Position numbers and translations under genes: made by a program | In this document: in pieces, positions 1-64,000 of the stretch | Position numbering within the stretch: position 1 is the stretch's first letter | Layout: each line of letters begins with the position of its first letter | Source: Laccaria trichodermophora | Taxonomy: Eukaryota > Basidiomycota > Agaricomycetes > Agaricales > Hydnangiaceae | Length of the DNA: 64,000 nt | Assembly (NCBI GenBank): GCA_018417955.1 | Contig: JACTVC010000049.1 | Location: forward strand, 96,828-160,827 | Direction: 5' to 3' | Notes under the pieces: model-generated | Database searches by the model: none | What the model saw: only the letters and a program-made list of their open reading frames with translations | Told to the model about the DNA's origin: nothing

Positions 1-1
1 A

Positions 2-115
2 ATTAGATGGAAAGGTTATGGGCCTGCGGACGATTCCTGGATCTCGGAATACGACCTCAGGAATTCGCCTCAACTTAAGCGAGAATACCTTGAGTCTAAA
101 GGTCTAGCCATCTAA
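2..115 (+). CDS. C-terminal chromodomain tail of a Ty3/gypsy polyprotein (5' end outside window)
   Basis: The frame is open from the window edge to a TAA at 113-115 and encodes 37 residues. The stretch WKGYGPADDSWISEYDL followed by a short basic tail is the second half of a chromodomain as found at the C-terminus of chromovirus integrases, where it is thought to target integration to marked chromatin. The protease, reverse transcriptase, RNase H and integrase core would lie upstream, outside the window. The extra ORF and LTR downstream agree with this reading. Family placement is confident; activity of the element cannot be judged. Confidence 0.8.
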   Translation: MRWKGYGPADDSWISEYDLRNSPQLKREYLESKGLAI

Positions 116-335
116 TCAAGCCCCTAACCGCTCCAGGCGCTCCTTCCTAAACCATAACCATAACTCTACGTCTATTAGGTAATACTACTGTACAGCCGAA
201 TTGAGACTCCGAAGGTCCCTTTCTAAAACAAACCTTGAACTCGCCTGGTCAACAACCATCAATACCCCTTCCAGCTTGCCTGCCTCGAGCGTCCCGCCGC
301 TGTAAAGCGCGAACGCGAAGGGCGCAGTACGAAGG

Positions 336-3300
336 ATGTCAGGTCGACCTCAACACATTCCTGGACCTGGAAACAATGACACGAGGCGCTTCATTCCCAG
401 CCGGATACCCAGTTTCGCGGACTATGACCGAATTCCTTTACTGCCAGCTCCGCCTTCCTACCCCCTGCCCGTCGCCATTCGTCGCAGATTGGTACGAATG
501 GGAGAAAGGTTGTGGGAAATCATCTCCCCGAATTCATATCGTCATGCTTACTGTCCGGGCTCGAGACCTGACAACCTGAATCAGTATATCAACTCTTTTG
601 AAGAACAGAACCGTTGTTACGATGGACACATAGGACCATTTGACCCTACAAAGAACGCCCAGCTCTGCCTTCCTGGAAAGGAATGGAGAGCCCTAATCAT
701 AACGCCCGCTGCGGGAGATCCGCGCGATAGTCCTGAATTTGAATCGGTTAATAACTGCTGGAGGAGCGATGGAACTCCCGCTATAGACACTGGAAGATTA
801 CAAGACGACTACATCGACAAATTAATAAAAATCAATCAAGAGACGGACCGACGAATTGAAACCTTACACCAAGCGTACCTGGACCTTTACTTCTTCGACA
901 ACGAGCAGAGGGAGCTGTGGAGTGTCAGCGTTCGTCCTTCCTACCCCACTTCTGAACAAATCGCCTCTCTCCGACAACTCAGACGATTCGCAGCTGCCGT
1001 TGACCGCGTCACGGAAATACAGCGCGGCATAAAGGACAAGCGTGCATTCATTGACTATGTGGCGCGTTTGCCTGGTTCTCGTTTCTGGATGCCGGATTCG
1101 GAAGCCGAGGTAGATTTCGCCGATGATCGCTACATAGGGGTCTGGTTAAATGGAATGGAAGAACGTACGGCCCGCTGGTACTTGAAAGAAGGAATTCCTT
1201 GTTTCATAGCCAGAGAAATCCCACCCACTGAGCGCGTGCAACTCGCTGCTCGGGAAGCTATGATCGACTTTGCCGCCGGAACCAACTCTTCACCGATTCA
1301 TTGGAATGTGAACGAGTACGACGTTAGAGCCATTTCCCGAGGGGACTTGACTATAACGGATCCGTTGAGATCTTTCGATCCTGGTTGGATTTGGCCAGTC
1401 CCTCCTAGCAAACCTGACTCCAAAAACCGTAAAAAGGCAAAGGATCAGGAGACCGGCAATTATAGCCCTCCTCCGCCGGTGACGGTTATCGTGGACAGAG
1501 ACAGAGTCCCATGGATCAAACCCCCGCCTGTTCAAAGAGCTGAACCTTCGCGTGCCGGCGCTCCACCGACGGAGAAGAAGAAATGGAGGAAATTCGTGGA
1601 GCAACATCAGCCAGAAGGAACGTTCAGGGAGGGTGGAGCTAAGACAAACCCTGACCATCGAACGCATAGTCGTTACGATCGAGAGAGACGTTGGCATATT
1701 TTCTTCCTGCACGCTTCCAAGCCACCTCCTGGTTGTGTCTCGAACGTGAGCGTATACGGCCAACCGTGCCCTCCAGGAATCTATCGTGATTTGGGTAAAG
1801 TTCGCCTTCGACAGCCTTCGTGGATCTACAACAGTCTGGACCCTCAACCTGGCGACGCAGGAAGGGAAGCCCCAACCCCTAAACCTGAAGATCTGCCCTA
1901 CCTGCGAGATCCCCCTCGTCCTCCTTCTGATCACGATAGCGATAGCGACGACGGCCATTACCCGGACCTTGACTTCCTAGTTCAGTCAGTGAGGACCGAT
2001 GAGAATACTGGGAGCGCGACCGTTACCCTCGCAGCCCCTGGCATGAATTCCTTACCCGCAGCCATAGGCGCGACGGAATCCCCAGTATCCCAGGCCACAG
2101 AGCCTAACCCAGCACCAACTACTTCCTCTGCCGCCTGTACGGAGAAAAGGAAATCAGATGAGGAAATGTCACTAGGAGATGAGGATTCAGCAGGAGAACC
2201 AATGGGCCCGCAGATTCCCCTCAATTTCATGGTCGAAGACTCGATTGACGTAAGGATGGATACGGTCCCGGACGACCCCCTGGAATTCGCGTCTTCTTAC
2301 TTAACGCTCTACGGATTGCCGCTTACGCTGGATTTCGTGTCCATTCAGATGTTAATTATGGATATAGGAACTAGACTCCAAGTACCAATACGACGAATCT
2401 TCAGGACGACAGTCGGTCAGCACCAGAGCTTCTGGCTCGAAGCAGGGACGGTTAACCAGGCGAGACAGCTGAGGAGTTACATGCACCACCGTCAAGAGAA
2501 TGGAATCGAGTTGCTGGCCACCTTCACTAACTACGAGAACTACCTTAGAGCTCTAAGGCAGTCGACTCACACCTGGCCTAGTTCCTCTGCCCTCTATCCA
2601 ATCCCTAGTGTCGACCCTCAGCCCTCTCAGCCACCCCCTGCTAGCTCAACAGGTGCTCCCTCGGCAGCAGCTGGTTCTTCTCCTCGCAGGACAACAAGCC
2701 GGGATCGACCAACTCGTCGATATCAGCGTAGTCCTAGGGTGTCAGATCGCTATAACCATGCCAAGCGCTCGCGTTCTAGGTCTCGCTACCGTTCACCAGA
2801 GCGACCTGCATACTCTCGACGGCGTTATCAGCGTTCTCCTTCTCCCCGACCCAGGAATCGAGCTCACTACCGACGCTCCGCATCCCCGAGAAGATATCGC
2901 CATCTCTCGCGGTCGCCATCCCCTAAGTTGAGTCCGCCGTTGATGGAGAGCTCTTCCCTCGTTCACGCCCAACCGCCGATTATCCAAGGTGTCTCCGGGC
3001 ATGCACTCCTCCCTAGCGCTATCGCGCAAATCCCGCCGCCTTCGAGCGCGCTTCCTGTAGTCCCTAATGCCCCAGCTGCTCTCAACCTGTCCCCTAACGC
3101 CCCGCTGCCTTTTGGCGCGAACGTTGCCTTCATGTGGTCGCCCTCGGGAAATACCTTTAGTCCAGTCTTGTTGCAGGGGAACACCGCTGTCATACCTTAT
3201 CCCTTGCCTCCGTCAGGACCTACCCCGAGTGCTCTGTTACCCTGGCCAGTAGCGGCAGCGCTGCCATCCATGACTGGGAACTCAGCAGCTCGCCTTGACA

Positions 3301-3509
3301 CTGACAGGCCCTTAGCGCTACGCATCTCCAACGCGATAATTCCTTCCCCTAACTCCCCTCCTCCTGAGAACGTCCGACCTACCTTGATGTCCCGCATGAC
3401 GGACGATCTGGCCTCCAGATTGCGCGACCCAGAGGGGTCTACCTCGCTCTCTGCTCGGCTATCGGACCCTCACTATCCCCTAGCTGCTAGGCTAGGAGGG
3501 GATGATTGA
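336..3509 (+). CDS. Extra ORF (1,057 aa) between gypsy pol and the 3' LTR
   Basis: A long uninterrupted frame starts 220 bp after the polyprotein stop and ends just before the 3' LTR, so it belongs to the retrotransposon. I do not recognise a catalytic domain. The first ~350 residues look globular, rich in W, Y and charged residues, and include the segment RYIGVWLNGMEERTARWYL. Residues ~355-650 are proline-rich and acidic linkers. Residues ~655-745 have the spacing of an RRM-like fold (LTLYGLPLTLDF near the start), but this is weak. Residues ~795-870 are a dense RS/SR-rich tract as in splicing factors, and the rest is proline-rich. A role in RNA binding, nuclear handling of the element RNA, or an accessory gag-like function is inference only. 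Most Ty3/gypsy elements carry no such ORF. Confidence 0.75.
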   Translation: MSGRPQHIPGPGNNDTRRFIPSRIPSFADYDRIPLLPAPPSYPLPVAIRRRLVRMGERLWEIISPNSYRHAYCPGSRPDNLNQYINSFEEQNRCYDGHIGPFDPTKNAQLCLPGKEWRALIITPAAGDPRDSPEFESVNNCWRSDGTPAIDTGRLQDDYIDKLIKINQETDRRIETLHQAYLDLYFFDNEQRELWSVSVRPSYPTSEQIASLRQLRRFAAAVDRVTEIQRGIKDKRAFIDYVARLPGSRFWMPDSEAEVDFADDRYIGVWLNGMEERTARWYLKEGIPCFIAREIPPTERVQLAAREAMIDFAAGTNSSPIHWNVNEYDVRAISRGDLTITDPLRSFDPGWIWPVPPSKPDSKNRKKAKDQETGNYSPPPPVTVIVDRDRVPWIKPPPVQRAEPSRAGAPPTEKKKWRKFVEQHQPEGTFREGGAKTNPDHRTHSRYDRERRWHIFFLHASKPPPGCVSNVSVYGQPCPPGIYRDLGKVRLRQPSWIYNSLDPQPGDAGREAPTPKPEDLPYLRDPPRPPSDHDSDSDDGHYPDLDFLVQSVRTDENTGSATVTLAAPGMNSLPAAIGATESPVSQATEPNPAPTTSSAACTEKRKSDEEMSLGDEDSAGEPMGPQIPLNFMVEDSIDVRMDTVPDDPLEFASSYLTLYGLPLTLDFVSIQMLIMDIGTRLQVPIRRIFRTTVGQHQSFWLEAGTVNQARQLRSYMHHRQENGIELLATFTNYENYLRALRQSTHTWPSSSALYPIPSVDPQPSQPPPASSTGAPSAAAGSSPRRTTSRDRPTRRYQRSPRVSDRYNHAKRSRSRSRYRSPERPAYSRRRYQRSPSPRPRNRAHYRRSASPRRYRHLSRSPSPKLSPPLMESSSLVHAQPPIIQGVSGHALLPSAIAQIPPPSSALPVVPNAPAALNLSPNAPLPFGANVAFMWSPSGNTFSPVLLQGNTAVIPYPLPPSGPTPSALLPWPVAAALPSMTGNSAARLDTDRPLALRISNAIIPSPNSPPPENVRPTLMSRMTDDLASRLRDPEGSTSLSARLSDPHYPLAARLGGDD

Positions 3510-3797
3510 ATGGAGGTAGATTCCCCTGCAGCCATGAATCCTAGGGAGTTCGAGGAAGCGCACTTAGCGGCGATCAACAACATGATGGCCTCAGCAGGAC
3601 CCTTGGTGTTGGATCCGGTACAGTATGATTACCCGGGCACCAATGCTTCGCACAGCGACTTGGAAGACGGTGAAATGGAAGATCAAATGGCGGATTTAGG
3701 GTGGAAAAGGACTAAACGAGGCAAACGTGCTGGCCGACGGATTCAAAACATTCGGAAGCGAGATGAAAATCGTAGGCGCAGACAAGATCGACGTTAA
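3510..3797 (+). CDS. In-frame C-terminal extension of the extra ORF after a single TGA
   Basis: The preceding ORF ends in TGA, and the next codon, in the same frame, is ATG. It opens a further 95 codons ending in a strongly basic tail (KRAGRRIQ... RRRRQDRR) like an RNA-binding or nuclear-localisation signal. Three explanations fit: one original ~1,150-residue protein broken by a nonsense change, stop-codon readthrough, or reinitiation at the abutting ATG. The sequence cannot separate these. The acidic segment DLEDGEMEDQ precedes the basic tail. Confidence 0.55.
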   Translation: MEVDSPAAMNPREFEEAHLAAINNMMASAGPLVLDPVQYDYPGTNASHSDLEDGEMEDQMADLGWKRTKRGKRAGRRIQNIRKRDENRRRRQDRR

Positions 3798-3830
3798 TCA
3801 GCTCAAGGATTGAAGGATGCTCCAATCTCA

Positions 3831-3841
3831 TGGGGGGGCTT
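3831..3841 (+). other. Polypurine tract of the gypsy element
   Basis: A run of seven G residues lies immediately before the TGTAACGG start of the 3' LTR, the expected position of the plus-strand priming site of a Ty3/gypsy element. Confidence 0.6.
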
Positions 3842-4212
3842 TGTAACGGCGGACAGACGTCCTAGTACGATTACATGATATGGGACCATCGTTTACCTTT
3901 GTTTATCTCTTGTTGTATATAGTTGAGCTACGTTTTCTTTGAATTACTTACTTGATAACCACACTATATACGCATGTGGATTGGGTCACGGATACGTCTT
4001 ACGGCTGGGCAGCCTAATGCCTCCCCTCCGGGATACCAGAGCCCGACGTCGGGTGACAACGTCCCCTTTCCTGGGTCACTGGAAACTCCTCGCGTGAAGT
4101 CGTGCCACGCCTTCACGCCCCGTTCCCTCTCTCGCGTACCTCTCATATTCTCCGCTGCCATCAAGCGCGCGCGACAACATCGAGAAGCCACGGACGATAA
4201 CCCGGTTTCACA
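3842..4212 (+). repeat. Putative 3' LTR of the Ty3/gypsy element
   Basis: The segment starts TGTAACGG right after the polypurine tract and ends ...TTCACA, giving the TG...CA ends expected of an LTR (about 371 bp). It contains a TATATA-like stretch near 3915 and a GC-rich second half. The 5' LTR is outside the window, so neither the 3' boundary nor a target-site duplication can be confirmed. Confidence 0.6.
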
Positions 4213-4439
4213 GGCATATTTAGCTGAAAAACCGGTCTTGAACTGGTTGTAACCAGTTTGGACCAAGACCAGTCCAAAGACCGAAAAAGACTGCAGTCTT
4301 GGTCTTTTCCGGTCCTGGTCCGGTCTTTTGAGGTTTTAGGAATTGTGTGGACCGGTCTAGGTCTCGGTCTTTTCGTTTTGGGTCAAAAAACCGGACTGGA
4401 CTGGACTTTCAAGCACTAAAGATGAGGGCCTAGATAAAT
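4213..4439 (+). repeat. Degenerate ACCGGTC/GGTCTTGG-rich repeat
   Basis: The stretch is built of short alternating inverted motifs (ACCGGTC, GGTCTTG, CCAGTTT and their complements) with no open frame. It looks like a low-complexity end of an old repeat. No boundaries or target duplications could be fixed. Confidence 0.4.
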
Positions 4440-4659
4440 AGATGGGGATCATACCTGGTTGAGGAGTGAGATGTCAAGATGAGAGCCTAGTGGAAAGGGG
4501 AATCTTGTTCTCACTCCTCAACTGTGGGGGGTATATCTAAAAATATATTGAGGCCTGGTGGCACACATCCAGGCATGGATCACGTGAGTTACAGGAGAGA
4601 GCAGCGGCTCTGAATTGTGTGTCAGCGGCTTAGCCTTGGACGGTTTTCATTGGACTTGA
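4440..4659 (-). repeat. Diverged older A-type repeat (A') flanking the Ngaro element
   Basis: This stretch follows the A repeat at 4825-5192 in order and spacing but with many differences: the 'gaggagtgagatg ... ctcactcctcaac' hairpin, the 'gcagcggctctgaattg' block and the final 'tcattggacttga' all have counterparts. It is therefore a remnant of an earlier member of the same family, cut exactly where B2 of the younger element begins. Confidence 0.6.
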
Positions 4660-4778
4660 CCAATGACGCTTAAGCTTGATGGCGTTACAGAGGCGACGTG
4701 GGACATGAGATAGCCAAAAAATCAGAAATCGGGTGCCGCGGGCAGCCGATTCCGACACATTTCCACTCGAGGTATGGC
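4658..4778 (-). repeat. B2 repeat of the Ngaro element (121 bp)
   Basis: Identical by eye to 5191-5311. It abuts the older A' repeat at a shared GA dinucleotide. Confidence 0.85.
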
Positions 4779-4824
4779 GAGGTATGTAATGTACATGTAA
4801 ATATATAGGAAGAGGGTGGGTGGG

Positions 4825-5192
4825 TGACGAAAAATGAGAGAAAAGCTCAACTATGAGGATAGAGTGAGCTATTGTAACAACAACCCTAGAGAAGAAAAGA
4901 AATTCGCACCTAGCTGAGGGAGTGAGGTGTTGAAACGAGAGCCCTACAGAAAGGGGGGTTTCATCTCACTCCTCAGCTGGTAGTGCGAATCTAAAATAAG
5001 ATAAGATCCAAGCGTGGATCATGAAGCGTGTATCCAAGCGTGGATGTCGAAGCACATATCCAAGCGTGGATATTCAATGAGCAGCGGCTCTGAGTTACGC
5101 GTCAGCGGACACGGAGAGTTTGAAGTTGTGCGCGTGTAACTCAAGCTTTGGCCAGCTTTCATTGGACTTGAGTAAACAACGTTTAAACTCGA
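4825..5192 (-). repeat. A2 repeat of the Ngaro element (368 bp)
   Basis: Identical by eye to 9958-10325 over 368 bp. It contains a long imperfect hairpin around 4913-4979 and three copies of the 14-bp palindrome-like motif ATCCAAGCGTGGAT at 5006, 5032 and 5058, exactly 26 nt apart. It overlaps B1 by the dinucleotide GA. Confidence 0.85.
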
Positions 5193-5311
5193 CCAATGAC
5201 GCTTAAGCTTGATGGCGTTACAGAGGCGACGTGGGACATGAGATAGCCAAAAAATCAGAAATCGGGTGCCGCGGGCAGCCGATTCCGACACATTTCCACT
5301 CGAGGTATGGC
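5191..5311 (-). repeat. B1 repeat of the Ngaro element (121 bp)
   Basis: Identical by eye to 4658-4778. It lies downstream of the recombinase gene and directly abuts A2, forming the B1-A2 junction expected from a circular intermediate. Confidence 0.85.
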
Positions 5312-5596
5312 TATAGTCCTATATTGAAGAAATAAAAAATAAAGTGATGAGTTCACATAGTGAAGGATGTGAGGAGCGGGGGGAAAGGTCTCGGTACATG
5401 CAGGATAAAAATTCAAAAAATTACAACTTGTCCGATAATAAAGTGGTTGATGTCCATAGTAGTCGAGATGGCGTAAGGCCATACGTGTTGGGGTTGATAA
5501 GAGTCCATGGGTGAGAAGAGTCTGTTGGTAAAGTAGATAAGAAAAGTCTATTGAGAAAAAGAAAAGGAAAAAAGGTCGTTTCTCCAAAGCGTGGAG

Positions 5597-6616
5597 TTAG
5601 TTCTCCAAAGCGTGGAGAAAGGTGGTTTGGGATCGCTTAGTTTGTCCGAAAAGGAGTGCTTGAATGAGCACGGGGTTTTTTCGAACGTAGATTTTGAAGG
5701 CGTCTGATGCCCATCTGCCAATAGCTTGAATTATTGAGGGTGGTACACCATTCTCGGCTAGGGAGGTGGCTCCTCCAGCACGGAGTGATTGGCTGGCAGT
5801 GTCGGAATTGAAGAATCGACGCAATCGTCGTATGAAAAAGGAGCGGGTAGGTACCGTGCCTTTGCTGGTGAGCCATAACAGTGAGCTAAATGGGAATTTA
5901 GCATCACGGGCTTGTAGATACTTCAAAAATTGTTTGTGAGGGTCAAACTTGTGTGGGTTTTTGCGTATGATGATCGTATTTCCTTTGAAAAACCTGTCGG
6001 CCTTATGTCCAGGCAGGAAGAACTTGTAGGAAACGTCGTCAGATTGCACCGAGCTGCGCTTTGTGACCTTTCTCGGATCTCGGAGTTCTGGGTCGTCAGG
6101 GTAAGTCATTTCACCTAGTCGGAGTAGTGCAAAGAAACCCGTCAATAGCTGAGCAAGGAAGAGCGTGTCGTCATAATCAGTGGAGGAGGAGAGCGCATCG
6201 ACGACGGTTTCGAGGTCTCCTATGGTGAGAGCACGTTTGCGCGAGGTGGGGACGGCTCGCATTCTTTTGCAGCCCTGCAATGTACGATGTACCAGAGCAG
6301 AGTTGCGAGAGGACCGAATATTCGGGAAGTAGGGTTCCAATTGATGGCATATGCCTGATAGGTACATTCCCACCGAATCGGGTTTGATGTGGTGGCACAT
6401 GTAGACGGTGAATAAGCTTAAGGTATCAGGGGTTGGGTCTAGTGGGTAGTCGTGCATTTTCACGAAGTTTAAGTAGGAATTGAGTGCTGATCCGTAATTT
6501 TTCCAGGTTGAATTGTCCACTGCTTGTCTGAGGGCAATAGCACGCTCATGGACGAGGCGCTCCCGCGTCCAGACTTCCCTGAGGGGTTGTCTGGACTTGA
6601 CATTTGACAAGATCAT
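5597..6616 (-). CDS. Tyrosine recombinase (YR) of the Ngaro element
   Basis: The 339-residue protein would integrate circular element DNA by strand exchange. The first catalytic Arg lies in LLRLGEM, the box-2 Arg in SLRAGGATSLAENG, and the nucleophile Tyr in IYVRKNP after IGRWASDAF; the usual box-2 histidine is replaced, as in related copies here. The frame is open upstream to 6712, but the start at 6616 is chosen because MI..SRQP aligns with the starts of the two other YR genes in this window (57089 and 60068). The stop is flanked by a 15-bp duplication (5582-5596 and 5603-5617). The frame is intact. Confidence 0.8.
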   Translation of the reverse strand: MILSNVKSRQPLREVWTRERLVHERAIALRQAVDNSTWKNYGSALNSYLNFVKMHDYPLDPTPDTLSLFTVYMCHHIKPDSVGMYLSGICHQLEPYFPNIRSSRNSALVHRTLQGCKRMRAVPTSRKRALTIGDLETVVDALSSSTDYDDTLFLAQLLTGFFALLRLGEMTYPDDPELRDPRKVTKRSSVQSDDVSYKFFLPGHKADRFFKGNTIIIRKNPHKFDPHKQFLKYLQARDAKFPFSSLLWLTSKGTVPTRSFFIRRLRRFFNSDTASQSLRAGGATSLAENGVPPSIIQAIGRWASDAFKIYVRKNPVLIQALLFGQTKRSQTTFLHALEN

Positions 6617-6635
6617 TTTTGCGCAGCCCCCAGCG

Positions 6636-8846
6636 TCAATTGAATATGGTAAGTCCAGGCACATGTTGTCGTGCAAGGTCGAAATTGCTCCGCAATATCG
6701 CATCGGCAACATAGTTAAGTTCTCCTGTGATATGGAGCACGCGTAGGTGGAGGCTACCCTTTATGAGGGTGTCGGCGGCACTGATGAGGATGCTGTTATA
6801 TCGCGGAAGGCATCGCAAAGTATTGAAGATGGCCACTGTATTATCATTATCAGTGTAAATCAATATGCGCGACGATTTTGTAGGGTGTTGTGAGTCATCG
6901 ATGTAGTGGAGTGCAGACAGGACACACAACGCCTCGAAGTAAAAAATTTGTTCCTTGTTTAATCCATCAGGTACAGGTGAGTAGAAGCCGACACATTTGT
7001 CAGGCCACCAAAACCCCATACCCTCAAGACAGGCATCACAGTATATCGTGAAATCGGCAGATGAGGCATCCCATCATAAATGTTGGATGAGGCGAATCCC
7101 TGAATCTTTTTCAAGGTGTCCAACTGCCCAGGACAAGTCGGCGCGAACAGCGTTATTAATTCTGACACATCTGTTTGGGGCATTTTTGCCACTTATCTTT
7201 GCATAGAAGTTGTTGAGAGCAGGTCGGAGGAGAGGGAAGACGTTGAAGCTCCAGTTCATCCAACCAGCTAAGCGTTGCCATTCCTTTAGTGAAAATCTTC
7301 GACGGTTGGTAATGAAATCGGTTATGGCAGCGATTAAGTCTTGCAATGAATCCGGGGGCATGGACATGGTCAGCTCATTAGCATCGACTTCTATTCCAAT
7401 GATGGTGAGGACTGAGCCATAGACTTGTTTCTTCTCCTTGTGTGGCAAGTTAATCTCATCCCAGAGTTGTAGGATCTTGACTTGATTCGTGGGCATGAAC
7501 TTTCGATAAGGTTCATACCAAGTCACATTGTCTGTATGCTCGGGACTGAACGAGTCGTCTGAGTATGTTCCCAGTAACTCCACATTGCGCTTTTTCTTCG
7601 CAATCCACGAGACGAGGGACATAAAAGCAATCCAGTTACAACCTGAACCGCGTCCGCCGAAGGCACAATTCCTGTCAATATGTAAGGAGCCATCAATCCG
7701 ATTTGCTTGCTTTATTTGCCAATAAGGGTGTACTGGTAGTAGCCAATAAGCTTCGGCGACGTCAGACTTGAAGAGGGTTCGAGGTGAGTCAGGACTTCGA
7801 CGATGCATTGATAGGAGAAACTCCCCGAGATGGCGCAGGTTATCTAGTGGGTACCCGACAATGTCATCACAGGGTATCATACTGTTCAAAGAGCAATTCC
7901 CTGCACTTTGGTGAGTAACCATTCACAAATCTGTTGAATGAGGTTTGGGAATGGCAAATACTGGCATGCAATACATCCCTGGTAAAAGTTTTTCTCCAAA
8001 TGCTTCAGAGAAACGCCCCTTGAATATTTCGTGATCACGTTGGTCACGTAAAAATTGGGCTTCCTTGGGATCATCCATTTGAGGGTAGGAAAGGTCGAGC
8101 GTGTCTGGATATTCTCCAATGTGGGTATCGGCCCATGGCCAGAAACCCTCACGGAGACCACGGCACACTGACTCTACGAATGGTTGGTTTGGGTGCGATT
8201 CCAGGAGAAGTTGAAAGCGGTCGACATAGATGGGGGTAACGATGTCGAAAAGGTTTGGGTTTTCTGTAATTGTCTTCATAGTGACAGGGTTAGCCAGTTC
8301 TGAGCTTGGAATGGTTGGCAGGGGTTTTGCTGTTTCAGACCAATCAGCGGACGATTTGGAGAAATAGTCATAACCCTCCCAGATATTATGACGAAGGTAC
8401 TTAGGTTGAAGGTCTAGAGCTAGATCCTTCTTTACAATCGCCAGACTTTTCGCCGTGACCTGTGCGTTTGCATTTTCTGCAGGCATGCTTGAATCGACAG
8501 TCTTCGGCTGAGTTCTTGCACCTGTTGATTGAATTATAATGGTGGCATAGTTCGGCTTTTGAGATCGTTCTGCCTGTGAGTCGCTTAGACGTGAGCCGAG
8601 AATGGTCTGACTCAATCCCGTCTGGCATGACGATGGCTGAATAGAATCTGGAAAAACGGTGGGTGTCTGTAAGTAAAGCATTCTGGCCTCCCCCGACTTC
8701 GTTCCTGATGGCAGTATCATACAGGATGATTTTTCGGTGGGAGGATGCGACTCTGGCTGAGAAATGGCCCTCAATGTATTCCCCATACTCCCGGAGTTCT
8801 CGCTCTCGATGAGGGAAAGCGAATTTAATCGCTTTGATGGTCGCAT
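6636..8846 (-). pseudogene. Reverse transcriptase-RNase H of the Ngaro element, two in-frame stops
   Basis: One continuous frame encodes an RT palm (FKSDVAEAYWLLPV; catalytic box GTYSDDSF around 7560-7550) followed by RNase H (WDASSADFTIYCDA, YTDNDNTVAIFN, YVADAILR) and no integrase, as in DIRS/Ngaro elements. TGA at 7925-7923 replaces the residue between KPHSTDL and MVTHQSAG, probably an Arg CGA. TGA at 7076-7074 sits where the family usually has Trp before WDAS. Near the end, the conserved tail QLTLGAAQK lies in another frame, suggesting one more indel. The frame is +1 relative to gag and overlaps it; the true start is uncertain. Confidence 0.8.
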
Positions 8847-9918
8847 TCCAGGCGCTCATCCACTCGCCGCTCGTTTGGACTTTCTTTGAAGGTTCTGATC
8901 GGCCAAGGGAGATTTCAGTAGATCCCACGCGTCCAGTGTTCTCCTTAGGAGCGGATATATGGTGCAATGATGAGAGCACTGCATCGAGGTTGACAGCTTG
9001 TCCTCGGACAATGTTGTCCCATTCTGAGCTTGGGAATCCGAGAGGCGCTGTTCTGGAGTTTTGAATCCACTGCTTAACGGTTTTGAAGTCTCGAGCGAAC
9101 AAGGAGAGTATTCTGCGTGATTCTTCACATTCCTTGTTTCCGGTGCGTCTCTCTTCTTCTTCTCGAGAGAACCAGGGCATTTGAGATTCGAAAACTCTAC
9201 GTTTTTTATTGGATTGCGCTCCTTCAACGTCAGAGTCATTGGCATCGTCATTGGTGTCGATGAAGTCTCCAGAAAGGGGTCTCTTAGACTTTCTGGATTC
9301 CCCGCTGATATGAGATATGAGTTCGTCGATCTCGGCGTCGCGTTGATGGTCTCTAACGTGTGCGGCTCGAGTGTTTGGTCCTTCAGGGAGCTGGAGTCCT
9401 CGTTGGACTTGTTCTCCTCGCCTAATCGCTGAAGCAGCGAGAGCCTCGATTTCGTTGAGGGTACGTGAGTAGGACTCAAGTGCTGCATCCTTAGTTTTCT
9501 CTGGTTTAGAGGTGTTCGAGTCCAGGACTGCGATAATCTTTGATAAGGCTTTGAGTTTTGTGATTTCTTTCCTTCGAAAGTCTTCGACAACATCATCCAT
9601 GAGGTTGATGCTTTCCTGTTCGAAGGATGTGTTTCCACCTTGTACATCCCCTGCATTCGAGTCGTTGCGTTCTTGACTCTGTAGCTGCTGTTCATTCGGG
9701 TTTGTCCCCATGACGATATCGTCTGATTGCTCATCTGGAGTCTCTTGAGTAAGGTCGGGATTCCCTGGTTCGGGTAAGGATTGTTCGCCTCCAGATTGCC
9801 CTCCATTCGATCCAATAGTGCCGGAGGACCCGTGTCTTCCTCCATCCGCTCCAGGAGCGATGGAGGGCTCATGTCCAGGTTCTGCAGATGCGAAGTAGAT
9901 GGCATGATCCTCACTCAT
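8401..9918 (-). CDS. Gag-like protein of the Ngaro element
   Basis: A 505-residue intact frame. The first ~200 residues are acidic, Q/N/S-rich and low in complexity. Residues ~250-430 form the conserved core that also occurs in the two RT-less elements (FPSSEWDNIVRGQAVNLDAV, GEWMSAWNATIKA, AFPHRERELREYGEYI). The C-terminus carries a CCCH-like cluster followed by a CCHC knuckle (CRKCKRTGHGEKSGDC). It would bind element RNA in particles. ATG at 9918 is the first in frame after A1. Confidence 0.75.
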   Translation of the reverse strand: MSEDHAIYFASAEPGHEPSIAPGADGGRHGSSGTIGSNGGQSGGEQSLPEPGNPDLTQETPDEQSDDIVMGTNPNEQQLQSQERNDSNAGDVQGGNTSFEQESINLMDDVVEDFRRKEITKLKALSKIIAVLDSNTSKPEKTKDAALESYSRTLNEIEALAASAIRRGEQVQRGLQLPEGPNTRAAHVRDHQRDAEIDELISHISGESRKSKRPLSGDFIDTNDDANDSDVEGAQSNKKRRVFESQMPWFSREEEERRTGNKECEESRRILSLFARDFKTVKQWIQNSRTAPLGFPSSEWDNIVRGQAVNLDAVLSSLHHISAPKENTGRVGSTEISLGRSEPSKKVQTSGEWMSAWNATIKAIKFAFPHRERELREYGEYIEGHFSARVASSHRKIILYDTAIRNEVGGGQNALLTDTHRFSRFYSAIVMPDGIESDHSRLTSKRLTGRTISKAELCHHYNSINRCKNSAEDCRFKHACRKCKRTGHGEKSGDCKEGSSSRPST

Positions 9919-9957
9919 AGGAGTTAGATTGAGGTACGATGATACGCAGTATTATAT

Positions 9958-10325
9958 TGACGAAAAATGAGAGAAAAGCTCAACTATGAGGATAGAGTGA
10001 GCTATTGTAACAACAACCCTAGAGAAGAAAAGAAATTCGCACCTAGCTGAGGGAGTGAGGTGTTGAAACGAGAGCCCTACAGAAAGGGGGGTTTCATCTC
10101 ACTCCTCAGCTGGTAGTGCGAATCTAAAATAAGATAAGATCCAAGCGTGGATCATGAAGCGTGTATCCAAGCGTGGATGTCGAAGCACATATCCAAGCGT
10201 GGATATTCAATGAGCAGCGGCTCTGAGTTACGCGTCAGCGGACACGGAGAGTTTGAAGTTGTGCGCGTGTAACTCAAGCTTTGGCCAGCTTTCATTGGAC
10301 TTGAGTAAACAACGTTTAAACTCGA
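9958..10325 (-). repeat. A1 repeat of the Ngaro element (368 bp)
   Basis: Identical by eye to A2 at 4825-5192. It precedes gag on the minus strand and is the likely promoter and leader region. Confidence 0.85.
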
Positions 10326-10572
10326 GTAAACTCCCTGTTGAAACTCGTGTCTCAAGTGTTTGCTCATGTTTCCAAAAATGTCGTGTGAGTGCGAAAACAG
10401 CTGTAAGTAAATATATACAACATTGCAGCCCACATATATGAATACAAATCTAAGCAAGAAACAAAGCGGACAAACGACGAGCGAAAAACGAGAGTAAAAA
10501 AAGCAAGACTACAACAACCGTACAGATAAGCGTCAACCCCCACTGCGAAGACCCTAAATAAAATATCACAAA

Positions 10573-13500
10573 TCACGTCCGATCCCACTCCTCCAACCCA
10601 GCCCGAACCCCACTCAACGCAATCCCAGCCTCGCCCAACATACCCTGCACACCATCCAGCTCCCTATCCATCCTTTCCCCACCCTCCCCGCTTCCGTGCT
10701 CCCTCTCTCCACTTAACTCCATATCTTGTCCCCTCTCCCCGCTCTCCTCTTGCCTACTTGCGACCTTTTGACATCGCGAAGTAGTTCGTGGCAGTGAAGG
10801 CGGTAAAGGGACCCCAGACGAAAAAGGTGGTAATGCAGTCGCAGACGACGGAGTTGGGGGCATAGGAAACGCAGATAAGCTCAAATTAGGAAAAGCCGAC
10901 GACGAGTGTCCAGTAGTCGACGGAGAGTCCCCTCCTTCCCTTCGCATCAGATAACCAATTGGAGGCGACAGAGGCGGCGGGAACGACGGGGGATCGTCGA
11001 ATTCATAGTTCGCGTTGTCGGTAACACGGGGAGAGTGCGAGCGCAAATAGTTGTCACCATTATCATCACTGTATCCCGCGACACGGGGAGATCGCGAGTG
11101 CGACCTCGACCTCGGTAAAGCTGCTATCGCGCTGGTCGGGATCAAAGGCGTAGCGAGCTCCATTGACACCTCGCCTTCGTCTGGTTCTAGTAGGTGGTGG
11201 TGGTTCAACGGTGAAGGATTCTGGTGGTCGCGTTGAGGAAGCGGTGAAGATGTCTACGCGCAAAAAATTAACGGAGTAAGGGGGAATGAAGGATGGGCTC
11301 ACCCGAGATGGTGGTCGGAGCGATCTTTCTGAATGTGTAGCAGGGAACGCCACTTCTGAGAGTTGTCTTCTTAACGCACATATCTCATCCAACAGCTCGT
11401 TTTCGCGAGCTCTGGTTCTGGCGATCTCGGCACGCAGCCTTTCCTCCGATTGTCTTAGCCTACGAATTCAAAAAAATGAGCATTTAGATCGTTGAGGACT
11501 AAAGACAGCATACCTCGAGCACTCTTCCTCAAGAGCTGCTAATCGATTGATTGTATGTGTAGTAGACCCTTTCTAAAGAACAAAAAGAATGAGGAAGATA
11601 CTCAAACGGATAAAGTATGTGTATCGTGTACCCGTTCTTCCTCTGATTTGACCACTAAGCGAAGCGTTGCCCCTGATCTTCGTGATTTACAGCGGTTCGA
11701 TCAAAGTCTGGTGTCATTTCAAGGATGGGGGAGAACGTACCGTGTACATTCTTCTTCAAGCGCCGCTATCCTATGAGAAGGGTCGATTGAAGGTCCTGCT
11801 TCCTCTCTCTGAAAAGAAATGGAATGAGAAAGACATTGTCACGATTGAAGAGAAGAACCTACGTCGACAGGCTCCTTCTTAAAGTAATAAAAGATCAGAA
11901 GAAGGCTCAACGGTTCAGAGAATCACGTACCCGTTCGGTCGGAGGCTCCACAGACTCTTTCTAAAGAGAGGAGAATGAGTAAAAGGCCCAAATCGAAAAT
12001 CAGGGAACGACGGAGAAAGAAAGAATCTGGGACACGCAAAGAACCGCAAGTGTAGCCACCATCATACATCGGCTCATGTATCCCACACAGACCCCACGTC
12101 GCATAGGACCCAGCCACCTCAATCCACGTAAACGACTCATCACCCCACACACATTTTCCAACACCCATCCATCACACTGTAAACTACTCACCTCCTCTTC
12201 CTCCCCCTCCCCTTGCTCTTCCTCCTCCTCCTCCTCCTCCTCCACCACCACCACCTCCTTCCCCTCCCTCTTCCTCTTCTCACCCTCAACAACCCTCCAC
12301 AACTCATCCCTCTCCCTCCTAAACACCTCCACCGTCTTTCCAAGCAACGTGATCTGTCGGTCGAGGCCTTCCGTTATTAGCGCAAGGTGCGTTTTATTCC
12401 CCTGATGGTGGCTGAGGGATTGAGTTTCCGTCAGGTGTTGATTGTTGTTGGAGGGAGCGCGTTCGTCAGCCGTCGTCGGATGTTGGTTGTCAATGGCTTC
12501 GTGATCAGTTGACGTAGGTCGTGGGTTGCTGAGAGCTTTGACTACCGTTGAGATAGTCGTTATCTCGTCAGGTAAAGTCGTGTCGGCAGGCGGCCGCAGG
12601 CGACTCGTCCCCTCGCCAGTCTGAGGACGAATCGCTATGTCGCCAGGTGAGGTGGGGCGAATCGTTAGTTGTCCTGGTGAAGTGGGGCGGATCGTGACAT
12701 CCCCAGGCACCGTGGTGCGAATCGGAATCTCCCCACGTGAAACTGGACGTCCCTCGGTCGCCACGAGTGACTGCTTCGCCTGAGACGATGGGAAGCAGGG
12801 CGGGGGCGATGCGGATGAACGAGCTTCGTTGAGCTAGTCAGAATCATCGATCAGCAAGTTACTTAGGAAGACAGAAGGATGTCGTTAGAGGACAGTTGAG
12901 AGAACAGGTAGGAAAAAAGAACCATCACCACATGACAAGAAAGACATTGAAAAGGAAGACGCACAACTGGAAAGAAAGAAAGACCGTATTCCTTGACTCA
13001 CCCTTTTGAATAAATCCCTAATTTCAACCTCCAATTCCCTATTCCTGGTTGCTGTCAATTCCAGCATTTGAATGGCTTCATCGTCAGTCATCTCAAGTGG
13101 GGCTTGAGACTGTGACTTTATACCCTCTCCCCCTCGTAACTTCATACCAACTCCATCCCTTAAACACACCTCCAACTCAGCCTCCCTCCGACACAACTTC
13201 GCCTCCAAAGCACACATACGCGCCTCGCACATCTCACGTGTCCTTTCATGCGCCTTGCGTTCCGCATCGCGTTTGTGTCGGAGGGACTGAATGATTTGGG
13301 ATGCATAGTTTAAAAGTTCTGCTTCTTCTTCGTTTGTGTTGTTAGGACGGAGCGGATGGAGAGGAACCGAAAAATCTGAAGGGAGGGGAAGGTGAGGGGG
13401 GGAGAACGGCAGATAGAAAGGACGAGCCTACCGACCGGCAAGACTTGATAATTGCATGCGGCTATGCGGCCACGTACTATAATCATTCGAAACTTGCACT

Positions 13501-13910
13501 AAAACCATATCATCATCATAAAAATAGAACACTTGAGGAGCACAAATTCAAAAGCGCACCTTTTTCAACCAACTTCATAACAGCATCCCTCATATCATCC
13601 CTCTCAACCTCCACACTCCTAACCACACCGACATACCTCTTCAACGCCTCCTCGGCCTTCTTCTTCCCTTTTACAACGGCGCTCATCTCTTGTGCGTGCG
13701 TAGCCTGTAAAGCGTCGAGCGTGTCGAGGGTTGAGAGGAGGCGCGTGTGGATGTGTGTTGTTCGTAAGGTGTATGCTTGGATCCGGGATTCTAGCGAGGC
13801 GATCTGTTGAAGATGTTACGGTGAGAGAAGGGTGGAATTGAAGGACAAAATCTGACCTTTTCGTCTTTCTGTGCTAGTTTTTGGGATAGAGACATCCCGG
13901 ATGGACCCAT
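10573..13910 (-). CDS. Coiled-coil protein, multi-exon, with a tandem alternative exon pair
   Basis: Predicted exons on the minus strand: 13910-13857, 13803-13560, 13375-13002, 12833-12192, 11960-11931, 11877-11863 (uncertain), then 11808-11741 or 11572-11514, 11459-11303 and 11253-10573, about 750 residues. Exons 2-3 encode heptad-rich coiled coil (KKKAEEALKRYVGVVRSVE; LLNYASQIIQSLRHKRDAE). Exon 4 holds four copies of an IRPTSPGD-like motif, a coil and a long Glu run. Late exons encode another coil (RLRAEIARTRARENELLDE) and a Pro/Ser-rich tail with SRSP motifs. Phases agree throughout. I do not recognise the family; a scaffold role is a guess. An additional 5' exon is possible because a splice-acceptor-like site precedes the first ATG. 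Confidence 0.65.
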
Positions 13911-13965
13911 TACATTCGTTATAGCTGCAAGGAAAGCATTCGAGTTGTCAGAAAACCAACTTTCA

Positions 13966-14160
13966 AGTCGAACCTGGGTTAGGGTTACTGAAATCTTATC
14001 TTATCTTATCGTCAACCGAGAAAGCGACTAAACTCTTCGCTCCTACAACCTCACGATGCGGATTGTCGAAGAGGCGAATAAAGCTGAGAGCATTGTTGGC
14101 CAACCAGAGCTTGTAAGTGCCATGTCAGTCTCGCCACTTTTGATTTGATCATGAAATGAG
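13966..14160 (+). repeat. Duplicated promoter and first exon relic of the next gene
   Basis: About 190 bp here (from 'cgaacctgggttagggttact' through an ATG at 14056 encoding MRIVEEANKAESIVGQ and a GTAAGT donor) is repeated with differences at about 14470-14690, where it forms the start of the intact gene. The copy here has no coding continuation before the second copy. It is a tandem duplication relic or a decayed alternative first exon; its phase does not match exon 2. Confidence 0.6.
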
Positions 14161-14560
14161 AAATTAGTTGGAAATTAGACAAAAAACAAGCGACCAACTC
14201 TAATTTAACCTTAGATGATTCTTAGCGCAAGCGAGCCAGTACGTACATCAGTGCTTTCGTGCTTTACTTTTTCTATTTTGGAAAGCAGTCAAACTGCGGA
14301 AAAGCTATAAATTCAAGAAGCCACACTCAGTTGGGGGTTGGTTGGGGCTCCGATAATGACGATCAGCAATTATCCATGCTGTCGATCCGGTGTGGTAGTG
14401 AATATTTTCTATTGGTGAGCGCGATTGCCTTAACAGCAAAAAAATACCAGCCAGACTTGTCACTTCAAGTCGAACCTGGGTTAGGGTTACTCTACTAGGA
14501 GTCTTATCTTATCTTATCATCATCTTTGCTCCCACCAGCACTGCGACCTACAACCTCAGC

Positions 14561-16106
14561 ATGCGGATTGTCGGAGAGGCGCATAAAGCTGAAAACACGG
14601 TTGGCCAAGCTTCATTGGGTAGCCGTGGAGTAACTGAGCAAGTAAGTGTTATAACATACGTCAATCCCGCCACTTCTAACCTGAAACCAATAATGAGACG
14701 CAATGCGAACACCGTAGCAGTGCGCATTTTTCGTCATAGTACATGTCGTCCACTTCACATAATACGCGCAGTATACTATCGTTTATATACCGAACAAGGC
14801 CCACTCGAATCAAGCAAGCCAATCTTCTCCAATGATTCCTTCATCAGCCGTATCTCGTCTAGATCAGTACGACCCCCTCATACAGCCGCCTCACTGAAGC
14901 GGTGCGTCTGCAAGATTGAAGAAGTGGAACTTGGTCCGGAAAAGAGCACTTTGTATCTGTCACTGTCTGAAACAGACCCTCCGGATGATTCTGCTCGTCT
15001 TGCGCTCCGTGGGAACTCTGCTGGGCCAGGATCATCTGAGGTCGATCCCGTAGTTTTCGTTATTGATAAGGACGCCGCTGAGAAGCGCCCGAAGCCTGCG
15101 AATAAGGCGGGCTCAGTTGAACTGCCCATATGGAAGGTTGAACAAAAATATGGTGCGCGTTCCGCTTTTATTCTCCAAAATCTTCAATATTCACTCCCAC
15201 CAGTTTATTACCGACTTTACGACGACGACAGCGAAGCCATTTCAAAAACCTCATTTGACGCGGACGACTCTTCCTTGGGTCGCATCGACACATTTTTCGT
15301 TCCACCACCGCACACAATCGCTTCCTTGAAAAATTGTCTCGTTCATGTAGAAGGGGTCTCGAGCCATAATGTTCAATTGCTTGAAAACGAGGATGGAGAA
15401 GTTGCCTTGAACGATGACGATCCCATCGCCCTTCTCACTGACAACTATCTGGGCTCAAAAAAGGGTCAGCCGATAGTGTTCACGTATGCACGTCAGAACG
15501 CTTCTGCTGAAACGACGGTACCTGAGGAGAGTGTTACCTCCTTTTCTCGAGTCTTTACCCCGCCAAAGTCTCCAATTCACGGCCCCGAAATCGTGAGCCT
15601 TTCACCCTTCATCTCTGCCACATACTCACTTACCCTTGTTCCAGATAGTAGCAATCCACTCAGTCTTCTTCCCAAACCACTACCTCAGCCTCGACGCAAC
15701 AGGCGTTACCCAATACACGGATTTCGGCGGAGGCGAAATCAAAACCCCCACGTCCATCTCCGCCCACCAAACCTTCTTCCTCCAACAAAACGACGCTGAC
15801 GGGACCGTATGCTTCAAATCCACCGCCTTCAACGACGTCTATATTCGTATGGACGGTGGTAACGTCCCACGGGATACCGCCCTTCCAGCAGGCGGGGGTT
15901 TTGTTAATGGACAATATACAGCGAACCTCTGGGAAAAGTTCTACATCCGTAAGAAAGAGAAAGATAATGGAAAGAATACGGTGGTGGGCATTGAATCCGC
16001 TGCGTTTCCGGGGAGATATTTGAGGTTGGACGCACATGACGGAGTCGTTAATGTGCAGGGTGTTTTTGAGAGCTTGGAAGAATTCGAGATTTTAATCGTT
16101 GGGTAG
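14561..16106 (+). CDS. Two-repeat YYRLY-domain protein with C-terminal beta-trefoil-like domain
   Basis: Likely exons are 14561-14618, 14772-15592 and 15645-16106 (446 residues, phases consistent). Two copies of a ~100-residue module follow each other, each with VYYRLY..., a SFD/DSSLGRI-like turn and PPPHT.ASLK; I know this module from many mushroom genomes but not its function. The last exon encodes a fascin/FGF-like beta-trefoil (FFPNHYLSLDA, NGQYTANLWEKFYIRK, FPGRYLRLDA), suggesting ligand or carbohydrate binding. No signal peptide is seen. The first intron is less certain because a GTAAGT also lies at 14642; the second (52 bp) is well supported. Confidence 0.65.
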
Positions 16107-16298
16107 ATAAAATTTGTACCCCAACATGTTCTACAATTTTGTTGCTACACATTCCAGCTGTGCTTCAAGATGGTGCTCTCACCCAAAAAAATATCGCAAG
16201 TGAGTCTTGACACTCCTAAGATAGATAATTTACGAGTATACTACTATTATGCATTTTTTCATCAATCCTGTCATCGGCGACACTCCGTTTATAACGGT

Positions 16299-17852
16299 TC
16301 AGGCCTCACTTTTCCATATTCGGGCCCAGCGCCACTTTTTAGCGGGTTTTGGCTCCGTTGTAGCCACTTGAGAATTGAGATGAAGTTCAGTTATACCATC
16401 CGCCCAGATGATGTGCGCCCTGCTCCCATAGGCTCTAATGTCGAGCAGCACCCTACTTGTCAGCATGGAGTGGAGACATCGTTCCACGCTTTGAGGGGCC
16501 TGTAAGTATTTTGCTCGAAGCACCCGAAAGATGATACATACGACCAAAGTATATCCAAGTAGATATGCTGCAAAGAATTAGTGGTCATGCTTGAGATTGA
16601 GGTTAAACGACCTACCGGAAGGGAGATACTCACAATGACGTTGATGGTTGATAAAGCTGTAAACGAACGATAAGAAAGAGTAGAGACGTATAGCATTATC
16701 TTACCGAAGAGATAAATATAAATAAGGACGCCTGGGATACCGGTCAATAAAAAGATGAGAATGTATTTGTTTGACTTACCGTCGCGGTATACAATAGTAT
16801 GCAGCGCTGTATCGCCTGCTAGTCGATCTAAAATCTGGTTAGTGGGCACAGAAGCTATAAATAAAATGTAGATGTACACGCAGAGATACCAGGGATGACC
16901 ATCATTACCAAGATCACTGCAAACAAACCGAATTAATCGACAGTCACCAGCTCTCGTGATCTTTGTAGAGACTTACCTGCTTCGTATAGCATCAGAAGCA
17001 CCCAGTTCAAATATACCACCCTACTTGCGCTTGTGATGAAGCAACCTTGAAACGTGGGATACGGTCTATCGACAACTAGAAATCTCGGAATCAGAATATG
17101 AACAACAGCATGCACCAGCAGTTCAGTCTCTCACATTTTAGGCTGCCTAAAAAGAAACCGGAGACCACGAAATTCGAACTAACCGCAAGGAAGAAGAGTA
17201 CTGATAAAGCGACGCCCACGCGACTGCTGCGCTCCCATACCGCCCAGACGCGTAAGGTGAGCACGACTAGATCAAGAGATTGTTAGGTTGGAATTAAGGC
17301 AACGAATTGGAGCCACGTACGCTCTGATAACGATATGCCAGCGATCATCAGTACTGAAAAGAAAATATGAGAAGAAATAGGGAACCAAGATCGAAAGAGA
17401 CCCGCACATCCTCGAGCCTTCTCGACCATCTTGCATTGTCCAGGGTCAATCGATGTTGATAGCTGATCTGGGTGTATTGGCTGGGTATCACATCGTTGTC
17501 GCACTAGAAAGCAAAATGTACTCACTCAAAAGGCAAAGCGCCACCGCGTCGACGAAGGGCAGATATCGCTGAGCGAAATATAGCACCTTCATAAAGGTCA
17601 ACTTTGACGACCAGACGAACTCCACCTCCATCGCCAGGATTAAGAGATAGTCGTACAAGAACATCGTAGCTCCCACGACTGTGGTGCAAAATGCCTCAAA
17701 TTTAGCACCTGTCTTCTAACCCGGACCCCGTGGTGACCCACCATCGAAATACTAGAGCCAATGTCAGCGTGGGCGAATTCATTGAGCTTGTTTGAATCAC
17801 GTACCGTAATAAATCTCATAGATTTGACATAGTTCGCGAGCTGGTCGCTCAT
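16299..17852 (-). CDS. DUF6533-type multi-pass membrane protein
   Basis: A minus-strand gene of about 8-9 exons. Exons 17852-17805, 17751-17727 and 17678-17526 join in phase and give MSDQLANYVKSMRFIT, then VVGATMFLYDYLLILAMEVE and KVLYFAQRYLPFVDAV, the typical N-terminal DUF6533 segment. Later exons encode membrane segments VLTLRVWAVWERSS, a LNWVLLMLYEAG helix, FTALSTINVIVSISLP and the C-terminal SMLTSRVLLDIRAYG, ending at a TGA at 16299. This family of seven-helix proteins is abundant in basidiomycetes and of unknown role. Exact middle exon borders were not fixed. The neighbour at 14561 is convergent. Confidence 0.65.
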
Positions 17853-20800
17853 TGTAATGGCAGCCCGTTGGAAAAAGGAAGGTGGGAGAAAAACGTATCC
17901 GTTGAATCAATTTTGAGAGCGGTGAGATAAAGGGGGAGAGATCGGTGTTCGTTGTGTAAATGGGGATGCGACCGTTCACCTGGTGTCACTTCTCAGTTTC
18001 CACGGAACCATTACGGAGAAACCACAACATGTTCGTATGGTATCTGGACTTTCCCCCGCATGATTTGCATAGATCAGCAATCACAATCATTCCTGCTGAA
18101 TATGTTGATCGAACATTTCACTTACATTCCTCTCTCGTGGAGCCCTGCCACAATAATTTGGCAGATAAATTTCGTGGCGCCTCGCCGAGGTTTTTCCATA
18201 TGGCCTCTCCCAGGAACATTTCATGCTTCGGAACTAGCATGGTTGATGCAAGGTTGATGTCAATATTTTTCAGGGGGTTAACAACGGAGCCTCACCACTG
18301 TCAATGTTGAAGGCAATACCGTCAGAATACATGCCAAGCTTCGATAAACCTCCTCCATTTGATGGTTCGAGAGTGGAATTCTTTCCGTCCAAAATCCGTC
18401 CGCGAACCGGAGGATTTGTACTTCAGAACCATCTGACAATTTCTCATTTTAATAAGAATACATTAACGTTGTTTGCGGAGTAACCAACGAAACATATTCA
18501 CCGACGACGTCATGGGAATACGCCTGGGCCAGGTTGGCTGGAAGAATCGGTTATTTAGTATAACCGGGCCTCTAGCTGGACGAAAATCAACGAACGATGA
18601 TCGTGGGAGTGACCTACAGGCGACGGGGAAACGAGAACATTATTCGAAACGAAAAGGAGAGCGAGTGAGATACGTTCAGCGAGGAGAATCGTTCAATGAC
18701 CGGCCGACTTGCCCCGCTAACAGATTGACCGGTTAACTTCACAGCAAAAGAGTTGTGTACGCCAGATATGCGGGCCAATACCCAATACTCCAAGGACAAG
18801 GTTGAGATTAAAGGACGTGTGTGTGTTGGTGATGATAAGGACAAAAACGTGAACAAGGGTGACTGGAGGGACAACAAAGGTTAGTTCAACCTGAGGCCTG
18901 ACCGCCCACCCAGTTCTTGATAAGTAGAAAAGCAGAAAAGAGAACTCAACGGCGAAGTGTCCTATGATGGCAACTAAGCACCTCCGTAGAAAATGTGACT
19001 ACGATAGTCAACCCCTAGACAAATGATCCAAAACCTTGGGATGCGCTAGACTACGACCAATCCATTCCTAAAGGAAGGGAGGCCATGGAACGCCGAAGGG
19101 TGCCTGCCTTGAATTGAGTAATGTACCGGTCATTTAAATGAGTGTTTAGGTCGATGATACGAGGATGATCCGATGCCAGAGTGACTGCCGATTGGGCCTA
19201 TTTTGAAGGCGTTGCAGCTCTCATTGCTGTGAAATCAACCGGCCTGTCGAGGGAAAGTTTGGTCTGAATGGGTGCAGGCTTTATGCCTCCCTTTGATTAG
19301 AGTGGTGATAGAGTAAAGTTACGAGTTGTAGAGTGCACCAAAGTCTAAAATTGGCAATTTCAATTTTCATGTTGATTTCCTCAGCGCTTGCACGTGACGT
19401 CATTGATTTTGAGTGCGGCATGCCTTCTCTGTCATCACACCAATATCACAAAAAACAAACCACCTCTTACCTTCGCCATCGGCGGTAAACATCTCGTGAA
19501 ATTGACGGGGCATTTCCCGATGCGAACCCCTTTGTATGGGGAGGAACGGGCGCATAGGGAGCTGACGAGGTGGGTTGAAGGGAGGCGTTGAAGAGGGAGG
19601 ACGGGCATTTGTCGGAGGATGGAGAGGAAAGGTCTTCCCCGGTCCGGCGGAGGGAGCATGTCGACCTTTTTTTTCAAGCGGAGGACGTACCTTCACACAG
19701 TCGGAGTGAGCAAGATGGTCCTTCACGCAGGTCAGAGAAAATAGCTCCACCTCAATATATTCTCCCTGACGGAAAGAGTAGGCCATGGAGAGACGTCATG
19801 AACGACAGAAAACAGTCGCTCCCCCAAATTGACAGCTGTCGGCCCTTCCCAGTTGACAACAGACGCTGTTCATTCAAATCGACAGTGCACAGAGTTTCCA
19901 TACTCGAAAGTGAAACCTTTCCCCCCTATCCAAACCATTTACTAAACCCCTCTAAGAAGCAGAACCTGACTGAGGGACGTTTTCAAACAGACGTCTGCCA
20001 TCATACATCCCATCCGCCCTTCGGATATGGGACCGGCAATCGAAGTTCTCATTCTCAACTTTTCAGGCGTGGAGTGGAAGGAATTGAAGTCTGATTTGGG
20101 GAGGGTGGTTTATGCTGCTTTGCTCTCGTCAGGTCTCAAGAGGTCGGATTCTGTGTGAGAAACGCCCAGTCATTGAAGGAGGACAGGCCATGTCGTATGT
20201 CTTTCGGCCTTCGTACCTTTCATTGGCTGATATGGGTAGCTCGGAATCAGCACAGGACCCGAAGTCGATGAGCTTTGTCGTTTATTCGCTGAGAAGACAT
20301 CGGATGATTGTTATGGTGCCCATACCGGGGCTCTGGTGCGCGTTTTGGGTCTTCTTTTCTAATGAAGGCTTAATTGTGGTTGTAGGTCTCGTTCCTTTCT
20401 CAACTGTGGCCCCTTTCTGACCAGCATCATTTTTGTAGAATACCACCACACCCTTGCATATCAATTCACTTTTGACTGGGTTCCTTACAGCGCTTTGGCA
20501 CCCTATACGACCTCGTCATGCCTTTTACTTGCAGCATTGCATCCAACTCTTGCATCAACAAAACCGTCAAAGCGGCTCTTGGCGTACGCGTCTGCCCCGC
20601 CTTCCTCCTTGTTATTCACCACTACCTCAAGAGACCACCGCCGACTCTATTCTACGTTCACACAAACCCCAGTTTCTTTTGATAGCGTATGATGCTGGAA
20701 CGGGGGAACCACCGCCACCAACTATGGCGATTAATCGCTTGTTCTTGAGGAGCGCGGCGACGGGCGAAGGGAGGAGGAGATCAGGTATTCGAGTGAGCCC

Positions 20801-21159
20801 TCCGTCGCTGCTGCTGCGGATAAGGTGTTTGGGGGGAGAGGATGGGAGAAGGGTATCAAGTAAGATGGGGAATCCGCGGGTTGTGCTTGAGTTTCAGAAT
20901 TCGCGAAGCCAGCCCATTACGGATTTGAGGTTCTCGAAGGGTGGGCGTTGGCCGGCTTTTATTCCAAGGGACAGGCATCTTATCACGATGTGAATAGGAC
21001 AGTGCATGCCTTTCCTGTGAACCCGTATGGTTGCTAGGTGGATCTAACATTGGAAGCCTGAGGGAGGGCGTGAAATGTACTCGCTGGAGCAACTGTAAGT
21101 CTTTCTTTCTCCTCATGGGAAAAAGATTGGTTGAGAACAGTTCGTTCCTTCTAGATACC
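17853..21159. other. Intergenic or unassigned stretch
   Basis: Only short frames without recognisable motifs are seen. A plus-strand frame near 19798-20094 starting MNDRKQ is low-complexity and unsupported. Another at 20724-20993 starting MAINRLFLRSAATGEG is basic and unfamiliar. Neither has convincing introns or homologous features that I can see. A real small gene could be hidden at 20.5-21.0 kb. Confidence 0.4.
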
Positions 21160-21495
21160 AGTCAAGACGGAAGTGACCCCCTTAGTCCGTCCGTTTGGTG
21201 TCAAGTTCCAAGTATCACCTTCGTCAGTTTTGTAGCAGCAAGGAAAGGCGGAAGCATTGCTGGTCAAATATAATCAGGACGTCGACGCTATCAACCTGTC
21301 AACGTTATGGACGACCTTCTAATACGAACGAGGGGCGACCTTGTTCCGCTCCGTTGCTGAGTTCTGTATAAGGTAAAAATGCCTGAAACATACGGGCGCT
21401 CTCTCTCTCTCCACAAAACCAACTGAACTCGAGTGGGTGCTCCCTCAGTGTATCATCTGCCGACCTCAATCAACTCGAAAGTTTACAGCACCACA
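21160..21495 (+). repeat. Upstream block of a tandem duplication (copy 1)
   Basis: This block corresponds to about 22525-22839. Shared pieces in order include 'tatcaccttcgtcag', 'aaaggcggaagcattg', 'gacgacctt', a CTCTCTCTC run and 'tgaactcgag'. It precedes copy 1 of the small secreted protein gene, so the duplication includes the promoter. Confidence 0.6.
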
Positions 21496-21851
21496 ATGAA
21501 ATTATTCTCTTCAGTGGCTGTCAGCATGTTTTTTACAATCGGCCTCATCCAGATGGCGTTGGGGTTGGAATGCAGCACCGGCTGCGCAGCTTGCTGGCTA
21601 GATAACAACAGCGAGGGTGCCGACACCACGTTTCTATGCTCTGGAAATAACGGGGTTCATTGTGGCGATGCATGTCCGACCGGCTACAATGGCATTCACT
21701 GCGCCAATTTTGAACGTTGCCAGTGAGCAGAAAAGGTTACCCAGAAGATGAATAGCACCTCACTCGAATTACAAATAGGTGTTATTCGACTCAAGATAAT
21801 TGTGGTGACTTTGGCCCGTGTCAGTGCCAAGGGGGTACAGGGAATACCTGA
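21496..21851 (+). CDS. Small secreted cysteine-rich protein, copy 1
   Basis: Exons 21496-21722 and 21779-21851 (GTGAGC donor, AATAG acceptor, 56-bp intron) give 99 residues. MKLFSSVAVSMFFTIGLIQM is a signal peptide ending near ALG. The mature part has many cysteines (CSTGCAACW, CSGNNGVHCGDACPTGY, FGPCQCQGG). Compared with copy 2, the C-terminus stops early and lacks a final ~20 residues with two cysteines. It is probably extracellular or an effector-like protein; no function is recognised. Confidence 0.65.
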
Positions 21852-22019
21852 GGTAGGGGAGTCGGGCCTCAAAAATAAGCAGACGTATTTGGATGTGTAC
21901 CTGTTAGTCTTCACTGCCAAATAAACACAAATCGGATTTGTCAATCTGACGACGATCTCAATTGAAAACTCTCGGGCAAACGATGAGGCCTGAGGCACTG
22001 GATTCTCTTAGCCTCCCCC

Positions 22020-22555
22020 ATCTCGGAGGACGAGAGTTGCGAGCACCATGGTCAGGGTTCCGGCGACTGTGGGACCCGTGATACTCGGCGTCGGCTTAAT
22101 GAGCGTGCAAGCCATACGTCCATCGACTCGAATTCTTAGCGTCACGCTCAACGGAATCTCGGTCTTTTGGGAATGGTCATCGCCCAAGCGGTAAGTTATG
22201 TCAAATTCACAACGAAATGTCGTTCAATGCCTGGTACGCCGTCCTTGGAATATACATTGAAGCTGGCATTGATGCTCTTCAAGGTCTTTTTCGTTACTCG
22301 TATGGTGAACGTTGCCAGCCAGGCTTTGATCTTGTTCACGACGCGTTAGTATTTAAGGGAATGTGGGAGTATTTAGTGGTTCGCTCTGGAAACCTGACGC
22401 TCTTTGATGTCGCTTCCAAGTACGTCTGTCATTTCCTTCAACAAGTCCAATCTCACATCGCTTCTTCACGTTCAAGCAGTGATTCGAGGGTGCGGAATGC
22501 ACTCGCCGTAGCTACCGTCTTTCTTCCTCCGATTGTCAAAAAGATAGGCCTTTAA
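22020..22555 (+). pseudogene. DUF6534-like membrane protein gene fragment
   Basis: The sequence around 22053-22110 reads TVGPVILGVGLMS, and further on VHDALVFKGMWEYLVVRSGN, which resemble the first helix and the 'H.uY.YLu..FGN' segment of DUF6534 seven-helix proteins. The reading frame changes between segments and no C-terminal half follows; the next sequence is the duplicated promoter of the secreted protein gene. The same fragment exists in inverted orientation at about 31.48-32.04 kb. It is a truncated, decayed copy. Confidence 0.5.
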
Positions 22556-22839
22556 TCCGCCCGTGTGGTGTTAGTTTCAGCAGGTATCACCTTCGTCAGT
22601 GGAAAAGGCGGAAGCATTGGTGGTTCGAAGGATGTTATTTTCGCAATCAGCCTTGACTTATCAATGATAAGGACGACCTTATGATATTAACGGGGGGCCA
22701 TGCTCCGCTGAATTTTATAAGGCCAAAACCCCTGTAACATTCAAGCTCTCTCTCTCCACAAGGCCAGCTGAACTCGAGTGAGTGCTCCCTGTAGAATCAT
22801 CGGCTGAACTAAATCATCTTGAAGGTTTACAGCACGACA

Positions 22840-23248
22840 ATGAAATTATCCAATTCAGTGGCTGTCAGCTTGTTTTTTTACGAACGGCGTCATTCGGATG
22901 GCGGCGGGGTTGAAATGCGACACCAGCTGCGCAGCTTGCTGGTTAGATAACAACAGCGAGGGTGGCGACACCAAATTTCTATGCTCTGGACATAACGGGG
23001 TTCATTGCGGCGATGCATGTCCGACCAGCTACAATGGCATACACTGCGCCAAAACCGAACGTTGCGTGTGAGCGGAAAATGTTGCCTAAAAGACTAATAA
23101 CAATCTCACCTTGTTTCTCCAAAATAGTTGTGACTTGACTCAAACTAGGTACGATTACTTTGGCCCGTGCCAGTGTGGTTGGATTCAGTATGGCACCAAC
23201 ATATATTGCAATCAGCTTGATGGAAATGGAGGATGTTCGAAGGGGTAA
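22840..23248 (+). pseudogene. Small secreted cysteine-rich protein, copy 2 (frameshifted)
   Basis: Starts with ATG at 22840 and matches copy 1 closely, but a T run in the signal peptide (near 22875) has one extra T, moving the frame; the mature part is intact in the shifted frame. Exon 2 (about 23130-23248) encodes FGPCQCGWIQYGTNIYC... GGCSKG and is longer than in copy 1. A simple homopolymer indel separates it from a functional gene, so a sequencing error is possible. Confidence 0.6.
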
Positions 23249-24126
23249 AGTCCGAAGACCTCCCGAGTCCTGAACCCCGGGCCCCGTATACCCCGTACAT
23301 ACCTCTTCGCTTCTAGTACTATGCAAATGAATTAATTCCTCGCACCCTGTGACCTGTGGTTGAGGTGAATTTTTTTTTTTTATAGGAGGTAAGTACGAGT
23401 AATTCAGATGACAATGCCGATAACGGGGTGACGAAGGAACGTCCTGTGTAAAACGTTCACGAAGACTAGAATTCACGGCGGAGAAGAGTTGAGCTTGACG
23501 ACTCGGAAATGAAAGAAAACGCTTTGCAACCATGAAATCTACACGGCCCGTGCAGAATTCAGAACGGCAGTAACTTGCTAGAAGAGAAAAGAAGAACTAC
23601 CAGAACCGACCTCCCGTCGAGAAAATTTTAAAATGAAAAATCTTTCGTTGCTACGTTGGTTGGGGTTGGGTGACCGTTCGCCGCGGAACCCTTTGGCGCG
23701 CATATAGAACGGCAGCGACTTCTCTTCCCCACTCAGGCGTTGATCCAACGAGTCGTGTTACGTTACACGATGTTCCAAGCGATGTTCGGACAACTACATT
23801 TTTTCAGCAACAAGGCAAAAAAAAAAAGAGAGATAACGGTACTCTCCAGCCCGCTGCCCGAACCCTCATGTATAATCATCTATGTATCACCACTGCTCCA
23901 ATCACCCACCGAACCCATATAAAAGAAAAGACTTGGCATCTATTTTCATACATCAAGGCTATGCATCCGTTCGATTGGCTTCCACTTCGTGACGTCACCC
24001 GTCCGAGTCGCTTCTTATCTCATCACGTGTCTAACGATTTTTAATCCGCTTTTAAACAAGCAGCGAACGATGGGCTGTTGATGGCATAATTGCGCCATAA
24101 TCCTCCTTGCTCATCGGCCTACTTGA
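23249..24126. other. Intergenic, upstream of msrA
   Basis: No supported gene. There is a T run at 23371, an A run at 23817 and scattered short frames only. The last ~200 bp are the likely msrA promoter. Confidence 0.4.
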
Positions 24127-24915
24127 ATGCTCGGAAGGATCAAGTCTATCTTGTCTTCATCTCGCCCTGTCGACCCAGCTACGTTCCAAGCCTCAATGTC
24201 GTCTCGTACGTCGTCCCGTGCCTCTTACGTGTCTATCGGTAGTGATGACGAGAACGCCGTAGCTTCTGTCCAGCCTGAAATCGCTACGTTCGCTGCGGGG
24301 TGTTTCTGGGGCGTCGAACATATCTTCTTGAAGCACTTTCCGCCGTCGCAGAATAAGGGGATATTGAGGACTGCGGTGGGGTATACGGGTGGGAATCCCC
24401 TTGTTACGAACCCGAGTTATAAGCTTGTGTGTGGGGGCGCGACGGACCATGCAGAGGCGGTGAAGGTCGAGTTTGACCCGTCGATCGTGAGCTATGGCGA
24501 TCTTGTTGGTACGTGCTTTTCATTCCCTTTTCTTTTCTCGTTCGATGGTGCTGAATGGGTGAATAGAGTTCTTTTACCGGAGTCACGACCCAACAACGGT
24601 AAACCGCCAGGGAGGCGACAGCGGTAGTCGTAAGTTCCCGCTTTCCTCACTCACTCGTTCATTCAGTGATTCACTCATCCGATCCGTGACACAGAATACC
24701 GCTCAGCGATCTTCACACACTCCCCTGAACAAGCTACCACCGCCCAACGCGTAACGGAAGAAATTCAGGCAAAGTACTTCACGCCCAAGGGGAAGAAGAT
24801 CGTCACGGAGATCATCCCAGCCGGCACGTGGTGGGACGCCGAGGATTATCATCAGCTGTACTTGTTCAAGAACCCGAATGGGTATCAGTGCCCGTCGCAT
24901 AAGTTGCATTGGTAG
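24127..24915 (+). CDS. msrA: Peptide-methionine (S)-S-oxide reductase MsrA
   Basis: Exons 24127-24508, 24567-24629 and 24695-24915 join in phase to 221 residues. The enzyme reduces the S-epimer of methionine sulfoxide in proteins and free amino acid, repairing oxidative damage. The catalytic motif GCFWG is at residues ~58-62 ([11 protein letters not shown]), followed by the family hallmarks [28 protein letters not shown] and SQYRSAIF, and the [12 protein letters not shown] segment. The ~40-residue N-terminal extension is Ser/Arg-rich and may be a weak organelle-targeting sequence. Length and motif order are normal; the gene looks intact. Confidence 0.93.
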
Positions 24916-25212
24916 ACGCTGGATCGACAAACGGATGGACGGAAAGTTAGATTTTGCGTGGGAGGGGTCTTTTTTGTTGTTTTGGGTGGGTCATCTTCTG
25001 CGTGTACCGTGTATGTACATTGTATCTATTAGCTTTTGGTGCAAACGCGTTGTATATCGTTGAAAGTGAGCGTATGTGCTATTTTTGGGCATGTCCTGCC
25101 GCATATATTCACCCTCATCTACGCTTGGACAAGGTCTGTCGCTGGGGCGTTCAGCACTAAATGAGATACCCGATCTTTACAAAGTCGGACTCTCCCTTTC
25201 GTCCATATACAT

Positions 25213-25281
25213 CCTGTTAACGCATCGGTTGGCACACGTCGACGTGAGAGTGACGTGACTGGGTTCGAGGCCCAGAGCAGG
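25213..25281 (+). pseudogene. tRNA-like sequence, probably a decayed tRNA
   Basis: It resembles the tRNA-Asp 80 bp downstream: CCTGTTA start, a D-arm 'cgcatcggttggcac', a perfect T-arm 'ctgggttcgaggcccag' and a CAGG end. The anticodon arm (CACGTC...GACGTG) lacks a T at position 33 and the acceptor pairing is imperfect, so it is probably not functional. Confidence 0.4.
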
Positions 25282-25360
25282 TATATGTTGAAGATGATAG
25301 CTTGTTCAATGTTCTGACTCCTAAATAGTATGTGTATCATTTCTTCCGCCGACAAACAAC

Positions 25361-25446
25361 TCTCTGTTAGTGTATCGGTTAGTACACGCGCCTGTCACAA
25401 AAAAGTTTCACCGCGCGAAAGCTGGGTTCGACTCCCAGACAGAGAG
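25361..25446 (+). tRNA. tRNA-Asp (GTC) with a 14-nt intron
   Basis: The acceptor stem TCTCTGT/ACAGAGA pairs perfectly, the D-arm is 'gtgtatcggttagtacac', the anticodon stem is CGCGC/GCGCG with loop CTGTCA-C, and the T-arm is CTGGG-TTCGACT-CCCAG. The intron at 25398-25411 sits after position 37, the canonical site for nuclear tRNA introns. Confidence 0.88.
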
Positions 25447-26091
25447 ATAAGATGGGCTGTCTGAGTAGTTTTTTATACCGATTTTCTTGGGCGGAAAAAC
25501 AACTGCGTAGCAGGAAATATGCACAAGGAGTGGTTATAATTGTATCAGTGTCTAGGCATGCGCATCCATTCGGCAAGTTCAATTTTCAAAATAGTACGAT
25601 ACGATACTGACGCCCAACGGTTTGAGTAGTACGGGTCTCGTTGTACTCATCAAGGTTCCGCCCAGACGTCCTTTTCTGGATTTCTTGGGCACACTACGCG
25701 TAGTACTACGTATTTTTTACACGACCTTCATCATACCACGTCCATCGCGTTGCAAATTTTGCGTCAACCAAAAATTCAGCTGGCAATAACTCCCAAGGTG
25801 GAATGAGGAGAAGGTACAATCGCCCGCCAGACCTCGTCATCTTCATATGCGTTTCCTGGGAATTCTGCCCACAAGTTCGTGCCAGAGTCACTTAGAAAGT
25901 AACAGAAAGTGAAGTTTGACAAATTATCGGCAAAGGAGTCGCGATCTTTACAGGTGGAATGGTTGAGTTTGTGGTAAATATCCAAGTCACGGCGCGTGCT
26001 TACTGTATGCTGAAGGAGGCAAAAAGGATCCAATTGTCGGATTGGTTTTAATCATATGTTTCACAAAGTCAACTGCTTCCTGATGCGATGG
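25447..26091. other. Intergenic
   Basis: Nothing recognisable; only short frames on both strands. A/T-rich around 25700-25760. Confidence 0.4.
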
Positions 26092-26714
26092 TCAGACTAA
26101 GGCGAAGAGAAAATACAGATCATCACTCGCCTTATAACTTCGGGGACGATTCATAAGTGCGACCGACTTAAATGTCTTTCCGTTTTCATGATATAACTTG
26201 CTCCACGTCAACTGACTCCCCTCCACTTTCGCGACTGTCAAATTGACATAGCCGTGAACGAATTCCTGATTCGCTCTCTTGACGTTTATGCGCCCTTCAA
26301 AAACTCCCACCTCATCCACTCCGAACTGACTCATCGTGAGGGTCCAATCCTGCGGAGGAATGTCGGCCCAAACCCAGTCGCCACGCCTGTTCTTCGTTGA
26401 ACACCGTAAAATGGTGTTTCCGGGTGTCGGATCGAGCATGTAATTGCCTAAAAGCTTGACAGCTTCGGAGGTAGCATCCTATCATTTATGTAAGCGAGTT
26501 GGGTCGGTAAAAAGAAAGTTTGAATCACCTTGTATGTCGTGGGGCAAGTGGTCACAACATAGTGATCTTGACCATCTTTGTAGGCTTGAGGCAGAACGAA
26601 TTTGATGGACGTTGGGATTGAATGGGAAACCGATGGGATGATCGCAGGTTCATTGGCAGTCTGGACTGGATCACCTGTGTTTGCCGCTCTATTATTTGAG
26701 TGAGAGGATGGCAT
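26092..26714 (-). CDS. Hypothetical protein, two exons, 190 aa
   Basis: Exons 26714-26529 and 26478-26092 join in phase across a 50-bp intron (GTGATT donor, ATAG acceptor). The N-terminal ~45 residues are Ser/Asn-rich. The rest is a compact domain with an ATYKDATSEAVKLLG start and a GDWVWADIPPQDW motif, then VGVFEGRINV and a hydrophobic DLYFLFALV end. I have seen similar short proteins in mushroom genomes but know no function. Confidence 0.6.
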
Positions 26715-26839
26715 GGTATGTCGGTAATGTCAGAGACAGTTGCAAGATTCAAGTTGGGATGGTGGGAAGAGATGATCGTTGACATCAGGTACCAGCCTGA
26801 GCGCTCGGCCCGGCGCCCGCCCATTGAACCCACAAGCGT

Positions 26840-27492
26840 CTGGTAAAAAGGTAATAAAAAGCAAATTATTATGTTAAATAGTCAATTCCACATTAGTGTC
26901 AAAAATGTTCAAATAAAAAAGATTCATTCTTATTTCAACTTTGCAGCCACAAAAAAGTGATATCATGTATGTAAAATATTTATTGGTGGTTTGTTAGTGC
27001 AGGAATGACTGAGAAACAAAAGAAATTTTTGCCAGGAAAGGAAGATACAGAAAGACCCTGTTTTCTCTTGGCAACAATGATGAGGCAACTATTTAATGTC
27101 ATTGAAAGATCTTTCTGGCCTGAGGGAACAGGAACAAAGAATTAAAATTATCTCTCAGGGTTCCTTTGTTTAAGAGGGGTAAATTTAATTTCCTTTATTG
27201 CTTTTTACAGTGCCAAGAAAGACCTTTCAATGACATTAAATAGTTGCCTCATCATTGTTGCCAAGGGAAAACAGGGTCTTTCTTTATCTTCCTTTCCTGG
27301 TAAAAAATTATTTTGTTTCTCAGTCATTCCTGCACTAACAAACCACCAATAAATATTTTACATACATGATATCACTTTTTTGTGGCTGCAAAGTTGAAAT
27401 AGCAATGAATCTTTTTTATCTGAACATTTTTGACACTAATTTGTAATTGACTATTTAACATAATTATTTGCTTTTTATTACCTTTTTACCAG
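26840..27492. mobile_element. AT-rich foldback/MITE-like element with ~280-bp inverted arms
   Basis: Arms 26840-27119 and 27212-27492 are near-perfect inverted copies (ends CTGGTAAAAAGG and CCTTTTTACCAG) around a ~92-bp spacer. No coding frame is present. Composition is much richer in A+T than the flanks. A clear target-site duplication could not be identified (flanks GCGT and GCGA are similar but not equal). A transcript would form a hairpin of about 280 bp. Confidence 0.8.
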
Positions 27493-27629
27493 GCGACAAA
27501 CGCCGTTTGCCCCTTGTGACCACAAGCCGAATGTGAGAATGTCGATCAACGAAATGTGTACCACGGTATACGGAGAAGTTCGTGGCCTCATAGGCACCAA
27601 TGTTCTATTGTTGAGCTAAACGTTTACGG

Positions 27630-27710
27630 TCCTTCTTAGCTCAGTTGGTAGAGCGCGTCACTAGTATTGATCAAATGACGAGGTCAGTCGTTCAAGTCGG
27701 CTAGAAGGAA
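27630..27710 (+). tRNA. tRNA-Thr (AGT) with an 8-nt intron
   Basis: Acceptor TCCTTCT/AGAAGGA, D-arm AGCTCAGTTGGTAGAGC, anticodon stem CGTCA/TGACG, loop CTAGTA-A with anticodon AGT, T-arm AGTCG-TTCAAGT-CGGCT. The intron at 27667-27674 follows position 37. Confidence 0.88.
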
Positions 27711-30529
27711 TGCGCACTGGCATGTTCCTTTTTCTCTCGGGTCAATGAAAGCCTCTGCAAAGACACTCTTGACAAAGAATGATGTAGCAAAAATGATCCA
27801 CGTTACGTGGATCTGATTCATTATCGAGGGAAGGAGTTCCTCCGGAACCCGCGTTTACGACGAACCGTACATCAGATCAGAGTTGACCGACAGTAAATTT
27901 CAGACTTTTCAAAAGCCTTTCAATCGATCGTCCTGAACGACACATCTAGGTTCAAAGGGGCGACCAATAAGATTCGAGCTTCACAGGCTTTCCTCCTTCA
28001 GGTGTCAGTATGTTTATGGTCGTTGATATCGCGCAAGTTCATCGCAACATCTGGGAGAGAATGAGGAAACAAACAATAAGAGATAAACGAATGTAAAGCG
28101 CTCACCTACTATACTTTGGCTTAAGGATACTTATAGGTATTACTAGAAATTCAGATGTCGTATTGCAGAAACAAATCCGAGGTTGAGCGTCGAGAGTGGT
28201 CCACAACAGCAGATTCCTTTATAAGTGCTCTAGAGTGGCGCCTGTACGCTGGGAAGCACCACACGCCGTTCCACCACCTGAGTGTAAGTATTGCTCACAA
28301 ATTGTATTTCAATCCGTCAATCCACCCTCAAGAGTGGGTTTTCAGCATTATGCTTGAAAGCGTGCTCGCCAGTGGAAGGCTGGCGTTCAGCATCTCCGAG
28401 GGAAGTGAGTGATCGACAATTCATAAGCCAACCCTTTCCTCCTTCGCACCTCTGATCTGATGGCTAGAATTGAGGCGGTTCGCGATGTTTCTCCCCGTAG
28501 CCGACATTCATCCTCATGTTCGTTTCGTGCGTAACGGTAAACCACGAATCCGTAAGCTCAGTGTGGTTAAGAAAGTTAGCCTCCGTCGAACAGGCTTTGG
28601 AGTGAGTGCCACCGTGTGGTTCGCGTTAAGCATAAACAAATCGCGTTCAAGGTCCCAACTTTACGGTAGAACTCGGAAATAGCCCCTTTCCAAGCGGGTA
28701 AGGATCTTAACATATCCTTCTGGTACCTTTTTTCCACTCGACGCAGTCAACCACAGTATTATACTTTGCATTCGTACAATACCTGAATTCCGAAAGGGAT
28801 AATAATCCTCTTGTAAAAAGGATTATCCTGGATTATTTTCGCATCAAGTCAGACCAGCCTTGTCAATGCCAATAGGCGTCAACACGATTAGGATAGTAAG
28901 TATGTGGGGAAAGGGACGCACATACCGATCCGTGTCATCCGCTGGAAACGTCGAAATCCCGCTGAACACTTCTCTCGACATTGACACGCACCGCTAACGG
29001 CGCGGGAGGGGCGGTCTTCTACGTCAAGAAACAAAAAATTGGTATGGTTAGGGAAAGGAGAGTCATTACGCTCACGGAGAGACGACCAAAGGCGGAGGTG
29101 GATCTAGAGGTGGAATTGCTAGACCATTTTGCTTCTTCATTGTGCGCTTGTGATTGAGCCGATGATAGGCGCGCGCCTGTTCTGCCTCCGTAAGTCCGAA
29201 GAATCCGAATATTCCTTCGGAATTTGCGAACATTCTTACTTGCACACGCAATACGTATCCCCAAGCCTTTTATTCGAATTTGCGAACCTTCGGATACCAT
29301 TTGCGCTGTTCTCTCCGAATATTCGACAATCATCCACACATGCACTACAAATTACGAGAACCTTCGCACATCCGCAGGCACACATCCCTTCATATTCCAT
29401 CATATTCCAGGTACACTATATCGCATATCCGAACATCTTCCTGCACGAAAGCACGCGTACGCCGAATATCCGGAATTATCCACACAGCACGCAGAACATT
29501 CGCAACACCTTCGGAAACATTTGGACACCAATTCACTTGATTCCTCAGCATTCCTAACGCATTGATTCACATCTCCGAATATTTCTATTACACAAGGACG
29601 CGCATCCGCCATTTATCTGGTCTCCATTCTTCTTTATCAATTCGGCATCCTTCGTCTATTCTTTAAAATTTAGCATTGACTTCGGATCAATTGTCAAGCA
29701 CAGCTATTCCTCACCTCCATTCTCTGAAATAAATGGGTGCCTGGTTCCCCTTTAACCATTCCTTTCTCATTTATATTCTATTTCTTTCTTCTTTTGTGTT
29801 TCTCTTCTTTCCTTCTTATTTCTTTTATGTTTTATGTTTCGGATCTTTGTGTTTTTATTCATACCTTTCAGGTTACCATTTCCGAATATTTTCGAATATT
29901 TGTACACTCAAGTATTTGTAGTATCACAGTACTTCGGAATAACAAGTTCTACTTCACCCCTTCGATTTGCATTTCATCTTCAGCTGATAATCATATCAGC
30001 ACCTCATTATAACCTTCGCCATTGTCTTGCACGCTGTGTGCACTTGTAATATTTACATCACCACTTATCCGAAACATATCACCTTCACAAACATCCCCAA
30101 CCAATCTCTCACTTCATTCTCACCTTCAGACACATTCTCCTTTATTAGGGGTTGTGTCTACTCTATTTCACTCACTTTGAGAAGACTGAGGGACCACTGT
30201 CTCACACTTTCAGAGCCACTCAGACCCACGCTACTCAATTCCGAAGCTTTTCCTTTGGTGTTGTATTGTGTTTCGCACCTCGCTGACACTTCTACTGCGT
30301 GGTAGGCACATCACCGAGCGGATGTGCTTGCGTGAATTCAACCTTATTGTGCCCTGTTTATACTTTGACGATGAATAGTAGGAGTGAGGAACTTACGTCG
30401 CGAGGAAGGAATTGGCGTAAACTGGTGAAATGTGGATCAAATGGCGATCAAGAAAGGCAAGAACAAATTGACGTTTTGGAAGTATAACGAGAAGAGCGAA
30501 GAATATTAAGCTTTCTTCCAATGCTAACC
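27711..30529. repeat. Gene-poor stretch with recurring TCCGAATATT motifs (29.1-29.95 kb)
   Basis: No gene is supported between tRNA-Thr and 30.5 kb. From about 29190 to 29945 the motif CCGAATAT, or its partial forms CTTCGGAAT and CATTCGG, recurs at least eight times on both strands in pyrimidine-rich DNA, suggesting a decayed repeat or LTR. No matching ends or target duplication were found. A short frame at 28155-28412 (MSYCRNKSEVERREW) has no support. Confidence 0.35.
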
Positions 30530-32040
30530 ACTAAGTCAAGGCATTAGCTGTAGAATCGGAATGAATTCCGTCTGCTTACACAGATCATTGTGGCCAAAGA
30601 TAGCGCTCTAAAGAGAAATTATACACAGAGGAACAACGTCATTATGAACTCACGCCGTCAACAATGTCATTTCCAGTGTATACAAAATCAGCATGTCGAT
30701 GACGCGGTTCAAACTATATAGAGCATTAATAGCAGAACCTCTTAATGGAAAAGACTCGCCTCATGGAAGTTCTGCGACTTTGATGTAGTAAACAGACCAT
30801 GATCAACATGATGGCTATATCTTCGAAAGCAGATAATGCAAGCGTCACATTGAGAAGCCACTTCACAGATTGTCAGCGAATTTAAAGGTCAGTGACGCAA
30901 CCATACCCCGTGACTGTGCCTAAACTTGCTGAAATTTTGGAGATGAAGCCTGAGGGAGATATCGGTGAAGGGGTAGACGGCGAATAAAACATGTACGCAC
31001 ATCTCCCCAAATGTTGCTAGAGAGGGGAGACATTTCAGAATTGATAAGGCATAAATTAGGAGAAACGGCGTACAGACTCCAAATGCTAAATCAGAAAAGT
31101 GCTGAGCGACCACGATTTGGCGAGTTAAAAAATGAAAGGCTTACAAAAGCGCAGCGCGGCAAGGATAGCCTCGACGATGAACATCAGTTGACTAGTCCAT
31201 TAAAAGATTACGCCGGGCTTACAATAGGGCAGGTCAAAAACCAGTTTCGATTACTCACTTCGCGTCGTCAATCATTATCACTGCTCGCAAGAAGCAAAAC
31301 TCACGGCGGAAAGCGCGATAAATGTAAAAGCTGTAAATTGGCTTTAACGGACGCAAATGGAGAATAATGTGCCAATACCAGTTGACGGAGAGCGTGAGAA
31401 TAGACTTTGGGGCGTCAGTTACTTCGCTGAGGTGGTGTTCAACTGATTCCCACCGTGAATATAAGGCTCGTCTGCTCGTCGACAAATTAGAATTTTCGAG
31501 GGAATCATTGCTTGAACGTACACTCAAGCTTCTGAAGGAGCGATGTGGGATATTACTTATCGAAGGAAAGGACGGACGTACTTGGGAACGACATCAAAGA
31601 GCGTTAGGTTTCCGAAGCGCACCACGAAATACTCCCACATTCCCTTCCATACAAGCGCGTCGTGAACGAGATCGAGGGCCCTGAAGTTTGAGGTGAACTC
31701 AAAGAGACTTTAAATGATTGACTGGCAACGTTCACCATACGAAAAAGACCTTGAATAACATCAATGTCAGCTTCAAATGTATACTCGTAAGACGGCGTAC
31801 CAGGCACTTGAAAGACATGTGGTCGTTGGGGTAGAATCTGATATAAAGTATCACTTGCGTGATAAACATGCCCGAAAGACTAATATCTCGTTGAGCGTAG
31901 CGTCAATAACTCGAGTGAATGGCTTACACTGCAGAGAAAAGCCCACCGAGCATCAGAGCTCCCAGTCGCTGGAATCCTGATCATGGCGCTCGTAAATCTT
32001 GTCCTCCTAGATGGGGGAGGCTAACAGAATCCAGCGGCTC
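30530..32040 (-). pseudogene. DUF6534-like seven-helix membrane protein gene, probably decayed
   Basis: Minus-strand segments in the order expected of DUF6534 proteins: VILYIRFYPNDHMSFK (31.85 kb), DALVWKGMWEYFVVRFGN (31.65 kb), FYIYRAFRREFCFLRAVIM (31.3 kb), LLNVTLALSAFEDIAIMLIM (30.8 kb) and LNRVIDMLILYTLEMTLLTA (30.65 kb). Frames shift between segments partly because of introns, but the N-terminal block appears damaged and no continuous model from an ATG could be built. The 5' third is shared in inverted orientation with 22.0-22.45 kb. Confidence 0.5.
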
Positions 32041-33393
32041 ATCGTTTGCCCGGAGCGGAAGAGAACTATGTTTCCACTTCGATGACTTTTGAATTGAGAG
32101 TTGATTGAGAGCGTCACAAATTTCAACTCCAGTTTGTGTTTATTTATAAAGGACTGTGGTAGCCACACATCCAAATAAACTCTGTAGCGCCGCAGCTGCA
32201 GCGATCACATATAAAGGAAATAAATTGATCTTGGGCTATTTTGGGATCGTTTATTGGCTGCTCGTAACCGCTTCTCTCCTCGCCGCCAACGCAAATTGAT
32301 GAAGCTCCTTTCTCTGGTTTCACGATGATGGACACCAAACAAATGCAACAGCACTACAAATTGTACAAGTACAAACAGGCGTAACGTTACACGTATCCCA
32401 CGAACCTTATGCAACCTCGCTTGCAACCCAACCGCAACCCTTACACACGAGGAGAAGGAAGCCGATCAACTGTAGTATGTGGCCACGCAAGTTGGGCTCC
32501 AAAAGTAAGCAGCTGTTTACTGCGAGATCAATGTAAGTATTTCGACCACAGGTTTGACGATGCAGTGAGCAACCTGCTTGAATTGGCCATCGAAACGATG
32601 ACTCTTCCGATGGATAAGTTCGAATTCCGGCAGAGAGATGATGATGGCGTTTGGCTTGGTAGGCATTAACTCTTCAGTGTTTGATTGCAACTGATACGCA
32701 GATCTACAGGTGCAAAGAAGCTTGAATAAGTTCCACTGCGGTAAACGCGTTTGGAGAACAAGATACGGTGGAACTCTTTGTGGATAAAAATGCCGCGGGC
32801 GCCTTTGTGTGACCGATACACACACAACTAACGTCCTCATGGCCTCATCTACGGATTCCAGGCCTTCACGGTTTAACTTTTAAACACCACGCAGGCTAAG
32901 TCACGTGTAAGTAGTAAATGTTGACAATGACAGTTCCCCAGTGCTTGGTCACCGCAGCCACGGCAAGATATGTTCGCAGTCACCGACGTCATCTCTGGCC
33001 GCAACAAGTTCCTCCGATCCATCCGGATAAAAAATTTCTGATTCCCGGACTTGTCGGCAACCGGAACGCTGGAGCCCAACGGAGAGACAGACGTTTCTTC
33101 TGGCGAGGTATATAAGTAACCACTACCTTCAAGGAATGTGGAATCCACTTCCTAGTTGAAAGCACGACCACGAATTTCACCAAATGACATGTGAGTCGAA
33201 CATTTTGAGTTAAAAGGGCGAACATACCAACGCTTATTCATCGAGAAAAAAACGAGTCAGAAGGCTGTTGCCTGTGGGTACACAGGATTCTTATGGGGAT
33301 CGGCTTGGTGACTTCCGGAAGGAACTAGCAAATGAAAATTTCCCCCTATAAAACTGGTCGAAGGGGTGCGCAAATCCGCAAAACATCGACATC
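32041..33393. other. Intergenic or unassigned
   Basis: Short frames only, for example 32409-32669 on the plus strand, with no recognisable motif or splice structure. The last few hundred bases are the likely promoter of the transcription factor gene that follows. Confidence 0.4.
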
Positions 33394-35338
33394 ATGAGTG
33401 GAGAGAACCGTCAATTCCGGGGCGGGACTAGTCACCTCTCCAAGGCTACGTCATGTATCCCATGTCGTAGGGGGAAAACAGTGCGCTTTCCCCATCCCCC
33501 TCACCCTTACTTCGAGCTAACGTAACTATCATCTTTAGAAGTGTGACAGAGCCCGCCCTGCATGCGAACAATGTATAACTCACGATCGGTCCGAAGATTG
33601 TCAATATGAAGAGACCAACGTGCCCACACAAACAGAAATTCTCGAGGAACAGATTACACGCCTCGAGGCACGAATTCGCCAACTCAAAAAAACGCCAAAT
33701 TCACAGGCCTCTCTTACTTTGAGCGACCCTTATGCGAGTCGTCAAATATCTATTCTCCCGCAAAGTCCCGAGCACGATGAACCGATTCCTCCCACACTTG
33801 AACAGCTGTGAGTAAATCGCAACTTAATCTAAGAGATATCGCCTCACCATAATGTATAGATTGAATAGTTTTCTGCCTTACTCGTCAGAATTAGGGTTCT
33901 TTCTCAACGCAGCGCGATTTAAATCCGCGATGCTCCTTGCCCTTCCCATCGGTCATCCGTCACGACCTGCGCCTCCTCTAATCTACGCTGTCTCTCTCTG
34001 CGGAATTTACATCTCCCGTCAGGCCAATAGTGATATACTAGAGGAGAGATACCGCAGACTAGCTGTCGAAGCAACATACTCAAACCTCTCAGGAAGTCAC
34101 CCGCTTGAAATGATACACGGGATTCAAGCAGAGGTGCTCCTCGCATACTACTTCATCGCCAATTCTCGTTATCCAGAAGCACGATATCACATCACCGCTG
34201 CAGTTTCGATGTCCATTTACGCCGGGCTTCACAAAATCGGCCCTGCAACAACAACAGTCTTACTGCCTCCACAGGACAGTGTAGAGGCAGGGGAACGCAT
34301 TATCGGAATGTGGAGCGTTTTGATCTTGGATAGGTCATTCGCCAACAGCCTTGGCGAAGCCCCGCAGATGATCTTTCCATCTGATGACCCATCCTCTCAA
34401 TTTGTAACTCCATGGCCGTTAGATATGGGAGAATACGCGCAGGTGCGATGCTTTTATTTTATTGATCCGTCCCAAAGTAAATCGTCGATTCTCTCTCTTT
34501 TTTTTGAGGGCCATTTCCGGCCTAATGTGATAGCGAAAAGCACGATATTGGATTTTTTAAATGGACAAACGCCGCCCAACAGCGACAAATCCCCGTTGGC
34601 CATGCACGCCAAAGCAGTATTGTTGTGGGAAAAGGTTGCAGAAATGGTTCGCAATTCTGACCGTGGTGAGCATGCACGAAGATCAATATCTAAAAATAAA
34701 TTGACTGTTCAAGTATGAACCAGGAATGGAACCTTCCGATTCTTCCGCATTCTTCACGGCTTTTGCAATCCTCGACGCCCAAATACAGCACCTCCAGGCC
34801 TCTTTGCCGCCCCTTGCATTCATACCAAGTATCCGCAAACCGGAGCATGTAAGAAAGCTTGTGGTGTGTCACAGCATCCTCCACACTTGCCTGATCAGAT
34901 TACACGCCCTCTTCGCAGAGAGCAACGATCGTTCGAAGCGCAAGCGGTTAGACGCGTCCCAGGGCGTGTTGGAGGCGATACTGATGCTTGTCCATGGCAA
35001 TAATCAATACCTCAACCCTACTATAGCGGTAACGTCAAACGTCAATCACTTCTCCTCCTGCTCATCCTTTTTTTTTCTCCTACCAAAGTACATTTGGCTA
35101 GAGGCAGCACAGATCATGATAAACGAGGTAAAATCGTTGCGATCCCATGCAAAATGGGACGATTCCTCTGAAAGAGCCAGGTCGAATTTAATAGAGCGTG
35201 TGCTGACTGCAATACAGCCCTTCGCCAGCCATGGCTCACTGATGAGTACGTGATAAAAATTATGTTTTGGAAATCTAATTGTATATTCTTGCAGGAAATG
35301 CTGTGAAGGAAATGGAGGACATGTACTATGCGGGATGA
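33394..35338 (+). CDS. Zn2Cys6 fungal transcription factor
   Basis: Seven exons (33394-33480, 33539-33807, 33860-34442, 34509-34665, 34724-35028, 35089-35245, 35295-35338) join in phase to 533 residues. The binuclear zinc cluster CIPCRRGKTKCDRARPAC...C spans the first intron, which falls between Thr and Lys. It is followed by a leucine-heptad linker (LEEQITRLEARIRQLKK). The central region (LGFFLNAARFKSAML, AEVLLAYYFIANSRYPEAR, ERIIGMWSVLILDRSFA) matches the fungal-specific regulator domain. It is a nuclear DNA-binding regulator, target unknown. It has no clustered biosynthetic neighbours; the nearest gene is a membrane protein on the other strand. Confidence 0.85.
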
Positions 35339-36142
35339 CGGGATGGTTACCTTTCGGACAACCAAATCAACATGATCATTCTGATCGTACAGCTATTGCT
35401 GCCATAGCGCGGGTTTCGGAATTTCCTGCTTTCTTATATCTGTAGATTAATTTCTCAAGGTCCATCGTCGTGAACCTTTAATCACAGTAGCTGACCAGAT
35501 AATAATCCTTACAATTTCTTTGTTAATACATCGTTAGAACAGAACCTGCGTGCGGGGATCAAGTAGAGTTTGGACAACAAAACCGGCGAACTTTGCAAGG
35601 GCGGCTCTGTTGAATGAGGGCCAGCTGTCCGTCAGCCTCGTGAGACTATCTCTAAGTTAAGACCGCTCCGGAATACATCTATCCACACTGGCATCTATCT
35701 GTCTGAGAGTGTAATTCTTATACTAGGTAAAGCGGCCGGGAACAACGCTGTGCGAAGTTCAAGCGGTCCTCTTTTGAGTCCTAAAAAAATTGATAGGGCG
35801 TTGTATATCTCAGGTCACCGGTCACCTCTCTCATTATTGTTTTGCCGAGGGAGTACTCACGTAGACTCACGTTGATGAAAAATGTCCTAACGTAGTAACG
35901 TTGTTATTGGGTGGTCCCTTTGTCTTGATAAGAGGAAAAGAAATCTCCAGGTCGATCAAAGCACGAAGCATCATCCTCCCTTCCCTTGTGTCTACAAACA
36001 CGAGCCATAGTTGCTTCCATGTATGTATCATTCATTTCCTAATCCTAAATATATGTACTCTACTTGATATGTGTATATGTGAGTCCCGTGTCGCCATGCG
36101 AGAAATTAGTATGGTCTATCGTTAGTTTATCACATCCGAGCT
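35339..36142. other. Intergenic between convergent genes
   Basis: No supported frame. It would hold the 3' ends of the transcription factor gene and the DUF3533 gene. Confidence 0.4.
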
Positions 36143-38006
36143 TCAAACTTCAGAATTTTCACGCGCCACCTTTAAATCCTCCGCACGCTCTTCCCTCCGT
36201 CTGGCAAACCATTGAATCAACGGCAATGTTATGCATGAGATCGCAATCCACACAAGCAAAATACCAAAGTGCATTCCAACTAGAAAAACAGTTTTATTAA
36301 CTTCGAAAGGTAAGAGGACGACAGATACGACAAACCTTCGTTTTTAGTACCAAATATGATAGTCCTCATTGCGCGTGAGATGTTATAGAAAGGTGCTGCG
36401 TATCCGTAATGGAATATCCGCGGTAGCACTTCTATGGGGTAAATGCAGACGGAAATGTTCGCTAGAGGTCCGGTTAAAACATGTCCCAGAGTAGAATGGA
36501 GGAAACGTACTGATTATCCATGTAATCATGAAAAAGGGTATAAATTTTACCGTCAGCAGCGTGACTAGCGATTCCAGAGCGAGACCGCTGTCAGAGAGCG
36601 TAAGTAATGTGCGTGGGAAGAAGAGGGAGAAGCGTACACAGAAAGCATCCCGACGTAGCTGAGCATCCAGAACAGAATGAATCCCGCGTGACCGAATCTA
36701 ATAAAATAAATAAGCTCAAACCAAGGAGATTATAGAGAAGTACTTACTTGCGAGACATGGGTAAGTGGAAAGCGGCGTTAAGAAGAGAGTAGAAAAGCTT
36801 GAAGTGGCGGTAAGAACAATAGAATATGAGACGATAGGCATACGAACTGATAGGAAAAAGTAGGCTCCAAAAGAGGATGCGAAGCGTAGGAGAATAAGAT
36901 TCCGTAGTGAGAGGCTCTTGTTCAAGCCTGATATCTCGCGCGCGGTGAGCGTTATCATCTGTCACGACGTGATTAGCTTGCATGAGAAGAGCGTGAGGAT
37001 ACGGCGTACAACGACGAAGAATGACAGAATAAGTTGGTATAACAAGCCGACGAAGGTAGCAGCGGTAGCTCTGGGTTAACTAATGAGCAAGCGGAGAGAG
37101 GAGGATGAACGTATGACGAACACTGGGACGTCGAAAGGGACGATATTGTCAACTGTGTAAGAAATTGGCGTTGTGATCGTTTGCGGAGACGTTGTCATCA
37201 GGGCAGAGAGTGTCGACGTGTTGGCAACGCTTTGTGATATTTGCAAGGCAAAAGAGGCGGAGATGACAGTCAAAGAAGTTTCTACGGATGGCAGGATAAT
37301 GTTTCGGCTAGGAAAACGACTGAATTAAATGCAGATGGAGAACATAAGCGACGTACAAAGCATTCTCGCTACGCGCCTCTACAGCGTATACTGTGATTGC
37401 TTCGGACCCATCGTAAGTGGAATTCGGTAAAGTTAGTGCGGCGTTCAGTTTTGCGCTCGCTCCGGGATGAACTAGCAGGGGTCAGCCGATGACTCGAATT
37501 AGAAAACGAAAATACTAAACTGGCGACGGCAACCCAGGTGTGCTCCTCCCTTACCAGGATCGCTAGCTCATCTAAGCCACCAGCAACCTGAGAAGCCGGG
37601 ATTACGCTCCAAGTGACCTTTGACGGTCCCACGTTCGAGCCCAGTGACTGAGCTACTTGCTGTCCCACTATCCCGCCGTCGAAATCCTGATGGCAGTTAG
37701 TTTCAGTCTCAAACCGGGAAGTTTCAAACGCACCACCACCCATCCATGAAGATTATGAGCCGGTATTTTCCAGAGGGAACCCCAATAAATGGAAAATACT
37801 GAAAAGATCAAGACGACAATGAGAGACGTGGCGCCCAGGACAATCTTCAAGTAAATCGATCGCGCTGTAGATAGACTGGGACGACGTGCTTCCTCAACAG
37901 ACGCGTCCAATATCGATGGTGACACCATAGTCGCTTGTTTTTCAGAGTCCAGGATCGACACGTTGCTTGACCTGCGGGGAGTAGAGTGCTCTGAGTGTGA
38001 TCCCAT
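36143..38006 (-). CDS. DUF3533/SNG1-like multi-pass membrane protein
   Basis: A minus-strand multi-exon gene. Exon 1 (from 38006) has a polar N-terminus, then a membrane helix (LGATSLIVVLIFSVFSIYWG) and SLWKIPAHNLHGWVV. The next exons give DFDGGIVGQQVAQSLG, VTWSVIPASQVAGGLDELA, EEHTWVAVA and then the YDGSEAITVYAVEARSENAL block, all typical of the DUF3533 (SNG1-like) family. The 3' exons encode further helices, including FGILLVWIAISCITLPLIQW, and an Arg/Glu-rich tail ending at TGA 36145-36143. Yeast SNG1 confers nitrosoguanidine resistance and influences membrane lipid asymmetry; transfer of that role here is inference. Middle exon borders were not all fixed. Confidence 0.7.
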
Positions 38007-38617
38007 GGTCGACAGTAGAGTCTGAGGAGGTTTTGTGAAATGTCATCGAGGTCAACGAGGCGAGTTTTATAATCCACCCAGGTCCCAATCCACATGTGCG
38101 CATGTCAGGGGCGGGTGCGGAAAACATTCCAACCGCAACCGTCATCTAATTTGTATGACAAAGCCACCATCCACCAGCCAATCAGGGCGCGAGAAAATCA
38201 GAATTCAAATCATGCGGCTTGGTTCGCCGATCCCCGAGGGATTAGTATAAACGTTACCAATCTTTCCAAGTCACCTTTCCGCTTTGGCATGAAGACAACA
38301 TATGTCCTTTTGTAACATTTGTAACATGAAGACTTCAAGCGCTCGTCTTGAGTCTTTGCAATTCTAGATGAACAAATCAAACCCCGACAACCACTTTGAA
38401 CCAGGCTATGTTGGCAGGCTGCGATGTTCTACTTAGTCTTCAAGACCCCGTACTGTTCTCCTCCAACCTGCCTTTCGTCATGATACCCAACTGGCTTCTT
38501 CTTCAAGCTTCAATTGTGCATGGGCGCTAGTCAGGACGAAGTTAGCGCGTGACTGTGTGATATTTATTTGCTCAGCTAGACAACACGTCTAATCAGTAAC
38601 ATCGCTTTACTCCAATC

Positions 38618-39551
38618 ATGTCGACATCCTCTTTGGATCTACGCGCCACTTATTCAACCACTCCAGGAAATGAGATTAGCTCAGAAACCTTGCAGAGCTG
38701 CTCTACTCTGTACAATGAAAACTACGGAGTCTGGGCACCTCATAGCAAAGCCTTGCACAGATTTTCCGTTCCAGGTAAGCCCCCGTGAAATGACGCGCCG
38801 GCAATGACGATGGAGGACAATTTTGTTTATCCCAGGTGGCAGAGTCAAACTCCCCCCGACGAGGCTCAAGGAAGAGCTTCTCAGTGATCCCGATCGTACG
38901 ATATTGGTCACTTGCCACCTAGACGGACTCCTCATTGGACATGCATTCGCTACCTCCTGGGATTGCGGCCAAGGTATGGTCTAGCTTTCGGAAAGATAAA
39001 GAGTGTTTTGATTGGCGAAAAGATGTTGTTGGATGGGTCACCCAACTTGTCGTCCTTGAGAAGCACCGCCGGAAAGGAATCGCAACCAAATTGCTACACC
39101 ATCTCAAGGTGGACAAATGGTACGCGGGGATCACGGTTCTAGGTATTGCATCGTCACATCCGGTATCGTGTAAAGCTCTTGCGAATCTCGCTGGTAAAAG
39201 CTGGTTAAAATTACTACCCTACCTGTCTTAATGAAACGTCTCACAGGAATACCGTTGGGGGATATTGACACAAACTTTATAGCCCAAAACGCAACAAGAG
39301 TTTTGGGTTCAAGTTCTGTCAGCTACTTGAAGACTTCCGAGCCTCGAGGGTCCTTATTTCAAAATGAATCTGAATCTGATGTAGTCTCGTCCATTGCGAC
39401 AAGATTTCCTATCAATCATGCTGAGCCTCTGGCTGTCCTCGAGAAGTTCGTGTCGGAGGGATGTTGGAGGCTGGGGAATTTGAAAGAGAACGATGAATTC
39501 TTGGTAATAGTGCCCATCGCAGTAGATCCGCGTCTCTTACCGATAGGTTGA
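38618..39551 (+). CDS. GNAT-family N-acetyltransferase
   Basis: Exons 38618-38774, 38836-38973, 39023-39193 and 39247-39551 join in phase to 256 residues. Acetyl-CoA binding motif A is visible as WVTQLVVLEKHRRKGIATKLL (R-x-x-G-I/A core HRRKGIA), preceded by LLIGHAFATSWD. The third intron separates LANLAG from IPLGDIDTNFI. The C-terminal half is similar to small fungal GNAT proteins of unknown substrate. The 49-bp second intron ends in AAAAG, a weak acceptor; without it a stop appears within two codons. Confidence 0.75.
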
Positions 39552-39730
39552 ATACCACGACTTGAATGAATATAGAGTTTTGTTACCTTTATGAAGAAAC
39601 TTGGTTGACAAGATCAAAATGTGCTGAATACAGACTTCGCGAAGTGAAGAGGTCTCGCATACACAATACCAAATCAGCTTCTATCCAAGGAACGAGGAAA
39701 AAGATGGATCAAAAGGCTTATCCAAGTTAA

Positions 39731-39828
39731 TTCGGGTACGGGGAATCGAACCCCGAGCTGCCGCGCACAAGAAATTATGAGAGGGGAAATCATGAGAGGC
39801 GGCAATGTTAACCGTTACACTTGGAGTT
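39731..39828 (-). pseudogene. tRNA-Glu (CTC)-like gene with intron and mismatched acceptor stem
   Basis: On the minus strand the D-arm 'gtgtaacggttaacat', an anticodon stem GCCGC/GCGGC with loop CTCTCA (anticodon CTC), a ~28-nt intron and a perfect T-arm CGGGG-TTCGATT-CCCCG are clear. The 3' acceptor strand is TACCCGA, but the 5' strand is AACTCCA and cannot pair; a TCGGGTA-like start would be expected. The 5' end looks replaced, so the gene is probably dead. Confidence 0.6.
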
Positions 39829-41512
39829 TAACGGACAGACTTCCACATTGCTCAAAACTCGTCATGTCCATTCAAAAACCCTGTACCATGTACGTCACCA
39901 GGGCTCATGCATGATATTTCCCCACGGACCCTAAGTACTACTCAAGCGTGAGAACCTGACCGTTCTTCCTCCGACCAACCTGGATCCAACGCAATCTCTC
40001 CTTTTGCAGGGTTATTTGAGTTACAGCATGCATTGGCACTAAAAGAAGGTAAGCTCTCGGACTCTCTACCTTGCAGGTCTAGTTCGTTCATTGCTCACGG
40101 TAATGGCTTCAAGTCAACTTCAAGTACCGGAAAGGTTGCTTGCAAGCCACAGTCGATTCTCAACGAAGATTCGTGAGCATACATTGTGGCGACAATTCCA
40201 TTCGACCAAGAGACATACGGAGACCACGAGCTGACGGGCGTTTCGAGTTCCTTGATGCTTCGTCACAATGATGGGTCGCAACGGTTAAGGCCGCTTAAAA
40301 CTGCATCACCTCGAAGCGCGACATTGCGAAATCATCTATCTCACCCCCACAAGTTCCTGTTAGGCTTTCCCGGCTACGGACCGGATGTATCTTCTTCTTC
40401 ATGACCAAAGACGTTGTTGACATAAATTCGGAACGACTTCTTGGACCTCAGCTTTCTCAAGGTCCACGTCTCACGTTTTGTGGCATGTTCGCCGTACGTA
40501 TTATACTTTTGCTTTGCTTCAACCCTGTCCAAGTTACCCACCCCAAACTTTTGTCACGTCGTGAATGCAAACAATCAAGTTATTATAACATAAATTGGAC
40601 CGTTCTACGAGCAAGCCTTAGGTGAGTTCAATGTCTCGAAAATCATGACCAACCTTTTGCATTGATTTTTCTAAGGACAAAAGGGTAGTTACTTCGTACT
40701 CACGGTATGGAGCGACACACGGCGATTCTTACCCACCACCGTGAGCATCTTCTAACCTTCTTTTTCTTCAGATTACTAGAGTGCGGCAGTCCTAGCGTTC
40801 CAAGATCCCGTCTCAACCAAGTCTCAACTTCAGCAGGAAAATCAAGGAATAGAAATCCGTGTTCCACCATTCACGAATTCGTGAACTTCATTTTGGATTC
40901 TAGATTGGGTTTTAACAAATTTCCTGTTCATTTTCTCAGTAAGTTACAGAGTTCTCAGATCGATGATTGCGCTGATCAAGGGTCAACAGGTCTCCACTCT
41001 CATCGATGACTGCGGACAGGTGCGGACCCGACCAAGCTAAAATGATGTGCTGAGATGACGCTTCTCCAATTCTACATGCTCAAGTCCTGCTATTCGTGAA
41101 CGACTGTGGAAGTGTTTATGACGTCATCTCGAAAGTTCCGTCGGAAGGCAGTTGAATTTGAGAAGGATTATACCAGACAAAGTGAGCTATAAATGCACGG
41201 AGATACCTATATATCTGCACACTCACATTTACAGTCTTGGCATCAATATTGGATGTTACAGACTTTGATATCGATCGATCCTCCGAGGTAAGTTGTGATT
41301 TGGAGCTTTATCTGAACGTTGAGCCTCAGTAGTACAATACAGGCCTTTGAACCCCGCGCTTCATTAGTGTTATCGTCCCTTTTAAACCCTAATTGCTCCA
41401 AACCTCTCAGAGTTGCATCACCCAACGGACAGATGTTATAAAATGGCCCAGGTATCCCCCATCACCAACTCATCAAGGCTCAATGTCCCCTCGCTCGTCA
41501 AAACCCAGACCA
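39829..41512. other. Intergenic or unassigned
   Basis: Several short plus-strand frames (40.4-41.0 kb) contain possible introns but no familiar motif, signal peptide or domain. Nothing can be supported. Confidence 0.35.
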
Positions 41513-41941
41513 ATGAACATTCATCGCACGGTCGTCATATTTGCCTTGGCAGCTACCCAACTTGCTAATTGCGTCCCCGTAAAACCCTCTCTCCCTCTTC
41601 CGTCCGAAGTCCCTTTCGTTATAGATGCCGATTATTACTATGGTCCACAACCCACCCAACCCCCGCAGGAGGTTCCTGCACCGAACTTTTCCAGAGAACC
41701 CCTGAAATACCTACCTTCCTCACCTCAACCTGACGCCCCACGCAGATTGGTACATATGGATCGAATATTTTCTTATTGAAGTGTTTTCTTACCCCTTTGC
41801 TTGTAGCCTTCTTCAGTGTCTCCTGCTGCCACACCCGTTGACGGCCCAATCGCAAGTTATCGTTTAGTTTCCTTTCCTGAATCCTTTCCAAGTTCCGTTG
41901 AACATCAGATCCCCTTGATTGCGATCAATCGTCAATCCTGA
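41513..41941 (+). CDS. Small secreted proline-rich protein
   Basis: Exons 41513-41749 and 41807-41941 join in phase across a 57-bp intron (GTACAT donor, TTGTAG acceptor) to 123 residues. MNIHRTVVIFALAATQLANC is a signal peptide. The mature protein is Pro/Ser-rich (DADYYYGPQPTQPPQEV) and has no cysteine pairs. An upstream in-frame ATG exists at about 41482, but the chosen start places the signal sequence at the N-terminus. Function unknown. Confidence 0.55.
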
Positions 41942-42241
41942 GCACTCGGCCGCTCAACCCCGATACTTGGAGAATCTAGGCTAGAGATTAATCTTAATAA
42001 ACGGTGTTGCTTTTTTATTGGCAAAAAGCTCTACAAAACAGTGAATTTACACCTTTCGACATCTCGGAAGCATCCAAGGACCAAGATTGGGACTCTAAAC
42101 TCGTTCGGGCAGAGCGTGACAAGTCGAAGGCTCGCGTCTTGAGGTGTATGGCACGGGGCATCGGGAATCCGTTTGCAAACCACTGGCGCTAAAACGCTCA
42201 AATAAAAGAGATACATAGGACCAGCAAGTGAGAAAGAAAGA

Positions 42242-44169
42242 TCAAGGCACTTCAGTATACCCAATGCCTGGATGATCTTTTGCCCAAGCAAGCGTCTCTT
42301 CAACCCATGATTCCATACCTTCCGAAGCCCAGTTGCCAACCCTAAAACACAGCCGATCGCTTAGCTCCCTGAAAGGCTTTCCAAGCTCATATAGCACATT
42401 CCATTGCTCATTGCCGACTTTATCCATAAAAATCGAACGTAAGGCTTGTCTTGTCGCCTCGTCGCCTCCTTCATACGTCGCCTCTGGATCTTCAGGATGC
42501 TGTAGTAACCACCGTGGAAGAAGCGCGCATTCCCACAAAGGCGCGATCGTGGTTCCTTCGAAGTCAATCAATCCGATTACGTGACCAGTGGTTTCGTCGA
42601 TCTGTTATCATGATCAAGAGTAGGCTCCAAAGGGAGAGACGTGGACATACCATGATGTTTGAAAGTCGAAAATCGTCAAGTCGCAGCGAAAAGGGCTTGG
42701 GGGATAAATTTTCCGGGTCGTCTATTTCAACGTTTCCTGGATACACGGCACACAGATCCAGAGTCTTCCGCAGAATACGTTGTCCATCTTCAAGGCGGTG
42801 TATATCTTCATTAAATTCATGTAGTGCAATAGAGCGGTGCTGAGAGATAAATTGTAGCTCCGCGTGGACGGAACTCTGGAGATATTCGGTAGTAGTCGAG
42901 AAGGGGCCACGGTATGTAGCGCAAGGGGGCCCCGGGATTTCAGAAACAACACGGGGTAGATTTTTTTTTGTAAGCCGTCCGTGACGTCCCCCCCCCATCG
43001 CTCCTTCTAAATAAGGTATGTTTTCGTCCAAAAAGGGTATGTTTTTCCCACCGCTCCTTTGAAGAAATTTCCGGCTGGTGGGCCGTGAACGCGTGAACCT
43101 TAAAATGAATCACTGCTCCCTTTTCAGGTGTACAAATCCAGCTTTTTTTTTACATTTACTTTTGCCATTCAAGTCCGAGCTGAGCAAGAAAACTGGGAGG
43201 GACGACAGATTTTTCATTTCCCTTACACACCGACTTCCATTGTAAGTTATCAACCATTCAACTGCATTGGAGGTGCCGCTCATGCATCTAGCATTGCTAC
43301 AGGGCCCCGAATATAGATTTTCGAAGCTTATATATCAAATTTTTTTAAGGCCTGCCAGAGGTCCCCCCCCCACCTACCTCGGGTCACGGGTCGACATCCC
43401 GGGGCCCCCTTGATGTAGCGTCGGGTGAAAAGGCCTGGGGCAAGCGAACGACACCGTCGAGGGCGCGGTAAAATGGAGTGCTGACGATAGGACCAACGAC
43501 AATTTCATCCGAAGAAATATAGAGGGAGCCCGCGGTTTCGAAACGAAGGGCAAAAATGGCCATGAGATGTTCGGCGACTTCGAGAACTACGCGTTCCTTC
43601 GCTTTCATCGGAAGATTGTCCCATACGTTGCTAGCAGAAATTCCTGAGAGCTTTGAGGTAAAAAATGTTAATAATGAGATTGTCTACACCTCTAGAACTC
43701 ACCTTTTCCATGATCATGTATTCCGCACCGACTGGATTAGCCGCGTCCGAATCCCATGCGAAAACTTTGGGAACCGGGATGTTCGTGTGCGTAGCCAAGT
43801 ATTTGAGGGTCGCGACCTGAAGTTCATAATATTAGAAAAACACAAACGCAAACTACATAGCCACGGCAAACCTCTGACTCCAACTTATCTCTTGGGAATG
43901 CAGGAGCCGCAACGCGGACGACTCCAACGGAAGTTCCATCGTCTTTGAAGATATCGTAGACCTGAGAACTTTCAATGCTCGTGACAACAAAAGAGTAAGG
44001 ATGGGTATCATACCTTGTGATAACCTCCTTGTTCTAATTTCTCGATAGTGCAAATTGCGTTGAAGTGGGAGTTGACAACGCCTCTCAGCTCAGTGAGGCT
44101 GAATGTGTCAGGAACTCCTTCGCCGTGATATGAAAAGGTTGATGATGCGTCGTCGGAGGTGGCTGTCAT
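42242..44169 (-). pseudogene. APH/choline-kinase-like phosphotransferase gene, interrupted by a hAT-type element
   Basis: Exon 1 (44169-44014) encodes MTATSDDASSTFSYHGEG..., followed in order by VYDIFKDDGTSVGVVRVA, HTNIPVPKVFAWDSDAANP, EYMIMEK, then LRLDDFRLSNIM (catalytic-loop-like) and HVIGLIDFEGTTIAPLWECA (metal-binding DFG-like), the order of the aminoglycoside phosphotransferase fold. Many fungal homologues exist with unknown small-molecule substrates. The frame is broken in the middle exon (after SPDAT) by the 491-bp insertion at 42922-43412; removing one copy of the 8-bp duplication with the insert restores the frame. Nothing else looks damaged. Confidence 0.75.
42922..43412. mobile_element. 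Non-autonomous hAT-type element (491 bp)
   Basis: Terminal inverted repeats CAAGGGGGCCCCGGGAT... and its complement, flanked by exact 8-bp duplications ATGTAGCG at 42914-42921 and 43413-43420. TIRs with CA...TG ends and an 8-bp duplication are hallmarks of hAT transposons. Too short to encode a transposase. It sits in a kinase exon. Confidence 0.85.
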
Positions 44170-44686
44170 TTATCGGATGTTGTAGAAGGTGATGTGTGAA
44201 TCAAAGTGTAATTGACCGAAAGAGACCGTGGAGACTCCTAATTGAAGTTAAACTTCCGGACCTAAGCACCCCTATTCAACCCCTATTTGACGCAGAAATG
44301 TTTGAGACTCGTCCTCGAATCATACCTCAAGAGGTAGGCGTTGCAAATCCAGCGGTTCACTCCCACAGATCCATCCCCCTGTACTCCGTCAATTAGGACT
44401 CCGAGTTTTTCGAAACAGAAGCATACCTCAGGCTGTATGGTTTTTAGAAGGATCATTTGGACAAATGTGTCACCACAACATTCTCAGATAGCCGGGGAAG
44501 GTACTTCTCCGAAAGCTCATCCAACACGGATGGTGATAAAGAAATGGGGGTTCGAAGAACGCAGCGTAGCACTAGAAATTCATTTGCAAGTATAGAGTCG
44601 AGCCTCGCCCATTTATCCCCAGTCGTCTACTAAACCAGTAACTGGTAATTGAGCATCCGAGGCGAAGGTCTCAATCACATTGGAAC

Positions 44687-47413
44687 CAAGGGGGTGGCGG
44701 AACGTGGATTTTGCATATACAGTCCCAAAAAAAATTAGGGCACCTTTGACGTACCCCCCCCTCCCCTTGACCCCCCCAAAAAAGGAAATTTTCCAAGTTC
44801 CTATGTCGAAAACATATATTTTTCAAGTTCCTATGTTAAAAACATCTCACATTTTTGAGTTTCTACACGCGACGACGCTTCACTCCCATATCCACACAAG
44901 TCTAACAACGGCTAGCCTTGCGTTTTTATTTGGTTTTGTTGCCCCTCCCTTCCAGCTTCCCATACTACCGAACTTGTTGTACATTGGGGTAGCGAACAGC
45001 GGGACGCCGAGCACAGGGCGCACAAACATGATACGGCAGCCAGAGCTGAGAAGCCCAAATGGATCGTGAGCGCGTGAGCGCTTGCAGCCTGAAAGGGCCT
45101 GGACACGGGGTAGTACGTACTGAATGCAGCGTGAACGCGGCATCCAGGTGTTACAAAAGGTTTGCCTTGGCTCTCAGTTGTAGATTAGCTATTTGGTGTA
45201 CACTTGAACGCTTCAACTTCTTTGTGAGCGTTATTAAGGCTAATTGGAACATCAGGAGGAACTGACTTGAGTCAGTAGTTACCAATAACCTTGGTAGCCT
45301 GAATATCCAGGTAGACAAGTCCCCTAATCCATAGTTTGCGGTAGTTCTCCTATTAATCTCAGTAGCATGAGTAGTTTTCTGAACACGGTAGGTAGCTCTT
45401 GATTGTGTCTGTTGTTCTGCATCTACAGAAGCTACTGCGTCAACCAGGGCTCTGTAGCCAAGTCCAGTCATATGTTGTTTCAAACGGTCGTGACTCGTTT
45501 GCATTGTTTCTGATCTATGAAGGCTACTGGTCCACAGTACACAATGGGTGGCTGGTCATTTTTTGGAATCAAAATGGCAGTAGTGCATTAGTTGGTATTA
45601 TGTATCAAGAGACAAAATATATACACATTCAAAGCTACTAAAGTAATCATGAGCTCTACTATCTAGGGACGAGGGGAGCAAGGGGGCGAGTATGACAAAC
45701 GCCGATAAGAGACAAGAAAAGTCTGCAGGGCCTTGAGGTGAAGCAGGAAAGGGGAGGAGGGAGTACGACAGACACCAATAACAGACAAAAAAATACGCAC
45801 TGCCTGGAGATGAGGGGAGAAAGGGGGGGTGAATACGGCAAACACAGATGAGGAGGGTGGAAATACGTACCACATGCTACACATGCATCAGGGTAGTTGG
45901 TCAGCACTGCGTGGAGACGAGGAAGCAAATGAGGTGTGAGTACGGCGAATGTGGACAAAGACAGATGAAAGCACGCACAAACTGGAAACGAGGAAGGGTG
46001 AGTGTGAGTACGGCCAACACAGATGAGGAAGATCAATGCACGGGCAGACTAGAGATGAGCAGACAAAGAGGGCAGTGAGTACTGTGAATGCGGAGAACGT
46101 GGAGGAAGAAGGAAAGGACGCACTAACGAAAAATGAAGAGGAAAGACTTAAGACTCCGAGTGGGCAATGTGGTGGGGGAAGGAAGAACAATGAAGTTCCC
46201 TGTTGGGAAATTCAAGAATCAACAATGTCACATGGTGTCGGAGTTTCAACGGACTTGGACGAATTGCGGATGTTGTTCACTGCAATTCAACACATCGACC
46301 ACTTCGTCACCGGAACCTCAGCATCATCGCTGGAGCCTTGCCATCAGCAGCCCCACCAGCAGATGCCTTGCCTCATCAGTTGTCACATGGCCACCCTCTT
46401 TTCACACTGACAGATCCACCTGCGAAGTCAGTGCTTGCTCATCTCACAGCCGACTAGCGTAAAACCTCTCTGACTCCGACTCTTCTCTATTTCCCTCTTC
46501 CGATGCACCCAACACAACTATTGTAATAGCTCGCTCTCCCCTTCCACTCTCCCGCCTTCCAATCCCCGTTTCGCCCATCGGGTTCCAGAGCCAGCACACA
46601 TATCAACCGCATACGTGGCGTATGCGTGCGACCTTTCAACCAACGATGTCATTGAGGGGACAACATCCATGATGCAAGGAAATGGAAGGAAGGCGGCTCG
46701 GTCTCATAGCGAGGAGTTATTAATGTCACCGCCGTTGCGGCGTTCATAGCAGCCCTGCTCTGCCTGTTCATCGTTTACTCGGAGGTCCCTTTAAGTGGTA
46801 AGCCCGAAATGTTCAAGTGTCGCTCCTTCATCTCACCAACCGTTCTCTCGCTAGGACTCCGCGTTGCGCAGGCTCATCTTCGACTTGCCAGCTGAATTCG
46901 GCCAATACAACCACCCCCTTGCCTACATTTATTGGTACACACCCCTGCAACGCACCCCAATTTTTTTCTCAATCCCTACCTTCGCCACCACAACTTCTTC
47001 CTTCTACATTATTTACTTCATCTTTATGTATTTTGGAAGTCACTTCGTCGCACAAAATAATCATCTTTTTCCGGAACCTTCATCTAACTACTACTGCTCA
47101 TTGGTGTGGACTATCTTTTCTACCAGAACTACAGGCCTCAGGTGAAAGGATACTGGGGTCACTGACATTTGCCAGAAAGCTACTAGGTATACGTACATGC
47201 AACACGAACTACCCAGTCAAACCGTGGCTACTGCGTGCTATGGCGAAGAACCAAAAAGTACCCACGCAACGGATTTTGCTGATTAACTACCTATATATTT
47301 ACTGTTTCCTGATGAACGACTTTATACAGTAGGTCCCAAAAAAAAATTCGACCCCCTAGCAGATCCCCCCCCCCTAACCCTATATGCGGGATCCACGTTC
47401 CGCCACCCCCTTG
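44687..47413. mobile_element. hAT-type transposon (2.73 kb), no intact transposase seen
   Basis: Terminal inverted repeats start CAAGGGGGTGGCGGAACGTG; the right end is the complement. Exact 8-bp target duplications ATTGGAAC lie at 44679-44686 and 47414-47421. The interior has short frames only and a minisatellite at about 45660-46120. It may be non-autonomous or degenerate. It resembles the 491-bp element in its TIR start (CAAGGGGG). Confidence 0.85.
45660..46120. repeat. Minisatellite inside the hAT-type element, about six units of ~67-80 bp
   Basis: Units share a GAGTACGRC...CAGATGAGGA...GCACGCAC...GAGGGG pattern; the GAGTAYG core recurs near 45690, 45762, 45829, 45941, 46007 and 46077. 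On the minus strand the units translate into a Leu/Ser/Pro-rich repeat, which I regard as non-coding. Confidence 0.65.
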
Positions 47414-47867
47414 ATTGGAACCTGATAAAATTTCCAGTTCTGCACACAGTCCGCAGAAGGGATCCTCGGCTCCATAGATGAGCTCGATTTGAAAGGACAA
47501 GTTCTTCAATGTTGTCAGTCGGGGTCCACTTTGGGTCCACTTGCCGACTCGGCGAGACCTGCACATGCGTTGGTCACTGACATGATGGGTGAGACACGAA
47601 ATCCAGCACTGGGGCATTATTGGGACGCCTAACCTGTAGAAGTCGCATCGAGTAGTGACTACTCTGGAAACGGAAAGCGAAAGATCAAAGCTGTGGGATG
47701 CTTCTCACAGAAGCGGAAGGATCCCCGTCGTAACTTTCCACCGCAAGAATTCCGATGCGAGTCAACGATAGGTCGACTAGTAGGGTGACACAATGAGAGA
47801 GTGCGATCATTGGGAAGTTGAAAATTTGGTTATCTCTAGACGTGGCACGGAGCAGATGAGACGCCAT

Positions 47868-48580
47868 AACGCGCTTGGAAAAGGTGGGGGTATGGTGTTC
47901 CAGTAACTAACCATCCATCCGGACAGTCAAAAACACCGTAGCCGAAGGTAGCCGCGTCACGGTGGTCTTGGCTTGGTTTTGGCCCTGCAGTTGCTTCTGC
48001 GCGACTCTCAAACCCATTATGATATCACGCCATACCCAGACCCCGCCCAAGAATACACCCCAGGCCGCACTGCGCATACCCACATGTGCTTCCTCTAAAC
48101 GCTGTAAATCAATGATCATGCTAGTATCTGCTCACCTCGGATGAGAAGAGATTTGAAAACGCGCTCAGAGGACATGGTTTGTTCCAGTGGAAATTTAGTT
48201 ATGTTTTTCTGCCGTCGTGCCCATTGATAAGACCATTTCAATCTGCAGACTCACTCTGGCCTGAGTAAGGAAGGCTACCCAATGTATGCCTAATCAAGGA
48301 GTCCCCGCTATGTACAGGTAAGGTACAATACGAACAATACAGTCTTGAGTCCAAAATATCCAGAACAAGTCCAAAAGTAGAAGAAATTTACATGTCCGCT
48401 GAAAGATTGGATGATGATGTATGTATGAGGAATCGGGGCGTAGGAGTCCGTAAAGCGTGAGTGAGCCGTGAAAGTAGTGTTAAATCGTGAAACCATGCGT
48501 CAACATCTACAGCATTTATGCGTCACCACGAGTCCCAGCTGACAAGATGACACTACTCACCATTCACTCACTGACGGCGT
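47868..48580. other. Unassigned stretch
   Basis: A minus-strand frame at 48119-47907 (MRSAAWGVFLGGVWVWRD) with a possible short upstream exon at 48175 (MSSERVFKSLLIR) is hydrophobic, but the splice phases do not agree, so no gene is claimed. From about 48310 the sequence is duplicated at 63340 (3' flank of the secreted protein genes). Confidence 0.35.
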
Positions 48581-49038
48581 CTAAACCGCCCTCTTCCCGC
48601 GCTTAGCTGATCCAAGTCGATCCCTTACCTTCAACTCCGCAGTATCGGCTTGGCGAGCGAACTTCTGACGGGGAGATTGAGGAAGAGCAGCGCGACGGCT
48701 GACCGTTGCACAGATGGCCTTCGAAGGGCAGTGTCCGGAGTCGTGATCAGAGCTCAACACTCCCGTGGTCTGATCGGAATTTACTTGTCAGTGATGATAT
48801 ACATAATAATTTGGTAGGGTATACGGCAAACCTTGACGTATAAACAATAACCCTCTCCATATTGGCAGTAGATGGGGTTGCTGGATTCAACATGCGTAGC
48901 GAGAGCATGGTTGGCGGTATCTTTCGTTGGGCATTTGTATACACAGGGAACAGGGGACGGTGATGGACTAAGAGATGCCGACGCAGATGTAAGCAACGCA
49001 CTGAAGAGGATCGTAAAGAAAGTGAGGAGGTAGCGCAT
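48581..49038 (-). CDS. Small secreted protein with basic C-terminus (copy A)
   Basis: Exons 49038-48832 and 48769-48581 join in phase to 131 residues. MRYLLTFFTILFSALL is the start of a signal peptide. Cysteines occur as PCVYKCP, YCQYGEGYCLY, GHCPSKAICA. The C-terminus is Arg/Lys-rich (KVRDRLGSAKRGKRAV) with dibasic KR sites that Kex2-type proteases could cut. It has a paralogue at the right window edge, and the duplication includes the 3' flank. Function unknown. Confidence 0.65.
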
Positions 49039-49913
49039 GATCGGGAAAGGTGGAGAGAATGGAGTTGGAGTGAATGAGTGAAGGGGGAGAGAATGATAGG
49101 TGGGCGCAGAGATTGTTTATATAGGAGACTGCGGCCATTAATTAGATACACGACATTCCAGATCTTTGGACGATCCCCTCTGGCTGTGTGAGCGCTGCCC
49201 CAAAACGTGCATCGTGCGGCAACATGTGTCAGGGGTCAATACTTTGAGGGTGGAGAGCAAGTGGGGAGGTTTTCGATTGTAAATCGTTTTAGTAAGCTAT
49301 ACTCACTGAGGTAGGTGCCAGTCGAGGGAGGGCTGAAAAAAAGGAAAGCACAAGCGAAAGGATATCATTAAAGAGGGACGCTTACCGTTAGAGTCTTGAA
49401 GTAAGCTTGAATTCCGGGCTTTGTGCATGTATGCATAATGATGTCACGCTGTCAACCGCAGGCATCCTATTGCGGCTCGATATAATTAGCTGCTGACATG
49501 GGCCGAATCTTTCAACTGGTGACTTCAGGAGGACCTAGATAAACAACTGCCAAGAGGTTTCAGGCGCGTCTGCACGGTATTAAATCGGTGAACTTGGAAC
49601 TTACAGTCAACGAAGAATCGGGTTCGCGTTTGCAGATTGACCTGGCCTAGGAGGACAGCCTTCTGTTGAAGTCAGAGTATTTCTGTCTGTCAGGTGGGCG
49701 GGGAAAATTCCAATAGCGGAGAACCCACTTTAGCTGTGCGCAGCTTGAACACAACTTCCAAGTTCCGGGGGTGATAGCGATTGGCACTGGCAAATCTGTG
49801 AGCACCCTTAAGTGTCATACACAACGCTTAAGGAAATTGAAGACGTTTTGTCGGTCTTAAGAGGGAAGCCAGTGAGAGCGACCTGGTTTTTGTTGGGTGC
49901 GAGTTGGGTGCGA
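49039..49913. other. Intergenic, upstream of the secreted protein gene
   Basis: No gene recognised. The right end carries the GGGTGCGA target sequence of the adjacent hAT-type element. Confidence 0.4.
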
Positions 49914-52794
49914 CACCTCGGGCCTGGCGCTTCTTAAGCGCTAGGGGGCCTCAGAGGCCAATTTTTTGTCTGGGGGTAATTGGCCTCTGAGGGGGGTAAT
50001 CCTGTCACATCGCACGCAATGCCCACGCTGTCGTTCCAAAAATAGCTCCGGCTGATGGTTGCCGGTGTCCGGACACACGCTACACATGAGCGCTTGAGCG
50101 CTTGCGCTCGCTTCCAGCGACGAACCCCTTCCGATGACGAACGACCTCCACCCCCTTCAGTGACATATTGCCCACCAACCACTTTCTCCGCCTACGTCTC
50201 TTGCACAGAATCCTACGTCACCAAACAGCGAGCGTTGAACGTTGAGCGCTGAGCGCTTGAGCACTCAGAGTCAGAGCGCTCGCTTTCTACTACGGCGACT
50301 AGCTAGCGACGAATCCAACAACGAACGACCTCCGCCCTAGTAACATGTTTGCGCACCAACCACACACCCCGCCTACTCTCCTTGCCCAGCATTCTCTGTC
50401 ACCAAACAGGGATTCACGCCGCTGCTAACATCCAGATATCACTGCGAGATGGCTCGACACATCATACGTTAAACAACTGTGCGGCGTTATGGCTGCTGTG
50501 GAAGGGGTTATGGGAGACGGTTGACTTTGTGCCATCCAGATAGGTATGTCTATTATAATTCAACCTCCTGGGTGACCGGACTTCAGGAGGCCAATGCGCA
50601 GGACGTTCACACATGGACAGTTGAACCTTTCGACGTTTGAGATATTCCTCAACTCCGAATCTTCCCTGTCGTCTATCTCTGCGCTCATATTGGTATCACG
50701 GTTCGAGTGCTTTCACCAACCGAGTCCCGATTACAGCCGCTGCTGAGACCTTGATGCGTCGCGCATTCATCAAATCTCTTTGTCACGACGTTCGTCCTCC
50801 TACCCAAACATCTACTCTGAAGAGAAAGAACTCATTGCCAGGTTTTCAGCGATAGGAAAGAATGGAAGAAACAGGTGGATAGTGATCCGCGAGTGAGTAC
50901 TGTTTGCATTTATATTTCCGTCTTTTTTTGATGATCCCTTGTTGACAAGACATACGACGTTCGCCCCCTTCTATTCGGTGAGTTTCAGTTCTCTCCTCTG
51001 TTTGGAATGTATTCCGACCATAACATATTCGAGCTAGGCATTGAGGTGCTTCCCGATTCTTATTTCTCAAATTCTATCAACATGTCAATCTCTGCCGACA
51101 TCCTATCCCTCTCTGTCGGTCAGGTACTACATTTTATTTGAGTGTAGGTTACATTATCAGGGGATCTTACCATATTGTTTCTTGTAATACACGTATTTTA
51201 TCCTTGCTGCCAATTCGCCGTAGAATAAAAAAATGACAAGATTCTGATGTGGAGACTGCCAGTGCGACATATGAAAAACAACATTGGAGGCACTCGTTCT
51301 ATCCTACGGCAGCCATGCATTCGTAGAAATATAGTATTACTCTTTTGTACTTGAATTGGCTTGGCATAGGACGAAATTCATGGGGAGGGAGCTATTGTAG
51401 GCCGTAAATGCTGCTACAATCCTTAAGACGATAATCTTTGCCAATCTTTGATGTAGCATATGCCGTCTGACCTTTACTCCAAAAAAATATAATTTGAGGC
51501 TCGCTTCTACCTCCCTCCTCAATACTAGCTCGATAAAACTGTTCTTCATGCACCGGGCTATGCGATGGCCAATATCGATATTATTTCTATAAGGGTTGAA
51601 GCAGATAGCCTAGAGGTAAAGTAAATTTCACGGCACTGTTTCGGTAAACAGCTAACAGTGTCCTTTCCCCACGCATCAGTTTTGAGTACATGTTATTGTA
51701 GAAGTTGTTGTATAGTACCTGGTGGTATGTCCCTCAGAAAATAAAAGTCACAGGTGCTCGTCGAGAAATAATTTAAATGCGAAAAAATGCGGTGATTAAC
51801 TCAGGGGGGCTTCATTGAAACTCCAACGATAATTCACGGCTTAAGAACCTCGCCAAGCTATTTTGCTCTTCCCAACTAAACCAGTCATGAATTATAGCAG
51901 TGCTCGGATGTATATGTTAATCTATTCTGGCTGTCTGCAATTGAGAGCGGTCCCAGGAAATAAACCATCCATTGAGCAGAATTTGTTGTTTGGATGTTTA
52001 AATGCAAGCTAATATGCAACTAATATGCCTATGAGCTACACGTCATTTCTCAGCTGTATTCAATATGTCATAGAATGCACCAACATGAAGTTCTGATTTC
52101 CTGTTGAAAGGCAGGTAGCGGCACATTTTCAGAGCATCAGAATAGTCTAAGAGCAACTGTTATACTATTTTAAGGACGCCATATGGTCAAATAATCTATG
52201 GACAAACAGCGTGATATGTGGTGGAGTGACTAACATGTTTTTCTAATTTTATGAACAATGTTTTTGTTTTGTGTTTGTTTTTCAAGCCTGCTTAAGGTGG
52301 GTGAACGTCCGAGTCGTGGCCCATGAAACAGTCAGCCCCAAACCTAAAGATGCAGGCGCCGCTGTTTAAAGCAGAACCACAGCTGCACAATGCAAGCAGT
52401 AGCCATTATTGTATGGGAGCGGGGGAGGATGTCGCGCTCCTGCCGGCCCCGCAAAGAGGCTTCCGATGCACTTTTGGCATAAATTTTTATCCTCTATGAT
52501 CTGTATCCTGAGTGAATGTATAATAAAGAAGGTTTCAAGATTTGATAGAGTGCCCATATTCTGAGAAAGCTACGAGGAGGCCTAAATGCCGGCAATGGAT
52601 AGTGGGCTAGCGGTGCAGCCACCGCGCGCTGTCACCTTGACGCTCCAGCTATTTTTAGACGTCAAAAGAAGCTTGCTTGATTTGGATTTGCACGCCAGTG
52701 ATAGAGTGACCATACCCCTCAGAGGCCAATTGCTACCATCAAAAGAATCGGCCTCTGAGGCCTTCTGTCACTCAGAAGCGTCAGGCCTGAGGTG
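49914..52794. mobile_element. hAT-type element (2.88 kb) with compound inverted termini
   Basis: Both ends carry ~110-bp imperfect inverted repeats beginning CACCTCRGGCCTGRCGCTTC and containing the palindrome GGCCTCAGAGGCC plus a second GGCCTCTGAGG half. Exact 8-bp duplications GGGTGCGA flank it at 49906-49913 and 52795-52802. Only short frames lie inside. A cluster of AGCGCTTGAGCGC-like subterminal motifs occurs at 50090-50280. No transposase was seen. Confidence 0.75.
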
Positions 52795-55266
52795 GGGTGC
52801 GAGTATTTTAAATTTGTCATCACAATGTTGATGGTTGTTGATTTTTGTTGAATCACATGTGACTCGGAAGTTTGCAAGTCGTGTTCTTCTTTCCACTTAG
52901 AGGCCATTCGACTGCTGCGCCATGATCCTCTCTTCATACCCTTGAAAGATAATCCATCTGAAAACTTCAACGCTATGGAAATGCAGGTGCTCACTCGACT
53001 GCAGTGAGCACGTTACCAGGCAATTCGCCGTTTCCTCAATCATTTTACCAACTAGTGCTCCCAGTGTCCTGATATCGTCGCCCTTCAAAATTTTAATCCT
53101 CTTCACTCGGCCATCTATCTGACCTCAGCCTTTCCCAAAACCGACAAATTCCGAACTACCTCAGTCGTCATTGTGTCTAGCCGCTTTTCTACTAGCCGCC
53201 AACGTTCAAGCATGTCCGTCAGGTGTTCTCTCCTTCCCTCAATAGCTTTCTCACTCTGCTTATTGCACATGTCGACCCTTTCCTTTTTCCGTATACCCAG
53301 TGGCTGTACCGTCGGCTCAATCATCACTTCGACGCACGCTGACGAACCTTCACATGCATCATGCCTCAAATCGAAACGATTGGGCTTGTTGGCCGACGGG
53401 GAAACCATGGTTCGTCAGGAGTGACATATTGAGTTATGGATTTCCACATAACTGACAAAGAGGAATTTTTTCTCAAAGGGTCTGTCTTACCCACGTATTT
53501 TGATTTTAGTCCGCTGCGGGATTTGTATCTCCGAAAATGAACGCTCAATCTCACCGCCAACACGCTTCGTCTATCTTGTCGTACTTGTGAACCGTACAAT
53601 GGACCGCCAAAAGAAACATGCAAGAATACTTTGACCTTGCCGAAAGGGAAACGGCGAGAATGACGGTGGATGCGTCCGTTCCCCGGTCTCATGATAATTG
53701 ACGAGATCTGGCTCCCAATGTCATTCCTGTCAGCAAATTTCCTTCCTTCTCCCTAGCCTTTCCCACCTAGTTGCCATCTTCTTGCCGTCTTACACGTACT
53801 GTCTCTCTCTACGCAACGATTATCTAGTGAGTATTTTCAGTTTCAGGGCATCGGACGGCCTCCGCCCAACTTACGCCACTACCACTAGGTTCATCTCACA
53901 TCTAAGCGTGGATTATACGTCGCTCTCAGGGCCGAAATCCGAACCTACTTAGAGCCTGGATCTGAAACAGTGACAGTAGTAATTGCCTTCTACACACGTC
54001 CTTCTGAGGCCATTGGCGCTCATAGATGCTAGACGCCGATATCGTCCCATGATCAGGGGCTGAATACAAAAATTCTAGATCATGCCCACGCCTTGAAGAC
54101 GCTAACGTGTATAGAAGGTGGGTCACATTGCTGCCCATCCTCGGCTCTATGGGTCCAACTTTGTTATACTACATAGGCACTTGCGAAATAACATCGCTTC
54201 TCTTTGTCGACCAGGTAATTACTATCCTATAAAATGAAACTGAGACTGTGTTAGATAGCTAACATGATTCCATCAGCCTTCAGACCGTATCCACGCTTGG
54301 GCTTAGATGTAACACCACCCGGCGCTTTTTCGGCCAAAGGCAATGATTAGGTGCTTCGCTCTGTAAAACTGAGTGCCGTTTGTTTACGACCCCACAGCCC
54401 AAGATCTCAACAGGACTCTCGATTTATCGCGGTTTGTTGTCTCAGAGAAGAGACTGCAGATGTGTCGGTCAGGACGGGTCCTTGAGACAACCTCGCCAGT
54501 GCGTGCTGATGATCGAATTGACGCACATTTTATCTCCAGGGCCCTGGTGTGGAAGTGATCCTACATCATCTCCTAGGTCTATGAAGAGGAATCCACCCAT
54601 CTTATCTCCTCCACTTAAACCCAACGTGAGAAGCAAATTTCGCCTGTTCAACAAATACTTATCTTCAGGCGGCTTGTTCATGATAATCCCTCTAAAGATT
54701 GGTTTGGAATTACTTGCTTGGTCTCGTAGCTCCATTCTGTGCTCTCAACCACGAAACGACTTGCCGGAGTTCGAATGGATCACTCTACACAAGTTAAATC
54801 CTTGTAAGCCCTCCCACATGTTTGCTGAATTGAATAGATATAAGCGCGCGCCAGTTGTACATCAATCGATTGGAGAGACGCGTCAAAACGTGTCGCCTAT
54901 TTGCAAGGAAAGGGAATTTCATAGCAGCAACATTTAATCTCGGCATCCCCATTCGATTCATCGCAAGCGTGACCCACCCACATTGAAAAAAAAGTCCAGA
55001 CAGGGTCTGACATAGCTATGAACTTATGTGCGACATGGCCCCCAAACTTTTCTAACGCTGAACAAACAGGTGTACCTGTAGCTCGACACACAGGAACATT
55101 GCTTTACATATGGTCAGCTGCTATATGTTTATCTTGACGCTGAGGCAAATATTATTAAGGTGAAATGCAAGACACGCTCAGGGATTCTCATCTGTGAGTC
55201 ATTGGAATAGTTTAAAAGCTTTGCTTGGGCAGGGAAGTTTTCATTGTGACTTTCTCCCCCAGAACG
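52795..55266. other. Unassigned stretch with a small inverted-repeat pair
   Basis: Frames on both strands, such as 53408-53115 minus (charged, possibly coiled) and about 54.4-54.9 kb plus, lack recognisable domains. A pair of inverted motifs, ACATCTAAGCGTGGAT at 53898 and its counterpart at 54289-54310, brackets 413 bp and may be a small element. Confidence 0.3.
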
Positions 55267-55729
55267 ATGAAGTTCAAATTCCTAGCAGCTCTGACTGTAT
55301 CCGCTCCTCTCATCTTCGTGAGCACCAACCCACTCACAATCAATGAACGTGCCCAGCCCATGGGCATCGACGTATCAAGATCTCTAAAATAAGCAATATT
55401 TATTTGCAAATATTAATTTTATATTAATAAAATTGGCATCTCTCTTAATAGGTTTCACATTATCACATATTTCAGTTATAGTGGTTAATCGAGTTTAATC
55501 GAGTTTAGAATTATTTTTACTGTAGTCTAATCGGGCGCACGGGTGCCTAGGGGACGTAACACATCTCCTCTCCCCGAGATATTCCTGGTCTCTGAGACCA
55601 GCGTTTCAGGTTGAGCAGAGTCGAACTTTCCTCTCTCTTCCTCCTACCCCATCCTTCTGAGGTAGCGGTATCTTGCATTCACATTACAACTCTTAGTTGC
55701 ATCGGATCAAATCCTCATTATTTCATCTC

Positions 55730-56989
55730 ATGTCTACTGGCAATGTCGTTGATGCAACTTCTACTCCTCTTGAAACTCCTATTTCTGGTGGTAACAACGA
55801 CACTACTCAAGGTGGTAACAACGGCGCAATTGATCAACAGCATCCAGGAACAACTTCCGGCGAACGAGGTTCTGGTAATCGCCGATCCTTGTCACCGGAA
55901 TCTGGGCAAAGTCGAGATCGAACACTTGGGAATGCCCCAGTTTCTATCGCTGCCCTTGCTGCTTGCAACAAGCCAATCGAAGACTTTCGTGCCTCAAACA
56001 TCTCAAAAGCCACAGCACTTAGCCGAATCTACACCACACTCACCGATGCATTACCAGCAGACCCGACAGGAGTTGAAGAGGCCTTTGCGTGCTATATCAT
56101 CATCCTTGAAAACCACGAACACCACCTTTCTGAAGCCGAACGCCGCGGCAACAGGCAACGTTCAAAATCACCTGTTGAAGAGCAATTTGACGAGGAGGAA
56201 CTGTCTCGCCCAACGAAACGTGCAAAACCTGATGAGTCTCAATACCCATGGGTTGTCTCAGATTTCATACATTCGGTCACTTTATCCCCTTCCCTCACAG
56301 CCTCACTCGACCTCCTCAAACTGTATGCAGTTGACCCTAAGGGCACAAAGTGATCCCTCATCAACTCACCCACATGCCCTGAATTCCCGGACTCTGAATG
56401 GACGAACATTCTTGCGGGTCGCGCAGTCAACCTCGACACAGTACTTACAGGTTATTACTCAACATCCAATAACGACGAGCGTGTTGAGTCAATCGGTGAT
56501 CTCGATATCAAATTTGGAACCGTTGCCCCAACCAAAATTGTTTCAAGTGCAGGGGAGTGGACAATCGCTTGGAATAGAGCATCTTGCGCAACGTCAATGG
56601 CTTTCCCTCATCGTGCGGGAGAACTGGCCGACTATGCTGAGTACATCATCGCACTTTTTGCAGCAACTGATATCCTGTTCCATGACTGAGTTATTCTTTT
56701 CGACAAGGCTGTTTGCCGTCGTGTCGGCAGCCGACGTGATCTCGAGCTCACTCATTTCGACAAATTTGCCAATCTTAGAACCGCACACATGGATTCCATT
56801 GGTGCAGCTGTTGTGCAACGCTTACCTATCTCAAAGGTACCCTCGACTTCACGCAAGAAACAGGAGGCATGCAACCGATGGAATGAGGGGCTGTGCTTGC
56901 TTGATGGCAGCCAGTGTCGTCAACTCCATGTTTGCAACAAGTGCTCCAAGGGTGGACACAAAGGACCTGAGTGCCCGTCCTCCCAGTAA
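55730..56989 (+). pseudogene. Gag-like gene of element 1 with two in-frame TGA stops
   Basis: ATG at 55730 (MSTGNVVDATST). The frame aligns along its length with gag of element 2 and with the core of the Ngaro gag. TGA at 56351-56353 stands where element 2 has CGA (KGTK-R-SLINSP), and a second TGA stands in FHD-R-VILFDKA. The C-terminus has the CCCH-like cluster and the CCHC knuckle CNKCSKGGHKGPEC. The +1 frame, by contrast, is open from 55611 to 57092. Confidence 0.75.
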
Positions 56990-57088
56990 TTTCATCCCTA
57001 ATATGTCTCGACCCACCACTTCCGATGTTACGCATTGTTACCTTTATCTGCAGCCCCCTCGATCACCTACGCTGGGGGTAATTAATAA

Positions 57089-58093
57089 ATGATCTCTATT
57101 TCACATGGTTCTCGCCAACCCCAGCATGAACCATGGACTCTTGATCGTCTAGTTCATGAACAGTCAATTGCATTGGGGATGTCCATCGACAACTCTTCTC
57201 ACATCACATACACATCAGCCCTGAACTCATATCTCACATTCTGCAAAATCCACAAGTTCAATATCACACCCACTGAACAAACTCTCAGCTTTTATGCTGT
57301 CTACATGTCATCACATATCAAACCCTCTTCCGTCAACTCTTATCTATCTGGGATCTGCAATCAGCTTGAACCTTTCTTCCCAGATGTGAGGAAAACCCGC
57401 AACTCTATGCTTGTGTCACGTACTATGACAGGATGTCAACGCCGCTTTGGAACTCCTGTAAAACGAAAACGCCCACTGTCAACCACTGATCTGCAAACTG
57501 TCATCTCTGCCATAGGGTCTTCCACTTGTCATGATGACAAACTATTCCTCTCAATGCTAGAGACAGGTTTCCATGGCCTCATGCGTCTTGGAGAGATTAC
57601 CTTCCCAGACAAAGTTGCACAGCGCAATTATCGGAAAGTTATCCTCCGGCACACTGTTGATATCACCAAGAAATCCTACTCATTTTGGCTGCCTGGCCAC
57701 AAGGCCGACCGCTTCTACGAAGGAAACTTGATTATCATCAAAAAGACAAACCTCCCAACCAACCCATACTCATTTTTCACCTCATATTTACAATCACGAG
57801 ACACCCTTCATCCATTAAAACCTGAACTTTGGTTGTGTGAGTCTGGCAGTGTGCCGACCTGCTCCTGGTTCATGAAACAACTCCATCATTTCTTCCCTGC
57901 TGATATTGCAGGCCAATCTATGCGTGCTGGAGGTGCCACTTCTCTTGCTGAAGCTGGTGTACCTCCCAACATCATTCAAGCCATTGGACGATGGGCATCG
58001 GATACCTTTCAGATCTACATCAGAAAGAATCCTGTTCTTCTCCAAGCTATGTTATTTGGGCACCCTGCCCACCAACCAGCTACAAACATTTGA
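57089..58093 (+). CDS. Tyrosine recombinase of RT-less element 1 (intact)
   Basis: 334 residues, intact. Catalytic Arg in LMRLGEI, box-2 Arg in QSMRAGGATSLAEAG, GRWASDTF and nucleophile Tyr in IYIRKNP. The N-terminal SAM-like core-binding part (SALNSYLTFCKIHKF) aligns with the Ngaro YR at 5597-6616. The ATG overlaps the TGA of the preceding RNase H tail frame (ATGA), suggesting coupled translation. It could act on all three elements in the window if expressed. Confidence 0.8.
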   Translation: MISISHGSRQPQHEPWTLDRLVHEQSIALGMSIDNSSHITYTSALNSYLTFCKIHKFNITPTEQTLSFYAVYMSSHIKPSSVNSYLSGICNQLEPFFPDVRKTRNSMLVSRTMTGCQRRFGTPVKRKRPLSTTDLQTVISAIGSSTCHDDKLFLSMLETGFHGLMRLGEITFPDKVAQRNYRKVILRHTVDITKKSYSFWLPGHKADRFYEGNLIIIKKTNLPTNPYSFFTSYLQSRDTLHPLKPELWLCESGSVPTCSWFMKQLHHFFPADIAGQSMRAGGATSLAEAGVPPNIIQAIGRWASDTFQIYIRKNPVLLQAMLFGHPAHQPATNI

Positions 58094-58400
58094 TCTATTG
58101 ACTTTTTTTTATTTATTTAACATTGGACTATTTTCTCTGACTTGTACTGCCTCAGATTTTTATCCCGGCCTCTTACAAACATCACTCCACTCCACTCCAC
58201 TCAACTTCTTTCTTCCTTTTCCAAAAGACACTTACATAATCTCCCCCCCTTCCCTTTCCCTCACTCACATTTATAGGTAATAGGACATCAAGGCCGTGAA
58301 ATACATTTCTCACGGGTTGCCCTCACATCGACGCAACCCTGTTTTTGCCTATTATCTTTCATTTCTATTCAAGATTATGGACCTCCTTCCACCCTTGCAC

Positions 58401-58630
58401 GATTAAAAATATTTTTACTATAGTCTAATCGGGGCACACAGGTGCCTGGGGACGAAATATTCTCCTCTCCCTGAGATACTCCTAGTCTCAGAGACTAGCG
58501 ATTTCCAGTGTGGGCGAGCCGTATACTTGAGACTCACCCACGGGGGGAGTCACCTCAAGTTGTAAGACAACTCCCTCGTCTTACCTCCACTCGAGCTTGC
58601 TATCGGTTAGCTCTCGTTTGTGCGTTTACC
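58401..58630 (+). repeat. A1 repeat of element 2
   Basis: About 95% identical by eye to 61367-61606; it lacks 10 nt (GTCGAGTTTA-like) near the left end. It contains inverted motifs CTAGTCTC/GAGACTAG. Confidence 0.75.
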
Positions 58631-58685
58631 TTTCAACCTATGGCTGCATCAGATCTTTTCAACATCTTCAATCACTACACTTTCT

Positions 58686-59978
58686 ATGTCTACGAGCAAT
58701 GAAGCTGTTATTACTCCTAATTCTGGTTCTGCTGCTGAGACAAATTCCACACAACAATCCAATGCTCAAGTTGGAGAACGAGACTCGAATTCATCAACAG
58801 TCAATCCAAATCAAGGTCAAGAACCCATTGTTGACAACGAGAGGTCTGGCGCTACAGGAGACGAAGAGTTTGCTGCCGGTAGATCTGGGAATTTCCCAAT
58901 TGCCAATGCTGCTCTCGCCTCTTGCAATGCTATCCTTGAGGACTATCGTTCATCTCGGATCTCCAAAGGGATTGCACTGTGCAGAATTTACACGACTTTA
59001 TTGGAAGCAGTCCCTGATGATGAATCGACTTCAGCAACAGTTGAAGAGGCATTCAGCTGTTTTCTCACCATTATTGAGAATCATCAAGGACACCTCGCAG
59101 AAGCTGAACACCGTGGACGTCGTCGACGTTCAGAAAGTCCCCAACCTATTCCAGAAGCAAATCCCGATGATGAAGACCTTGGAGACATCCCATCTCCTAA
59201 ACGAGCAAAACCCGATGACTCAAAATTCCCCTGGACAATTTCGGACTTCATTCATGGTGCTACACTCTCTCCGTCACTCTCTAAATCCCTTGAGTTACTC
59301 AAACTCTATGCTATTGATCCAAAAGGAACTAAACGATCCCTCATCAATTCTCCCAGCTGTCCTGAGTTTCCAGATTCGGAGTGGACGAATGTTCTCACAG
59401 GACGTGCTATCAACCTTGACGCTGTCCTCACTGGATATTACTCAACATCCAATAACAACGAACGAGTCGAGGAAATCGGGGACTTCGAAATTCACTTCAG
59501 AACAGTCAATCCAACAAAAATTGTATCTACCACAGGAGAGTGGAGCATCACTTGGAATCGGTCATCACAAGCTACATGCGCCGCTTTCCCACATAGAGCT
59601 GGCAAGCTTGCACAATATGCTGAGTACATCATTGGGCTATTCGCTGCAACTGATGTACACTTTCATGATCGTGTTATCCTTTTTGACAAGGCAGTTCAGC
59701 GACGTGTCGGTGCTCGTCGAGACTTGGAGCTCACTGACTTCAACAAGTTCTTCGACCTTAGATCGACCCACATGGATTCAATCGGTGCCACTGTCGTCCA
59801 ACATGCATCCACTGCTACCCCAAATAAACCCTCAGTGACTTCACGCAAAAAGCTATCTGAACCTTGCAACCGCTGGAATGAAGGGTTGTGCATGCTTGAG
59901 AGTACTCAGTGTCGCCGGCTTCATGTTTGCAGCAAGTGCCTTTCATCTGGGCACAAGAATAATGACTGTCCAAAGTGA
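58686..59978 (+). CDS. Gag-like protein of RT-less element 2 (intact)
   Basis: 430 residues from ATG 58686 (MSTSNEAVITPNSG). The low-complexity acidic N-terminus is followed by the conserved core (NFPIANAALASCNAILEDY, FPDSEWTNVLTGRAINLDAV, GEWSITWNR, FPHRAGKLAQYAEYI) and a C-terminal CCCH-like cluster plus CCHC knuckle (CSKCLSSGHKNNDC). It would package element RNA. Upstream frame openness into the A repeat has no ATG. Confidence 0.75.
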   Translation: MSTSNEAVITPNSGSAAETNSTQQSNAQVGERDSNSSTVNPNQGQEPIVDNERSGATGDEEFAAGRSGNFPIANAALASCNAILEDYRSSRISKGIALCRIYTTLLEAVPDDESTSATVEEAFSCFLTIIENHQGHLAEAEHRGRRRRSESPQPIPEANPDDEDLGDIPSPKRAKPDDSKFPWTISDFIHGATLSPSLSKSLELLKLYAIDPKGTKRSLINSPSCPEFPDSEWTNVLTGRAINLDAVLTGYYSTSNNNERVEEIGDFEIHFRTVNPTKIVSTTGEWSITWNRSSQATCAAFPHRAGKLAQYAEYIIGLFAATDVHFHDRVILFDKAVQRRVGARRDLELTDFNKFFDLRSTHMDSIGATVVQHASTATPNKPSVTSRKKLSEPCNRWNEGLCMLESTQCRRLHVCSKCLSSGHKNNDCPK

Positions 59979-60067
59979 AGCTCTTTCATGCCCATTGTAT
60001 GCTGATTCGCCTTTTTGCCACCTCACTATCGTTCAACCCCCTCAATTGACGCTGGGGCAGCCAAAAA

Positions 60068-61071
60068 ATGATTAGCATCTCACGTGGCTCTCGCCAACCT
60101 CAGAGAGAGCCATGGTCACTAGACCACCTTACGCACGAACGGTCTATTGCACTCGGATTATCCATTGACAATTCTTCTCATCTCACATACACATCCGCAT
60201 TGAACTCATATCTCACCTTTTGCAAAATCCACGATTTTCCCATTGAACCAACTCAACAAACACTTAGTTTCTTTGTTGTTTACATGTCCGCCCACATCAA
60301 ACCTGACTCTGTCAACTTGTATCTCTCAGGAATTTGCAATCAGCTAGAAGTATATTTCCCTGACATTCGAAAAAATCGCAACAGCATCCTCGTATCACGC
60401 ACTTTGGCTGGCTGTCGTCGACGTTTTGGGACAACAATACGGCGCAAGCGACCCTTATCAACAGATGACCTTATCACCGTTCTGTCTCAACTGCAATCAA
60501 CTCCCCACCACGATGAAAAATTGTTTCTCGCTATTCTATTCACGGGTTTCCATGGGCTTTTCCGCCTCGGCGAGCTCACTTTCCCTGACAGAGTGGCCTC
60601 TCGTGACTATCGTAAAATCATGCTATGTGACACTGTTGACATTACTCAAACCACCTACTCATTGTTGCTGCCTGGCCATAAGGCCGACCGCTTCTTTGAA
60701 GGTAACATTGTCATTATTCAGAAGACAAATCTTCCTACAAACCCTCACAACATCTTCACAACATACATCTCCTCTCGCAATACACTCCACCCCTTCAACC
60801 AGAACTTTGGTTATGTACATCTGGCACTGTGCCGACACGTTCCTGGTTCATACGCAAATTACGCCACTTCTTCCCATCAGATATTGCAGGCCAATCCATG
60901 TGAGCCGGCGGAGCCACTTCCCTCGCCAAAGCTGGTGTACCACCTCACATCATTCAAGCCACTGGGCGTTGGGCATCAAACACCTTCCATATATACATAC
61001 AGAAGAATCCCATTCTTCTACATGCAATGCTGTTTGGTCGTCCTGCTCACCAACAAGCTACTGGACATTAA
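60068..61071 (+). pseudogene. Tyrosine recombinase of RT-less element 2 (frameshift and lost catalytic Arg)
   Basis: ATG at 60068 (MISISRGSRQPQREPW). The frame is intact through LFRLGEL and LPGHKADRFFEGN, then shifts near 60798; the rest (SGTVPTRSWF, GRWASNTFHIYI) continues in another frame to TAA 61069-61071. TGA at 60901-60903 replaces the box-2 catalytic Arg (SM-R-AGGAT). The protein would be inactive. Confidence 0.8.
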
Positions 61072-61242
61072 CTTCCTTTCCCATTTTCTGGTATCTCACA
61101 ACATCCTTCTGTTCTACTCCACTCAACTTTTCTTTTCCCCACAGACATTTTTCTTTTCTTTCCCCACAGACATTTTCTTATTTCCACAAACAGACAATTC
61201 CCCTCCCTCCTCTTCCCCTTTTCTACATATTATAGGTATTAT

Positions 61243-61366
61243 AGGACAACACTACCATCAATGGACATCTTTCTTGTGAGATTCTCCAGGCGCACAGCGC
61301 CTGGGGGACTCTGTGTACACCTATTTATGCCTTTACTTAAGATTTCAAACCTTTGAACCCTCCCAC
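61243..61366 (+). repeat. B1 repeat of element 2 (124 bp)
   Basis: Near-identical to 61642-61765, with the same length; both run from AGGACAAC to CCTCCCAC and contain GGCGCACAGC.CCTGGGGGAC. Confidence 0.8.
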
Positions 61367-61606
61367 GATTAGTCGAGTTTAAAAATATTTTTACTATAGT
61401 CTAATCAGGGCACACGGGTGCCTGGGGATGAAATATTCTCCTCTCCCTGAGATACTCCTAGTCTTGGAGACTAGCGATTTCCAGTGCGGGCGAGCCGTAT
61501 ACTTGAGACTCACCCATGGGGGGAGTCACCTCAAGTTGTAAGACAACTCCCTCGTCTTACCTCCACTTGAGCTTGCTATCGGTTAGCTCTCGTTTGCGCA
61601 TTTACC
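61367..61606 (+). repeat. A2 repeat of element 2
   Basis: Near-identical to 58401-58630. It begins GATTAGTCGAGTTTA directly after B1. Confidence 0.78.
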
Positions 61607-61641
61607 CACCCTCCTGCACCCTCTTTTGTTATGTATTGATT

Positions 61642-61765
61642 AGGACAACGCTACCATCAATGGACATCTTTCTTGCGAGTTTCTCCAGGCGCACAGCACC
61701 TGGGGGACTCTGTGTACACCTATTTATGCCTTTACTTAAGATTTCAAACCTTTGAACCCTCCCAC
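61642..61765 (+). repeat. B2 repeat of element 2 (124 bp)
   Basis: Right end of the array; the host sequence TTAGAAGAAATACGG follows at 61766. Confidence 0.78.
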
Positions 61766-62873
61766 TTAGAAGAAATACGGCATCAAATCTAGAAAAGTTA
61801 TGTAAATATACTTTATGATTAGGGTATTTTCTTTTCATAAGATAAAGTATTGATTCTCTTAACATTTTTTTTCTGCGTAGCTTGAGAAATCGGATAAATA
61901 AAAGGATTTAAGTACTTTTTATCAACCAAACGTCAACTGGGCGACTGTCAAAGCAAATGGGCTTACTTTTGCTTTCATCAAGGCAATGGAGGGCACCGGT
62001 AAGTGCACTAATATCTTCTCTGTGTCTGACAATGACTGCCACATAGGTTTCATTGATCCTACGTTTTCCAATCATTACACAGGGGTGACTAATGCTGGAC
62101 TGATCCATGGAGCATACCACTTTGCGCATCCAGACATTAGCACTGGCGCAGATCAGGCAAATTTCTTTCTTGCGCATGGTGGTCAGTGTTATGGACGACA
62201 CAAATGATGTCCATCTCACTTTCATTTCCACAAACAGGCGGATGGACCAAAGATGGTACATAAGTACATCATCCATAGAATGTTATCGCCACTGACATGC
62301 TTAGGTATCACTCTCCCTGGTGCTCTTGATATTGAGTGTATGTTCCAGTTGATTTCGCATTGATGTTTCCAAAGCTGACAAGGATATTATTTAGATAATC
62401 CCAAGGGGGATACGTGCTACGGCTTGAGTCACGATGCAATGGTTTCCTGGATTACAAGCTTCTCCAACACCTACCATGCGGCAACTGCACGGTACGTCCA
62501 TAATTAAGGGCAAATTTCATGACACCTGAGTATACTGTATTTCTTAGGTACCCAAGTGAGTCTTGAATTTATTGATTTGATGTCTAAAACTTATATTTTT
62601 CAACTGTCATTTATACAGCACCCAATTGGTGGACAGAATGTACAGGGAACAGTCCCGCCTTTGGCAATACCAACCCCCTCTGGCTTGTAGCAAATAGCAT
62701 CGGGGACTTGCCTGCAGGATGGTCGTGAGCATCTGTTCATGGCCTTCCCAAAATTGACTTGACTGACTTGCCGTGCGACAAGCTTCACAACTTTCTGGCA
62801 GTATGCAAATTCTGGGCCAAACCCTGGTGATCAAGACCTCTTTAATGGTGAGGAAACTGGCTTGAAGAAGTAA

Positions 62874-63565
62874 TTTCATTTCTTTGTTCTCATTCAAATT
62901 GATGACCACCACCTTTCGCCAGGTTAGCCACTGGTTGAATGAATGGAATCGTTACACATTTTCTAGCAATGCCTGCCCTTGTTTTTGCCTTCATTTGTCT
63001 TGTCTTTCATTTGTGTGTACCATAATTATAATTAATGTTGCCAACGTTATGAAACTCAACTTTCGTGCCTTTCAACAAACCCCCTCAGAAGGGGATATCA
63101 GCCACCCAAGAGTGATTATACACAACTAGCATACAGGATCCCGAAGCAATAAGGGCTAGAACTAGAATTCACAAATCAAACTAGAGTGCAATTTTGATCC
63201 TTTTCAAATCAGATTGAAAGCATACACGAGCATACATTTATCAGTCTAATTTAGAGTTTTGTCAAAAAGTCGAACTTCATGATCTCATTCACTCTGGTTC
63301 GAACAAGGACAATTCCCAATAAATGGTTAATTAAGTCCTCTGGGTACGATACAAATAATGTAGTCTTAAGCCCAGACATAGAACAAAATTACATGTCCCT
63401 TATGAAATGATTGGATGACTATGTATGTATAAGGAGTTGGGGCGTAGGAGTCCATAAAGCGTGAGAGAGCCATGATAGTGAATCATAAAACCATGCACCA
63501 ACATCTACAGGATTTACGCGTCACTGTCAATCCCAGAACACTGCTCACCATCCCCTCAACGGCAT
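62874..63565. other. Intergenic with duplicated 3' flank
   Basis: No gene. From about 63340 the sequence matches 48310-48580 with differences ('ggggcgtaggagtcc', 'aaagcgtgag', 'aaccatgc'), the common 3' flank of the two secreted protein copies. Confidence 0.5.
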
Positions 63566-64000
63566 CTAAACCGACCTCTTACCGCGCTTAGCTGACCCAA
63601 GTTGATCCCTTACCTTCATCTCCGCAGTATCAACCTGGCGAGCGGACTTCTGACGAGGTGATTGAGCAACAGCAGCGCGACGGCTGACCGTTGCGCAGAC
63701 GGCTTTCGAAGGGCAGTGTCCGGATTCGTGATCAGAGGTCATCAATCCCGTGATCTGATCTGAATTTAATTGAGTGACTATACACATATATTCGTAGGGT
63801 ATACAACTAACCTTGTCGTATAGACAGTAGCCCTCTCTGTATTGGCAGTAGATGGGGCTGCTGGTTTCAACATGTGCACCAAGATTGTGGTTGGCAGTAT
63901 CTTTAGTTGGGCATTTGTATACACAGGGAATGGCGGACGGAGATGAGCTGGAGATCCAACGCAAACGTAAGAAACGCAGTGAGGAGGATCGCGAAGGCGA
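63566..64000 (-). CDS. Small secreted protein, copy B (5' end outside window, possible frameshift)
   Basis: Paralogue of the gene at 48581-49038: IPCVYKCPTKDTANHNLG, GYCLYDK, an intron with a GTTAGT donor, then SDHESGHCPSKAVCATVSRR and KVRDQLGSAKRGKRSV before the stop at 63566. Relative to copy A, the signal-peptide region at the window edge is 2 nt shorter and its hydrophobic frame (AILLTAFLTFA) does not join the mature frame, so this copy may be broken. The true start is outside the window. Confidence 0.55.
   Translation of the reverse strand, partial: SPSRSSSLRFLRLRWISSSSPSAIPCVYKCPTKDTANHNLGAHVETSSPIYCQYREGYCLYDKVSCIPYEYMCIVTQLNSDQITGLMTSDHESGHCPSKAVCATVSRRAAVAQSPRQKSARQVDTAEMKVRDQLGSAKRGKRSV

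Follow-up and report, generated by a model that had tools for sequence, protein, structure and literature searches.

Ngaro retrotransposons of Agaricomycetes combine a tyrosine recombinase (YR) with split direct repeats in the order A1-B1-A2-B2 (Muszewska et al., 2013; PMC3783388). The accessible part of this survey reports many incomplete copies, presents trees combining reverse transcriptase (RT), RNase H (RH) and YR, and contains no description of an RT-less lineage. Multi-copy deletion derivatives of Ngaros, to which the RT-less elements of the present study can be likened, occur in Cafeteria as ORF1-less (gag-less) types according to the available sections (PMC8547959); the Cafeteria types lost gag and kept RT, whereas the Laccaria elements show the reverse. 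SIRE, the short form of VIPER, is described in the sections available as joined VIPER end pieces (PMC6681497) and is likewise a non-autonomous relative of YR retrotransposons; unlike SIRE, the RT-less elements keep two genes under selection. As far as the accessible text goes, Cryptons lack both terminal inverted repeats and long direct repeats (Kojima and Jurka, 2011; PMC3212892). They resemble the RT-less elements in possessing a YR and missing an RT, and differ from them in that the latter carry long direct A and B repeats. Cryptons are also not known to carry gag. TOC1 of Chlamydomonas is another non-autonomous relative of YR retrotransposons, and plant LTR elements reduced to gag, such as TR-GAG, have kept this gene and need pol from elsewhere. 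The RT-less elements differ from TR-GAG and LARD elements in having split repeats and their own YR, TR-GAG being LTR elements that are not known to carry a YR.

The RT-less elements share the YR and the split direct repeats with Agaricomycetes Ngaros, and their gag, RNase H tail and core are as in the Ngaros of the same genome, but they are without RT-RNase H and form a separate clade in gag and YR. In the accessible parts of the literature searched (PMC3783388, PMC3411680, PMC3212892, PMC4157794, PMC6681497, PMC8547959, PMC3266345), we found neither an RT-less gag-YR lineage nor a pol overlapping all of a Ngaro gag. We consider it likely that the RT-RNase H part of pol disappeared from an old Ngaro lineage, in the simplest case through a single event, and that this lineage kept multiplying as elements of gag and YR.

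The gag-YR pair of the window

The window analyzed comprises 64,000 nucleotides of Laccaria trichodermophora (assembly GCA_018417955.1, contig JACTVC010000049.1, positions 96,828-160,827 of the forward strand), and its numbering is used for the two RT-less copies, e1 and e2, and for the RT-bearing Ngaro n44. An earlier note on this DNA had pointed to two adjacent gag-YR copies lacking RT-RNase H. Both copies are present as claimed, on the plus strand, with 99 bp (e1) and 89 bp (e2) between the gag stop and the YR ATG, leaving no room for an RT.

Copy e1, of subfamily S1, begins with an A1 repeat (55499..55683, length taken from locus c16), whose first ~100 bp are 97-98% identical to the A repeats of loci c34, c16 and c8a. 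Its gag (55730..56989) contains two in-frame TGA codons (56351-56353 and 56687-56689), and a second reading frame, ORF2 (55743..57092), runs in +1 relative to gag for 449 stop-free codons until its closing TGA overlaps the YR ATG. The YR (57089..58093) is intact with 334 aa, matching Pfam PF00589 with an E-value of 0.023, below the family cut-off. A B1-like stretch (58280..58402) was recognized from its position and by visual comparison with the B repeats of c8a and c34. The A1 of e2 begins directly after it, and e1 has no A2-B2 of its own; the complete A1-B1-A2-B2 order is borne out for e2.

In e2, of subfamily S2, A1 (58403..58630) is 95.6% identical to A2 (61379..61606), and B1 (61242..61366) is 96.8% identical to B2 (61641..61765), which forms the right end of the insertion. 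The gag (58686..59978) is intact, with 430 aa and a CCHC-like end, where the zf-CCHC profile stays below its cut-off (E 0.36) and the Cys/His pattern is visible. ORF2 (58699..60070) starts from the second AUG in +1 relative to gag, its frame being intact only in a duplicate on contig C36, which carries one internal TGA. The YR (60068..61071) has a frameshift and one TGA at a conserved Arg. Contig C36 holds the same 8.2 kb and differs by two one-base homopolymer changes only. These are the YR frameshift, missing from the duplicate, and the odd spacer length of e2, and both therefore probably stem from sequencing errors where a contig end is duplicated.

Junction, phylogeny and selection

A search of the source genome for the gag-YR junction, as the earlier note had proposed, yielded 26 rows of elements of ~3 kb with gag and YR of the Ngaro type. 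Two rows are a contig-end duplicate, leaving at least 24 loci, which belong to five subfamilies with one common junction. The gag and YR matches are separated by 90-114 bp in 25 of the 26 rows, and the remaining row (c32b) has a junction identical in kind with an insertion early in YR; chance is therefore excluded. The gap offers no space for a methyltransferase domain, and none of the 63 RT match rows lies inside any listed RT-less copy. The sole pol remnant of these copies is the RNase H tail PP..LTLG..K, with its TGA overlapping the YR ATG. The tail stands just before YR in both e1 and e2, as had been noticed earlier, and it ends RNase H in six of the seven near RT-bearing Ngaros inspected; in n44, the exception, a shift has put the tail out of frame, and it was not seen in two distant RT-bearing Ngaros.

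The RT-less rows included in trees of gag and YR form a single clade, supported at 96/96 in the YR tree of this genome (18 RT-less rows), at 100/99 in gag (14 RT-less rows) and at 97/97 in the YR tree of several fungi (15 RT-less rows). Their YRs fall with Ngaro YRs in trees that hold Ngaro YRs and no Crypton row, and in the YR tree of several fungi the clade is nested among 23 RT-bearing rows with two distant Ngaros as the outgroup. Because of this nesting, one old loss of RT-RNase H would be the simplest history. A single deletion is favored by the tail, the frame and the clade that the subfamilies share, and one exact break point may be common to all of them. The YRs of five representatives are 56-63% identical to near RT-bearing Ngaro YRs of this genome. 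The full Ngaro n44, placed by the earlier note at 4.7-10.3 kb as showing the ancestral order, is indeed present on the minus strand (4654..10304) with gag, RT, RNase H, YR and A1-B1-A2-B2, and its pol has two in-frame TGA codons. The RT-less lineage has the full Ngaros of the genome as a sister group and not as its direct ancestor.

Purifying selection acts on both gag and YR, with dN/dS between subfamilies of 0.10-0.18 for gag (8 of 10 pairs, the other two being saturated) and 0.05-0.11 for YR (10 pairs). Synonymous divergence between the five subfamilies is high. The number of loci, the clade in both trees, the subfamilies and the low dN/dS uphold the earlier proposal that the deletion is old and that the short form spread as a lineage by itself. 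Fold matching of the RT-less gag gave no match that would back a capsid role.

The clade also takes in proteins from Mycena (gag and YR) and Tricholoma (YR only). Judged from these proteins, the lineage appears to extend beyond this Laccaria genome, its relatives elsewhere being known as four fused gag-YR gene models. This extension, together with the +1 frame over gag that ends in the RNase H tail, goes beyond what the earlier note had recognized. Retrotransposons are defined by their RT. The loss of this enzyme, combined with strong selection on gag and on the inserter and with the diversification into subfamilies, suggests that RT may be a long-term shared good among mobile elements. The lineage would provide a natural test of which parts are needed in cis (gag, YR and repeats) and which can be borrowed, and surveys based on RT overlook such elements.

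The reading frame over gag

ORF2, in the frame of pol, opens at a second AUG (AUG2), which lies 10-13 nt 3' of the gag AUG and occurs in all 22 rows examined. From there ORF2 runs over gag in +1 and closes with the UGA overlapping the YR AUG after about 425-457 codons. Over seven RT-less gags, it shows 2 stops versus about 44 expected, and the +2 frame 238 versus 268. The peptide encoded by the spacer drifts although the frame stays open, and the spacer length is divisible by 3 in all but three of the 26 rows. We read ORF2 as a "ghost pol" that would bring ribosomes to YR. On a single RNA spanning A1 to B2, ribosomes would initiate at the gag AUG, which is weak, or pass it by leaky scanning and initiate at AUG2; the latter would translate ORF2 across gag as far as the UGA, where some might restart at the YR AUG and produce YR. 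The same track would make pol in full Ngaros, and pol would therefore overlap all of gag there, contradicting the published statement that ORF overlaps are not usual in Ngaros. A long-lived RT-less class across mushroom families, with ORF2 kept solely as a ribosome track and pol overlapping all of gag in full Ngaros, seems to us about evenly balanced between right and wrong. The overlap, open even after the loss of pol, suggests how polycistronic Ngaro RNA may be translated.

Somewhat short of an even chance, ORF2 is open for another cause, such as base composition, RNA structure or an ancestral relic, and YR is translated otherwise, e.g., from a subgenomic or spliced RNA. This explanation gains from the YR control, in which the +1 frame has 66 stops versus 86 expected (P <0.01 in 3 of 8), from AUGs upstream of the gag AUG in 14 of 20 leaders, which the RNA may include, and from the spacer, for which taken alone a chance open frame has P 0.21-0.48 in the single subfamilies (product 0.004). 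Introns near the spacer may additionally be implied by the public fused gag-YR models. The stop counts over the seven gags in the two frames, the spacer lengths and the constant AUG2 speak against it. The upstream AUGs and the three YR controls were also counted against the translation part of the ghost pol reading.

Split repeats and the source of RT

The RT-less elements carry A1-B1-A2-B2 split repeats with the internal pair after YR, the long repeats being direct, unlike the inverted terminal repeats of DIRS1-like elements. A1/A2 pairs were measurable in 16 of 24 loci and B1/B2 pairs in 13 of 24; loci without a detectable pair reflect in part missing flank, truncation or tandem repeats. A1/A2 identity is 89.9-100% within copies (16 loci) and about 53-84% between subfamilies. 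CpG transitions account for 112 of the 127 A1/A2 differences counted in 15 copies and for 32 of the 42 B1/B2 differences counted in 13 copies, compared with 6-15 of 42-79 differences in six comparisons between subfamilies. Because most A1/A2 and B1/B2 differences are CpG decay, both pairs were nearly identical at insertion, as expected from copying through RNA. This supports, indirectly, the earlier suggestion of RT acting in trans.

The RT-less elements most likely use RT in trans, and the missing enzyme is probably borrowed from full-length Ngaros that reside in the same cell; seven RT-bearing copies whose frames stay open over 1080-1099 aa are possible helpers. Gag, a putative capsid protein, would pack the element RNA and RT-RNase H from full Ngaros would copy it, while the internal B1-A2 would restore the element ends during copying, as in the model for such elements. 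The element's own YR would then insert the product at the short core TCGAGTTTA, which, CpG variants included, is found at 15 of 16 RT-less and 5 of 7 RT-bearing junctions inspected, the other two RT-bearing downstream stretches being without the exact core word.

It is improbable that the elements have turned into DNA transposons, excised by YR as circles and reinserted without RNA as in Cryptons. YR is their best conserved part and no RT is encoded, but each of the five subfamilies has one or more copies in which the internal B1-A2 junction is seen, gag is still under selection, and DNA-only movement needs no near-identity of repeats at insertion and would allow them to drift. We regard an RT supplied in trans by LINE or LTR elements instead of Ngaros as equally unlikely. 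The gags of RT-less and RT-bearing elements are far apart, only 32-38% identical, yet repeat plan, tail and core are common to both, and the genome contains RT-bearing Ngaros whose long frames are open. The same gag distance was also counted against the favored reading, in which the RT of full Ngaros would have to reach the RT-less RNA. Dead debris from independent deletions in ordinary Ngaros is very improbable, since, despite TGA stops in many copies and the incompleteness of most identified fungal YR elements stated in the accessible text (PMC3783388), the copies share a uniform junction and one clade, comprise five subfamilies with low dN/dS, and occupy separate insertion sites. Three loci, c16, c8a and c8c, have zero A1/A2 differences and therefore look recent.

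The gag–YR pair and its copies in the genome

The two adjacent Ngaro-type copies e1 and e2 form a tandem pair at 55.5–61.8 kb of the window, in which gag is joined to the tyrosine recombinase (YR) without reverse transcriptase (RT), as the earlier note had claimed; the gag stop and the YR start are separated by 99 bp in e1 and 89 bp in e2. The order is A1, a gag with two TGA codons, an intact YR and a B1-like end in e1, and A1, an intact gag, a broken YR, B1, A2 and B2 in e2. The full Ngaro noted at 4.7–10.3 kb is also present (n44, 4.65–10.3 kb, minus strand), with gag, RT, RNase H, YR and the repeat plan of e1/e2. Short stretches resembling the A repeat of n44 itself lie on its B2 side (window 4599–4659), as if n44 had inserted into the core site of an older copy.

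At window 58390–58410, the B1-like end of e1, which has no A2-B2, adjoins A1 of e2 directly at the recombinase core. This joint could reflect a deletion made by YR between a pair of core sites, or a mixed dimer of subfamilies S1 and S2 made during copying. The pair lies between the halves of an apparent GH25 (lysozyme-like) gene, at window 55265–55390, where a signal peptide followed by GIDVS was read by eye, and 61900–62200 (Pfam PF01183, E 5e-16).

The window (G000:C44:96828–160827) is part of a 59 Mb genome, in which searches with YR and with gag each gave a clear top tier and together listed at least 26 RT-less rows. The e1/e2 pair recurs as e1x and e2x in an 8191-bp duplicate with only two one-base homopolymer differences (window 54374–62562 and G000:C36:332715–340905, an 8.2 kb stretch close to the ends of contigs C44 and C36), probably an unresolved overlap. 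Discounting this contig-end duplicate leaves at least 24 loci, a count that excludes two gag-only fragments on C1. With the duplicate set aside, every pair of rows differs in at least one flank (the 3′ flank of row c1b being outside the comparison), and partial 5′ flank similarity was found solely between c23 and c34. The gag and YR matches lie 90–114 bp apart in 25 of the 26 rows; the remaining row, c32b, has an unchanged junction and an insertion early in YR. None of the 63 RT rows of the genome lies inside an RT-less element; two weak ones (24–26% identity) begin 3.6 kb (c8a) and 8.2 kb (c6) from the element centres.

An RT-less lineage derived from Ngaro

The A repeats, junction and YR define five subfamilies: S1 (e1, c34, c16, c8a, c45), S2 (e2, c1d, c7a, c23), S3 (c18, c9, c29, c21, c1c, c6), S4 (c49, c1a, c32a) and S5 (c8c, c8b, c7b, c24, c32b). 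Rows c45, c6, c7b, c24 and c32b, which have broken YR frames, were assigned by junction and repeats and omitted from the YR tree, as were e1x and c1b; e2 was represented by e2x. Row c1b (G000:C1:2199855–2202332, L055), with an S3-like spacer joined to S5-like B repeats, is assigned to none of the five and appears to be a chimera or nested insertion. In the midpoint-rooted YR tree of this genome (27 rows), the 18 RT-less rows form a single clade (96/96) whose sister group is seven RT-bearing Ngaros; across the root lie two further, more distant Ngaros.

Gag relatives occur in Laccaria bicolor, L. amethystina, Galerina marginata, two Mycena species, Crucibulum laeve and metagenomes. In the gag tree, L. 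bicolor and L. amethystina carry gags close to S1, S2 and S3 (known from gag alone), which makes Laccaria or a near relative the probable host; the Crucibulum relative falls outside the RT-less clade. A read-through query recovered fused models. Checked for gag, YR, RT and RNase H, four of 27 newly listed proteins proved to be gag-YR fusions without RT, from Tricholoma matsutake (P0100), Mycena maculata (P0103), Mycena crocata (P0109) and a metagenome (P0088); most others contain RT, and five are YR alone and uninformative on layout. An RT-less model from Armillaria ostoyae (P0091) was not counted; its YR clusters with one from an RT-bearing row, and its gag sits on a long branch among RT-bearing gags.

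Seven gag/YR cluster pairs were identical in contig size and source, versus a mean of 0.59 (maximum 4) at shifted lengths, in a test covering 76 of 86 gag clusters and 119 of the 120 listed YR clusters (1454 YR found). Some of the seven agree poorly in identity and are probably due to chance. Contigs of 3131 and 2487 bp would be too small to hold RT. The contig-length evidence as a whole is circumstantial.

The genome and other-fungi searches with gag and YR trees, proposed as a check, placed the included RT-less rows in one clade in each tree. Of the 88 rows of the gag tree, 65 are of unknown layout; its 14 RT-less rows, nine from this genome, all fall on one side (100/99), opposite nine RT-bearing rows, several with long branches. 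In the multi-fungus YR tree (71 rows, 33 of unknown layout; P0103 and P0109 short), all 15 RT-less rows, again nine from this genome, group as a single clade (97/97) nested within a set of 23 RT-bearing rows including Mycena, with distant Ngaros as the outgroup. The e1/e2 group is an RT-less lineage derived from Ngaro. The short form has spread as its own lineage, as the earlier note had proposed, with at least 24 loci, a common junction, five subfamilies and one clade, and the finding reaches further than stated there. Descent, repeats and YR are common to both, whereas RT, the defining feature of Ngaro, is absent here; by that feature the lineage is not Ngaro, and by the other three it is Ngaro-derived.

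A second frame over gag

The gag start was surveyed in 22 rows (21 loci), c24, c32b and c7b having no readable one. All 22 carry a pyrimidine at −3 and T at +4 around the gag AUG, followed in the +1 frame by another AUG (AUG2) that has a purine at −3 and lies at +13 (S1–S4) or +10 (S5). From AUG2 this frame (ORF2) runs 425–457 codons through gag to a TGA overlapping the YR ATG, or 647 codons in c23, which contains an insertion. ORF2 is stop-free in nine rows, has TGA stops only in seven and is broken or interrupted in six. Seven gags contain two +1 stops versus about 44 expected from synonymous-codon shuffling, and 238 +2 stops versus 268. The YR control was unclean, with 66 +1 stops versus 86 expected in eight genes (P < 0.01 in three). 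The gag-YR gap is divisible by 3 in 23 of 26 rows; the peptide encoded by the spacer drifts, and an open spacer is weak evidence by itself (P 0.21–0.48 each by chance). Upstream AUGs in 14 of 20 putative leaders count against simple scanning; c18, c9, c1c and c21 have one in the ORF2 frame.

Among full elements, n44 has AUG2 at +13 with one +1 stop downstream. In the distant Ngaro L067, AUG2 lies at +7, and the pol frame (L067 1434–4622) extends for 1062 codons over gag, RT and RNase H, ending within YR. In this distant group as well, gag is overlapped by the pol frame, in contrast to the statement in Piednoel et al. (2011, PMC3266345) that Ngaros are usually without ORF overlaps. Because rows within one subfamily are not independent in these counts, we only infer that ORF2 would encode pol in full elements and act solely as a ribosome track in elements without RT.

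Protein constraint and probable copying through RNA

Between subfamily representatives, dN/dS is 0.10–0.18 for gag (8 of 10 pairs, dS being saturated in the other two) and 0.05–0.11 for YR (10 pairs), values that are rough because dS exceeds 1 throughout. Within subfamilies, young copies give 0.28–0.80, as expected of post-insertion decay, and three more diverged pairs 0.12–0.16; the ratio was undefined once, and three gag pairs were not comparable. The low values argue that the gag and YR proteins were both functional while the lineage spread.

A1 and A2 of the same copy are 89.9–100% identical (16 of 24 loci), and A repeats of different subfamilies about 53–84%. Fifteen copies (c7b excluded because of unequal length) together have 127 A1/A2 differences. 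Transitions account for 123 of these, and 112 lie at CpG, as do 32 of 42 B1/B2 differences in 13 copies; between subfamilies the CpG-type share of A differences is only 6–15 of 42–79 (six comparisons). This predominance of CpG changes within copies indicates repeats that were nearly identical at insertion. In the Ngaro replication model, internal B1-A2 restores the cDNA ends, from which such near-identity would follow. As the elements have no RT of their own, it would be supplied in trans, and the lineage most likely works in a Ngaro-like manner with borrowed RT; seven RT-bearing copies in this genome have open frames of 1080–1099 aa. Across the genome, repeat decay in RT-less copies is almost solely CpG to TpG and internal stops are mostly TGA, which suggests that these elements are methylated.
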